Shown: piece after piece, positions 1-43,557 of the stretch
How the letters are laid out: every line of letters starts with the position of its first letter
How positions within the stretch are numbered: position 1 is the first letter of the stretch
Origin: an uncultured Prevotella sp.
GTDB taxonomy: Bacteria; Bacteroidota; Bacteroidia; Bacteroidales; Bacteroidaceae
Direction: 5' to 3'
Length of the DNA: 43,557 bases
Assembly (NCBI GenBank): GCA_900315035.1
Contig: OMXO01000046.1
Location: 1 to 43,557, forward strand
Notes under the pieces: model-generated
What the model was told of the DNA's origin: nothing
Seen by the model: the letters and a program-made list of their open reading frames with translations, nothing else
Databases searched by the model: none
Made by a program: the position numbers and the translations under genes

Positions 1-290
1 TCCCTCACCTTATCGGGGTTCTGGATATTCTCCTCGATGATAGGGGCGGTGTTGGTGCTGGCTATGTAGATGTCTGAGGTGATGCGCCTCACCTCCTCTT
101 TCTCACCTTTGAGGATGCGCTCACTGATGGCTACCGATCCCATTGTCACCATCCCGAAGACGAGCCAGAACACCACAAGCATGGGGATACCCATGATGAT
201 GGTCATCCTGAGCATGATGCGCCAAGTGAGGCGTTTGGCGAAGGATTTCGGGTAGCCTGTTGTCGGTTTTTTCTTGAAGAACAGATTCAT
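1..290 (-). CDS. Membrane-anchored sensor/signalling protein, N-terminal part (cut by window edge)
   Basis: The frame is open from an ATG at 290 to the left edge, giving 96 residues of the N-terminus. It starts with a short basic segment (MNLFFKKKP), then a strongly hydrophobic helix at about residues 26-55 (MLRMTIIMGIPM..., ...VFGMVTMG), then a polar stretch with ERILKGEKEEVRRI and ASTNTAPIIEENI that would begin an extracytoplasmic sensor domain. From memory this start resembles large Bacteroidota sensor proteins with an SpoIIE-type phosphatase or kinase output, but the output domain lies outside the window. It is divergent from ung and shares a compact back-to-back promoter with it. Existence of the gene is well supported; the functional class is a guess. 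Confidence 0.6.
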   Translation of the reverse strand, partial: MNLFFKKKPTTGYPKSFAKRLTWRIMLRMTIIMGIPMLVVFWLVFGMVTMGSVAISERILKGEKEEVRRITSDIYIASTNTAPIIEENIQNPDKVR

Positions 291-305
291 AATTTCGGGT
301 TTTTG

Positions 306-341
306 TTTGCAAAGATACAATTTTTATCTTACCTTTGCAAG
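306..341. promoter_or_regulatory. Back-to-back Bacteroidota promoters for ung (+) and the left-edge gene (-)
   Basis: Plus strand: -33 TTTG at 306-309, 20 bp spacer, -7 TACCTTTG at 330-337. Minus strand: -33 CTTG (338-341), 20 bp spacer, -7 TATCTTTG (310-317). The -33 of each promoter directly abuts the -7 of the other, so both use the same 36 bp and cannot be fully occupied together. The match to the TTTG/TAnnTTTG consensus is read directly from the sequence; activity is inferred. Confidence 0.75.
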
Positions 342-362
342 CAAAAATCACAAAAAGCGTTT

Positions 363-1028
363 ATGAGCGTACAGATTGAGGAGAGTTGGAAGGCGCATCT
401 CAGTGGTGAATTTGAGAAGCCTTACTTCGCACAGTTGACTGGTGCTGTGAGGCAGGAGTATATGCAGACAACCTGCTATCCTCCTGGTAAGCTGATTTTC
501 AATGCCTTCAACCTTTGTCCGTTTGATAAGGTAAAGGTGGTGATTATCGGCCAGGATCCGTATCACGAGCCAGGACAAGCGCACGGACTGAGTTTCTCTG
601 TGCAGGACGGGGTGCAGTTCCCACCTTCGCTGCAGAACATCTTCAAGGAGATACAGGCAGACCTCGGGACACCGATTCCAACATCAGGAAACCTGACACG
701 CTGGGCAGAACAAGGTGTGCTGCTGCTGAATGCGTCGCTCACCGTGAGAGCCCATCAGGCAAACAGTCACTCTTCGCTAGGCTGGCAGAAGTTCACAGAT
801 GCAGCTATCCAGGCATTGGCTGCACATCGCGAACATATCGTCTATATGCTCTGGGGCGGTTATGCCCGCAGCAAGGCTTATATGATCGACAAACAGAAGA
901 ATCTGGTGCTCGAGTCGGTTCATCCCTCTCCCTTGAGTGCGAATCGCGGAGGCTGGTTCGGCCAGCATCAGTTCTCACGTTGCAACCAATATCTCGAACA
1001 AAACGGCCTGACTCCTATCGTATGGTAA
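363..1028 (+). CDS. ung: Uracil-DNA glycosylase (family 1)
   Basis: Removes uracil from DNA as the first step of base-excision repair. The 221-residue product has the normal family-1 length and all signature motifs: GQDPYH (about residues 63-68, with the water-activating Asp65), LLLNASLTV (about 120-128), and HPSPLSANRG (from His187) for minor-groove intercalation and catalysis. The start chosen is the ATG at 363, about 25 nt after the -7 promoter box at 330-337. An in-frame upstream start at 303 would lie inside the promoter and add residues unlike the family. Its last 7 bases overlap the start of the DUF3109 gene, which suggests translational coupling. Confidence 0.96.
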   Translation: MSVQIEESWKAHLSGEFEKPYFAQLTGAVRQEYMQTTCYPPGKLIFNAFNLCPFDKVKVVIIGQDPYHEPGQAHGLSFSVQDGVQFPPSLQNIFKEIQADLGTPIPTSGNLTRWAEQGVLLLNASLTVRAHQANSHSSLGWQKFTDAAIQALAAHREHIVYMLWGGYARSKAYMIDKQKNLVLESVHPSPLSANRGGWFGQHQFSRCNQYLEQNGLTPIVW

Positions 1029-1657
1029 AACAACTTCCTCCCATCATCCAAGTAGGCGACGTGCTACTCTCGTCGGAAATCCTCACAGAGAAATTCTGTT
1101 GCGATCTCAGTGTGTGTAAAGGCGAATGCTGTGTGGAAGGCGATGCGGGAGCGCCTGTCACGATGGACGAAGTGGCAGAAATTGAGGATTGTCTGGATAC
1201 CGTATGGGATCATCTCTCAGCATCGGCTCAAGCAGTCATCGACAAGCAGGGTGTGGCCTACGTAGATACAGAGGCCGACCTTGTGACAAGCATTGTGAAC
1301 GGCAAGGATTGTGTGTTTACTTATTATGGCGATATCGAGGATTGGAATACGCATCTGCCTATTCAGAACTGCTGTCTGTGTGCATTGGAGAAGGCTTACA
1401 GAGAGGGCAAGACGCGTTTCTGCAAGCCAGTGAGTTGTGCGCTCTATCCCATTCGTGAGAAGAACTTGGGAGAGGGGTTGACTGGTTTGAATTATAACCG
1501 TTGGTCAGTATGCAAGATGGCTGTGGCTAAAGGTGTTCAAGAGAATCTGTACTTATATCAGTTCCTCCGTGAGCCACTGATACGCCGTTTCGGAGAAACG
1601 TGGTATCAGGAGCTGTTAGAGATGGTTGATGAGCTGAAGCGTCAAGGCTATCTATGA
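1022..1657 (+). CDS. DUF3109 family cysteine-rich protein
   Basis: A 211-residue soluble protein with clustered cysteines near the N-terminus (CCDLSVCKGECCVEGDAG), in the centre (NCCLCALEK), and at FCKPVSCALYPIR. The pattern matches DUF3109 proteins, which probably bind metal or an iron-sulfur cluster; the function is unknown. The ATG at 1022 (MVKQLPPII) is preferred over an in-frame ATG at 980 because it leaves only a 7-nt overlap with ung. It is probably co-transcribed with ung. The stop (1655-1657) overlaps the stop region of the convergent AraC gene, with no room for a separate terminator. Confidence 0.85.
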   Translation: MVKQLPPIIQVGDVLLSSEILTEKFCCDLSVCKGECCVEGDAGAPVTMDEVAEIEDCLDTVWDHLSASAQAVIDKQGVAYVDTEADLVTSIVNGKDCVFTYYGDIEDWNTHLPIQNCCLCALEKAYREGKTRFCKPVSCALYPIREKNLGEGLTGLNYNRWSVCKMAVAKGVQENLYLYQFLREPLIRRFGETWYQELLEMVDELKRQGYL

Positions 1658-2527
1658 TTTTCTGAACTGTGATGGCGTCATGCCTACATGCTCTTTGAAG
1701 AACTTGCCTAGAAAACTCTGATTGGGGAAGTTTAGTTCTTCTGTGATTTCCTTGATACTCTTCGTTGAATTCTTCAGGAGTACTCTTAATTCCAGAATGA
1801 TATAGTCGTTAATCCATTCGATGGGCGTGCGGCGACTGGCAGCTTTCACTGTTTCTGCCAGATATTTAGGTGTGATGTCTAACTGTTGTGAATACCATCC
1901 GACACGTCGTTCTGTCTTATAGTTCTTTTCTACAAGATTAATGAATCGGGTAAAGATGATTTCTGACCTTGCCTTGGGCAAGTCGTCATTCTGCACACGA
2001 TAGATGATGTTGCTCAGGTCGTAGAACATTGCCAATAGCAGGGTTTTGACGAGATCTTTTCGGAAATGATTGTTGTGGTCGCCGATCTTTTGCTTAATCA
2101 CTTGGAAGTATTCCTTGAAAGTCTCAATCTCCTTGGGTTCCAGACTCATGACAGGATGTTGTCTTGAAAAGAGAAACAGCGAACTGACATCACTTACATG
2201 CTTGATAATCTCATGGAAGAAGTTGACTGACATCATCATGCATAGTCCCTTCATATCCTTGGAATGCTGATAGCTATCGACCACATGGCGATCGCTGACA
2301 ATCAGTATGTCTCCAGGCTTGATGACTTGCTTATGGGTGTCGAGCTGATACATGACCTCGCCTTGAGTACACAGACCTATCAGAATGAAATTCATTCTGC
2401 GAGGTTCGGTAGGCATAGGTGCTTCGTTGATGTGTTCCGTCAGAAGTAGATCATCGTCGAGATACACCGACTTGCTCCAACTCTTGGCCTTGTTAAGGTC
2501 TGATTCTTTAATGATATGCTTCACCAC
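1652..2527 (-). CDS. AraC-family transcriptional regulator
   Basis: A 291-residue protein with an N-terminal cupin-like sensing region (for example KPGDILIVSDRHVV) and a C-terminal double helix-turn-helix at about residues 190-290, ending FFKEHVGMTPSQFRKS, the classic AraC second-helix signature. No ATG is near the expected start. Two consecutive GTG codons (2527 and 2524) overlap the GH95 stop codon (TGA at 2521-2523), so translation is probably coupled to GH95. Co-transcription with the glycosidase suggests that it controls use of the same fucose- or galactose-containing glycan, but the inducer cannot be read from the sequence. Confidence 0.9.
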   Translation of the reverse strand: MVKHIIKESDLNKAKSWSKSVYLDDDLLLTEHINEAPMPTEPRRMNFILIGLCTQGEVMYQLDTHKQVIKPGDILIVSDRHVVDSYQHSKDMKGLCMMMSVNFFHEIIKHVSDVSSLFLFSRQHPVMSLEPKEIETFKEYFQVIKQKIGDHNNHFRKDLVKTLLLAMFYDLSNIIYRVQNDDLPKARSEIIFTRFINLVEKNYKTERRVGWYSQQLDITPKYLAETVKAASRRTPIEWINDYIILELRVLLKNSTKSIKEITEELNFPNQSFLGKFFKEHVGMTPSQFRKS

Positions 2528-4896
2528 GTTTTAATATTTTGGGTCTGACCAGCTTTCAGTTTGACAATTTTCTGCTGTCCATTATATAATAAGTTGACGG
2601 TACCACCAGTCTTAGACTTGATGCTGCAATCGCGTACGGTGCCGTCTTTCCATTTAAAGTTTACCTCAAATCCGCCGCGTGCATAGAGTCCGCTTACAGA
2701 TCCTTCTTTCCATGCTTCTGCAGCAGCAGGTAACAACTCAATAACAGTTTTCCCATCCTTACATGTAGATTGCATCAGCATTTCGCACACACCAGCCGTA
2801 CCACCGAAGTTTCCATCAATCTGGAAAGGCGGGTGAGCATCAAAAAGGTTGGGGTAGGTGCCTCCGCCTTTGTGCCAGTTGTTCCAGTTGGAGCCTTTCG
2901 ATCCTCGTGGTGCAATCGGAGTCAACAGTTTCTGATAGATATGATAAGCCTGTTTGGCATTGTGCAGACGAGCCCAGAGGTTGATGCGCCATCCTGTGCT
3001 CCAGCCTGTTGTCTGGTCGCCCTTGATTTCCAGTGAATGCTCAGCGGCTTTCTGCAGAGTAGCATCGTTCAGGTGGTTCCCTGGGAATAATCCTATCAGA
3101 TGGCTCTGGTGGCGATGTTGGAAGTCCCAGTCGTCCCAATCGTAGTACCACTCGTTGATGTCGCCCATGTGGCCGATCGTATAAGGATGCAGACGAGTCA
3201 GAGCCTGCTCTATCTCCTGATTCTTCTCCCCAAGGATCTTACCTGCAGCGATGGTATTGATAAACAGTTCGCGGATGATGGCAAGATCGGCGGTACCGCC
3301 ATAACAGGTTGTGCCGTGATAGCCCTTATCTGTCTTATACTCGTTCTCGGGCGATGTGCTGGGAGCCGTGATAAGTTCACCTGGCTGCTTGGGATTGTCG
3401 ATGAGCCAGTGCAGACAGAATTGTGCAGCACCTTTCATGAGCGGATAGGCTGTCTGGCGCAGATAGTTCTTGTCTTGTGTGAACTGATAGCGCTCCCAAA
3501 GGGTGTTGACCAGCCAGGCTCCTCCTAAGTTCCAGTTCGACCATTCTGGACTCTCGCGCTTCTCACCCACAGGGTTTGTCATCGCCCAGATGTCGCTGTT
3601 GTGGCTGGAGCACCAGCCTTCACCTATATTATAATAGTTCTTCGCGGTGAATTTTCCGTTAGTCGCCAGCCCTTGGATGAATCCGTCGAGAGGTTCTGCC
3701 ATCTCTGCCATATTGGCTACGAAGGCAGGCCAGTAGTTCTCTTCCAGATTGATATTTACCGTGTAGTTCCCGCGCCATGGTGACCAGAGTTGAGGTGCCC
3801 AAAGTCCTTGCAGATTGGCAGGTACATTCTTGGTTCTGGATGATGAGATCAGCAGATAACGTCCGAACTGGAAATAGAGCTCTTCGAGGTAGGCCGTATG
3901 ATCGTTGCCATTGGTATAGTCTAAGAGTAGTTGGTCTGTCATTCTGGGTTCCTTGGCTCCAGGCATGTCGTTAGGATTGCGCCCGTCTTTATTCAGACAG
4001 ATTTTCACTCTATCGTAGATGGCCTGATAATCGGCTATGTGACGGGCATAAAACTCCTCATAGCTTAGATTCTGAGTATGCCACAGATCGTTTGTCACCT
4101 GCTCCAGATAGGGTGCGCCTTCCTTAACGGGGTGCTTGTCGAAGCCATTAAAGCTCGTTTCGTTCACAATATAGATAATAGCCTCCTGAGCCTTGGTGAT
4201 GGTTAGTGAAGAGTCGCTGGCAGTCATCTCTCCATCAGTTTTTACTCTAAGCATCGTACAGAAATGGGTGCTCTCCTGCGAGTCACCTGTAGCATGTCCA
4301 GTCATCGTGAGCTGTCCAAGATTACTCTTCACCTGATGGGGAACTTGGGCAGTCAAGGCTATCCGACAATTAATGTCACCTCTCAGACGGATAGCAATCA
4401 GTTTGTCAGGGTTTGAGGCAAAATATTCCCTCGTGATGAGTTTCCCATCGCGCTGATAGCAGTCTCTGACGATAGCAGAATCGATGTCCAGACTGCGACG
4501 ATAGTTCTTGATCTCGCCTAATGACAAGTCCTTGATGTGCAGCGTGCCCAAAGGTTGATAGAATTGAGAATTAGGCCCTTGCACATGAAGTTGCAGAGAA
4601 TCGGCGAGGGCATAGTCTTCGTTGAAAAGTGCTTCGCGTATCTTAGGAATCCACTGGTGGGCATCGGTATCGAGATTCCGGTCTACGGGCTTTCCCGTCC
4701 ATAAGGTGATATCGTTAAGGTAGATGATATTGTCGTCGGTTCCACCATAGACAAGGGCACCGAGTTTGCCGTTTCCGATAGGTAGTGACTCCTCGAAAAA
4801 TGAAGCAGGATGGTCATACTGGAGTACCATTGGCGCCTGGTTCTGAGCCATCGCCATTTGGCAGAAAAGGGTAGCGAGTAGCAGATATTTTCTCAT
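2521..4896 (-). CDS. Glycoside hydrolase family 95 (alpha-L-fucosidase or alpha-L-galactosidase type)
   Basis: A 791-residue secreted enzyme with an N-terminal signal peptide (MRKYLLLATLFCQMAMAQ). The start of the mature protein (SFFEESLPIGNGKLGALVYGG...) is typical of the GH95 N-terminal beta domain. The catalytic (alpha/alpha)6 barrel carries NINLEENYW (Asn381, Asn383), APSTSPEN (Glu517), HRHQSHLIGLFPGNH, and FQIDGNFGGTAG (Asp694). By motif these correspond to the Asn/Asn/Glu/Asp set of the Bifidobacterium GH95 fucosidase. Expected action is hydrolysis of terminal alpha-1,2-L-fucose or L-galactose from host or plant glycans. No SusC/SusD pair is next to it; only the AraC regulator follows. 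Substrate specificity cannot be settled by eye. Confidence 0.93.
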   Translation of the reverse strand: MRKYLLLATLFCQMAMAQNQAPMVLQYDHPASFFEESLPIGNGKLGALVYGGTDDNIIYLNDITLWTGKPVDRNLDTDAHQWIPKIREALFNEDYALADSLQLHVQGPNSQFYQPLGTLHIKDLSLGEIKNYRRSLDIDSAIVRDCYQRDGKLITREYFASNPDKLIAIRLRGDINCRIALTAQVPHQVKSNLGQLTMTGHATGDSQESTHFCTMLRVKTDGEMTASDSSLTITKAQEAIIYIVNETSFNGFDKHPVKEGAPYLEQVTNDLWHTQNLSYEEFYARHIADYQAIYDRVKICLNKDGRNPNDMPGAKEPRMTDQLLLDYTNGNDHTAYLEELYFQFGRYLLISSSRTKNVPANLQGLWAPQLWSPWRGNYTVNINLEENYWPAFVANMAEMAEPLDGFIQGLATNGKFTAKNYYNIGEGWCSSHNSDIWAMTNPVGEKRESPEWSNWNLGGAWLVNTLWERYQFTQDKNYLRQTAYPLMKGAAQFCLHWLIDNPKQPGELITAPSTSPENEYKTDKGYHGTTCYGGTADLAIIRELFINTIAAGKILGEKNQEIEQALTRLHPYTIGHMGDINEWYYDWDDWDFQHRHQSHLIGLFPGNHLNDATLQKAAEHSLEIKGDQTTGWSTGWRINLWARLHNAKQAYHIYQKLLTPIAPRGSKGSNWNNWHKGGGTYPNLFDAHPPFQIDGNFGGTAGVCEMLMQSTCKDGKTVIELLPAAAEAWKEGSVSGLYARGGFEVNFKWKDGTVRDCSIKSKTGGTVNLLYNGQQKIVKLKAGQTQNIKTW

Positions 4897-4920
4897 ATTT
4901 ATTGTTTTTAGTCAATTTCG

Positions 4921-4952
4921 TTTGCAAAGGTACAGAATTATTTGTATATTTG
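4921..4952 (+). promoter_or_regulatory. ptb promoter, with the divergent GH95 -7 box inside its spacer
   Basis: Plus strand: TTTG at 4921-4924, 20 bp spacer, TATATTTG at 4945-4952, about 28 nt before the ptb ATG. On the minus strand TACCTTTG (4925-4932) is a good -7 box for GH95, with no clear TTTG at the right distance upstream of it. The two promoters overlap and point away from each other. Confidence 0.7.
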
Positions 4953-4980
4953 CAGCATAAAAACCTAAAAAAAGAAACCT

Positions 4981-5817
4981 ATGCAACCCATCAAGACTCT
5001 GAATGACATGATTGTCTTTCTCCAGCAACGTGGCGATAAGAAGCGCGTGGCTGTCGTGTGTGCTAACGATGCCAGTACCAGATATGCTGTTGAGAAAGGC
5101 AAAGAAATGGGATTTATCGAACCGATTTATGTCGATGGCGATGATAAAGATGATTGTGCCCGCCGTGCTGTGGCTCTCTGTAAAAGTGGTGAAGCCGATA
5201 TCCTGATGAAGGGGCTCATTAACACGGATGTCATCTTGCGCGCTATATTGGACAAGGAGAATGGTATTTTGAGACCTGGTCATGTGCTCACCCATGTAGC
5301 AATGGCTGAGATTCCGAAATACGAGAAGCTGCTGTTCTTTACTGATGCAGCTGTGATTCCTGTGCCTACCGAAGGCCAGCGCCGACAACAGATTCACTAT
5401 ATGAATTATGTGTGTCATGCTCTGGGCATTGAAGAACCGCGCATCTCGCTCATCCATTGTGCAGAGAAAGTCAGTGCCAAGACATTCCCCTATACGGTTG
5501 ATTATCTGGAGATTATTGCCGAGGCACAGACGGGAGCTTTTGGACGTTGTATTATCGACGGACCTCTGGATTTGAAGACTTCCTTAGACAGTGTGAGTCT
5601 GAGAGAGAAAGGTATCCATTCTGTTATTGACGGACAGGCCGATGCACTCATCTTCCCTGATATTGTAGCAGGTAACGTGTTCTATAAGACACTTACTCTC
5701 TTCGGTTATGCGAAGACGGCTGGTGTGCTTCAGGGTACCCAGTGCTGTTGTGTGCTCCCTTCACGTGCCGATAGCCCGGAGTCGAAATACTACAGTCTGG
5801 CGCTTGCCGCTATTTAG
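4981..5817 (+). CDS. ptb: Phosphate butyryltransferase (PTA/PTB family)
   Basis: Interconverts butyryl-CoA and butyryl-phosphate (or a related short or branched acyl-CoA); its partner kinase then makes ATP and the free acid. Family signatures are KRVAVVCANDA near the N-terminus, ADILMKGLINTD, LLFFTDAAVIPVPT, ISLIHCAEKVSAK, CIIDGPLDLKTS and the C-terminal VLPSRADSPESKYYSLALA. At 278 residues it is about 20 shorter than usual; the segment between the first Rossmann-like motif and DDCARRAVALC (about residues 50-60) looks compressed. It converges on buk with a 4-bp overlap of the 3' ends instead of lying in tandem with it. Confidence 0.85.
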   Translation: MQPIKTLNDMIVFLQQRGDKKRVAVVCANDASTRYAVEKGKEMGFIEPIYVDGDDKDDCARRAVALCKSGEADILMKGLINTDVILRAILDKENGILRPGHVLTHVAMAEIPKYEKLLFFTDAAVIPVPTEGQRRQQIHYMNYVCHALGIEEPRISLIHCAEKVSAKTFPYTVDYLEIIAEAQTGAFGRCIIDGPLDLKTSLDSVSLREKGIHSVIDGQADALIFPDIVAGNVFYKTLTLFGYAKTAGVLQGTQCCCVLPSRADSPESKYYSLALAAI

Positions 5818-6875
5818 GAGTATATCTTGATCTCCTGTTCTCCGCGCATGGCTCTGAGCACATTCATGGCCAGTGCTGTCAGCTCGTCTTCACCAGGATA
5901 TACGAATATGGGGGCGAGATAGTTCAATCTGCGTCGCAACCCTTCTGTAACGTACTTGCTGTGGGCAATGGCACCAGTAAGGATGACGGCATCTACGTGC
6001 CCGTTGGTGGAAGGTGCCAATGAAGATAGCCAGCGTGCAATGCTGTAGATCATAGCGTCGAGCACCAGTTTGGCCTTTTGGTCGCCCTCGGCGATGCGCC
6101 GCTCCACCTCTCTCACGTCGTTTGTGCCCAAGTGAGCCGTCAGTCCGCTATGACCATTAATCTTGCGCAGCATCTCTGCCTCGGTATATTGTCCACTATA
6201 GCATAGTTTCACCAGCGCAGCTGTTGGTAGCATGCCTGCCCTTGAGGGAGAGAAAGGCCCGTCGCCACTCAGCGCGTCGCTACACTCAATAGCCCGTCCG
6301 TGATGGTGCATGGCGAAAGAGATACCACTGCCCATATGGCAGACAATCAAGTCTTGTTCCTCATACACAAGACCGTGTTCACGACAGTAACGTTTGGCTA
6401 TCTCCCGCTGGTTAAGAGCATGCCAGATGGTCTGATGAGGCATCTCGGGCAGGCCAGTGATGCGGGCCACATCGTCGAGTTCGTCCACAACGCCAGGATC
6501 GACGGTGAAGGCTCGGCATCCTTTAATCTGGCGGGCTATGCTCAGTGCTATTAGCGAACCCAGGTTGCAAGCATGGTGCAAACGGGGATTCCGGGTGTCT
6601 TCAATCACCTTATCATTCAGTTCATATACACCGCTTTCGATAGGTTTTACCAGACCGCCGCGACCTACAACCACATCGAAGTCCATGGTGTAGCCCTGGC
6701 GCTGAATCTCCTCCAGAATCTTTTCCTTGCGGTAGTCGAATTCGTCCATGATGAACGGATAGCGACACAGTTCTTCGAACGGGTGGTTCAACGTGGCGTG
6801 CATCAGCAGCTTTTCGTCTTCAAAAATCCCCACCTTGGTTGAGATCATTCCAGGATTAATAGCCAATATTTTCAT
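5814..6875 (-). CDS. buk: Butyrate kinase
   Basis: An acetokinase-type ASKHA kinase of 353 residues that transfers phosphate from butyryl-phosphate to ADP. Visible motifs are the N-terminal phosphate loop (ILAINPGMISTKVGIF), VVGRGGLVKPIESGVYELN, HACNLGSLIA, VDPGVVDELDDVARITGLP, ICHMGSGISFAMH (glycine-rich adenosine/phosphate motif), LSGDGPFSPSRAG, and VILTGAIAHS near the C-terminus. It is transcribed from its own promoter (6893-6924) about 11-18 nt before the ATG and converges on ptb. Together the pair allows substrate-level phosphorylation from acyl-CoA; the in vivo acid could be butyrate, isobutyrate or isovalerate. Confidence 0.93.
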   Translation of the reverse strand: MKILAINPGMISTKVGIFEDEKLLMHATLNHPFEELCRYPFIMDEFDYRKEKILEEIQRQGYTMDFDVVVGRGGLVKPIESGVYELNDKVIEDTRNPRLHHACNLGSLIALSIARQIKGCRAFTVDPGVVDELDDVARITGLPEMPHQTIWHALNQREIAKRYCREHGLVYEEQDLIVCHMGSGISFAMHHHGRAIECSDALSGDGPFSPSRAGMLPTAALVKLCYSGQYTEAEMLRKINGHSGLTAHLGTNDVREVERRIAEGDQKAKLVLDAMIYSIARWLSSLAPSTNGHVDAVILTGAIAHSKYVTEGLRRRLNYLAPIFVYPGEDELTALAMNVLRAMRGEQEIKIYS

Positions 6876-6892
6876 AACAGTCTATTTTTCCG

Positions 6893-6924
6893 CAAAGATA
6901 AAAATTAATATCGAAACTTGCAAA
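6893..6924 (-). promoter_or_regulatory. buk promoter
   Basis: On the minus strand TTTG (6921-6924), an exact 20 bp spacer, then TATCTTTG (6893-6900), leaving 17 nt to the buk start codon. This is a full match to the Bacteroidota housekeeping promoter. Confidence 0.75.
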
Positions 6925-6965
6925 TGCCCGCATGGGGATTATTTCATAAAAGTTATTAAATACAC

Positions 6966-7004
6966 AAAAATCCCACCCGAACAGGACGAACCTGAACGGG
7001 TGGG
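6966..7004 (-). terminator. Intrinsic terminator downstream of gyrB
   Basis: On the minus strand CCCACCCG pairs with CGGGTGGG, continued after a two-base mismatch by CAGG/CCTG, with a five-base loop. A run of five T (6966-6970) follows almost directly. It lies 37 nt after the gyrB stop and also shields the buk promoter from gyrB transcription. Confidence 0.8.
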
Positions 7005-7040
7005 GAATGAAAAGTATTTGAATTATTAATGATGATGTCG

Positions 7041-8928
7041 TTACGCGTCGATATTGGCGTAGGTCGCGTTCTTCTCAATGAATTCGCGGCGAGGTTCTAC
7101 GTCGTCACCCATCAGCATGGAGAAAATTTCATCAGCCTCTGCAGCATTCTCGATGGAGACTTGCTTAAGCAGACGGTTCTCAGGATTCATGGTAGTCTCC
7201 CAAAGCTGTTCGGGGTTCATCTCACCAAGACCTTTGTAGCGCTGCGTGTGCAGAGCTTTGTCTTCACCGTTACCAGCTACATATTTATCAATAAATGCCT
7301 GACGCTGCTGTTCTGTATAGCAGTATTCTGAATACTTCTTGTAGGTACACTTATAGAGCGGTGGGGTAGCGATGTAGAGGTGTCCGCCCTGAATCACCTG
7401 CGGCATGAAGCGGTAGAAGAGTGTCATGATTAGTGTGTCGATGTGAGAACCATCGACGTCGGCATCGGTCATGATGATAATCTTATTGTAACGCAACTTG
7501 TCAATGTTGGCCTCACGGTCGCCTTCGCCCTCTACGCCAAAACGTACACCAATACTTTGAATGATATTCATGACTGACTCTGACTCAAACACGCGATGCC
7601 ACTGAACTTTCTCAACGTTCAGAATCTTACCACGTAAAGGAAGAATAGCCTGGAAGTGACGGTCTCGACCAGATTTGGCAGAACCACCTGCGGAGTCACC
7701 CTCGACAAGGAATATCTCACACTGCTGGGGATCCTTATTTGAGCAGTCTGCAAGTTTGCCGGGCAGTCCGCCGCCCGTCATTGGGTTCTTGCGCTGTACG
7801 CTCTCACGAGCCTTACGGGCTGCGATACGGGCTGTGGCAGCGAGTACCACTTTGTCGCAGATGAGCTTTGCCTCCTTCGGATGCTCCTCTAGATAGTTGC
7901 TCAGTGCCTCGCCTACGGCCTGCTGAACTGCACCAGCCACCTCAGAATTGCCCAGCTTGGTCTTGGTCTGACCTTCGAACTGAGGTTCTGCTACCTTGAT
8001 AGAAATAACAGCCGTCAAACCCTCGCGGAAGTCTTCACCAGCAATCTCAATCTTGGCCTTCTCGATCTGCTTGGAGATCTGGGGATCGGCATCGGCGTAT
8101 GCCTTCAGTGTACGGGTTAGAGCCGCGCGGAAGCCCATGAGGTGAGTACCGCCCTCGATGGTGTTGATATTGTTCACGTATGAGTGGATATTCTCTGAGT
8201 AGTCGGTGTTGTACATCACAGCCACTTCGATGGTGCGGTGACGATCCACGTAGCGTACAAACTCCTTCAGACCGTCCTTAGCGTGGAACACCTCAGGCTG
8301 CTTCAGGCTACCTTCCTCATCAGGACGCAAGTCGGTAAGGGTAATGGTAATACCTGCATTCAGATAAGCTAATTCACGCATGCGCTTGGCAATAGTGTCA
8401 TACTTATATTCTGTCGTTGTGAAGATACTGCCATCAGGCCAGAACTGCTGGCGTGTACCCGTCCTATCCGTATCGCCTACAATCTTCACGTCGTAGAGTG
8501 GCTTACCTTTCTCATATTCTTGCTGATAAATATGGCCGTTACGATAGACTTGTGACATCATGTGGGTAGAGAGAGCGCACCTTATACGATCCCTTGTCGA
8601 ACTTTCCACCAGCATGGAGCACTGTCATGACGACCTCGAGGGCACTCTTGTGCATCTTCTCGTGCTCATCTACGGGAATACCGCGTCCATTGTCCTGTAC
8701 AGTAATGGAGTTATCTTCATTGATTGTTACTTCAATATGCGTACAATAACCGGCCATCGCTTCGTCAATAGAGTTATCGACAGTCTCGTTAACCAGATGG
8801 TGTAGTCCCTTCTCGCTAATGTCACCGATGTACATTGCAGGGCGTTTACGTACGGCTTCCAATCCCTCGAGCACCTGAATATTGCTCGCGGAATAGTTCT
8901 GTTCTTGGTTCTGTTGTTCTTCTGTCAT
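7041..8928 (-). pseudogene. gyrB: DNA gyrase subunit B, broken by a ~38-nt internal deletion and frameshift
   Basis: GyrB is the ATPase subunit of the essential type II topoisomerase that introduces negative supercoils. The 5' part (ATG at 8928, MTEEQQNQ...) encodes a normal GHKL start, including [26 protein letters not shown] and [14 protein letters not shown]. It then runs KFDKGSYKV into a wrong frame and stops at 8539, after 129 residues. The correct frame resumes at [10 protein letters not shown] (about 8576) and continues to NIDA at 7041 with the TOPRIM motifs LVEGDSAGGSAK and IMTDADVDGSH and the C-terminal RYKGLGEMN. The family sequence between KV and ALS (S-GGLHGVG-VSCVN) is absent, a loss of about 38 nt. 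Without it no active ATPase can form. Adding the missing bases gives about 641 residues, a normal length. Confidence 0.93.
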
Positions 8929-8952
8929 TTTCCTGTTTTTACAATTTGGATG

Positions 8953-8960
8953 CAAAGGTA
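8953..8960 (-). promoter_or_regulatory. gyrB -7 promoter element
   Basis: TACCTTTG on the minus strand, ending 24 nt before the gyrB ATG at 8928. No clean TTTG stands at the expected distance upstream (a TTTA does). It lies between the rpsT terminator and gyrB, so gyrB has its own promoter. Confidence 0.6.
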
Positions 8961-9002
8961 CAAAAAAAAAGTCAGATAAACTATGTTTATCTGCTAAAAA
9001 AC

Positions 9003-9044
9003 TACAAAAAACAAACGGGTCACTTGCTTTTTGCAAATGACCCG
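9003..9044 (-). terminator. Intrinsic terminator downstream of rpsT
   Basis: On the minus strand GGGTCATTTGC and GCAAGTGACCC pair (11 bp with one G-T-type mismatch) around an AAAAA loop, followed by GTTTGTTTTTTG. It starts 24 nt after the rpsT stop and separates rpsT from gyrB. Confidence 0.8.
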
Positions 9045-9067
9045 CGTATGCTAGTCTGAATCTATGA

Positions 9068-9322
9068 TTATCCCAGCTTATTAATGTGCAGTGCGAGACT
9101 TGACTTCAGGTTTGCAGCCTTGTTCTTGTGGATGATGTTGGTCTTTGCCAACTTGTCAAGCATCTTCTGTACTTTCGGATACAGAGCAACAGCCTCTTCC
9201 TTGTTCTCCATTGCACGGAGCTTACGTACTGCATTACGCATTGTCTTTGCGTAGTAGTGGTTGTGAAGTGCCTTTTTCTTGTCCTGACGGATACGCTTCA
9301 CTGATGATTTGTGATTTGCCAT
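9068..9322 (-). CDS. rpsT: 30S ribosomal protein S20
   Basis: An 84-residue, lysine- and arginine-rich helical protein that binds 16S rRNA early in small-subunit assembly. The start [21 protein letters not shown] and the middle segment [16 protein letters not shown] are diagnostic of S20, and the length is normal. No TAnnTTTG promoter is visible in the 149 nt between it and tRNA-Glu, so both are probably transcribed from the promoter upstream of the tRNA (9564-9595). A strong terminator follows. Confidence 0.96.
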
Positions 9323-9386
9323 TTTTTAATTTTAATTTTGATGTTAATTTAAAGCTTATGGGTCTTATGTCTATACAACTGCCCTG

Positions 9387-9415
9387 GGCGGATTCCTTTT
9401 CAGAAACCCTCCGCC
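9387..9415 (-). other. Small hairpin in the rpsT leader
   Basis: On the minus strand GGCGGA (9410-9415) can pair with TCCGCC (9387-9392) around a purine-rich loop. It lies in the 149-nt spacer between tRNA-Glu and rpsT. It may be a processing signal or part of an S20 leader structure. I do not recognise a known leader family, and a 6-bp stem is weak evidence. Confidence 0.3.
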
Positions 9416-9471
9416 ACCGTTTCCGATGTGACTCAGTAGCACTGGCTGTGCAGATGGCGGATTTAATGAGG

Positions 9472-9543
9472 TAGTCCCTAGGAGAGTCGAACTCCTCTTT
9501 AGAGAATGAAAATCTCTCGTCCTAACCGATAGACGAAGGGACC
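9472..9543 (-). tRNA. tRNA-Glu (anticodon TTC)
   Basis: Read on the minus strand, the 72-nt sequence starts GGTCCCTTCGTCTATCGG. It folds into a 7-bp acceptor stem (G1-U72 terminal wobble), a D-arm, an anticodon stem AGAGA/TCTCT with loop TTTTCAT (anticodon TTC, Glu), a T-arm GAGGAGTTCGACTCTCC, and discriminator A. The CCA end is not encoded, as is common in Bacteroidota. It is transcribed from the promoter at 9564-9595, probably together with rpsT. Confidence 0.95.
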
Positions 9544-9563
9544 ATCGATGCTAAAAGCGGGTG

Positions 9564-9595
9564 CAAAATTACTGCAATTTTTCCAATTGGGCAAA
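9564..9595 (-). promoter_or_regulatory. Promoter of tRNA-Glu (and probably rpsT)
   Basis: TTTG at 9592-9595, an exact 20 bp spacer, and TAATTTTG at 9564-9571 on the minus strand, ending 20 nt before the tRNA 5' end. This is a full consensus match. Confidence 0.75.
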
Positions 9596-9655
9596 TTTTC
9601 TAAGGAAAAAATGTAATTTTAGGCTAATAATTTTCATTTTTCGGTTATAATTGTT

Positions 9656-9663
9656 TAATTTTG
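9656..9663 (+). promoter_or_regulatory. recO -7 promoter element (near-leaderless start)
   Basis: TAATTTTG ends only 6 nt before the recO ATG at 9670. In Bacteroidota transcription usually begins about 5-8 nt after this box, so the mRNA would start at or within a few bases of the ATG. The -33 region has only a TTTTC-like match. Confidence 0.5.
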
Positions 9664-9669
9664 CAGCGT

Positions 9670-10395
9670 ATGTTGACGAAAACTCAGGCAATTGTACTCC
9701 ATTCTCTTAAGTATGGTGAATCGCGACTTATCGTTGATTTGTTCACCAGAAGTCAGGGGCATCTGTCGTTTATCGTGAATATCCCCAGGACCTCAAACTC
9801 GAAAGTGAAGAAACAGTTTTTCCAGCCTCTCTCACTATTGGATATAGAAGTTGATATTCGACCAAAAGTTCAGTTGCAGAAATTCTCTGATGTAAGGCTA
9901 TTACAGCCTTTTTCAAGTATTCCCTTCGAGCCCTTCAAATTGTCAATCTCTCTCTTTATTTCTGAGTTCCTTTATTATGCCTTACGATCTGAACAGCAAA
10001 ATGAACATCTGTTCGATTATGTTGTGAACAGTATTCAGTGGTTGGATGCACAAGAAGATCGCTTTGCCAACTTTCATCTGGTTTTCTTGATGCGCCTGAT
10101 CCGTTTTCTTGGATTTTATCCCAATCTTGACGATTATGTTTCAGGTGATTATTTTGATCTTAGAGAGAGTGTATTTTGCAAGATGCCACCAGTCCATCGT
10201 GACTTCCTGGAGCCACAAGAGGCTGAGAAGGTACAATTATTGATGAGGATGGACTATCCAACGATGCATCTTTTCAGGATGTCGCATCATGAACGTAATC
10301 GATTTTTAGAGGTTGCATTAAAATACTACCGACTTCATTTGCCGGATTTCCCAGAAATGAAGTCGGTGGTTGTTCTTCAGGAGTTATTCGCCTAA
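9670..10395 (+). CDS. recO: DNA repair protein RecO
   Basis: Helps load RecA on SSB-coated single-stranded DNA in the RecF pathway. The 241-residue product starts MLTKTQAIVLHSLKYGESR, with the N-terminal OB-fold signature GQSRGHLSFIV-like segment (here RSQGHLSFIVN), followed by a helical C-terminal domain (FLYYALRSEQQN, LIRFLGFYPNLDDY). The ATG at 9670 is chosen; an in-frame TTG at 9661 overlaps the promoter box. The stop at 10393-10395 directly abuts the ftsZ stop on the other strand, with zero intergenic bases. Confidence 0.93.
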   Translation: MLTKTQAIVLHSLKYGESRLIVDLFTRSQGHLSFIVNIPRTSNSKVKKQFFQPLSLLDIEVDIRPKVQLQKFSDVRLLQPFSSIPFEPFKLSISLFISEFLYYALRSEQQNEHLFDYVVNSIQWLDAQEDRFANFHLVFLMRLIRFLGFYPNLDDYVSGDYFDLRESVFCKMPPVHRDFLEPQEAEKVQLLMRMDYPTMHLFRMSHHERNRFLEVALKYYRLHLPDFPEMKSVVVLQELFA

Positions 10396-11730
10396 TTAAT
10401 CGAATCGGATTGTTCCTTGAAAAGAATCCTTGGTTTCAGCAGTCGAATTGTCTGCTTCCGTATAGATATCTCCATTTGCCTGGCTATTGATGCTCTCAAG
10501 GATCTCTCGCGTACGTTTATAAGTAGGTGTAGATTCTACCGCAGAGATGACATCGTCGTTATCCAGATCCTCAGGGCGGAACAGGTAAATGTTCGGACGG
10601 CGCTTGTAGCGCTTAGTGCCACCTTCACCACCATAGTAGCGGTTACGTCGATCCTGACGTTCTGCTGCCCTCTCCTGTTCTGCTGCTATACGATTGAGAT
10701 CTTCCTGACTTTGTTTCTTAAGATGACTGCCCATACCATCAATGCTCTCGATTCCAAATCCAGTAGCAAGTATTGTTACCTTCACCTTCTTTCCAAGTTC
10801 AAGATCGGTAGCGAGGCCCCATTTAATCTCAAAGTCGTTACCGAATTTCGCCATAAAGTCGTTGACGTCGTTCATCTCCTCCATCATGAGTGACTGTTGC
10901 CCATCCTTTGAACCGGCGAAGGAGATAGACAGTAGGATCTTCTTGGAATTGAAGATGTCATTATCATTGAGCAGTGGTGAGTGCAAAGCGTCTTCAATAG
11001 CTTTCTTCACGCGCCCTTCACCTTCGCCATAACCAGTTGACATAATAGCGACGCCGCCATCCTTCAAGACGGTCTTCACATCGTTAAAGTCGAGGTTGAT
11101 GAGTCCATGAACGGTGATAATCTCTGCAATTGATTTGGCAGCCACACTGAGTGTGTCGTCTGCCTTACCGAAAGCATCAAGTACAGATAGTTCTGGATAT
11201 ATTTCACGCAAGCGTTCGTTATTGATAACGAGAAGGGCATCAACATGTTTCTGCATTTCCTCTACGCCATCTAGGGCCTGATCAATCTTGCGGTCACCTT
11301 CAAAGCGGAAAGGAATGGTAACTATACCAACTGTCAGAATACCAAGTTCTTTGCTAACGCGTGCGATGACAGGAGCAGCTCCAGTTCCTGTGCCACCGCC
11401 CATGCCAGCTGTAATAAATGCCATTTTGGTGCCATCGCTAAGCATATTCTTGATATCGTCAAGACTTTCTTCTGCAGCCTGACGGGCTTTTTCTGGTTTG
11501 TTGCCGGCACCGAGGCCCTCCTTGCCGAGTTGCAAATGAACAGGCACGGGAGAATCATTTAATGCTTGATTATCCGTATTACATAGTACGAACGTAACAT
11601 CATGGATCCCCTCGCGATACATGTGATTGACAGCATTACCGCCACCACCGCCGACACCTATTACTTTGATGATGCTATGTTCCTTCTCCGGTGCTCCGAA
11701 GTCCAGAATCTGTATGTTATTATTATCCAT
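10396..11730 (-). CDS. ftsZ: Cell division protein FtsZ
   Basis: Tubulin-like GTPase that polymerises into the Z ring. The 444-residue protein has VIGVGGGGGNAVN at the N-terminus, the tubulin signature GGGTGTGAAPVIA, and the T7-loop region LINLDFNDVKTVL. A linker of about 120 residues is rich in charged residues (ERAAERQDRRNRYYGGEGG). The short C-terminal tail ends SFQGTIRFD. It is the last gene of the dcw cluster, 35 bp after ftsA. No terminator fits between it and the convergent recO, so the transcripts of the two genes must overlap or end within each other. Confidence 0.98.
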   Translation of the reverse strand: MDNNNIQILDFGAPEKEHSIIKVIGVGGGGGNAVNHMYREGIHDVTFVLCNTDNQALNDSPVPVHLQLGKEGLGAGNKPEKARQAAEESLDDIKNMLSDGTKMAFITAGMGGGTGTGAAPVIARVSKELGILTVGIVTIPFRFEGDRKIDQALDGVEEMQKHVDALLVINNERLREIYPELSVLDAFGKADDTLSVAAKSIAEIITVHGLINLDFNDVKTVLKDGGVAIMSTGYGEGEGRVKKAIEDALHSPLLNDNDIFNSKKILLSISFAGSKDGQQSLMMEEMNDVNDFMAKFGNDFEIKWGLATDLELGKKVKVTILATGFGIESIDGMGSHLKKQSQEDLNRIAAEQERAAERQDRRNRYYGGEGGTKRYKRRPNIYLFRPEDLDNDDVISAVESTPTYKRTREILESINSQANGDIYTEADNSTAETKDSFQGTIRFD

Positions 11731-11765
11731 AAATCTTAATCTTTAATCGTCAACTAAAACTAATC

Positions 11766-13238
11766 TTATTCCTCTTCTATGATGGTCTTTCCAAAGTTCT
11801 TAAGACCTTTGATGGCCTTGTTCCAGAAACTGTTCTCCTTACGGATACGTTCTTGTTCTGCTTTCTCTCGAAGCTCTTCCTCGCGTTTGAGACGTTGCTC
11901 TTCTTCCTCCAGACGGCGCTTCTCTTCCTCGGCAGCCTTCTTACCTGCTTCCGCAGCCTTTTTCTCTGCTTCAGTGAGAACGACTCCAGCAGGAATCTCT
12001 CCTACCTGACGGGCTGGTCTCATGTCGGCTACAGACTGGGCTGATGTTGGCTTCTGTTGGCTGAAGAGGTCTCCATTAGGATCTACAGCACTGCCGGCAC
12101 AATTGATGTCACCTTTAGCCAATAGACCAAGCACTGTGTTCATCATACCATCATGGGCCTTGATACTTTCATTGGTGGAAGATATGGTTTGAGTCACAAA
12201 TTTCGCGATGCGGATCTTATCAACATGTGTGTGGTTTGAGAATGCCTTCCCGATATTTTTCAAGTTCGAACCGCCACCAGTCAGAATGATGCCTCCTAAA
12301 AGTTTGTCGTAGTACTCTGAAGGAATCTGGTACCAGACGTTTTCAATGATTTCTTCTAAACGTCCTTCAACGATTTCAATGAATTTGCGACTCTCTATCT
12401 GACGTTCTGTATCGATGGGGTATTTCAAATCGTTATCGATGTCATTATTGTCGGTATAGGCAGCAGCGTATTTTAGCTTCATCCGTTCTGCATCGCTTTC
12501 TTCCATCTGCAGGGTAGCAATATCCTTGGTGATGTTATTTCCACCGAGGGGGATGACAGCGAGATGGCGAAGGATGTTTTTGGAATAGACAGATACGGTG
12601 GTAGTGTCGGCACCGAGGTCAACAAGAGCGCACCCAGAACGCTTTTCTGCTTCTGTCAGAACGCTGTCTGCCAAAGCCAATGGAGCGAGATACATCTCTG
12701 CCACATTAATGCCGGCCGTTTCAAAACATTTATTTAGATTCTTATAGAAGGCTTTCCTTTCAAGGATGTTCAGGAAATTGCCTTCAAGTTTGGTAGCCTG
12801 AATGCCGACAGGGTCAATCTGAAGTTGTGAGCCAACCTTATATTCTTGTACAGCAGCATCTAATATTTCCTGATCTTGATAGGTCATGCTCCGGTTGGCA
12901 TCCATTAATTCGATTACCATTTCTTGTGTAACGATGCTCTCATTAGGCAGATCTTTTCCAATGATATTTCTGACGCTGCGGATAGATTGTCCGCCAACAC
13001 CGACATACACCTGTCTGATTTCAGTCTTCAGTTGGGTTTCCAGCTTCTTGATAATGCTGGTAAGGCATTGAGCGGTCTTGTCGATATTATAGACCACTCC
13101 TTTGCGGATAAAAGCAGAAGATTCTTCCTTTACAACGGCAAGAACCTGAATACTTCCATCGAGGTTCTTTTGTCCCGCGATACCGGTTACTTTTGACGAA
13201 CCGAGTTCAATTGCTACAATAAATTCCTTTGCTGCCAT
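11766..13238 (-). CDS. ftsA: Cell division protein FtsA
   Basis: Actin-like ATPase that tethers FtsZ to the membrane. It begins FIVAIELGSSKVTGIAG (phosphate-1 loop) and carries ALVDLGADTTTVSVY (phosphate-2) and GIILTGGGSNLKN (adenosine motif). At 490 residues it is longer than the E. coli protein because of a C-terminal extension of about 90 residues with a lysine/glutamate-rich coiled coil (KKAAEAGKKAAEEEKRRLEE, about 415-460). It ends in an amphipathic helix (NSFWNKAIKGLKNFGKTI) that is the expected membrane-targeting sequence. It lies 13 bp after ftsQ. Confidence 0.97.
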   Translation of the reverse strand: MAAKEFIVAIELGSSKVTGIAGQKNLDGSIQVLAVVKEESSAFIRKGVVYNIDKTAQCLTSIIKKLETQLKTEIRQVYVGVGGQSIRSVRNIIGKDLPNESIVTQEMVIELMDANRSMTYQDQEILDAAVQEYKVGSQLQIDPVGIQATKLEGNFLNILERKAFYKNLNKCFETAGINVAEMYLAPLALADSVLTEAEKRSGCALVDLGADTTTVSVYSKNILRHLAVIPLGGNNITKDIATLQMEESDAERMKLKYAAAYTDNNDIDNDLKYPIDTERQIESRKFIEIVEGRLEEIIENVWYQIPSEYYDKLLGGIILTGGGSNLKNIGKAFSNHTHVDKIRIAKFVTQTISSTNESIKAHDGMMNTVLGLLAKGDINCAGSAVDPNGDLFSQQKPTSAQSVADMRPARQVGEIPAGVVLTEAEKKAAEAGKKAAEEEKRRLEEEEQRLKREEELREKAEQERIRKENSFWNKAIKGLKNFGKTIIEEE

Positions 13239-13251
13239 CTCTTATATATAT

Positions 13252-14007
13252 TTACTTTTTTCTTTTATTTTTCTTACAAATAATCTGGTTACTAAACTCA
13301 ACACTAATATAGTTGTATTTGTTCCAGCCAGCCTTGTTGAGACCATATAGGTAGAACTTGCGTGTACGTTCCAGTTTTTTGGCAATATCGTATGGAGGCC
13401 CGAGATAAATGATATGGTCACCCACACGTGGAACAACTTCCACCGACCCATCGGCGAGAATGTTTATCTGAACAATCTGATTTTTCCAGAAAGGATCTTG
13501 GAGGATGTGGCTGGCTATTCGCGTCAGTGTGGTCTGGGCATACTTACGAGTGATGGCGCCTGTAGCAATAATCAGGTTGGTGACATAACGGCTTTCGGGC
13601 ATCATACTTCCATGGGTATCTACATAATAACTCTCATTATTATCTGCCATGACTCTGACTACAGGTATTCGCTGTTTCACATTAATGCATACATGACCAC
13701 TCTGTGTCTTATAACATTCTGCTTTCTCTACAAACGGATTCTTCTCCAGCGTTTCTTCTATCTTTCGTGGATTGATTCCTTCCATCGGTAATGAAAGGGG
13801 ATAGGCTTTCTCTTTTGTGAGGGCTTTCTTGATCTCCTCTGCATTCATGAATCCGTCGATAGCATTCTGCTCAATGTTAATTGTAACCTCAGAGCAGTTC
13901 ATGGCGGTCACATCGGGTTTGTTAAACGCGGTGACAGCCAGTAGCAAATAAGCGGCGATGATAATGTCGCATGCTACAAAGACGGATTTTTTCCAATTGA
14001 TGGACAC
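13252..14007 (-). CDS. ftsQ: Cell division protein FtsQ
   Basis: A single-pass membrane protein of the divisome, 251 residues. It has a short cytoplasmic start, one membrane helix (about residues 8-27, VFVACDIIIAAYLLLAV), then a periplasmic POTRA-like region with PLSLPMEGINPRKIEETLEK and KNPFVEKAECYKTQSG, and the beta domain (VVRVMADNNESYYVDTHG, VEVVPRVGDHIIYLG). Identity rests on these motifs and on its position between murC and ftsA. The C-terminus is very basic (KKNKRKK). Confidence 0.9.
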   Translation of the reverse strand: MSINWKKSVFVACDIIIAAYLLLAVTAFNKPDVTAMNCSEVTINIEQNAIDGFMNAEEIKKALTKEKAYPLSLPMEGINPRKIEETLEKNPFVEKAECYKTQSGHVCINVKQRIPVVRVMADNNESYYVDTHGSMMPESRYVTNLIIATGAITRKYAQTTLTRIASHILQDPFWKNQIVQINILADGSVEVVPRVGDHIIYLGPPYDIAKKLERTRKFYLYGLNKAGWNKYNYISVEFSNQIICKKNKRKK

Positions 14008-14017
14008 GATGCTATTC

Positions 14018-15400
14018 TTATTTCTTGTTGTTTAATATTTCTGCAATCTGTGGTACTTGATTATCAAGGTCACCAGCTCCCAGTACTATAAGCACTTCAA
14101 ACTTGTGTGACTTGACAAAGTCAAGCACCTCATCTTTATTAATAATCTGTTTCTTGACACCTTGTTTCAGGTTGTCATAAATGAGTTTAGAGGTCACACC
14201 CTCGATAGGACGTTCACGTGCAGGATAGATCTCTGTGAGAACCACCTCGTCGAGCAAGCTCAAAGCATCTGCAAAATCCTTATAAAAGTCGCGAGTGCGG
14301 GTGTAGAGGTGTGGCTGGAAAATAGCCGTAATGTGTTTATCCTTATAGAGTTCACGGATACTACGTGCACTTTGGTAGATTTCTTTCGGATGGTGAGCGT
14401 AGTCACTTAGGAACACCAAATTATCGGTCTTGATTTTAAAGTCAAAACGCCGATCTACTCCTCCATAGGTCTGCATGCCATGTTTCAGCTCCTCTGCGGT
14501 GCAACCATTAAGCTGAGCCATAGCCATAGCCGCAATGCCATTCTCAATGTTGATGGGAATTGGCTGCCCAAGTTGTATGTCTTTCACACACTCGATGGGC
14601 GAAATGAAGTCGAAGGTAATTTCTCCATTGTCAATACGGATGTTTTCTGCATGGAAGTCTCCTTTGTCCAGGCTATAGTCGTAGCGCTGAACACCATCCT
14701 GTAAATGTTCTTTCATCTCTAAATCCCTGTGGATGATAAGAGCACCTCCTGGCTGGATCAGCTCACTGTAATGTCGGAAACTCTCAAGATAGGCCTCTTT
14801 TGTCCCATAGATGTCCAGATGGTCTGGATCCGTTGATGTGATGACACTCATCCATGGGCGCAACCAGTGGAATGAACGGTCAAACTCATCGGCTTCAATC
14901 ACTACATAATCAGAGTTGGATAGAATGTAGTTGGTTCCATAATTCTTCGAGATACCACCTAAAAATGCATTGCAATCCAGGTGGCTCAGATGCATAATAT
15001 GGGCACACATGGTAGAGGTGGTAGTCTTTCCGTGGGTTCCGGCAACGCAAAGACCCTTATGAGCCTGGGTCAGTGTACCGAGTACTTGGGCGCGTTTCTG
15101 AATTTCAAAATGATTCTCACGGAAGAATATGAGCTCTTTGTGTTCTGCCGGGATAGCTGGGGTATAGATGACTAAACACTCATTCTGCTTCTTACAAGGA
15201 GCAGGAATCTGCTCAACGTCTTCTTCATAATGGATGAGCATTCCTTCCTTCTCCAGACGGCGTGTCAGATCGGAAGGGGTCTTGTCATAGCCTGCTACCA
15301 CAATTCCCTTTTTTAGGAAATACCGGGCGATAGCACTCATGCCAATGCCACCAGCACCTACGAAATATACAGCTTTGATATCTTTTAATTCCATCATCAT
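14018..15400 (-). CDS. murC: UDP-N-acetylmuramate--L-alanine ligase
   Basis: Cytoplasmic ATP-dependent ligase that adds L-Ala to UDP-MurNAc. Motifs are VYFVGAGGIGMSAIARYF (UDP-binding Rossmann loop), CVAGTHGKTTTSTMCA (P-loop), VIEADEFDRSFHWL, and DYAHHPKEIYQSARSIRE. The start is placed at the ATG at 15400, the first of three consecutive ATG codons 4 bp after the murG stop. A longer reading from 15469 would overlap murG by 65 bp with residues unlike the family. Length is about 460 residues, normal for MurC. Confidence 0.96.
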   Translation of the reverse strand: MMMELKDIKAVYFVGAGGIGMSAIARYFLKKGIVVAGYDKTPSDLTRRLEKEGMLIHYEEDVEQIPAPCKKQNECLVIYTPAIPAEHKELIFFRENHFEIQKRAQVLGTLTQAHKGLCVAGTHGKTTTSTMCAHIMHLSHLDCNAFLGGISKNYGTNYILSNSDYVVIEADEFDRSFHWLRPWMSVITSTDPDHLDIYGTKEAYLESFRHYSELIQPGGALIIHRDLEMKEHLQDGVQRYDYSLDKGDFHAENIRIDNGEITFDFISPIECVKDIQLGQPIPINIENGIAAMAMAQLNGCTAEELKHGMQTYGGVDRRFDFKIKTDNLVFLSDYAHHPKEIYQSARSIRELYKDKHITAIFQPHLYTRTRDFYKDFADALSLLDEVVLTEIYPARERPIEGVTSKLIYDNLKQGVKKQIINKDEVLDFVKSHKFEVLIVLGAGDLDNQVPQIAEILNNKK

Positions 15401-15404
15401 TTTT

Positions 15405-16514
15405 TTATTTTCCTTCTGCAAGTTTAATGACCTCTTTAGCGATAATCTCGGCAGAGTCGGGGAGGGCAAGTTTCAAAACATTTTCACTCAGTGATTTCAG
15501 TTTTGCCTCGTCATTAACAGTCTTGATAGCCAACTCTAATAAGGTTGCCGGTGCTTCAGAGTCTTTTACATAGATAGCAGCATCGCGCGTGGATAATGCT
15601 AATGCATTCTTGGTTTGATGATCCTCAGCGACATTGGGACTCGGAACAAGGATAACTGGTTTGCCGATAAGGCAGAACTCAGAAATGCTGCTGGCTCCGG
15701 CACGACTAATAACGAGATCGGCGGCCTTGTAGGCTTCACCCATGTCAGTGATAAAGTCGGTAACTTTTAGATTCGGAATGTTTTCACCCTTAAGACGTTC
15801 TGCAATTTCTGCACTATAGTACTTGCCCGTTTGCCAGATAAACTGAACATCTGATGTCTTAATGAGGTCGAGATGCTGAAGCATGCTTTCATTAATGGTT
15901 CTGGCTCCCAGGCTTCCACCAACTAAGAGGATGGTCTTCTTGTCAGGATTAAGTCCTTGGTTCTTGACAGCCTCTTCATGTGAGATCTTTTTGTCAAGTA
16001 ACGCCTGGCGTACAGGATTTCCAGTGAGAATAATTTTCTCAACTGGGAAGAAACGCTCCATACCTTCGTAAGCTACACAGATCTTTTTTGCTTTCTTTGC
16101 CAACAATTTATTGGTTACACCAGCATATGAGTTCTGTTCCTGAATCAGACAAGGGATTCCCATAGCTGCTGCTTTGTTCAATGTAGGGCCACTGGCATAG
16201 CCGCCTACACCAACGGCAACTTGTGGCTGGAAGTCCTTGATAATCTGTTTGGCCATACGCTGGCTTTTCCAGATTTTATATAGCACTTTGATATTTTTCA
16301 ACAGGTTTTTCCGGTCAAATCCACAGATAGGCAGACCTTTGATCTCATAGCCAGCAGCAGGCACACGTTGCATTTCCATACGTCCTAATGCGCCTACAAA
16401 TAGGATCTTTGCATCAGGACGCAGTGCTTTGACTGCGTTCGCAATGGATACAGCCGGAAAAATGTGTCCGCCTGTTCCTCCTCCGCTAATGATAACCCTC
16501 AACTCTTTGCTCAT
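15405..16514 (-). CDS. murG: UDP-GlcNAc:lipid I N-acetylglucosaminyltransferase
   Basis: Adds GlcNAc to lipid I to make lipid II at the inner face of the membrane (GT28). Motifs are the N-terminal loop VIISGGGTGGHIFPAVSIA, GVGGYASGPTLNKA, IQEQNSYAGVTNK, LLVGGSLGARTINE, and the acceptor/donor motif LVISRAGASSISEF followed by PVILVPSP. The ATG at 16514 (MSKELRV) is preferred over an in-frame ATG at 16541 because the family starts just before the glycine-rich loop. Length is 369 residues. Confidence 0.96.
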   Translation of the reverse strand: MSKELRVIISGGGTGGHIFPAVSIANAVKALRPDAKILFVGALGRMEMQRVPAAGYEIKGLPICGFDRKNLLKNIKVLYKIWKSQRMAKQIIKDFQPQVAVGVGGYASGPTLNKAAAMGIPCLIQEQNSYAGVTNKLLAKKAKKICVAYEGMERFFPVEKIILTGNPVRQALLDKKISHEEAVKNQGLNPDKKTILLVGGSLGARTINESMLQHLDLIKTSDVQFIWQTGKYYSAEIAERLKGENIPNLKVTDFITDMGEAYKAADLVISRAGASSISEFCLIGKPVILVPSPNVAEDHQTKNALALSTRDAAIYVKDSEAPATLLELAIKTVNDEAKLKSLSENVLKLALPDSAEIIAKEVIKLAEGK

Positions 16515-16550
16515 ATGCCTTTTAATGAATGTTGCGTGCAAAATTACAAA

Positions 16551-17813
16551 TTATATTTCTTTTTTCGCCAATTTTGTCTCTCTTTTTTTTGCAGAGCGGC
16601 TTACGCTTAATATCACCCCGATGTATGCGCAGTTTATAATGGTTGATGTGCCACCTTTACTGATCAGTGGAAGTGGTTGTCCTGTAACGGGAGCAATACC
16701 TACGGCCACCAACATGTTAAAGGATGCCTGAATAACTAATAATAGGGCTAAGCCCATGACAAGGAATGCAGGGAAATTGTTTTCGCATTGGCTGGCAATA
16801 CGGGCAGTGCGATAAAGTAATACGATGTATAGGAACACCACGAACGCAGCTCCAATGATTCCAAGTTCTTCGATGACGATAGCAAAGATGAAATCAGAAA
16901 ACGCTTGTGACAAGAAGTCTCGTTCCACCGACTGTCCAGGACCTTTACCGATGATGTTACTTGACACGATGGCAATATTGGCATGTGCTACTTGTGCGTC
17001 CTTATCCAGATCATATTCATCAGGTGATATTTCTTTCTTGTCGAAATGTTTGACAATTCGGTTACGCCATGTAACGAATCTGTGGAAGACACCACCGCCT
17101 TTGATAACCTTCGTGTCAGTACTGCCGTCGTTATTTACGGCCTCTATGGTTTGCTTTTTTCCTTCGCTTTCTTCTCCTATACTACCAAGGGTGAAGACTA
17201 GCGTTAAAAAGAGGGCAGCGAGGACAGCAATAGCAGCAACCAATTTGGCCATCTGGGCCATAGGAATGCGTCCAATGAACATCATCAGGAAGATGACAGC
17301 AAAGAGCAAAGCCGCTGTAGAAAGGTTCTCCACACCGATGAGAAATGCTGTAGGAAAAAGGATGAACAGAATATATTTGAATGCTTTTTTGTCAGCTCCG
17401 TCCTCACGTTGCATAGCACTGAGTATCTGAGCCGTAATCAGCACCATGGTTCCTTTAGCAATCTCTGAGGGTTGGAATGTGATACCTCCAGGAAGGGATA
17501 TAACACGATTGGCACCGTTGATAGATTCACCACCTACGAGCACCCATAAAAGGGTGATGGCAGTGATGATAAGCAGGAATGGTGTCATCAACTTAAAATA
17601 GCGGCATGGGATATTTAAGGTGACCACAGCCATAACAGCACCGATGAAAATCGTCACGGCATGGAAAGCTATGGGACCGACGTAATTCTGGCTCTTATAT
17701 GTCAGGTTACTTGAAGCTGAGAAAACTTCAACGATACTGATCATACAGAGAAAGAAAAACACCATCCAGATGACCTTGTCTCCTTTGAAAAGATTGCCTA
17801 TTTTCTTGTTCAT
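16551..17813 (-). CDS. ftsW: SEDS peptidoglycan polymerase FtsW
   Basis: A polytopic membrane protein (about ten hydrophobic segments in 420 residues) that polymerises lipid II at the septum together with its cognate PBP, FtsI. It shows the SEDS features: FQPSEIAKGTMVLITA, ENLSTAALL, and VAVGIAPVTGQPLPLISKGGTS near the end. A periplasmic loop of about 75 residues (EGKKQTIEAVNNDGSTDTK..., HFDKKEISPDEYDLDKD) is longer than in proteobacterial FtsW. The C-terminus is lysine-rich. Position next to murG and murD supports FtsW rather than RodA. Confidence 0.95.
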   Translation of the reverse strand: MNKKIGNLFKGDKVIWMVFFFLCMISIVEVFSASSNLTYKSQNYVGPIAFHAVTIFIGAVMAVVTLNIPCRYFKLMTPFLLIITAITLLWVLVGGESINGANRVISLPGGITFQPSEIAKGTMVLITAQILSAMQREDGADKKAFKYILFILFPTAFLIGVENLSTAALLFAVIFLMMFIGRIPMAQMAKLVAAIAVLAALFLTLVFTLGSIGEESEGKKQTIEAVNNDGSTDTKVIKGGGVFHRFVTWRNRIVKHFDKKEISPDEYDLDKDAQVAHANIAIVSSNIIGKGPGQSVERDFLSQAFSDFIFAIVIEELGIIGAAFVVFLYIVLLYRTARIASQCENNFPAFLVMGLALLLVIQASFNMLVAVGIAPVTGQPLPLISKGGTSTIINCAYIGVILSVSRSAKKRETKLAKKEI

Positions 17814-17842
17814 ATTTTTTTCTAATATGGCAGAAACTTTGT

Positions 17843-19174
17843 CTAAAGACTTCTTGCCAGTTCCTTAAACTGCTCCCCACGATCTTCCATGTTCTTGAAC
17901 AGGTCGAACGAAGCGCAACACGGACTTAACAGCACCGTTTCTCCTGGCTTTGCCATCTCATAGCAGGCCTGCATACATTCTTTCATGGAGTGGGTGTCGC
18001 GCACAGGGATGCCCATATTGTCGAAGTTGTCGTGCAATTTCTGGTTGTCTGCTCCGAGATAGACTAGACCAGAGCATTTTTCCTTGACGAGCGGTTTGAT
18101 GGGCTCATAATCATTACCCTTGTCTTTGCCGCCAATGATGAGAATCACTTTGGTCTTCATGGCCTCCAGAGCATACCAGCATGCGTCAACGTTAGTTGCC
18201 TTGGAATCATTGATATATTGTACGCCTCGTACCATACAGACTTTTTCAAGACGATGCTCTACTCCGGGGAAGTCACTAAGACTCTTGCGGATTTCCTCAT
18301 TTTTAATGCCTGCAACATCTGATGCGATGCCTGCGGCGAGTGAGTTGTAGATATTATGCTTACCAGTGAGGCTAAGACTCTCCTGTTCCATATTGAAAGG
18401 TTGGGGTTTCTCAATTTTGTACTGCCCTTCTTCAATATAGCCAATGACGCCTTTCTCTTTCAGCTCTGCAAAAGGATACTGAATGGCTTTGATATCATAT
18501 TTCTCCAATTCGCGTTTGATGATTGGGTCATCGGCCCAATAGATAAAGGCATCCTGTGGTGTCTGGTTCTGGATAATGCGCATTTTGGCATCTACATAGT
18601 TCTGCATCTCAAAGTTATATCGGTCAAGATGATCAGGTGTAATATTCAGCAAAATCGCAATGTTGGCTCGGAAGTCATACATATTGTCCAATTGGAAAGA
18701 GCTGAGCTCAATGATATAGTAAGCATGTGGATCTTCTGCAACCTGGAGGGCAAGTGAATTACCGATATTACCAGCTAATCCTACATCATAGCCTGCTTCT
18801 TTGAAAATATGATAGATCAACGATGTCGTTGTCGTCTTTCCATTTGAGCCGGTGATACAGATCATCTTTGAGTTTGTGTATCGTCCAGCAAACTCAATCT
18901 CGCTGATGATATGGATGCCTTTCTCGATGGCCTTTTTTACCATAGGTGCTGTCTCGGGTATGCCGGGACTTTTGACTATTTCATCCGCATTGAGTATTTT
19001 TTCTTCAGTATGATGCCCTTCCTCCCACTCAATGTGGTGGTCGTCCATCATATTCTTGTATTTATCGGCAATTTTCGACATATCTGATACAAATACGTCG
19101 AAACCCTCCTTCTTAGCGAGTACAGCGGCACCAGCACCGCTTTCTCCTGCTCCTAATATAACGATTCTTTTCAT
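17843..19174 (-). CDS. murD: UDP-N-acetylmuramoyl-L-alanine--D-glutamate ligase
   Basis: Adds D-Glu to UDP-MurNAc-L-Ala in the cytoplasm. The 443-residue enzyme carries IVILGAGESGAGAAVLAKK at the N-terminus, ICITGSNGKTTTTSLIYHI (P-loop), LNITPDHLDRY, QYINDSKATNVDACWYAL, and LIIGGKDKGNDY, ending with LLSPCCASFDLFKNMEDRG. All key Mur-ligase motifs are present. It is separated from mraY by 3 bp. Confidence 0.97.
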   Translation of the reverse strand: MKRIVILGAGESGAGAAVLAKKEGFDVFVSDMSKIADKYKNMMDDHHIEWEEGHHTEEKILNADEIVKSPGIPETAPMVKKAIEKGIHIISEIEFAGRYTNSKMICITGSNGKTTTTSLIYHIFKEAGYDVGLAGNIGNSLALQVAEDPHAYYIIELSSFQLDNMYDFRANIAILLNITPDHLDRYNFEMQNYVDAKMRIIQNQTPQDAFIYWADDPIIKRELEKYDIKAIQYPFAELKEKGVIGYIEEGQYKIEKPQPFNMEQESLSLTGKHNIYNSLAAGIASDVAGIKNEEIRKSLSDFPGVEHRLEKVCMVRGVQYINDSKATNVDACWYALEAMKTKVILIIGGKDKGNDYEPIKPLVKEKCSGLVYLGADNQKLHDNFDNMGIPVRDTHSMKECMQACYEMAKPGETVLLSPCCASFDLFKNMEDRGEQFKELARSL

Positions 19175-19177
19175 TGT

Positions 19178-20449
19178 CTATCTCATCTTTAATGTTATGA
19201 TTGTTAGTGCTGCAAGGATAATTGAAGTAATCCAGAAGCGGATGGTGATTTTAGATTCATGGAACGGACGTCGAGGCCAGCCCTTTAGAATATAGGTACT
19301 TGTGGCATCGAGCTGGGAGTCAAGTTTCCTGAATGTGTCGTGGATGGGCGTAGCACGGAAAACACGTACTCGTTTCCCTTTTCGCTTCTGGATCTTGAAC
19401 CATTGTGTCTGTATGATCACACTGAGGTTTTCTACGAAGAAAATACCACATAGAATCGGTAATAGCAATTCTTTATGGATAATGACGGCGCAAACTCCTA
19501 TAATACCACCAATGGTAAGTGAGCCTGTATCGCCCATAAATATCTGGGCGGGAAAAGCATTGTACCAAAGGAATCCGATCATTGCACCTACGAAAGCGCA
19601 GAGGAATACTACGAGTTCCTCTGAATGGGGGATATACATGATATCGAAATAAGATGCATATCCTATGTGTGACGAGACGTATGCCAGAATACCTAATGCC
19701 ACACCAATGATGGCCGAGTTGCCTGCACACATACCATCCATACCGTCATTGAGGTTAGCGCCATTAGAGATACCTGTAACGACGAAGATAGTTATGAATA
19801 CGAAGAGCATCCATCCTGCAGCAACCTTATACTTACCGCAGAAAGCCATCATGTCTGAGTAATTGAGGTTGTGATTCTTAATAAACGGTATTGTGGTTTG
19901 TAGCGATTTCACCGCCTCTTTTTTGTGTTTCACTATAACCTCTTGATTCTGTTGCTGGATATTCACATTCTCACGAACGACAACATCTGGGCTTAACCAA
20001 AGTGTCAGTCCTACGATGAAACCGATACTGACTTGCCCTATAATCTTATATTTCCCTTTCAGTCCGTCTTTGTTATGGCGGAAGATTTTAATGTAGTCAT
20101 CCATGAACCCCAGGAACCCCAGCCATACCGTTGTGATAATCATCAGAATCAGGTAGGTGTTACGGATTCGACCTAACAACAATACGGGCACAAGCATACT
20201 GACAATGATGATGACACCACCCATTGTTGGTACACCCTTTTTCTCTACACCAAAAGGATCGATGCTGGGATCGCGTTCTGTTTCAAAGATTTTCTTACGT
20301 TTCATCCATTTGATGAACCGTTCTCCGAACCATGCTGAGATAATCAGTGAGAGTATAAGAGTCAGCAGGGCACGAAATGAGATATAGGACCACATGTGCG
20401 ATCCTGGAATATTGTACTGGTCGAGGAATCTGAACAGGTAATATAGCAT
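19178..20449 (-). CDS. mraY: Phospho-N-acetylmuramoyl-pentapeptide transferase
   Basis: Integral membrane enzyme that transfers phospho-MurNAc-pentapeptide to undecaprenyl phosphate, forming lipid I. Motifs are KKGVPTMGGVIII, GFLGFMDDYIKI (Asp pair), TGISNGANLNDGMDGMCAG, and FMGDTGSLTIGG. The 423-residue length exceeds the approximately 360 of E. coli because of a loop of about 60 residues (SPDVVVRENVNIQQQNQEV...) after the fourth or fifth membrane helix, as I recall for Bacteroidota MraY. Confidence 0.96.
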   Translation of the reverse strand: MLYYLFRFLDQYNIPGSHMWSYISFRALLTLILSLIISAWFGERFIKWMKRKKIFETERDPSIDPFGVEKKGVPTMGGVIIIVSMLVPVLLLGRIRNTYLILMIITTVWLGFLGFMDDYIKIFRHNKDGLKGKYKIIGQVSIGFIVGLTLWLSPDVVVRENVNIQQQNQEVIVKHKKEAVKSLQTTIPFIKNHNLNYSDMMAFCGKYKVAAGWMLFVFITIFVVTGISNGANLNDGMDGMCAGNSAIIGVALGILAYVSSHIGYASYFDIMYIPHSEELVVFLCAFVGAMIGFLWYNAFPAQIFMGDTGSLTIGGIIGVCAVIIHKELLLPILCGIFFVENLSVIIQTQWFKIQKRKGKRVRVFRATPIHDTFRKLDSQLDATSTYILKGWPRRPFHESKITIRFWITSIILAALTIITLKMR

Positions 20450-20461
20450 ATTCTTCGTTTA

Positions 20462-21913
20462 TTAATTGTTGAAAATCTCTCTGACAACTTCTTTATCATC
20501 GAAATGGTGCTTGACACCTTGTATCTCCTGATAATCTTCATGACCTTTTCCAGCAATAAGAATCACATCGCCTTTCTCTGCCATCATACATGCCGTGCGG
20601 ATGGCTTCACGTCGATCGACAATGCTGATGACTTTTTTCATCTGTTTGCTGTCTAACCCAGCGAGCATATCGTTGATGATGTCCTGAGGTTCTTCGAAAC
20701 GTGGATTGTCACTGGTGATAATCACGCGGTCGCTTTGTTTCACAGCCTCTTGTGCCATGAGTGGGCGCTTCCCTTTGTCACGATTGCCGCCAGCTCCACA
20801 GACCGTTATTACTTTTCCTTTTCCGTCAAGTACTTCTCGAATCGCATTTAGAACGTTCTCGAGTGCATCTGGTGTGTGAGCGTAATCGACAATTGCTGTG
20901 TATCCATTCGGCGACCGAAGTGGCTCCAATCGGCCGTTAACACTTTTCAGTGTACTGAGAACAACGAGAATATCTTCAGGTGCCTTGCCTAACATGACAG
21001 CTGCGCCATAGACAGCCAGCAGATTGCTGACATTGAATTTTCCGATGAATTGTACACCAACTTCCTTCCCGTTGATGTCCAAATACATACCTTCAAAATG
21101 GCACTCGATAATCTTGGCCATAAAATCAGCCATAGAACGAGTCGAGTAAGTCTTGATTTGTGCCTTACAATTCTGAACCATCACTGCTCCGTTCTTGTCA
21201 TCTGAATTGACAATTGCAAAAGCTTCTTTGTCCAGTCCATCGAAGAAGGCCTTCTTGGCATTACGATAATTCTCGAATGTCCCGTGATAGTCTAGATGGT
21301 CACGGGTGAGATTGGTAAATATGCCTCCTGTAAATCTCAGTCCGCCGATACGCTTTTGGGCAATCGCATGACTGCTACATTCCATAAAGGCATACTCACA
21401 TCCTGCATCTACCATCTTTGCCAACAAATGATTGAGCTCGATAGGGTCGGGTGTCGTATGGTCGGCAGGAATAACTTCCTCCTCAATATAATTGCAGACC
21501 GTAGATAACAAACCACATTTGTGGCCAAACTTGCGGAACATATTATATAATAAGGTGGCAATGGTCGTTTTCCCGTTTGTACCTGTAACACCTACCAACT
21601 TCAGTTTCCTGGATGGATCGCCATAGAAGGCTGTGGCTACTTTTCCAACCTCATCTTCAGTTGATTCTACTGCGATGTATGTCACTCCAGGCTCGCGCTT
21701 ATTGGGGAAATATTCGCACAAAACAGCTGTCGCCCCAAGCTCAATGGCTTTGGGAATAAACTTATGGCCATCGGTCTGGGTACCCGGGATGGCAATGAAA
21801 AGATGTCCTGGTTCAATACGTCTGGAATCGATGTTGACACCAGTGATTTCAATTTCGTCGCTGCCAAGGATGTTCAGCACTTCGACATTCTTCAGTAGTT
21901 CGTTCAGCTTCAT
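20462..21913 (-). CDS. murE: UDP-MurNAc-L-Ala-D-Glu--2,6-diaminopimelate ligase
   Basis: Adds the third residue of the stem peptide. The 483-residue protein has [18 protein letters not shown] (P-loop), [32 protein letters not shown] and [18 protein letters not shown]. It also has [14 protein letters not shown]; the DNPR motif is the known marker for meso-diaminopimelate rather than lysine as substrate, consistent with a Gram-negative wall. It lies 12 bp upstream of mraY and 6 bp downstream of ftsI. Confidence 0.97.
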
Positions 21914-21919
21914 ATCTTA

Positions 21920-24112
21920 TTATTCTAATATCAATTCACAAACCATACCTTGTTTTGCTTCTCCACCTGCATGGATACTTTGTGATTTTACTTTACCCCT
22001 GCCTTTCAAACGGGCTTTAATACCGCGGCTTTCCAATAAAAAGACAGCATCGCTAGCTCCCATGTCGATAACATTGGGCACAATGTTCTTACCTGACTTC
22101 ACGTGTGTCAATGTTACATTGTCACGGTCTTTTCTTGCGATGCCCCACACGGGATTTCCTTCCACATACGACCCGCCCCAATCGTGGTTAGCCTTTATGC
22201 CTAAACCTTGCAACACGTCGTTTGCTGCCAGGATATTGCCATTCTTCACGTCAGGGACAAGAATAGAAGTGGTATCACGGGCATCTTCAACACTACGCTT
22301 CAGATTCTGTGCCATGACACCTTCTGCAATATGGTGGAAAACGACACCGCTCATACCACCACCAGAGGCAGGAAGACCTGATTTCTTAATGCAGACGATG
22401 CAGGTGTATCGTGGATCGTCGGCAGGGAAGAAACCGGCAAAGCTTAGCCAATAACGGGTCGTGCCGGAGTGATAGCTGCCATATTGGTCGGCGACCTGGG
22501 CTGTACCTGTCTTACCAGCCACCTTGAATGATTTCGAGCCTGCCTTACGTCCAAGACCCTGACTGACTACATGCTCCAGAATGGTCTGCATCATCTTGAT
22601 GGTTTGGGGCTTGGCTATTCGATTTTTCAATACCACAGGTTCAAACTCTTTGACAACCTGTCCATCTTTCATCAGTTGCTTAACGAATCTTGGTTGCATC
22701 ATCTTTCCATTATTGGCGATGGCATTATAGAAAGTAACAGTATTGATGGGCGCAATTTGGGTCTCATAGCCGATACTCATCCAGGGCAGGGTGGTTTTAC
22801 TCCAGTATTTCGTACGATCGGTGGTCTTCGTATCCGGCATACGGATATAGGGTGGATGATAACCTACCAGCGGCAACTTCAGATCTTCGTGGATACCTAC
22901 ACGATAGAGGCCCTGTACATATTTCGTGGGATTCGAGCCATAGAATTTGTCGATGACATAGCTGACGCCGATGTTTGAACTGACCTCAAGGGCACGTGCA
23001 ACGTTGATGTCTTGATAGCCACCGCGACGCCAGTTGTGATCTTTCATCGGACGGCCATGCATCTCCATCACACCACTTCCTGTATGGATGACAAAGCTTG
23101 TATCAACCACACCGTCGTCGAGAGCAACAAGGAATGAAGCCACCTTAAATACAGAACCAGGTTCGCATCGGTAACTGATGGCATTATTCACCATCTCATG
23201 GTATTCCCCATCAGCTCCACGAGTCATGTTGACAATGGCTTTGATGTCTCCAGTCTTTACTTCCATCAGAATGGCAACACCCATCTCGCCATTTACTTGT
23301 GGGTCTTTTAATTCGTCTATCAGTGCACGTTCTGCCAAATCCTGCATACCCACGTCGATGGTTGTGACGATATCATAACCATCAATCGGACTTTGCACAG
23401 GAATGTCCATAAATTTATTCAGCACTTTACGGCGATGCATCAAGCCGTTTGTGCCCCTCAAGAGGGAGTCAAAAGATAATTCGAGACCATTCTTTGCACT
23501 GTCTTTTGCACCAAACATAGCTCCTACTGTTCGTTGTGCGAGCGTGCCGAACGGGTGATTACGTGAGTTAAACTCTTCCCAATGGAATCCTCCTTTATAT
23601 ATCGGTTCTCTGAAGATGGGTAACTTACGAACCTCACAGAACGTATTATAGTCGATACGTCGCGGCCAGATAGGCCAATGGCGAGCGCCTGTCTTGCCGT
23701 TTTTAGTGACTTTCCTTTTCCCGGCCATCAGGTAATCCCTGAAATCTTCGAAAGACCTACTTGGGAATATCTGGTTCAGCTCGTAAGCAATACTGTCGAT
23801 CTTTTCTGCCCAAATAGAGTCGCGCTTACGTACACCTATAGAATCATCAGCCCCAGCCTGGAAGTCCATGTAGATCTTGTATTGGGGAATGCTGCTGGCC
23901 ATTAACTGTCCATCGCAACTTAGGATGTTACCTCGGTTGGGCTTCACACTGACGCTGTCTCGTTTCAGACGGTCTGCTACTTGCGTCCAATAGCTTTTCT
24001 TGGCAGTCATAATGTACATAGCCTTGCCAACTACAGCAAAACCTATCAATGTCAAGACTACTGCGATTGCGAAGTAGCGGGGCATTACTTTATCGCTCTT
24101 GAATTTGCTCAT
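21920..24112 (-). CDS. ftsI: Septal penicillin-binding protein (transpeptidase) with PASTA tail
   Basis: Class B PBP that cross-links septal peptidoglycan with FtsW. The 730-residue protein has one membrane anchor (about residues 12-35), the N-terminal dimerisation region with KPNRGNILSCDG, and the transpeptidase motifs: SVFK (Ser320 nucleophile, Lys323), SSN (378-380) and KTGTAQVAD (from Lys534). After about residue 645 there is one clear PASTA repeat (NIVPNVIDMGASDAVFLLES) preceded by a degenerate one (LVPDVKNGNILAANDVLQG). A PASTA tail is usual in Bacteroidota FtsI but absent from E. coli. It follows the ftsL-like gene by 9 bp. Confidence 0.96.
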   Translation of the reverse strand: MSKFKSDKVMPRYFAIAVVLTLIGFAVVGKAMYIMTAKKSYWTQVADRLKRDSVSVKPNRGNILSCDGQLMASSIPQYKIYMDFQAGADDSIGVRKRDSIWAEKIDSIAYELNQIFPSRSFEDFRDYLMAGKRKVTKNGKTGARHWPIWPRRIDYNTFCEVRKLPIFREPIYKGGFHWEEFNSRNHPFGTLAQRTVGAMFGAKDSAKNGLELSFDSLLRGTNGLMHRRKVLNKFMDIPVQSPIDGYDIVTTIDVGMQDLAERALIDELKDPQVNGEMGVAILMEVKTGDIKAIVNMTRGADGEYHEMVNNAISYRCEPGSVFKVASFLVALDDGVVDTSFVIHTGSGVMEMHGRPMKDHNWRRGGYQDINVARALEVSSNIGVSYVIDKFYGSNPTKYVQGLYRVGIHEDLKLPLVGYHPPYIRMPDTKTTDRTKYWSKTTLPWMSIGYETQIAPINTVTFYNAIANNGKMMQPRFVKQLMKDGQVVKEFEPVVLKNRIAKPQTIKMMQTILEHVVSQGLGRKAGSKSFKVAGKTGTAQVADQYGSYHSGTTRYWLSFAGFFPADDPRYTCIVCIKKSGLPASGGGMSGVVFHHIAEGVMAQNLKRSVEDARDTTSILVPDVKNGNILAANDVLQGLGIKANHDWGGSYVEGNPVWGIARKDRDNVTLTHVKSGKNIVPNVIDMGASDAVFLLESRGIKARLKGRGKVKSQSIHAGGEAKQGMVCELILE

Positions 24113-24121
24113 TCCGTCTCT

Positions 24122-24640
24122 TTATTCGGGTATATTTATTATATAAGGTGGCTGATCTGCTACATGAAGCAAACTGTCCTTGTTCTGTTTTAATGCATCG
24201 AGAACATGGCTCTCGCGGCATTTCTCTGTTAATGTGCTCGAACTCGTCAGAGCCTTGTATTTAGCGTCGAGAAGTTCTTTTTCCAATTTGTCAATTGCCA
24301 GTAAGTCTTGCTGACACTGATATCGGATAGCGACGTAGGCGAGACAAAATACCACCATCAGTATGAATAGCCATATTTGGCGGCGAACCATATCTGCTGT
24401 TAAGAAATCACCACCAAGAATCGTACGGAGTGTCAGCGCCGGGGTCAGCTTAGGGTCTTCTTCACTGGCTTTCTCCTTGATTAATTGGATGGTTTTCTTG
24501 GCTTGTTCTTTCATTTCTGCAGTTTCTTCCTTCAGACGATTTTCTTCATCTGATTCTTTGGCAGCAGTTTTTTCTACGGCCACAGGTTCCTGGATTGTTT
24601 CCTGTATCTCCAATTCTATATTGTCGTCTTTCTTTGCCAT
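24122..24640 (-). CDS. ftsL: FtsL-like divisome protein
   Basis: A 172-residue bitopic protein. A highly charged cytoplasmic tail of about 85 residues (KKDDNIELEIQETIQEP, EENRLKEETAEMKEQAKK) is followed by a single membrane helix (about 89-106, IWLFILMVVFCLAYVAI) and a periplasmic coiled coil (DLLAIDKLEKELLDAKYKAL). This topology and its place between rsmH and ftsI identify the FtsL-type protein of the FtsQLB complex. Sequence similarity to E. coli FtsL is not apparent and the N-terminal tail is unusually long. No ftsB-like gene is in the window. Confidence 0.8.
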   Translation of the reverse strand: MAKKDDNIELEIQETIQEPVAVEKTAAKESDEENRLKEETAEMKEQAKKTIQLIKEKASEEDPKLTPALTLRTILGGDFLTADMVRRQIWLFILMVVFCLAYVAIRYQCQQDLLAIDKLEKELLDAKYKALTSSSTLTEKCRESHVLDALKQNKDSLLHVADQPPYIINIPE

Positions 24641-24643
24641 ACT

Positions 24644-25558
24644 CTAAATTTTCTCTGCAATTCTTAATTTCGCGCTTCGGCTTCGCGGGTTTTGTTCTTG
24701 CTCTTGGTCACTTGGTATGATAACCTTACCGTTTATCTGCCTGAAAGGAGCTTCTGTCCGTCCAAAGAAGTCTTGCTTTACCTTGCCTTCTGCATTACCC
24801 GTTTTCATGATGTTTTTTACAATACGGTCTTCCAAAGAGTGGTAGGTAATGACGGAGAGTCTCCCGCCTTCGCAGAGCACTTCTTTAGCCCCATTAAGCA
24901 TATCCTTGAGCGCCTCCATCTCGTGGTTCACTTCTATACGCAGGGCTTGGAATACTTTCGCCAGTTCCTTCTTTTCGCGTTCACGTGGGATCAGTTTCTC
25001 TATAGCCTGAATGAGGTCGCCAGTCGTCATGATGTCCTTCCCAACCCTGGCTTTTGTAATAGCCGAGGCGATTTTCCGTGCATTCTTTAACTCTCCATAG
25101 AGATATAGAACATCTGCCAGTTGGTCTTCGTCATAGTTTTTGATGATTTCCGCCGCAGTCGTCCCTGATCGTTTGTTCATTCTCATGTCGAGTGGAGCAT
25201 CGAAACGGAAAGAGAAACCTCTTGTCTCATCGTCGAAATGATGGCTTGAGACGCCAAGGTCTGCCAATAGTCCGTCAATATGCTCTTCACCATAATATCT
25301 CATCCAGTTCCGCAAATACCTGAAATTGCTTCTGACAAAGGTAAACCTGTTGTCATTGAGGATGTTGTTTTCTGCATCCTCATCTTGATCGAAACTGTAT
25401 AGACGGCCATTAGGACCAAGGCGGCGCAGTATCTCCGTGCTGTGTCCGCCGCCCCCAAAGGTAACGTCAACATAAACACCGTCGGGCTTGATATCAAGCC
25501 CGTCGATGCTCTCCTGAAGGAGTACTGGAATGTGATATGTCTCAGTATTCGTTATCAT
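24644..25558 (-). CDS. rsmH: 16S rRNA (cytosine1402-N4)-methyltransferase
   Basis: SAM-dependent enzyme (MraW) that methylates C1402 in the ribosomal P site. The 304-residue protein contains YVDVTFGGGGHSTEIL (SAM loop), LLADLGVSSHHFDD, RGFSFRFDAPLDMRMN, and VITYHSLEDRIVKN. The start overlaps the mraZ stop by 4 bp, typical of coupled translation. It is the second gene of the dcw operon. Confidence 0.96.
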   Translation of the reverse strand: MITNTETYHIPVLLQESIDGLDIKPDGVYVDVTFGGGGHSTEILRRLGPNGRLYSFDQDEDAENNILNDNRFTFVRSNFRYLRNWMRYYGEEHIDGLLADLGVSSHHFDDETRGFSFRFDAPLDMRMNKRSGTTAAEIIKNYDEDQLADVLYLYGELKNARKIASAITKARVGKDIMTTGDLIQAIEKLIPREREKKELAKVFQALRIEVNHEMEALKDMLNGAKEVLCEGGRLSVITYHSLEDRIVKNIMKTGNAEGKVKQDFFGRTEAPFRQINGKVIIPSDQEQEQNPRSRSAKLRIAEKI

Positions 25559-26010
25559 AAAGCATCGTCAGTGTTCATTATACGTTCGAATTCTTCTCCG
25601 AATTCCTCTTCAGACCTAAGTGTCTGTTCCAGATTTTGTGGCGACCAGATTTCTATCGTGTCATCCATGCCAATGAATTGGATGTCCTGATCTATCTCGG
25701 CAATTTTCTGGAGACGCTTGGAGATGAGAAAACGGCCGTTCCCGTCAAGACTTACCACTTCTGCTTCTGACACGAATTGCCGGAACATCTGTTGGTGGGC
25801 TTGTTTCCAGGGCCGTAATTGGTTCTTCAGCAAATCAAGACGCGCATTCCATACGCTTTCGGGATAAAGCACCAGACATTTTTGGAAGACATCCTTGCGC
25901 AGCACAAGGTTTTCCTCGCCAGATGTTTGTAACACCTTGCGGAAAACGGCAGGCAGGAAGGCTCTTCCCTTTGCGTCAGTCTTGGCTTCTATGTTCCCTA
26001 AAAAACGCAT
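25555..26010 (-). CDS. mraZ: Transcriptional regulator MraZ
   Basis: DNA-binding protein with two SpoVT-AbrB-type half-domains, first gene of the dcw cluster. The 151-residue length is normal. The paired DxxxR-type loops are visible as TDAKGRAFLPAVF (about residues 11-23) and LDGNGRFLISKRL (about 95-107). In E. coli and Mollicutes, MraZ binds tandem TGGGN-type repeats in its own promoter; such repeats are present here (26055-26079), so autoregulation is likely. Confidence 0.95.
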   Translation of the reverse strand: MRFLGNIEAKTDAKGRAFLPAVFRKVLQTSGEENLVLRKDVFQKCLVLYPESVWNARLDLLKNQLRPWKQAHQQMFRQFVSEAEVVSLDGNGRFLISKRLQKIAEIDQDIQFIGMDDTIEIWSPQNLEQTLRSEEEFGEEFERIMNTDDAL

Positions 26011-26037
26011 ATGTACATCTTTAATAGATTTCGGTTA

Positions 26038-26045
26038 CAAAGATA
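26038..26045 (-). promoter_or_regulatory. mraZ/dcw -7 promoter element
   Basis: TATCTTTG on the minus strand, ending 27 nt before the mraZ ATG at 26010. Instead of a clear TTTG -33 box, the upstream DNA contains the MraZ repeats (26055-26079), which cover the place where the -33 contacts would be. Confidence 0.6.
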
Positions 26046-26054
26046 GGAATTTTT

Positions 26055-26079
26055 CCCCACTTCACACCACATTTCCCCA
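26055..26079 (-). promoter_or_regulatory. MraZ operator: three TGGNG repeats in 10-bp register
   Basis: On the minus strand the sequence reads TGGGG (26075-26079), 5 bp, TGGTG (26065-26069), 5 bp, TGGGG (26055-26059). Established work on E. coli MraZ describes TGGGN repeats separated by 5 bp as the operator in the mraZ promoter. The same spacing here, 9 bp upstream of the -7 box, supports steric autorepression of the whole cluster. Confidence 0.75.
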
Positions 26080-26191
26080 CTTTTTTTAAAATTTAACTTT
26101 ATTTTATTGATTTGCCCCCTTTTTGTGTATAAAATACATTTAAAAACAAACTTTTTTCTTTAATTCTTGCTCAGTTTTGAAAGAAATGTGC

Positions 26192-26199
26192 TATTTTTG
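26192..26199 (+). promoter_or_regulatory. -7 promoter element of the glsA-glsB pair
   Basis: TATTTTTG, 28 nt before the chosen ATG at 26228. TTG at 26167-26169 is 22 bp upstream and could serve as a weak -33. Confidence 0.55.
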
Positions 26200-26227
26200 C
26201 AACTTGTTAGTGTTTATATCAAGAGAA

Positions 26228-27052
26228 ATGGCCAAAGTCACGGAGAAAACGATTGACATTGATGATATCCTGAAAGGGAAACTGGGCGCAAAGGCAAAGT
26301 TTGTGCCAGCCTTTCTGGTGAATTGGCTGAAGCGCATTGCTCACCAAGATCAAGTGAATGCTTTTTTGTGGGAAAGCCGCGAGAAGATCGGTGTTGAATG
26401 GTTGGAGGAGTGTGTCCGTTATCTTGATATGACCTTAAAAATTGTAGGAAAAGAGAACCTGCCAGATCCGAACGATGGACGATTATACACATTCGTTAGC
26501 AATCATCCCTTAGGGGGAGAAGACGGCGTGGCACTTGGTGCAATTATCGGGCGTCACTATAACGGCAACTTCCGTTATCTGGTTAACGATCTGCTGATGA
26601 ATCTTCCAGGACTTGCACCGCTTTGCATCCCAATTAACAAGACGGGCAGTCAGAGTCGTAATTTCCCGGCGATGGTAGAAGCTGGTTTCAATAGCGACCA
26701 GCACATGCTGATGTTCCCAGCGGGTATTTGTTCTCGCAAGCATCATGGTGTTATTGCCGATATTCCTTGGAAGAAAACTTTTATCTCGAAGAGTGTGGAG
26801 TACCAGCGTGATGTGGTGCCCATTCATTTTAGTGGACAAAATTCGGCATTCTTCTATAGGTTAGCCAACTTTAGTGATAAGTATCTGCCTTTCAATTTGG
26901 CCATGTTGTTCTTGGTCGATGAGATGTATAAAAATGTACATAAGTCATTTGAAATCAGAGTTGGTAAACCTATCCCTTGGCAGACATTTGATAAAAGCAA
27001 AAGCCCTGTAGAATGGGCTCAGTTCGTCAGAGATAAAGTGTATGCTTTATAA
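26228..27052 (+). CDS. glsA: PlsC-like O-acyltransferase of glycine/amino-acid lipid synthesis (GlsA-like)
   Basis: A 274-residue membrane-associated acyltransferase. The acyltransferase block begins SNHPLGGEDGVAL (His93; the acidic residue sits at H+5/H+6, where canonical PlsC has HX4D), followed by INKTGSQSRNFPAM and MLMFPAGICSRK, the equivalent of the FPEGTRS motif. In Bacteroides, GlsA O-acylates the N-(3-hydroxyacyl)glycine made by GlsB to form the diacyl glycine lipid. The directly following GNAT-type gene (47 bp downstream) makes this pairing convincing. The start at 26228 (MAKVTEK) is used; an in-frame ATG at 26177 lies upstream of the promoter box. Ornithine-lipid synthesis (OlsA-like) is the alternative. 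Confidence 0.78.
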   Translation: MAKVTEKTIDIDDILKGKLGAKAKFVPAFLVNWLKRIAHQDQVNAFLWESREKIGVEWLEECVRYLDMTLKIVGKENLPDPNDGRLYTFVSNHPLGGEDGVALGAIIGRHYNGNFRYLVNDLLMNLPGLAPLCIPINKTGSQSRNFPAMVEAGFNSDQHMLMFPAGICSRKHHGVIADIPWKKTFISKSVEYQRDVVPIHFSGQNSAFFYRLANFSDKYLPFNLAMLFLVDEMYKNVHKSFEIRVGKPIPWQTFDKSKSPVEWAQFVRDKVYAL

Positions 27053-27099
27053 AAAACATTGTAAATTAATCATTACCCAATATTCAAATAACCGAACAG

Positions 27100-28095
27100 A
27101 TGGAACAGGAAATCATCCAGCCAATCGACAAAGAAGTTCTCAAGAGAGAATTGACTCCAGAACTCCAACTTCGTATGACTAATAAAAGTCATAATGAGAT
27201 TTATGTCATAACGGCTCATAATGCACCAAATGTCATGAAAGAGATTGGACGACTTCGTGAAGTAGTCTTTCGTGAGGCAGGTGGTGGTACAGGCAAGGAC
27301 ATGGATATCGACGAGTTCGATACCTGTGAGAATTGTTACAAGCAGCTGATTGTATGGAATCCTGAGGCTGAAGAGATCATTGGTGGCTACCGCTATCTTG
27401 AGGGCACAAGTTGGGAGATGGACGACAAGGGCCAGCCCAAACTGGCTACCAGCCACATGTTCCATTTTTCTGAGAAGTTTCTGAAAGAATATATGCCTTA
27501 TACGATTGAATTAGGTCGTTCTTTCGTGTCACTTCCTTATCAGAGTTCCCGTATGGGAGCCAAGAGCCTCTTTGCTTTGGATAATCTGTGGGATGGACTG
27601 GGCGCACTGACGGTAATCAAACCTAATGTCCGCTATTTCTTTGGCAAAATGACGATGTATCCTTCCTATATTCGCAAAGGACGTGATATGATTCTTTATT
27701 TCCTCAAGAAGTATTTCGATGATAAGGAACAGCTCATTTTACCGATGAAACCGTTGAAAATAGAGGCTGATGACAGCGAGTTGGAGCGTATTTTCACAGG
27801 CCAAAACTTTAAGGAAGACTATCGTATCCTTAACGGTGAGATTCGCAAATTGGGCTATAATATTCCTCCGTTGGTCAATGCTTATATGAATCTTTCGCCT
27901 ACGATGAAGCTATTCGGAACGGCTATCAATTATGGTTTTGGTGATGTGGAAGAAACTGGAATCTTGATAGCGATGGATGAAATATTCGAGGAGAAACGTA
28001 TCCGTCATATCAACTCGTTTATCAAGGAGCATCCTGAGGCCTTGAAGATTACGAGTGGTGCTAATAAGGTCATCTATAAGGAAAGAAAAAACTAA
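27100..28095 (+). CDS. glsB: GNAT-family N-acyltransferase of glycine/amino-acid lipid synthesis (GlsB-like)
   Basis: A 331-residue protein of the OlsB/GlsB type: a long-chain 3-hydroxyacyl-ACP-dependent N-acyltransferase fold. Typical segments are IGRLREVVFREAGGGTGKDMD, DEFDTCENCYKQLIVW, EEIIGGYRYLEG, YTIELGRSFVSLPYQSSR and ALDNLWDGLGALTV. In Bacteroides thetaiotaomicron the GlsB enzyme makes N-acyl glycine (commendamide-type), which GlsA then O-acylates. The pair is in one apparent operon. Whether the amino acid is glycine, serine-glycine or ornithine cannot be seen from the sequence. Confidence 0.8.
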   Translation: MEQEIIQPIDKEVLKRELTPELQLRMTNKSHNEIYVITAHNAPNVMKEIGRLREVVFREAGGGTGKDMDIDEFDTCENCYKQLIVWNPEAEEIIGGYRYLEGTSWEMDDKGQPKLATSHMFHFSEKFLKEYMPYTIELGRSFVSLPYQSSRMGAKSLFALDNLWDGLGALTVIKPNVRYFFGKMTMYPSYIRKGRDMILYFLKKYFDDKEQLILPMKPLKIEADDSELERIFTGQNFKEDYRILNGEIRKLGYNIPPLVNAYMNLSPTMKLFGTAINYGFGDVEETGILIAMDEIFEEKRIRHINSFIKEHPEALKITSGANKVIYKERKN

Positions 28096-28195
28096 AAAGG
28101 ACGCGTTAAAGAAATATAAAAAGCCAGGCTTTGATGCAATGTTTCCATCTTTTTGGGTTTAGTAGGTAGATGAACCAATTAGACATAAGAGAAAG

Positions 28196-29469
28196 ATGAA
28201 GAAATTATTGTTATTAATTCCAGCCGTTGTTGCCCTCATGGGTTGTAGCAGTGACTCTACAGGAAATGATAGAGATGATGGCGAGATGGTTATTGACATG
28301 TTGCCCGAGACGCGCTCGATAGTATTGACTCAGGAGCAGCGGGCATTTGTTGGTAAGAACACCGATTTCTCTTTCAATCTCTTCCGTGCAAGAGTAGCAT
28401 TATCTCTCCTATCAGCGTGACTTATGTATTAGGGATGCTCAATGATGGAGCCGCTGGAAATACAGCCAAGGAGATTTCCTCTGTCGTTGGTTTTGGAGAA
28501 GGCAAGACGCAGGCGGTTAATGATTTCTGCAAGAAACTGATAGACGAGGCGCCAAAGACGGATCCTTCCGTGACGCTCGAGATTGCCAACATCGTCATTG
28601 GCAATGATTATCGCCATGTGGGCTTCGAGCCGCCATATGTACGTGATATGCAAGACTACTATCGGGCAGAAATCACGAATCTTGACTTTAGTCAGAAAAC
28701 CGAGACATTGGCGGAGGTCAATGGCTGGTGTAATGACAAGACGCATGGCATGATACCCGAGATCCTGAAAGAATCGGAACTCAAAACCAATGCCTTGCTC
28801 CTGCTGATGAACGCTATCTACTTCAAAGCTACCTGGACAGAAAAGTTTGATCCAGCGGATACGAGGGACAAGACGTTTACCACAGCGGATGGAAAGACTC
28901 AGTCACTACCTATGATGCATCGTAAGGCTCTGGCACAATATAGTGAGAATGATGTCTGCACGATGCTGAACCTGCCCTACGGAAGTGGTGACAAGTGGAG
29001 TATGAAGGTGCTGCTGCCTCGCGAGGGTAAAACTGTCGATGATGTCATAGCCACTCTTAACGCTGAGTCATGGGAAGCACTTAGATTTAGCGGATGGAAC
29101 CCCGTTGTCGATATCGAGATGCCATGTTTCAAGACAACCTTTGAGACTGATCTTGTTGAGCCACTCTCTGCGATGGGTGCCCCTACTATGTTTACGCCTG
29201 ATTTAGCAGAGTTCCCCAATATCTGCAGCAACTTTAAGCAAGACCTCTATGTGGGACTGATGAAACAGAAGGCAGCCATCGAGGTTGATGAGGAAGGAAC
29301 GAAAGCCTCTGCCGTCACTGTAGCAATGGTGTTTGATAGTGCTATCAATCCGAGGATTAGTGAAAAGCCCTTGAATGTTGATTTCCATGCAAACCGTCCG
29401 TTTGTCTATGTCATTCAGGAGGCAAGTTCGGGTGTCATCTTCTTTCTTGGAACCTATCGTGGTGAGTAA
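28196..29469 (+). pseudogene. Secreted lipoprotein serpin (protease inhibitor), frameshifted by a short deletion
   Basis: The 5' part encodes a lipoprotein signal (LMGC lipobox at about residues 14-17) and the serpin start ending KNTDFSFNLFRA, then runs out of frame to a stop at 28418-28420. The correct frame resumes as KSSIISPISVTYVLGML from 28390 and continues to 29469. Serpins normally have several residues between these two segments, so a short stretch (3n+1 nt) is missing at about 28388-28390. The rest is intact, including NAIYFKATWTEKFDP and the inhibitory reactive-loop hinge EEGTKASAVTV. By counting from P17, P1-P1' would be about Ser-Ala, followed by HANRPFVYVIQE. An intact version would be a surface-anchored inhibitor of host or competitor serine proteases. 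Confidence 0.88.
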
Positions 29470-29472
29470 TAT

Positions 29473-30108
29473 ATGAGAAAACTGTTTTATATGTTCATAG
29501 GACTCGGGCTGTTGGCGTCGTGTTCGACTAATCCAGATGCTGATTCGCCAAAATCGCAAAGTGATGCTTCGTCTGAATACAAGATCGGCCAAGATGAGTC
29601 TAATTATGGTCGCCTTTCTAAAGGTACTTACAATTTGTCATGGGTCGTCGATAGACAAGAAATAGATACAGCAACACTTTATGTAGGTGACACTCCAAGC
29701 TCTATGCGTATCAGTCATTTCCCTATGGGTTACTTCCTGAATTTAGTAGGTAAGAAGGTGGAGCCGACAGAAATCAGCTATTTGAGTGGAGAGTCAGACT
29801 GGAAATTGGGGGTTGATGTTGTCGGCTACTCTGTAAACAATGCCTATCTGCAGAATTCGACCTGGGCCCCGCAGGTGTGGTTTGAGCTGAATGGTGAAGA
29901 CTATTCATTCCTAATATACATCGAAAATGAGGAGAGTACCTCAAACAGGTTCACATCGGTGATGTATGACACGTTGAAGGATATGTGGTCTGGAGCCGCA
30001 CCTGTCTATCGGTTTGTCATGACAAACCACGCCACAAACGAGTGTTGGGACAGGACATTTCCCACACCCATCAATATGACCTTCCAGACCACTGGGAGAA
30101 AGAAATAG
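29473..30108 (+). CDS. Hypothetical lipoprotein
   Basis: A 211-residue protein with a lipoprotein signal peptide (MRKLFYMFIGLGLLASC; lipobox LLASC) followed by a serine/aspartate-rich linker (about residues 20-40). The remainder looks beta-rich (GTYNLSWVVDRQEIDTATLYV, YSFLIYIENEE). I do not recognise the family. It starts 3 bp after the serpin stop and precedes the sigma factor by 15 bp, so it is part of the same transcript. It could be a target or an accessory surface protein of that system. Confidence 0.7.
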   Translation: MRKLFYMFIGLGLLASCSTNPDADSPKSQSDASSEYKIGQDESNYGRLSKGTYNLSWVVDRQEIDTATLYVGDTPSSMRISHFPMGYFLNLVGKKVEPTEISYLSGESDWKLGVDVVGYSVNNAYLQNSTWAPQVWFELNGEDYSFLIYIENEESTSNRFTSVMYDTLKDMWSGAAPVYRFVMTNHATNECWDRTFPTPINMTFQTTGRKK

Positions 30109-30123
30109 GAGACACTCAGACCT

Positions 30124-30666
30124 GTGGAGACAGAACAACAGCTTCTTGAGGCGATACATAAAGGAGACAGGCAGGCAATGCATCGCTTGTACGACCGCTT
30201 TTCGGGATATATTATGGCTACAGCACTTAGGTATATTCCAGATTATGAGGCGGCAAAAGATGTGGTGCAAGATAGCTTTGTGAGCATTCTGACCTCCATC
30301 CATAGGTTTGAATATCGTGGTGAGGGTTCGTTGAGGGCTTGGATCACCAGAATTGTCAGTAATCAGTCTATTAACTGGGTAAAAAAGCATGAACTGTACA
30401 CCTTTACAGACGAGATCCCTCAGTTGGTAGACGAGGAGTTGCCTGATATAGAAGGGGTGCCACCCGATGTACTTAACGGGATGATTAGCCATCTGCCTGC
30501 GGGATACAGACTTGTATTGAACCTCTACGTCTTTGAGCAATTGTCACACAAGGAAATAGCCCTCAGGCTCGGCATCAAAGAGAGCTCATCTGCCTCACAG
30601 TTCTACCATGCCAAGCGACTCTTGGCTGAGATGATAACAAAGTATTTAAATTCAAGAAAGATATGA
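30124..30666 (+). CDS. ECF-type RNA polymerase sigma factor
   Basis: A 180-residue sigma-70 family protein. Region 2 covers about residues 8-80 (AIHKGDRQAMHRLYDRF, AAKDVVQDSFVSIL, FEYRGEGSLRAWITRIVSNQ). Region 4 covers about 115-175 (LPAGYRLVLNLYVFEQLSHKEIALRLGI with the helix-turn-helix). It starts with GTG at 30124; the next ATG (codon 20) would cut into region 2. Its stop overlaps the start of the anti-sigma-like gene (ATGA at 30663-30666), the usual arrangement for an ECF sigma factor and its regulator. It probably drives its own operon, including the serpin. Confidence 0.93.
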   Translation: METEQQLLEAIHKGDRQAMHRLYDRFSGYIMATALRYIPDYEAAKDVVQDSFVSILTSIHRFEYRGEGSLRAWITRIVSNQSINWVKKHELYTFTDEIPQLVDEELPDIEGVPPDVLNGMISHLPAGYRLVLNLYVFEQLSHKEIALRLGIKESSSASQFYHAKRLLAEMITKYLNSRKI

Positions 30667-31913
30667 AAGAAGATTGGGTAAAACAGTTACGCAACAAGCT
30701 GGCAGACTATCAAGAGTCTGTTCCTGCCGACATGTGGGCCCAGATCGAGGCAAGGCTGCCACAGTCAGATGTGCCGCAGCCTGTAAAAAAGCCTCATCTT
30801 GTTTCTATCTGGGCAAAGTATGTGGCTGTGGCAGCGGCATTTGTGGGCATGGTAACCTGTAGCGGCTATCTGTTGTGGAGCATCAGCAATGAGGGGGAGA
30901 TGAAGGAACCTAAGCAGGTGGCCTCAAACGGTATCATGGAGACAAAGCAGGAAGAGACAACGATAACGTCGCAAGAAGATGTGTCGATGGAATCGCAGGA
31001 TATGGTGACCACACAGACATCGAGACCTGTCACTTCCAGCAATAACTTGTATGTGGAGGTCTTTCAGCAACCAACCTCTCAAGAAGAACCTATTAGACAG
31101 CAGGAGGTCTCAGTGGAATCGGCTCCGGAATCTCCTCAGCCACAGAAGTCTGATGAACGTGAAGAGGAGTCGCCAGAGACGGTTAAGGAAAAGAAACAGT
31201 CGCTGAGAGACTATGACGAGAAGATTCTATCGGTAGATGCCAGAAAGCATAATGGGCAGATAAGCTTTGGACTATATGCTCAAAACGGTTTTGGAAATGA
31301 GATGAGTTCTAATGGGGTGATGATGAGTCCGCAGATGGCTGCCAATTACAACTACCAACACGACCTGATGAGCGTGGCAAAGGCACGCGAAGTTGGTGAG
31401 CGCATTTATCTGGTAAACTATGAGGAGCGGCAGAAACACTATCAGCCTATTTCGTTCGGATTATCCGTAAATATCCCCATTTCATCGAAACTTTCATTGG
31501 CTACAGGTCTTGTCTATACGCGTCTGCGCTCTGATTTTGTTGCTGTCATGGGAGGCTATCCGATGACGACGGAACAGACACTCTACTATCTTGGTGTGCC
31601 GCTGAATGCCCAGTATCAGTTCTGGGGCTATAAGGGACTGAAGGTTTATGGTGTAGCAGGCATAGCGGCTGACTATAATATTAAGTCGAGGCAGGAAATG
31701 GAAGGCTTGACGCAAGAGATCAGTCGTGACCGTTGGCAGTTCTCACTTAAAGGTGGTCTGGGTGTCGAGTACGACGTGATACCACAATTGGGTTTCTACG
31801 TCGAGCCTGGTGTGAAATATTATTTCGACAATGGCAGTCGTGTTCAGAATTTCTTCAAAGACAAGCCTACGAACTTCAACCTGCAGGTCGGACTTCGATG
31901 GAATCTGCGATAA
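30663..31913 (+). CDS. Anti-sigma-like protein fused to an outer-membrane beta-barrel
   Basis: A 416-residue protein with an unusual order of parts. First comes a cytoplasmic N-terminus of about 55 residues (WVKQLRNKLADYQESVPADMW) resembling anti-sigma zones in Bacteroidota. A membrane helix follows at about 56-76 (YVAVAAAFVGMVTCSGYLLW), then a low-complexity linker of about 110 residues rich in E, Q, S and T (about 80-190). The last 220 residues look like an 8-stranded outer-membrane barrel (PISFGLSVNIPISSKLSLATG, KGGLGVEYDVIPQLGFYVEPG, ending LQVGLRWNLR). ATGA overlap with the sigma gene supports a regulatory role. Taken literally the protein spans both membranes. Confidence 0.82.
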   Translation: MKEDWVKQLRNKLADYQESVPADMWAQIEARLPQSDVPQPVKKPHLVSIWAKYVAVAAAFVGMVTCSGYLLWSISNEGEMKEPKQVASNGIMETKQEETTITSQEDVSMESQDMVTTQTSRPVTSSNNLYVEVFQQPTSQEEPIRQQEVSVESAPESPQPQKSDEREEESPETVKEKKQSLRDYDEKILSVDARKHNGQISFGLYAQNGFGNEMSSNGVMMSPQMAANYNYQHDLMSVAKAREVGERIYLVNYEERQKHYQPISFGLSVNIPISSKLSLATGLVYTRLRSDFVAVMGGYPMTTEQTLYYLGVPLNAQYQFWGYKGLKVYGVAGIAADYNIKSRQEMEGLTQEISRDRWQFSLKGGLGVEYDVIPQLGFYVEPGVKYYFDNGSRVQNFFKDKPTNFNLQVGLRWNLR

Positions 31914-31922
31914 AGGGTACTT

Positions 31923-32627
31923 TTATCCGCATTCAACGAGCAACTGGAGCCCAATGCCGCGTACTGTCTTGAGTGTAATCTTTGGCTCGTCTGCCAGCAG
32001 CTTACGCAGTTTGTTGACAAACACATCGAGTGAGCGTGAGGCGAAATAATCATCCTCCGTATTCCAGAAACGGCTGAGTATCGCTTCCCGTCTGACGACG
32101 TTATTCTTGTTCTCTGCCAGCAGTTGCAGGATTTGTGCTTCGCGCTGGGTAATCGTCTGAGAAATGCCGGTTTCATCGTTACGTAGCGTAGCATGATCGG
32201 CATCAAGTGTGTATTTCCCCAGTTTATAGTGATTGGTCTCTTTCTGTGTCTTGGCACCGCCACGCATCTTCATCAAAGCCTGGATATGAGCATCAAGTTC
32301 TTCAGGCACGAATGGCTTTTTCACGTAATTGTTGATACCTAGACGATATCCAGCCTTCACGTCGTTGGGCGAGGTGAGGGCCGAGGTGAAGATGATGATG
32401 ACGTCTTGGTCTGTTTCGCGGATTCGTTCCACCATCTCGAAACCGTTCATCACAGGCATATCAATGTCTGAGATGATCACGTCGGGCTGTGTTTCCTCCC
32501 AGGCTTTCAATCCCTCTTTTCCATTGGTGGCAGTCGCGACCTTGTAACCACCGATAATATCTTCCAGGCCCGTCTTCTCGATATAGGCTAACGATTCGTC
32601 GTCTTCTACAAGCAATAGATTTATCAT
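31923..32627 (-). CDS. OmpR/PhoB-family response regulator
   Basis: A 234-residue DNA-binding response regulator. The receiver domain has the acidic pair (VEDDE, residues 8-11), the phosphoacceptor Asp54 in IISDIDMPVMNG, the conserved Thr/Ser in IIIFTSAL and Lys in NNYVKKPF. The winged-helix output covers about residues 135-232 (ITQREAQILQLLAENKN, RSLDVFVNKLRKLLADEP, IKTVRGIGLQL-like ending). It overlaps the upstream kinase gene by 4 bp. OmpR/PhoB proteins bind direct repeats with about 11-bp spacing; such repeats occur in this window. Target genes are unknown. Confidence 0.95.
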   Translation of the reverse strand: MINLLLVEDDESLAYIEKTGLEDIIGGYKVATATNGKEGLKAWEETQPDVIISDIDMPVMNGFEMVERIRETDQDVIIIFTSALTSPNDVKAGYRLGINNYVKKPFVPEELDAHIQALMKMRGGAKTQKETNHYKLGKYTLDADHATLRNDETGISQTITQREAQILQLLAENKNNVVRREAILSRFWNTEDDYFASRSLDVFVNKLRKLLADEPKITLKTVRGIGLQLLVECG

Positions 32628-33919
32628 ACGTTCTTAGGTATATATAAGGTGAATTCTGAATATTGGTCTTTCTCACTCTGCACGGTTACTTTTCCGCCAT
32701 GTGCCTGCATCACCTGATCTACATAGTTCAGTCCGAGTCCGAAGCCTGAGACTCCGCCTTTACGGTTTTGCTCGTGGATGGCGGCTCGTCCGAACTTGTC
32801 GAAGATGATGAGCTGGTCCTCCTTTGAGATGCCGATACCGTTGTCGTGCACTTTCAGCAATACGTATTTGTCGTTCTCTTGTGTGGTGATGCTGATTTCT
32901 ATCTCGTCCTTCGAGTATTTGATGGCGTTGTCAATCAGATTTGAGATGGCTTCCGTCAGATACTGCTCGTCTGCCAGTACATGATGCTTCAGCAGATCTA
33001 CGGTGAAATGGAGCTTTTTCTCAGTTTTGGTCTTGGCTTTCTCCACTAAGTCGTCGATGATAGGCTCCAGACTGACAATCTGCTTGTTCAGTATCAGTTT
33101 CTTGTTCTCCAACTTCGAGATGGTCAGCAGTTTGTTGACGAGTGCCAGCAGATGTTCAGCCTCACTCTCGATGATGGAATAGTATTTCTCCTTAATCTGT
33201 GGTTTGTCATCGACCTTTCCGCTGTGCAGGAAACGGGCTCCCATGATGATACTCGATAGGGGCGACTTCATGTCGTGAACCATCGCATACGAAAAGTCGT
33301 TCCGCAGATCGGCCATCTGTTTCTGTTCGTCGAGATAGCGCAGCAGTCGAATCAAAATAGCACCAAAGAGAATCAGGATGATGGCGCTGGCGGCAAAGAG
33401 CGGACTCAGTCGTCGGGCGAGTTCTGGGTAGGGATTGTTGAGCGCCAACTGAATACCTTTTGACTGGTCACGACGTGTACTGAACACCCGCGTCTTGAGG
33501 GCTGTCGATGTCTCCTGACTATTACTGCGTCGCAGGATTTTTCCCATTCCATCGACTTCCAGGAGCGTGAAATCGCGGTTCAGCCCGACCACGCTGAGCA
33601 GACTGTCCATATACAGCGCCAAGGTGTCGAGCGAAACCTCTGAGTGATAGCGGCGGCTCAGTACATCGTTCATGCCCTCTACTGATGATACCAAGGAGAG
33701 GTCGCCTCGCAGTTCTGGCAGACTGAGGGTATCGCCTTTTGATACGATATCTGCCCTGTGGTAACTCTCGTAGAACATGGCCCAAGGCAGTTGGTTGCCA
33801 GCACGCTCTGAAATGTCGCGCACTGTCGAACTGTAGGTCATCCACATATAGATGCCCAACAGCAGCATCACGGCTACCATTGCCGCCACAGACACATATT
33901 TATATTTGTTCTTCGACAT
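32624..33919 (-). CDS. Membrane sensor histidine kinase
   Basis: A 431-residue kinase. Two membrane helices (about residues 8-28 and 172-194) enclose a periplasmic sensor region of about 140 residues with no recognised ligand motif. Then come the dimerisation/phosphoacceptor helix (AMVHDMKSPLSSI, His215), N box (SNLIDNAIKYS), G1 (VHDNGIGIS), F box (IIFDKFGRA) and G2 (GFGLGLNYV). It phosphorylates the following response regulator. The ATG at 33919 is chosen; the upstream in-frame TTG lies in the promoter. The ATG is only 9 nt after the -7 box, so the mRNA is nearly leaderless. Confidence 0.94.
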   Translation of the reverse strand: MSKNKYKYVSVAAMVAVMLLLGIYMWMTYSSTVRDISERAGNQLPWAMFYESYHRADIVSKGDTLSLPELRGDLSLVSSVEGMNDVLSRRYHSEVSLDTLALYMDSLLSVVGLNRDFTLLEVDGMGKILRRSNSQETSTALKTRVFSTRRDQSKGIQLALNNPYPELARRLSPLFAASAIILILFGAILIRLLRYLDEQKQMADLRNDFSYAMVHDMKSPLSSIIMGARFLHSGKVDDKPQIKEKYYSIIESEAEHLLALVNKLLTISKLENKKLILNKQIVSLEPIIDDLVEKAKTKTEKKLHFTVDLLKHHVLADEQYLTEAISNLIDNAIKYSKDEIEISITTQENDKYVLLKVHDNGIGISKEDQLIIFDKFGRAAIHEQNRKGGVSGFGLGLNYVDQVMQAHGGKVTVQSEKDQYSEFTLYIPKNV

Positions 33920-33928
33920 AATTGCCCG

Positions 33929-33959
33929 CAAAGTTAGTGTTTTTTCTCAAAACCGCAAA
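33929..33959 (-). promoter_or_regulatory. Promoter of the two-component operon
   Basis: TTTG at 33956-33959, 19 bp spacer, TAACTTTG at 33929-33936 on the minus strand. The kinase ATG is at 33919, so the expected 5' leader is only a few bases. Confidence 0.7.
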
Positions 33960-33988
33960 ACTTTTCGGGCAAAGAGTGATGAATTCCG

Positions 33989-34660
33989 TTATAGTCTGCT
34001 CTTCTCCTCGTTACCTGCACCAGAACCCTTATATTTTGAATGCGAGACGTTGAAATTGTAGCTTAGCGTGAGTCCGACACACTGGGTATAACTGTACACG
34101 TCTTGGTCTGTCAATCCGATGGCATAGTAAGTTGTCATCTTTGTCTTGGACGTCCTGAAGATGTCGTTGGCATAGAGTGTGCACGACAGCCGTTCCTTGA
34201 AGAACGACTTCTGCAGACGGGCATTCACGGCGAAGTTGCTACCACGATACATGAATGCCCAATGGTTGCTGCCTGAATAGTTGGTATGCACCAATGCTTT
34301 CGTAGTTGGATTAATGATGAACCAGCTCTTCAGGTCGAAACTGAATTCACGGTATTGCTCCTCTTCTTCCTCGCTATGTGCGTCGATAGCTTCGTCGTCG
34401 AGGGGCAATGCCCGTCGCATGCGTTCCTGCAACTTCATCCGTTTCAGACGGTTCAGACACTCAAAGCGCACACAACTCCTGACGTAGGCAAGCAACTTCT
34501 CCTCGTGGGGCTGGATGTCTGTTGCCATCAGCCTGGCTATCACGTCGCCTACGGCATCGCGGGCATCCTCCTCGTCGTGGAGCAGGATGCAGGCTCTGCG
34601 CAACAGGTCGGTGTAGTGTTGGTTGTAGAGCACCTCTATCTGTTCGTCTCTCTTTGGCAT
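33989..34660 (-). CDS. Chimeric ORF: ECF sigma factor N-terminus joined to the tail of a TonB-type outer-membrane receptor
   Basis: From the ATG at 34660 (MPKRDEQIEV), about 105 residues are a typical ECF sigma region 2 with linker (LYNQHYTDLLRRACILLHDEEDARD, LLAYVRSCVRFECLNRLKR), ending in an acidic stretch SEEEEEQYREF. Region 4 is absent. At about 34345 the frame continues without a break into about 115 residues of a beta-barrel C-terminus (SWFIINPTTK, VNARLQKSFFKERLSCTLYANDIF, LTLSYNFN). It ends SKYKGSGAGNEEKSRL, the ending of Bacteroidota TonB-dependent receptors of the OMP_b-brl_3 type. Such a protein has no obvious working form. The simplest reading is a large deletion, in the genome or in the assembly, between a sigma gene and a downstream receptor gene. 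Confidence 0.8.
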   Translation of the reverse strand: MPKRDEQIEVLYNQHYTDLLRRACILLHDEEDARDAVGDVIARLMATDIQPHEEKLLAYVRSCVRFECLNRLKRMKLQERMRRALPLDDEAIDAHSEEEEEQYREFSFDLKSWFIINPTTKALVHTNYSGSNHWAFMYRGSNFAVNARLQKSFFKERLSCTLYANDIFRTSKTKMTTYYAIGLTDQDVYSYTQCVGLTLSYNFNVSHSKYKGSGAGNEEKSRL

Positions 34661-34740
34661 CTGTTGATTTTTATCTATAAGACAATCGAAAGTCTGGTTT
34701 CCCAACCCCTTCGATACCGATTTGTTAGTTTAATTTGCTG

Positions 34741-34748
34741 CAAAGGTA
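34741..34748 (-). promoter_or_regulatory. -7 promoter element of the chimeric sigma ORF
   Basis: TACCTTTG on the minus strand, 80 nt upstream of the ATG at 34660. No exact TTTG is at the expected distance. Confidence 0.5.
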
Positions 34749-34749
34749 C

Positions 34750-34780
34750 AAAAAATCCGCCTTTCTGTAGAAAAAGCGGA
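34750..34780 (-). terminator. Possible intrinsic terminator upstream of the chimeric sigma ORF
   Basis: On the minus strand TCCGC and GCGGA pair, extended by TTTCT/AGAAA-type pairs around CTAC, and are followed by six T directly before the -7 box at 34741-34748. It could stop transcripts coming from the repeat element or the lipoprotein gene on the same strand. Confidence 0.45.
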
Positions 34781-35064
34781 AAATTATTATCGAAGCATCA
34801 GTCATATAGTTCAAATTTTTTTTTATTTCTGATGAATATTATCCATCTTAATCCTACTAAAGTATGGCTATCTATTTGAACATTAAATAATTAGATCAAA
34901 TAATAATCCTATTTTACTTCTACTAATCCTCTACTAACCCTCTACTAACCATCTACTAACCCTCTACTAATCCTCTACATAAACTCTATTACCATTCTGC
35001 CAGAACCCTACCTCGCAGATTTTTTCCTACCTCCTTTCAAGTTTTTAGACTAAGTCTCGATTCG

Positions 35065-35082
35065 AAATTCTCTAGAGAATTT
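35065..35082. repeat. 18-bp perfect palindrome
   Basis: AAATTCTCTAGAGAATTT is fully self-complementary. The same core is repeated 65 bp further on at 35129-35148, inside the same 406-bp element. Confidence 0.9.
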
Positions 35083-35128
35083 TGTGGTGAGGACTAGGCC
35101 TGCAGTTTCTCCCACCCTATGGGACTTG

Positions 35129-35148
35129 AAAATTCTCTAGAGAATTTT
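35129..35148. repeat. 20-bp perfect palindrome
   Basis: AAAATTCTCTAGAGAATTTT is a perfect dyad. It is flanked by CTTG (35125-35128) and CAAG (35153-35156), which extend the hairpin after a small bulge. It contains the same 18-bp core as 35065-35082. It may be a protein-binding dyad or a structured RNA or DNA hairpin. Confidence 0.9.
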
Positions 35149-35385
35149 TCTTCAAGCACCTTAATTAATACTTGCCAATAGGCGGCATCATCTTTGCGCA
35201 CCCCCTATCTAGCTCTAATATGGTGGGGTGAAAGTAGGATTTTGGTAGAGATATAGTAGAGGCTTGGTAGAGGATTGGTAGAGGGTTAGTAGAGGTTTAG
35301 TAGAGGTAAAATAGTGGGGAAATGATATATAATCAATTGACTATAAGACGTATGCATGTTCTATTGGTAGAATTAAACAGCAAAT

Positions 35386-35931
35386 CTATTCTATGAGCTT
35401 GCCAGCCTGACGGAGTATGTTGGTAAAGCGCTCCATTCCAGCGGCATTTTTCTTCATTAATTCTTTTACGGTCTCATCGCCTTCGATAATTCCTGGATAG
35501 CCGTATTGAAGATAGAAGCGATTATTCGTAGTCTGCAATTGGTCGTCGGGTCCGTAGAAAGCGCATTGGAATGTCAGCTGGTCGAAATAGCCTACGCTGG
35601 AAAGCCAGGATACGGCACGGGCATCGAATAGCAGACCGTGTTCGTCGTAGAAATAGACACTATATTGGCAGCTGCTATCGTAGAAAAGGTGTTTGTCGAA
35701 AGTGAGATCATTGAAGATAATCTCACCTGTCTTTGTATTGAAACTCCTGATATCGTTGAGTGAGAACACAGGCATTTCGGCCTTGTACTGCAGTGGGGCA
35801 CTGGCGCTTTGGCGGGCTATCGCATACAGCGAGTGGGGCATAGTATCAGCTGACTCTTTGTCTCCACAGCTGCTGAAAGTCGCAGCCAGCACAAGTATGA
35901 GGATCTGCCATAAAACTCCGTTCTTTTTCAT
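35386..35931 (-). CDS. Hypothetical lipoprotein
   Basis: A 181-residue protein with a lipoprotein signal peptide (WQILILVLAATFSSCGD; lipobox TFSSC at about residues 18-22). The mature part has no family I recognise; it includes GEIIFNDLTFDKHLFYDSS, SVYFYDEHGLLFDARAV and a helical C-terminus (ETVKELMKKNAAGMERFTNIL). A possible -7 box TAAATTTG lies at 35953-35960 on the minus strand, 21 nt upstream. Its 3' end is 71 bp from the repeat element. Confidence 0.75.
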   Translation of the reverse strand: MKKNGVLWQILILVLAATFSSCGDKESADTMPHSLYAIARQSASAPLQYKAEMPVFSLNDIRSFNTKTGEIIFNDLTFDKHLFYDSSCQYSVYFYDEHGLLFDARAVSWLSSVGYFDQLTFQCAFYGPDDQLQTTNNRFYLQYGYPGIIEGDETVKELMKKNAAGMERFTNILRQAGKLIE

Positions 35932-36049
35932 AACACCTTGATTTTTACGTTACAAATTTAATTCATTCTATTAATATAATATTGGAAGAGGGAAAATATT
36001 GCATGAGGACGAATGGTTTTTATGATTTCTTAACCGTCATTCGACGAAT

Positions 36050-36082
36050 TAACCTAAAGATAACATTCAAATAACATTCTTT
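36050..36082 (+). promoter_or_regulatory. Three TAAC direct repeats in 11-bp register upstream of DUF3836
   Basis: TAAC occurs at 36050, 36061 and 36072; the last two units extend to ATAACATTC at 36060-36068 and 36071-36079. The 11-bp spacing over the expected -33 region is typical of sites for OmpR/PhoB-type regulators. Regulator identity is not shown by the sequence. Confidence 0.4.
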
Positions 36083-36097
36083 TTTTGTAGTTAATCG

Positions 36098-36105
36098 TAC
36101 CTTTG
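36098..36105 (+). promoter_or_regulatory. -7 promoter element of the DUF3836 gene
   Basis: TACCTTTG, with a leader of about 36 nt before the ATG at 36149. No TTTG is present 19-21 bp upstream; that place is occupied by the TAAC direct repeats, which suggests activator-dependent transcription. Confidence 0.6.
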
Positions 36106-36148
36106 CAGCGTCTAACAGGCAAAACGTTTAATTTAAAAGCAAAGAGTT

Positions 36149-36643
36149 ATGGAATCAATTATCACAATCGCCACCGTTTTAACGATGTATTTCAACGCCG
36201 CTAACGACGTGAATGCACCTTATTTGTATAACTCAGACCTGGAAGACGGCGTTATCCACAAGATCGAGGTCTATGAGCAGAAGTCTGACAATCAGATGTG
36301 TGCCAAGATGGAATATCGCTACGATTATGACGATCAGGGACGTTTGGCTACACGCGAGGTTGTCCGTTGGGATGCAGAGAAACAGACTTGGGTGAACGAC
36401 TTCCGTCACACCTATAGATATTATAAGAACGGCTACAATGTGGAGACCAGCAGATGGGATGCAGAGCGCCAGACCTATGATGTACCCTCAGAAGTGACAC
36501 TTTATCGCGAGATTGCCCCCAGCGTAACATCTGTGAAGACTTTCAAGATGAACGAGGCCAAGAATGATATGTATCTCGTCAACAGCCTGCTCTGCATGGA
36601 GCCTTTAGAGATGATCAGCGACCGTTTGCTGGCCCTGAAATAA
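36149..36643 (+). CDS. DUF3836 domain-containing protein
   Basis: A 164-residue protein. A short hydrophobic N-terminus (SIITIATVLTMYFNAAND) may be a signal peptide. It is followed by repeats of a beta-hairpin type: YRYDYDDQGRLATREVVRWD, ETQ-like segments KQTWVNDFRHTYRYYKNGYNV and SRWDAERQTYDVPSEV. This pattern matches DUF3836, a Bacteroides/Prevotella family of unknown function with YD-repeat-like sequence, probably secreted. It has its own promoter and a strong terminator, so it forms a single-gene transcript. Confidence 0.82.
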   Translation: MESIITIATVLTMYFNAANDVNAPYLYNSDLEDGVIHKIEVYEQKSDNQMCAKMEYRYDYDDQGRLATREVVRWDAEKQTWVNDFRHTYRYYKNGYNVETSRWDAERQTYDVPSEVTLYREIAPSVTSVKTFKMNEAKNDMYLVNSLLCMEPLEMISDRLLALK

Positions 36644-36667
36644 TAAAAACACTTAAATTGGTAATAT

Positions 36668-36707
36668 AATCCGTAGTTTGGGTATCCAGATTACGGATTT
36701 TTCTTTG
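36668..36707 (+). terminator. Intrinsic terminator after the DUF3836 gene
   Basis: AATCCGTA (36668-36675) pairs with TACGGATT (36692-36699). The inner part continues TTTGG/CCAGA around a GTAT loop, giving a stem of about 14 bp, followed by TTTCTTT. It lies 24 nt after the stop codon. Confidence 0.85.
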
Positions 36708-36715
36708 TATTTTTG
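36708..36715 (+). promoter_or_regulatory. -7 promoter element of the DUF3737-patB operon
   Basis: TATTTTTG, 23 nt before the ATG at 36739 and directly after the preceding terminator. The -33 region overlaps the terminator stem and has no exact TTTG at 19-21 bp. Confidence 0.5.
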
Positions 36716-36738
36716 CAACCGAATCATTAAACAAGACA

Positions 36739-37584
36739 ATGGAAGTAATAAAAGACAAGAAATTCGGAGGCGAGCGTCCTCTGTTTGCCCAACACGACTT
36801 GAGACTAGAGAATGTAACGATCACTGACGGTGAGTCTGGCATCAAACAGTGCCAGAACATGGAAGCTTACGATTGCAAATTCTATGGTAAATACCCTTGG
36901 TGGCACGTCGATGGTGCCTATATCGAGAACTGCTATTTTGCACTGGGTTCTCGCTCAGCCATCTGGTACACCAATGATATGGTGATGAAGAACTCGCGCA
37001 TCGACGGTCCGAAGTTCTTCCGTGAGATGAAAAACCTGGAACTGGAGAACGTGGAGATTACCGATGCCGATGAAACCTTCTGGAAAGTCGATGGACTGAA
37101 ACTGAAGAATGTGAAGTTGCATGGCGGCACTTATCCCTTTATGTTCTCGCAGAACATCTATGTTGACGGACTGGAGAGCGACTCGAAGTATGTGTTCCAG
37201 TACTGTAAAAACGTTGAGGTGCATAACGCCAAGATACTGACGAAGGACTCTTTCTGGGAGTGCGAGAATGTGACCATCTATGACTCTGTGCTCGATGGTG
37301 AATATTTGGCCTGGCACTCGAAGAACGTACGTCTCGTGAACTGCCATCTGGCAGGCGAGCAGTTGCTCTGCTATACACATAACCTGGTGATTGAGAACTG
37401 CACCATCGACCCGATGTGCGACCGTATGTTTGAGTATTCTACTGTTGAGGCCGATATCAAGGGCCATATCGAGAACATCAAGAACCCGACGAGCGGACAT
37501 ATTATTGCCGATTCCATCGGTAGTATCACCATCGATGAAAACGTGCGTCAGCCCAATAACTGTGTGATAGAGACAAGAGGATGA
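36739..37584 (+). CDS. DUF3737 family protein (predicted right-handed beta-helix)
   Basis: A 281-residue cytoplasmic protein without a signal peptide. It is built of short repeats with the rhythm LENVTITDG, MEAYDCKFYGK, AYIENCYFALGS, LELENVEITDAD, LKLKNVKLHGG, VRLVNCHLAGEQ and LVIENCTIDPM, the spacing expected for coils of a parallel beta-helix (pectate-lyase-like fold). The start FGGERPLFAQHDLRLENV is characteristic of DUF3737. No enzymatic activity is known. The stop overlaps the patB start by 4 bp (ATGA), so the two are translationally coupled. Confidence 0.88.
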   Translation: MEVIKDKKFGGERPLFAQHDLRLENVTITDGESGIKQCQNMEAYDCKFYGKYPWWHVDGAYIENCYFALGSRSAIWYTNDMVMKNSRIDGPKFFREMKNLELENVEITDADETFWKVDGLKLKNVKLHGGTYPFMFSQNIYVDGLESDSKYVFQYCKNVEVHNAKILTKDSFWECENVTIYDSVLDGEYLAWHSKNVRLVNCHLAGEQLLCYTHNLVIENCTIDPMCDRMFEYSTVEADIKGHIENIKNPTSGHIIADSIGSITIDENVRQPNNCVIETRG

Positions 37585-38756
37585 AATACGATTTTGACGA
37601 GTTGATTGAACGACGCGGTACAGGCTGCGTGAAGTGGGATGAAAGACCTGAAGCGGTGGATTCTTCGGATGGTATCATCCCGCTTTGGGTAGCAGATATG
37701 GACTTTAAGGCTGCTCCCGCTATTATGGATGCCGTTATGAAGCGTGCAGCCCATGGGGTGTTTGGCTATACGGTGGTGGAAGAAGACTATTATCTGGCAG
37801 TCATCTCGTGGTTCCATCGTCGTCATCATTGGCGGATTCATCGTGAAGAGATCCTTTATACCACAGGCGTTGTGCCTGCGATGTCGGTAGCCATCAAGGC
37901 ACTGACCATGCCTGGCGAGAAAGTGCTGATACTTTCGCCCGACTATAACTGTTTCTTCTCTTCAGTTCGTAATAATGGCTGCGAAGTGCTGGAAACAGCG
38001 CTGAAACGGGTAGGGGACACTTTTGAAGTGGATTGGGATGATTTTGAGGCCAAGTGTGCCGATGAGAAGACCACTGTTTTCCTGCTGTGTAATCCTCATA
38101 ATCCCTGTGGACGTGTGTGGTCTGCAGCCGAACTGTCTCGGATGAACGAGGTTTGTATGAAGTATGGCGTGAAGGTCGTGAGCGATGAGATTCATTGCGA
38201 GCTTATGATGCCTGGACATACGTTCCAGCCTTTTGCGGCTGTCAGCGAAGACTGCCGTCGGAACAGTGTGATTCTCAACTCACCTTCCAAGTCGTTTAAT
38301 ATCGCAGGACTTCAGGTGGCTAATATCATCTGCTCACAGTCGGAATGGCGCCGTCGTATCGATCGCGCTATTAACATTAATGAGGTGTGCGATGTGAATC
38401 CCTTTGGTCCTGTGGCATTGATTGCTGCCTATAACGAGAGTGAGGATTGGATAGATGAACTGAACCTCTATCTATGGGAGAACTATCAGTTTTTATGCGA
38501 TTTCATCGATAAAAACATCCCTCAGTGGAAGGTCTGCCGTCTCGAAGGGACCTATCTTCCCTGGATAGACATCTCTGCAATGGGAGTCACCTCGAAAGCA
38601 CTGTGTGATCGACTTGTCAAGGAGGCCAAAGTGTGGATTAATCCAGGCTCGATGTATGGCCTGGAGTCGGGTGAGGGCTATATCCGTGTGAATATCGCCT
38701 GCCCAAGAAGTCGTCTCCAGGAGGCTTTGCAAAGAATCAAAATAGTTTTGGTATAA
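37581..38756 (+). CDS. patB: PatB/MalY-type PLP-dependent C-S lyase (cystathionine beta-lyase)
   Basis: A fold-type I aminotransferase-like enzyme of 391 residues. It starts FDELIERRGTGCVKWDER and has IPLWVADMDFKAAPAI, VVPAMSVAIKAL, NPHNPCGRVW, VSDEIHCELMMPGH and the PLP-lysine motif NSPSKSFNIAGLQ. The signature matches the PatB/MalY branch, which cleaves cystathionine or cysteine conjugates to pyruvate, ammonia and a thiol. Family proteins are sometimes also transcription modulators (MalY). It is coupled to the DUF3737 gene and ended by a strong terminator. Confidence 0.9.
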   Translation: MKYDFDELIERRGTGCVKWDERPEAVDSSDGIIPLWVADMDFKAAPAIMDAVMKRAAHGVFGYTVVEEDYYLAVISWFHRRHHWRIHREEILYTTGVVPAMSVAIKALTMPGEKVLILSPDYNCFFSSVRNNGCEVLETALKRVGDTFEVDWDDFEAKCADEKTTVFLLCNPHNPCGRVWSAAELSRMNEVCMKYGVKVVSDEIHCELMMPGHTFQPFAAVSEDCRRNSVILNSPSKSFNIAGLQVANIICSQSEWRRRIDRAININEVCDVNPFGPVALIAAYNESEDWIDELNLYLWENYQFLCDFIDKNIPQWKVCRLEGTYLPWIDISAMGVTSKALCDRLVKEAKVWINPGSMYGLESGEGYIRVNIACPRSRLQEALQRIKIVLV

Positions 38757-38759
38757 ATG

Positions 38760-38795
38760 AATCTCCCTCAGACTTGCTGAGGGAGATTCTTTTTT
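38760..38795 (+). terminator. Intrinsic terminator of the DUF3737-patB operon (shared with GH43 3' end)
   Basis: A perfect 12-bp stem AATCTCCCTCAG/CTGAGGGAGATT with a five-base loop, followed by CTTTTTT. The GH43 stop codon on the opposite strand (38794-38796) touches the T-run, so the hairpin probably serves both converging transcripts. Confidence 0.9.
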
Positions 38796-40833
38796 AGTTG
38801 ATCAGGAATACCTTTGTTTTCCCGTTGTAGGTAGCCTTGACCGTTGCGCGGCCTTCTACGATTTTAGAGATTTCGAACTTCACACCAGGAACGGTTGAAG
38901 AAGCCTTGATCTCATTGTTCTTATCGCAGAGTTTGCCATATACCTGATAGTGATTGGCCTCTGCATATCCGTTGAGGTTTGTGAACCAAATCGGGTTTTT
39001 CGGAATCACCAGGGCTTGTCCGTCGATAGAGATGGTTACCTGAGGCACCTGAGGAGCCTCGAAATTTTCACCAGCCTTTGAGAATCCTATGCCGTGAAGA
39101 TCGAACAGACCTTGTGGACGCTGAGGACCACGCGGACCGCCCCAACGTGGGCGCTCGGGCGCCTTGACCTCTGGTCCCTCCGCCACGAGATAGATGGCAT
39201 GTTTGCCTGTCAAGCCTTCCACATTTGGCACTGCCGTCTGATACATCATCGCAGCCTTTGGTGCATCGCCAGGGATATCGAATACGGCAATCTCCTTGCC
39301 CTTCCAGGGATCATCGAGCAATACATGGATCTTGAATGCCCCATGTCCGCCTGAGGTAAGGTTCAGGTTCAGCATGGCACCATCGCCTTTCTGTATGCCT
39401 GCAAACGGCTTAAGGCCTTTGCTGGCTGCTCCGAGTCCTCCAAATCCGAAGTACTTGAAACCAATGATTCCCTTGTTGGTGATCCCTGCGAGATCCATCG
39501 AGTTGTTCCATACATCGTGGTTGTCTTGCATCCACTCGTTGCTGTTGGTGCCTCCAGTCATAAAGCAGGCGATACCTGCAGAGTAATACTGATAGGGGGG
39601 CAGACCAAAGATCTGGAATCCCTCAGAAGTGACCTCTGCGCCTGTATAGGCGTTGCCGTCTTTGGCAACAACTGTCCACTCGTTATCTTTAACGAATGGG
39701 TCATAACCCGTAATCTTTACGATACCTCCCTTGGCCACGGGCTTCTTGTCCCATGTAATCTTCACTGGAGCAACCATTGCCTGACGGGCAAAGCCGAAGC
39801 CGCGTGGAGGACGGTGATAGAACACGTACCACTGACCATTGATCTCCTGCAGTGAGCCGTGAGTATTGTGGGCAGCATTGGTGGTTATGAGGTGTGAACC
39901 GTCTTCATCGAGTACCACACCACGTGAGTCAACCAATACTCCACCTGATCGCCACGGACCTAAAGGTGAGTCACCGAAGGCATAGCGCAGGGCGGAGTTG
40001 GTGTTGCCAAGACCGTATTCCTTACCTGAATACCCAGAGAACACCATTACATATTTATTTCCTACCTGACGGATGGATGATGCTTCGAAGAAGTTAAAAT
40101 CGAGCGGGTTCTGACCTTGGTAGAGAGCTTTATATTCCGAACCTTCCTTGTCGAGCAGACGGCCATCAGCACTGCTGGCGGGAATGAAAGGATCGATAAG
40201 TTCTGTTCCCTCGCGCTTGGAGAACATCGTATTCTGGTCGAGTTCGCAAGCCGTTGAGTGCTGGAAACCATAGAAGACGTAAGCACGGAAGCCCTTGGCA
40301 TAGTCTGGATCCTTCTTGTTGGAGATATTCTCTATAAACACGGAGGGATCGAAATCGATAAGTGAGCCTGGCAGGCACTTGCGTCCATCCTCTGTGAGGT
40401 TGATGGGAGTGAAAGGTCCATTAGGACGATCGCTCTTACAAACCATCGGCACACGTTGCCAACCACGGGAATGGGGATAGAGATAGTAGGTCTTCTTGCC
40501 TGTCGCTTTATCTTTCACCTCTACAAGATCGGGGGCAAACATGGTGTCCCACTGGCCATCGACATACCAAGAGAAGATCGGTCCTTCGTCGCGCCACTGG
40601 CTCAGGTCTTCAACGGGTGCCGACCACATTCGGATGTCTGGACCGCAATAAGCGGTGAACGTCACATCGTGAGAGCCAATGATATAGGCACGATACTTTC
40701 CTGGATTGTCAGGATCTTCAAACACACGGGGCTCGCCATCGGGCAAGTGCTCCCAGAGAGGTAGATACGGGTTCTGCGCCTGGGCTGATATGAGACCAAG
40801 TAACAGAAGCGGTAACATCAGTAATCTTTTCAT
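38794..40833 (-). CDS. Secreted glycoside hydrolase family 43-like enzyme
   Basis: A 679-residue protein with a signal peptide (MKRLLMLPLLLLGLISAQAQ). The first 330 residues look like a five-bladed GH43 propeller with the three expected acidic positions: VFEDPDNPGKY (base), MFAPDLVEV (pKa modulator) and NFFEASSIR (general acid). The C-terminal half (about 360-560) resembles a carbohydrate-binding beta-sandwich (GFKYFGFGGLG, KIHVLLDDPWKG). It is interrupted by a basic, proline-rich linker (APERPRWGGPRGPQRPQG). Likely activity is arabinofuranosidase, xylosidase or galactosidase; the substrate is not resolved. It follows the esterase gene by 21 bp in the same operon. Confidence 0.85.
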   Translation of the reverse strand: MKRLLMLPLLLLGLISAQAQNPYLPLWEHLPDGEPRVFEDPDNPGKYRAYIIGSHDVTFTAYCGPDIRMWSAPVEDLSQWRDEGPIFSWYVDGQWDTMFAPDLVEVKDKATGKKTYYLYPHSRGWQRVPMVCKSDRPNGPFTPINLTEDGRKCLPGSLIDFDPSVFIENISNKKDPDYAKGFRAYVFYGFQHSTACELDQNTMFSKREGTELIDPFIPASSADGRLLDKEGSEYKALYQGQNPLDFNFFEASSIRQVGNKYVMVFSGYSGKEYGLGNTNSALRYAFGDSPLGPWRSGGVLVDSRGVVLDEDGSHLITTNAAHNTHGSLQEINGQWYVFYHRPPRGFGFARQAMVAPVKITWDKKPVAKGGIVKITGYDPFVKDNEWTVVAKDGNAYTGAEVTSEGFQIFGLPPYQYYSAGIACFMTGGTNSNEWMQDNHDVWNNSMDLAGITNKGIIGFKYFGFGGLGAASKGLKPFAGIQKGDGAMLNLNLTSGGHGAFKIHVLLDDPWKGKEIAVFDIPGDAPKAAMMYQTAVPNVEGLTGKHAIYLVAEGPEVKAPERPRWGGPRGPQRPQGLFDLHGIGFSKAGENFEAPQVPQVTISIDGQALVIPKNPIWFTNLNGYAEANHYQVYGKLCDKNNEIKASSTVPGVKFEISKIVEGRATVKATYNGKTKVFLIN

Positions 40834-40854
40834 AAATCTGTAATATAGTGTGAA

Positions 40855-42372
40855 TTATTTAGCCGGATTCGGCATGTCGAACTTGATGGGCTCTGGGATG
40901 ATGGGCTCGCCCATCTCAGAGGCTTCAGCGTCTTTATCATCCAACTTAAAGAGCATGAACTGGGGTTTCTCGGCAGTACATGCTTCCCAGCCGAGACCTT
41001 TGCCGTCGTTTCCGTTTGGATCGCTGTATTTGGCAAAGTTGGTCCATGCAGTGATCATTTTCTCTGCGAGATCCCAGTCGCCTTGGGTCCAAGGGCGCCA
41101 ACAGTGCTTCAGACTCTTGAAGACGAACCAGAGATCGCTGGAGTGGAAGGCACCTTTCAGACGGTCGGTAATCTCAGGATGTTTCCCATCATCGGGCAAT
41201 GGACGGGCAAACTCATAAGCCCAGGCCTTACCGCCTTTTTCCTGGCGAACCTTACAGAACTCAGCGATACCAGGACCCATAGAGCCCATATCGTTAAGGG
41301 TATAACCGATCATGTATGGCACATCGGCAATGCTTCCTTCCCGAGTAGCCTCGTCAAAGTTCTTCAGTGATACGTAACCATCGATGATGGGGCGCTGCAT
41401 CAGGAACACGTCCGTCTTGTTCACCATATTATATAAGGTACCTACGGTGTATAGTATCTCTGTTGAAGCAGCACGTAGTTTCTTCAGGTCTGTCAATCCA
41501 GCCCAGTCCATCACTTTCTTGGTCTCTGCCTCAGCTTCTTTCAGCGTGGGATTATAGGTAAAGAACTTATTCACAGGTGTAGCCGGCTTAGCCTCCTCAC
41601 CATCCTTTGCAGGGACGTTGATGCCACCACCGCTCATGATGATAGCCTTGTGGAACAGACCACGAGCCAAAGGAGATTCGCAGATAGTACGTACACTTCC
41701 GGCTCCAGCGCTCTGGCCAAAGATAGTCACATTATCAGGGTCGCCACCAAACTGGGCAATGTTCTGTTTGATCCACTTCAGTGACTGAATCTGGTCTAAG
41801 ATGCCATAGTTTCCGGATACACCGTGGGGACTCTCAGCAGATAGTTCAGGATAGGGCATGAAGCCGAAGATGCCAAGACGATAGTTGATGGTAACGAGTA
41901 CCACATCCTTCGAGGCCCATTCCTGACCGTCAAACTCGGGCTCTGTGCCCCAGCCTTCGCGATAACCGCCACCATGAATCCATAGGGCTACAGGCAGCTT
42001 CTTGTCTGTCACTCCAGGTGCTTTCGTATAGACATTCAGATATAGACAGTCTTCACTATAGGGTGCCTCGTCGCCGTAACCCCATTCAGATGCATAAAAA
42101 CCAGGATAGTGAACGGCCTGATAGCCAGGATGACCGAACTTATCGCAAACACGGATGCTATCCCAGGCCACTACGGGCTGAGGCTCTTTCCATCGTAGAT
42201 CACCAATCGGAGCAGCCGCATAGGGAATTCCTTTATAAGCATATACTCCTGGGGTTTCTGTCAGAACTCCTTGAATCTTTCCTCCCTCAATAGTCAGAAT
42301 GGGGTTTTGTACTTCAGGTGCAGAGCAGCCAAATAGTGCCAATAATGGCAACATGAGCAAAAGTTTTCTCAT
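40855..42372 (-). CDS. Type-B carboxylesterase lipoprotein
   Basis: A 505-residue alpha/beta hydrolase with a lipoprotein signal (LLALFGCSA, lipobox Cys at residue 16). Family motifs are YAYKGIPYAAAPIGDLRW, EDCLYLNVY (107-115), the oxyanion HGGG (133-136), and the nucleophile elbow GQSAGAGS (Ser221). The rest follows the para-nitrobenzyl esterase pattern. Operon position with GH43 suggests removal of acetyl, feruloyl or similar esters from a hemicellulose or pectin side chain before the glycosidase acts. A -7-like box TAAATTTG (42405-42412) lies upstream. Confidence 0.9.
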   Translation of the reverse strand: MRKLLLMLPLLALFGCSAPEVQNPILTIEGGKIQGVLTETPGVYAYKGIPYAAAPIGDLRWKEPQPVVAWDSIRVCDKFGHPGYQAVHYPGFYASEWGYGDEAPYSEDCLYLNVYTKAPGVTDKKLPVALWIHGGGYREGWGTEPEFDGQEWASKDVVLVTINYRLGIFGFMPYPELSAESPHGVSGNYGILDQIQSLKWIKQNIAQFGGDPDNVTIFGQSAGAGSVRTICESPLARGLFHKAIIMSGGGINVPAKDGEEAKPATPVNKFFTYNPTLKEAEAETKKVMDWAGLTDLKKLRAASTEILYTVGTLYNMVNKTDVFLMQRPIIDGYVSLKNFDEATREGSIADVPYMIGYTLNDMGSMGPGIAEFCKVRQEKGGKAWAYEFARPLPDDGKHPEITDRLKGAFHSSDLWFVFKSLKHCWRPWTQGDWDLAEKMITAWTNFAKYSDPNGNDGKGLGWEACTAEKPQFMLFKLDDKDAEASEMGEPIIPEPIKFDMPNPAK

Positions 42373-42404
42373 ATAAGCAAAGTTTTTAGTTGATAATACT
42401 TGCG

Positions 42405-42412
42405 CAAATTTA
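42405..42412 (-). promoter_or_regulatory. Possible -7 promoter element of the esterase-GH43 operon
   Basis: TAAATTTG on the minus strand, 32 nt before the ATG at 42372. There is no clear -33 TTTG. Confidence 0.45.
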
Positions 42413-42551
42413 TGAAAAAAGCCGGAATTGTCGTTGTGATTTTGAGATAAATAAATGGGCTTGAAACATTAAACGAAATAATTGTTACTCTAGTACAAAC
42501 TATCCTATCTCGAATTATTGTATCTGCAACCAACAAAAAGTCGTCTATTAG

Positions 42552-42583
42552 TTTGGCTAAAAGCAAAAAATAGTTTATCTTTG
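42552..42583 (+). promoter_or_regulatory. Promoter of tRNA-Arg
   Basis: TTTG at 42552-42555, an exact 20 bp spacer, and TATCTTTG at 42576-42583, ending 16 nt before the tRNA 5' end. Confidence 0.8.
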
Positions 42584-42599
42584 CATCCGAAAACCACAC

Positions 42600-42671
42600 G
42601 CCCTGATAGTTAAATGGATATAACAAGGCTCTCCTAAAGCTTAGTTCCGAGTTCGATTCTCGGTCGGGGTA
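42600..42671 (+). tRNA. tRNA-Arg (anticodon CCT)
   Basis: A 72-nt cloverleaf starting GCCCTGATAGTTAAATGG. It has a 7-bp acceptor stem (with terminal G-U), D-stem GTTA/TAAC, anticodon stem AGGCT/AGCTT with loop CTCCTAA (anticodon CCT, Arg), variable loop AGTT, T-arm CCGAGTTCGATTCTCGG, and discriminator A. No CCA is encoded. It has a perfect promoter and stands alone. No integrase gene is adjacent within the window. Confidence 0.94.
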
Positions 42672-42841
42672 CATGTGTGTTTGTTCCAAAAAGGCCAGTT
42701 TTTAGCGGGTTTTGCGAATTTGAACGATAATTTTGTGAAAATGCACGGCCAATTTACCGGATAATGCTTAATTTTGCACCTGTCATATAATAGTTTTGAT
42801 AAAAAACTAGATTAAGACAATTTTATATCTCTCACAAGTTT

Positions 42842-43557
42842 TTATGCAGGATGCTGGCAGTGATTGTTCGCATCCTGCTTTTTTTGGTAATCGCTGGGTG
42901 AACAGCCGGTAATAGTTTTGAAGTTACGATAGAAAGAACTTGCTGATGAAAAGCCCGACTTAGTGGCCACATCCGTCAAAAGCATATTGGGATTATGATC
43001 TATCAGATTGATAGCATGTTCGATGCGTTTCTGGTTGATATAATCAGAGAAGGATAATCCTATTTCACCGTTGATAGCGTGATAGATGTAATTGCGATTG
43101 GTGTTCAGCATACTTGCCAGATTGTTGATCTTCAGGTTGGGTTGCAGGAAGAGATGCTTCTCGTCCATCAGCTTTCGTATCTCCGCAGCCATGATATGCT
43201 CCTTTTCCGGAGTCAGCGGGATGATCTCCTGTTCAGGCTCTTCTTCCTCCGTCATCGCACTTTCTTCCACAAATTCTCGTGTATAGGTGTTCTGCGTGAG
43301 ACCTACAAAGCCGAATAACAAGATCATGGATGAGAACAATAGTGCGGGAATGACTAAAAGCCAGATTGATTCTGTGAAGTAATTGCGGTTTGCGAAATTA
43401 CTGAAAAAGGATATTGTTGATGCTGCCACAAAAGCTATCATCAAAGGTTTGATGAAGGTTACAACCTTATCCTCAGTGTTAGAGTAGTAGTTCTCCACCA
43501 TCCTGTTATATTCGTTGATGTATTTCCAGCCGAAGTAGAGTACAAACGGGATCTCCA
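42842..43557 (-). CDS. Membrane-bound AraC-type helix-turn-helix regulator (cut by window edge)
   Basis: The frame stays open to the right edge, so the N-terminus is outside the window; 237 residues are visible. It begins EIPFVLYFGWKYINEYNRM, has two membrane helices (FIKPLMIAFVAASTISFF and SIWLLVIPALLFSSMILLFG), then an acidic linker (SAMTEEEEPEQEIIPLT). It ends in an AraC-type DNA-binding domain (LKINNLASMLNTNRNYIYHAIN, LTDVATKSGFSSASSFYRNFK, TGCSPSDY). The plan matches membrane-anchored AraC regulators common in Prevotella. An internal ATG at 43501 is probably not the start, because the membrane domain extends upstream. Confidence 0.88.
   Translation of the reverse strand, partial: EIPFVLYFGWKYINEYNRMVENYYSNTEDKVVTFIKPLMIAFVAASTISFFSNFANRNYFTESIWLLVIPALLFSSMILLFGFVGLTQNTYTREFVEESAMTEEEEPEQEIIPLTPEKEHIMAAEIRKLMDEKHLFLQPNLKINNLASMLNTNRNYIYHAINGEIGLSFSDYINQKRIEHAINLIDHNPNMLLTDVATKSGFSSASSFYRNFKTITGCSPSDYQKKQDANNHCQHPA

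Follow-up and report, generated by a model that had tools for sequence, protein, structure and literature searches.

In E. coli GyrB, the loop that forms the ATP lid spans residues 99-120, as given in a passage on this protein (PMC4159350). According to passages of a second source, local assembly errors occur in MAGs and spread incorrect protein-coding sequences into databases (PMC7111523). The stretch of DNA analyzed here (the window, 43,557 nucleotides) is contig C118 of a draft genome of a Prevotella-type bacterium, which consists of 172 contigs and has a completeness of 91.7% and a contamination of 2.31%. No N, as the mark of a join, is present in the window. A gyrB gene lies on the minus strand in the following layout:

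7041-8928, minus strand: gyrB, whole gene, starting at 8928 and ending at 7041
8539..8928, minus strand: 5′ piece of gyrB, from the N-terminus of the GHKL ATPase to KFDKGSYKV and then out of frame (TIGR01059 positions 1-106; HATPase_c)
8577..8578, minus strand: junction of lesion 1, with 38 nt missing, a frameshift and the segment S-GGLHGVG-VSCVN gone (read from the sequence and from the alignment to relatives)
about 8232..8233, minus strand: junction of lesion 2, with 51 nt (17 codons) missing in frame (from the alignment to relatives; the placement is uncertain by a few bases)
7041..8577, minus strand: 3′ piece of gyrB, with the remaining ATPase domain, transducer, TOPRIM and C-terminus, open to the stop (TIGR01059 positions 120-634; DNA_gyraseB, Toprim, DNA_gyraseB_C)

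The sequence-only reading had proposed that this gyrB lacks the GGLHGVG segment because of a frameshifting deletion, with one frame legible up to KFDKGSYKV and another from ALSTHMM onward. Both frames were read as described. At the junction (AAGGTG|CGCTCTC, 8578/8577, minus strand), the 5′ frame passes from KFDKGSYKV into an out-of-frame run that ends at a stop at 8539, and the 3′ frame restarts at ALSTHMM and stays open as far as 7041. The missing length, which had been put at about 38 nt, is 38 nt when the window is compared with each of the 11 relatives aligned there. We translated nine of these relatives, and all nine carry KVSGGLHGVGVSCVNALS at this site; GGLHGVG is present in every one of them and absent from gyrB of the window. 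The loss by a frameshifting deletion is thus confirmed, and the idea that intact related GyrB proteins might naturally lack the segment is rejected, as it is carried by 9/9 translated and 11/11 aligned relatives. The lost segment holds the second glycine motif (GGLHGVG) of GHKL ATPases. As the criterion for gyrB we used one open frame that reaches the curated cut-off of TIGR01059 (882.4 bits). The two pieces in the window scored 642 and 193 bits, and no single open frame exceeded 882.4 bits. The transducer, TOPRIM and C-terminal domains (PF00204, PF01751 and PF00986) were all found in the 3′ piece.

Lesion 2 lies approximately 345 nt from lesion 1 and is likewise private to the window, since the same 11 of 11 relatives carry the 51 nt. 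It had gone unmentioned in the sequence-only reading. Length differences were also assessed along the rest of the window. At least two relatives cover 31,565 positions, including 20,948 of the 21,055 positions between 7041 and 28095; past approximately 28 kb, the alignment of relatives to the window is patchy. Within the 31,565 positions, lesions 1 and 2 are the only sites at which every covering relative exceeds the window by at least 12 nt within 60 nt. The window is longer by 12-35 nt at three sites (approximately 11.9, 15.4 and 27.0 kb). At about 11901-11961, it carries 21 nt more than all four aligned relatives, within an open frame on the minus strand (11766-13238) and close to one of its ends.

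The broken gene occupies the syntenic place of gyrB. Among the 398 genomes of the genus that were searched, G314 was the closest relative, with 84% DNA identity over gyrB (gaps counted). When the three segments of gyrB were compared with G314, the number of amino-acid-changing codons was 1, 4 and 13, and that of synonymous codons 30, 35 and 128. These counts resemble those of four intact relatives, each compared with G314. Judged from codon comparisons, the remaining codons of gyrB appear to be normally constrained and give no sign of decay, and a decayed pseudogene is therefore unsupported. The identity to G314 is 91.2, 87.8 and 87.2% over the three segments. A chimera of two species joined at the lesions is unsupported as well, because G314 is the most identical of the nine relatives compared on every segment.

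A search of a plasmid collection with gyrB returned 87 records and was of limited help: the identity was 60-80% in 80 records and 80-90% in the other 7. Three records filed as plasmids (H1-H3) match the whole of gyrB, namely a 1.77-Mb Prevotella replicon and records of Phocaeicola and Bacteroides. These are possibly pieces of chromosomes or second chromosomes.

A second functional gyrB had been suggested as a way to reconcile the lesion with an essential function. In the incomplete assembly, the only other GyrB/ParE homologue is located on contig C93. It is a full-length open frame of 653 codons with a glycine motif of its own (GLNGVG). It scored 366-367 bits on the gyrB models, against a cut-off of 882.4, and 308.7 and 286.4 bits on parE models with cut-offs of 899.95 and 723.35, respectively, neither of which was reached; the scores on the gyrB models are thus higher than those on the parE models. 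Full-length second matches of approximately 350-385 bits occur in many drafts among the 39 genomes of the genus that were searched again (see below). The low gyrB score, together with such like-scoring second matches in many kin, suggests that the C93 homologue is probably ParE. A second gyrB was therefore not found in this assembly. A probable parC frame on contig C78 is open. Since probable parE and parC are both open, not every conserved gene of the draft is damaged.

Defects of the same kind as in gyrB were found in unrelated essential genes of the source assembly, gyrA and dnaK:

C77, about 59336 (L155, about 3786): gyrA lesion near the 3′ end, with 22 nt missing and a frameshift
C71, about 11718-11721 (L184, about 2718-2721): dnaK lesion near the 5′ end, with about 113 nt missing and a frameshift

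The gap in gyrA is private compared with six of six relatives and shifts the frame approximately 77 codons short of the C-terminus of the relative's protein. dnaK is split by its deletion, as judged against all five loci read after a search of six genomes. In addition, rpoB and rpoC gave no match in the source draft, and EF-G gave no match up to the cut-off. Among six close relatives, rpoB was matched in three and had no match in the other three (G322, G025 and G279). The stated completeness of the four drafts lacking an rpoB match, the source included, is 79-94%. As half of these relatives also have no match, the missing rpoB is weakened as a mark peculiar to the source genome and is to be read as a sign of incompleteness, not of local error.

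We then consider gyrB across the genus, using a profile search of 299 genomes that included the source. The cut-off was exceeded in 256 genomes; in the other 43, among them the source, the match was lower or absent, with no match whatsoever in five. The search was repeated in 39 genomes, namely the 37 besides the source whose match fell short of the cut-off, together with G074 and G227, and ten loci from ten other genomes out of these 39 were read closely. In five of the ten loci, gyrB is interrupted internally with loss of the frame (G070, G173, G241, G244 and G253). G074 and G267 have gaps that keep the frame, of 35 and 23 residues, respectively, and in G227 (L092, C70) a TGA is located at reference position 420 inside an otherwise full-length gyrB. 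All 17 genomes with at most ten contigs (counted by eye) showed a gyrB match with an E-value of 1.3e-277 or better. gyrA of the closest relative, G314, lies in two overlapping frames (L162 and L163; C32).

In the remaining two of the ten genomes, the motif missing from the window is the site of a contig end (G018, C110; G198, C131). Contig C110 starts within the motif, and another contig of G018, C84, holds model positions 1-149 with the motif included. We collected 12 breaks, comprising gyrB-type matches that start no more than 24 bases from a contig start and the contig end of G198. Two of the 12 fall in model positions 108-119 (P approximately 0.02 under a uniform model, in a test made after both had been seen), so that a clustering of contig ends in the GGLHGVG motif is only suggestive.

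Taken together, we have little doubt that the broken gyrB is an ordinary chromosomal gene that was written wrongly by the assembly, and not a product of biology; in the source organism, gyrB is very probably intact. An assembly artefact was one of the options raised initially. Strong support for it comes from gyrA and dnaK, which lie on other contigs and each carry a private deletion that shifts the frame, and rpoB and rpoC went without a match. The repeated finding of a broken or missing gyrB in drafts of the genus and the normal codon constraint speak for it as well. Frameshifts in gyrB, gyrA and dnaK together are not credible in one living cell, given what is established about these genes, and the shared cause is therefore the sequence record. 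As this argument is borne by the lesions in gyrA and dnaK, its odds are affected neither by the missing rpoB match in kin nor by the gyrB piece on C84 of G018. Two local assembly errors would have dropped 38 nt and 51 nt from gyrB, and like errors would account for the sequence missing from gyrA and dnaK of this draft. The reads of the sample would be expected to carry the longer gyrB allele. Coexisting related strains or species, that is, several related Prevotella in the community, may have tangled the assembly and thereby triggered the errors. Extreme DNA conservation of the missing stretches was considered as a trigger and is unsupported: when windows were ranked by their conservation in nine relatives, the missing 38 nt came 805th of 1939 and the missing 51 nt 1789th of 1926.

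Three other explanations were weighed. A real gyrB deletion allele could be present in part of a strain mixture and have been taken up by the assembler; drafts from mixtures may hold minority variants, and the contamination of 2.31% would be in line with this. However, two deletions in gyrB together with those in gyrA and dnaK would amount to several presumably lethal alleles at once, which leaves this explanation a slight chance. An even slighter one is left to the gene being a pseudogene of recent origin or an extra copy that was damaged, while a working gyrB lies at another place in the genome. The incomplete assembly (91.7%) leaves room for a missing copy, and the C93 homologue does score better on gyrB than on parE models, but its 366-367 bits are far from 882.4 and similar to what second matches score in many drafts of the genus. 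Moreover, the broken copy sits at the syntenic gyrB place with its codon constraint intact, so that a damaged extra copy, as had also been proposed, finds no support in this incomplete assembly. Lastly, with gyrA and gyrB both broken and probable parE and parC open, one might imagine a living Prevotella lineage in which gyrase is inactivated in both subunits and topoisomerase IV (parE/parC) alone has taken over. We regard this as vanishingly improbable, because the damage extends to dnaK and is thus not peculiar to gyrase, and because the codons show no relaxation.

The wrongly assembled gyrB matters as a caution only. Drafts of this genus often come without an intact gyrB (43 of 299 below the cut-off or without a match); therefore, when an essential motif appears to be lost in such a draft, a comparison with further housekeeping genes from that assembly should come first.

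Compared with GyrB (TIGR01059) of Prevotella relatives, gyrB of the window is the same gene in the same place with the same reading frames, but the 38 nt and 51 nt that are present in all 11 aligned relatives are missing from it. The errors described in the passages of PMC7111523 are local and give rise to incomplete or incorrect protein-coding sequences, as in the window. Those passages do not describe the gyrB case, and they recognize errors by missing read support, whereas gyrB of the window was judged from the assembled sequence.
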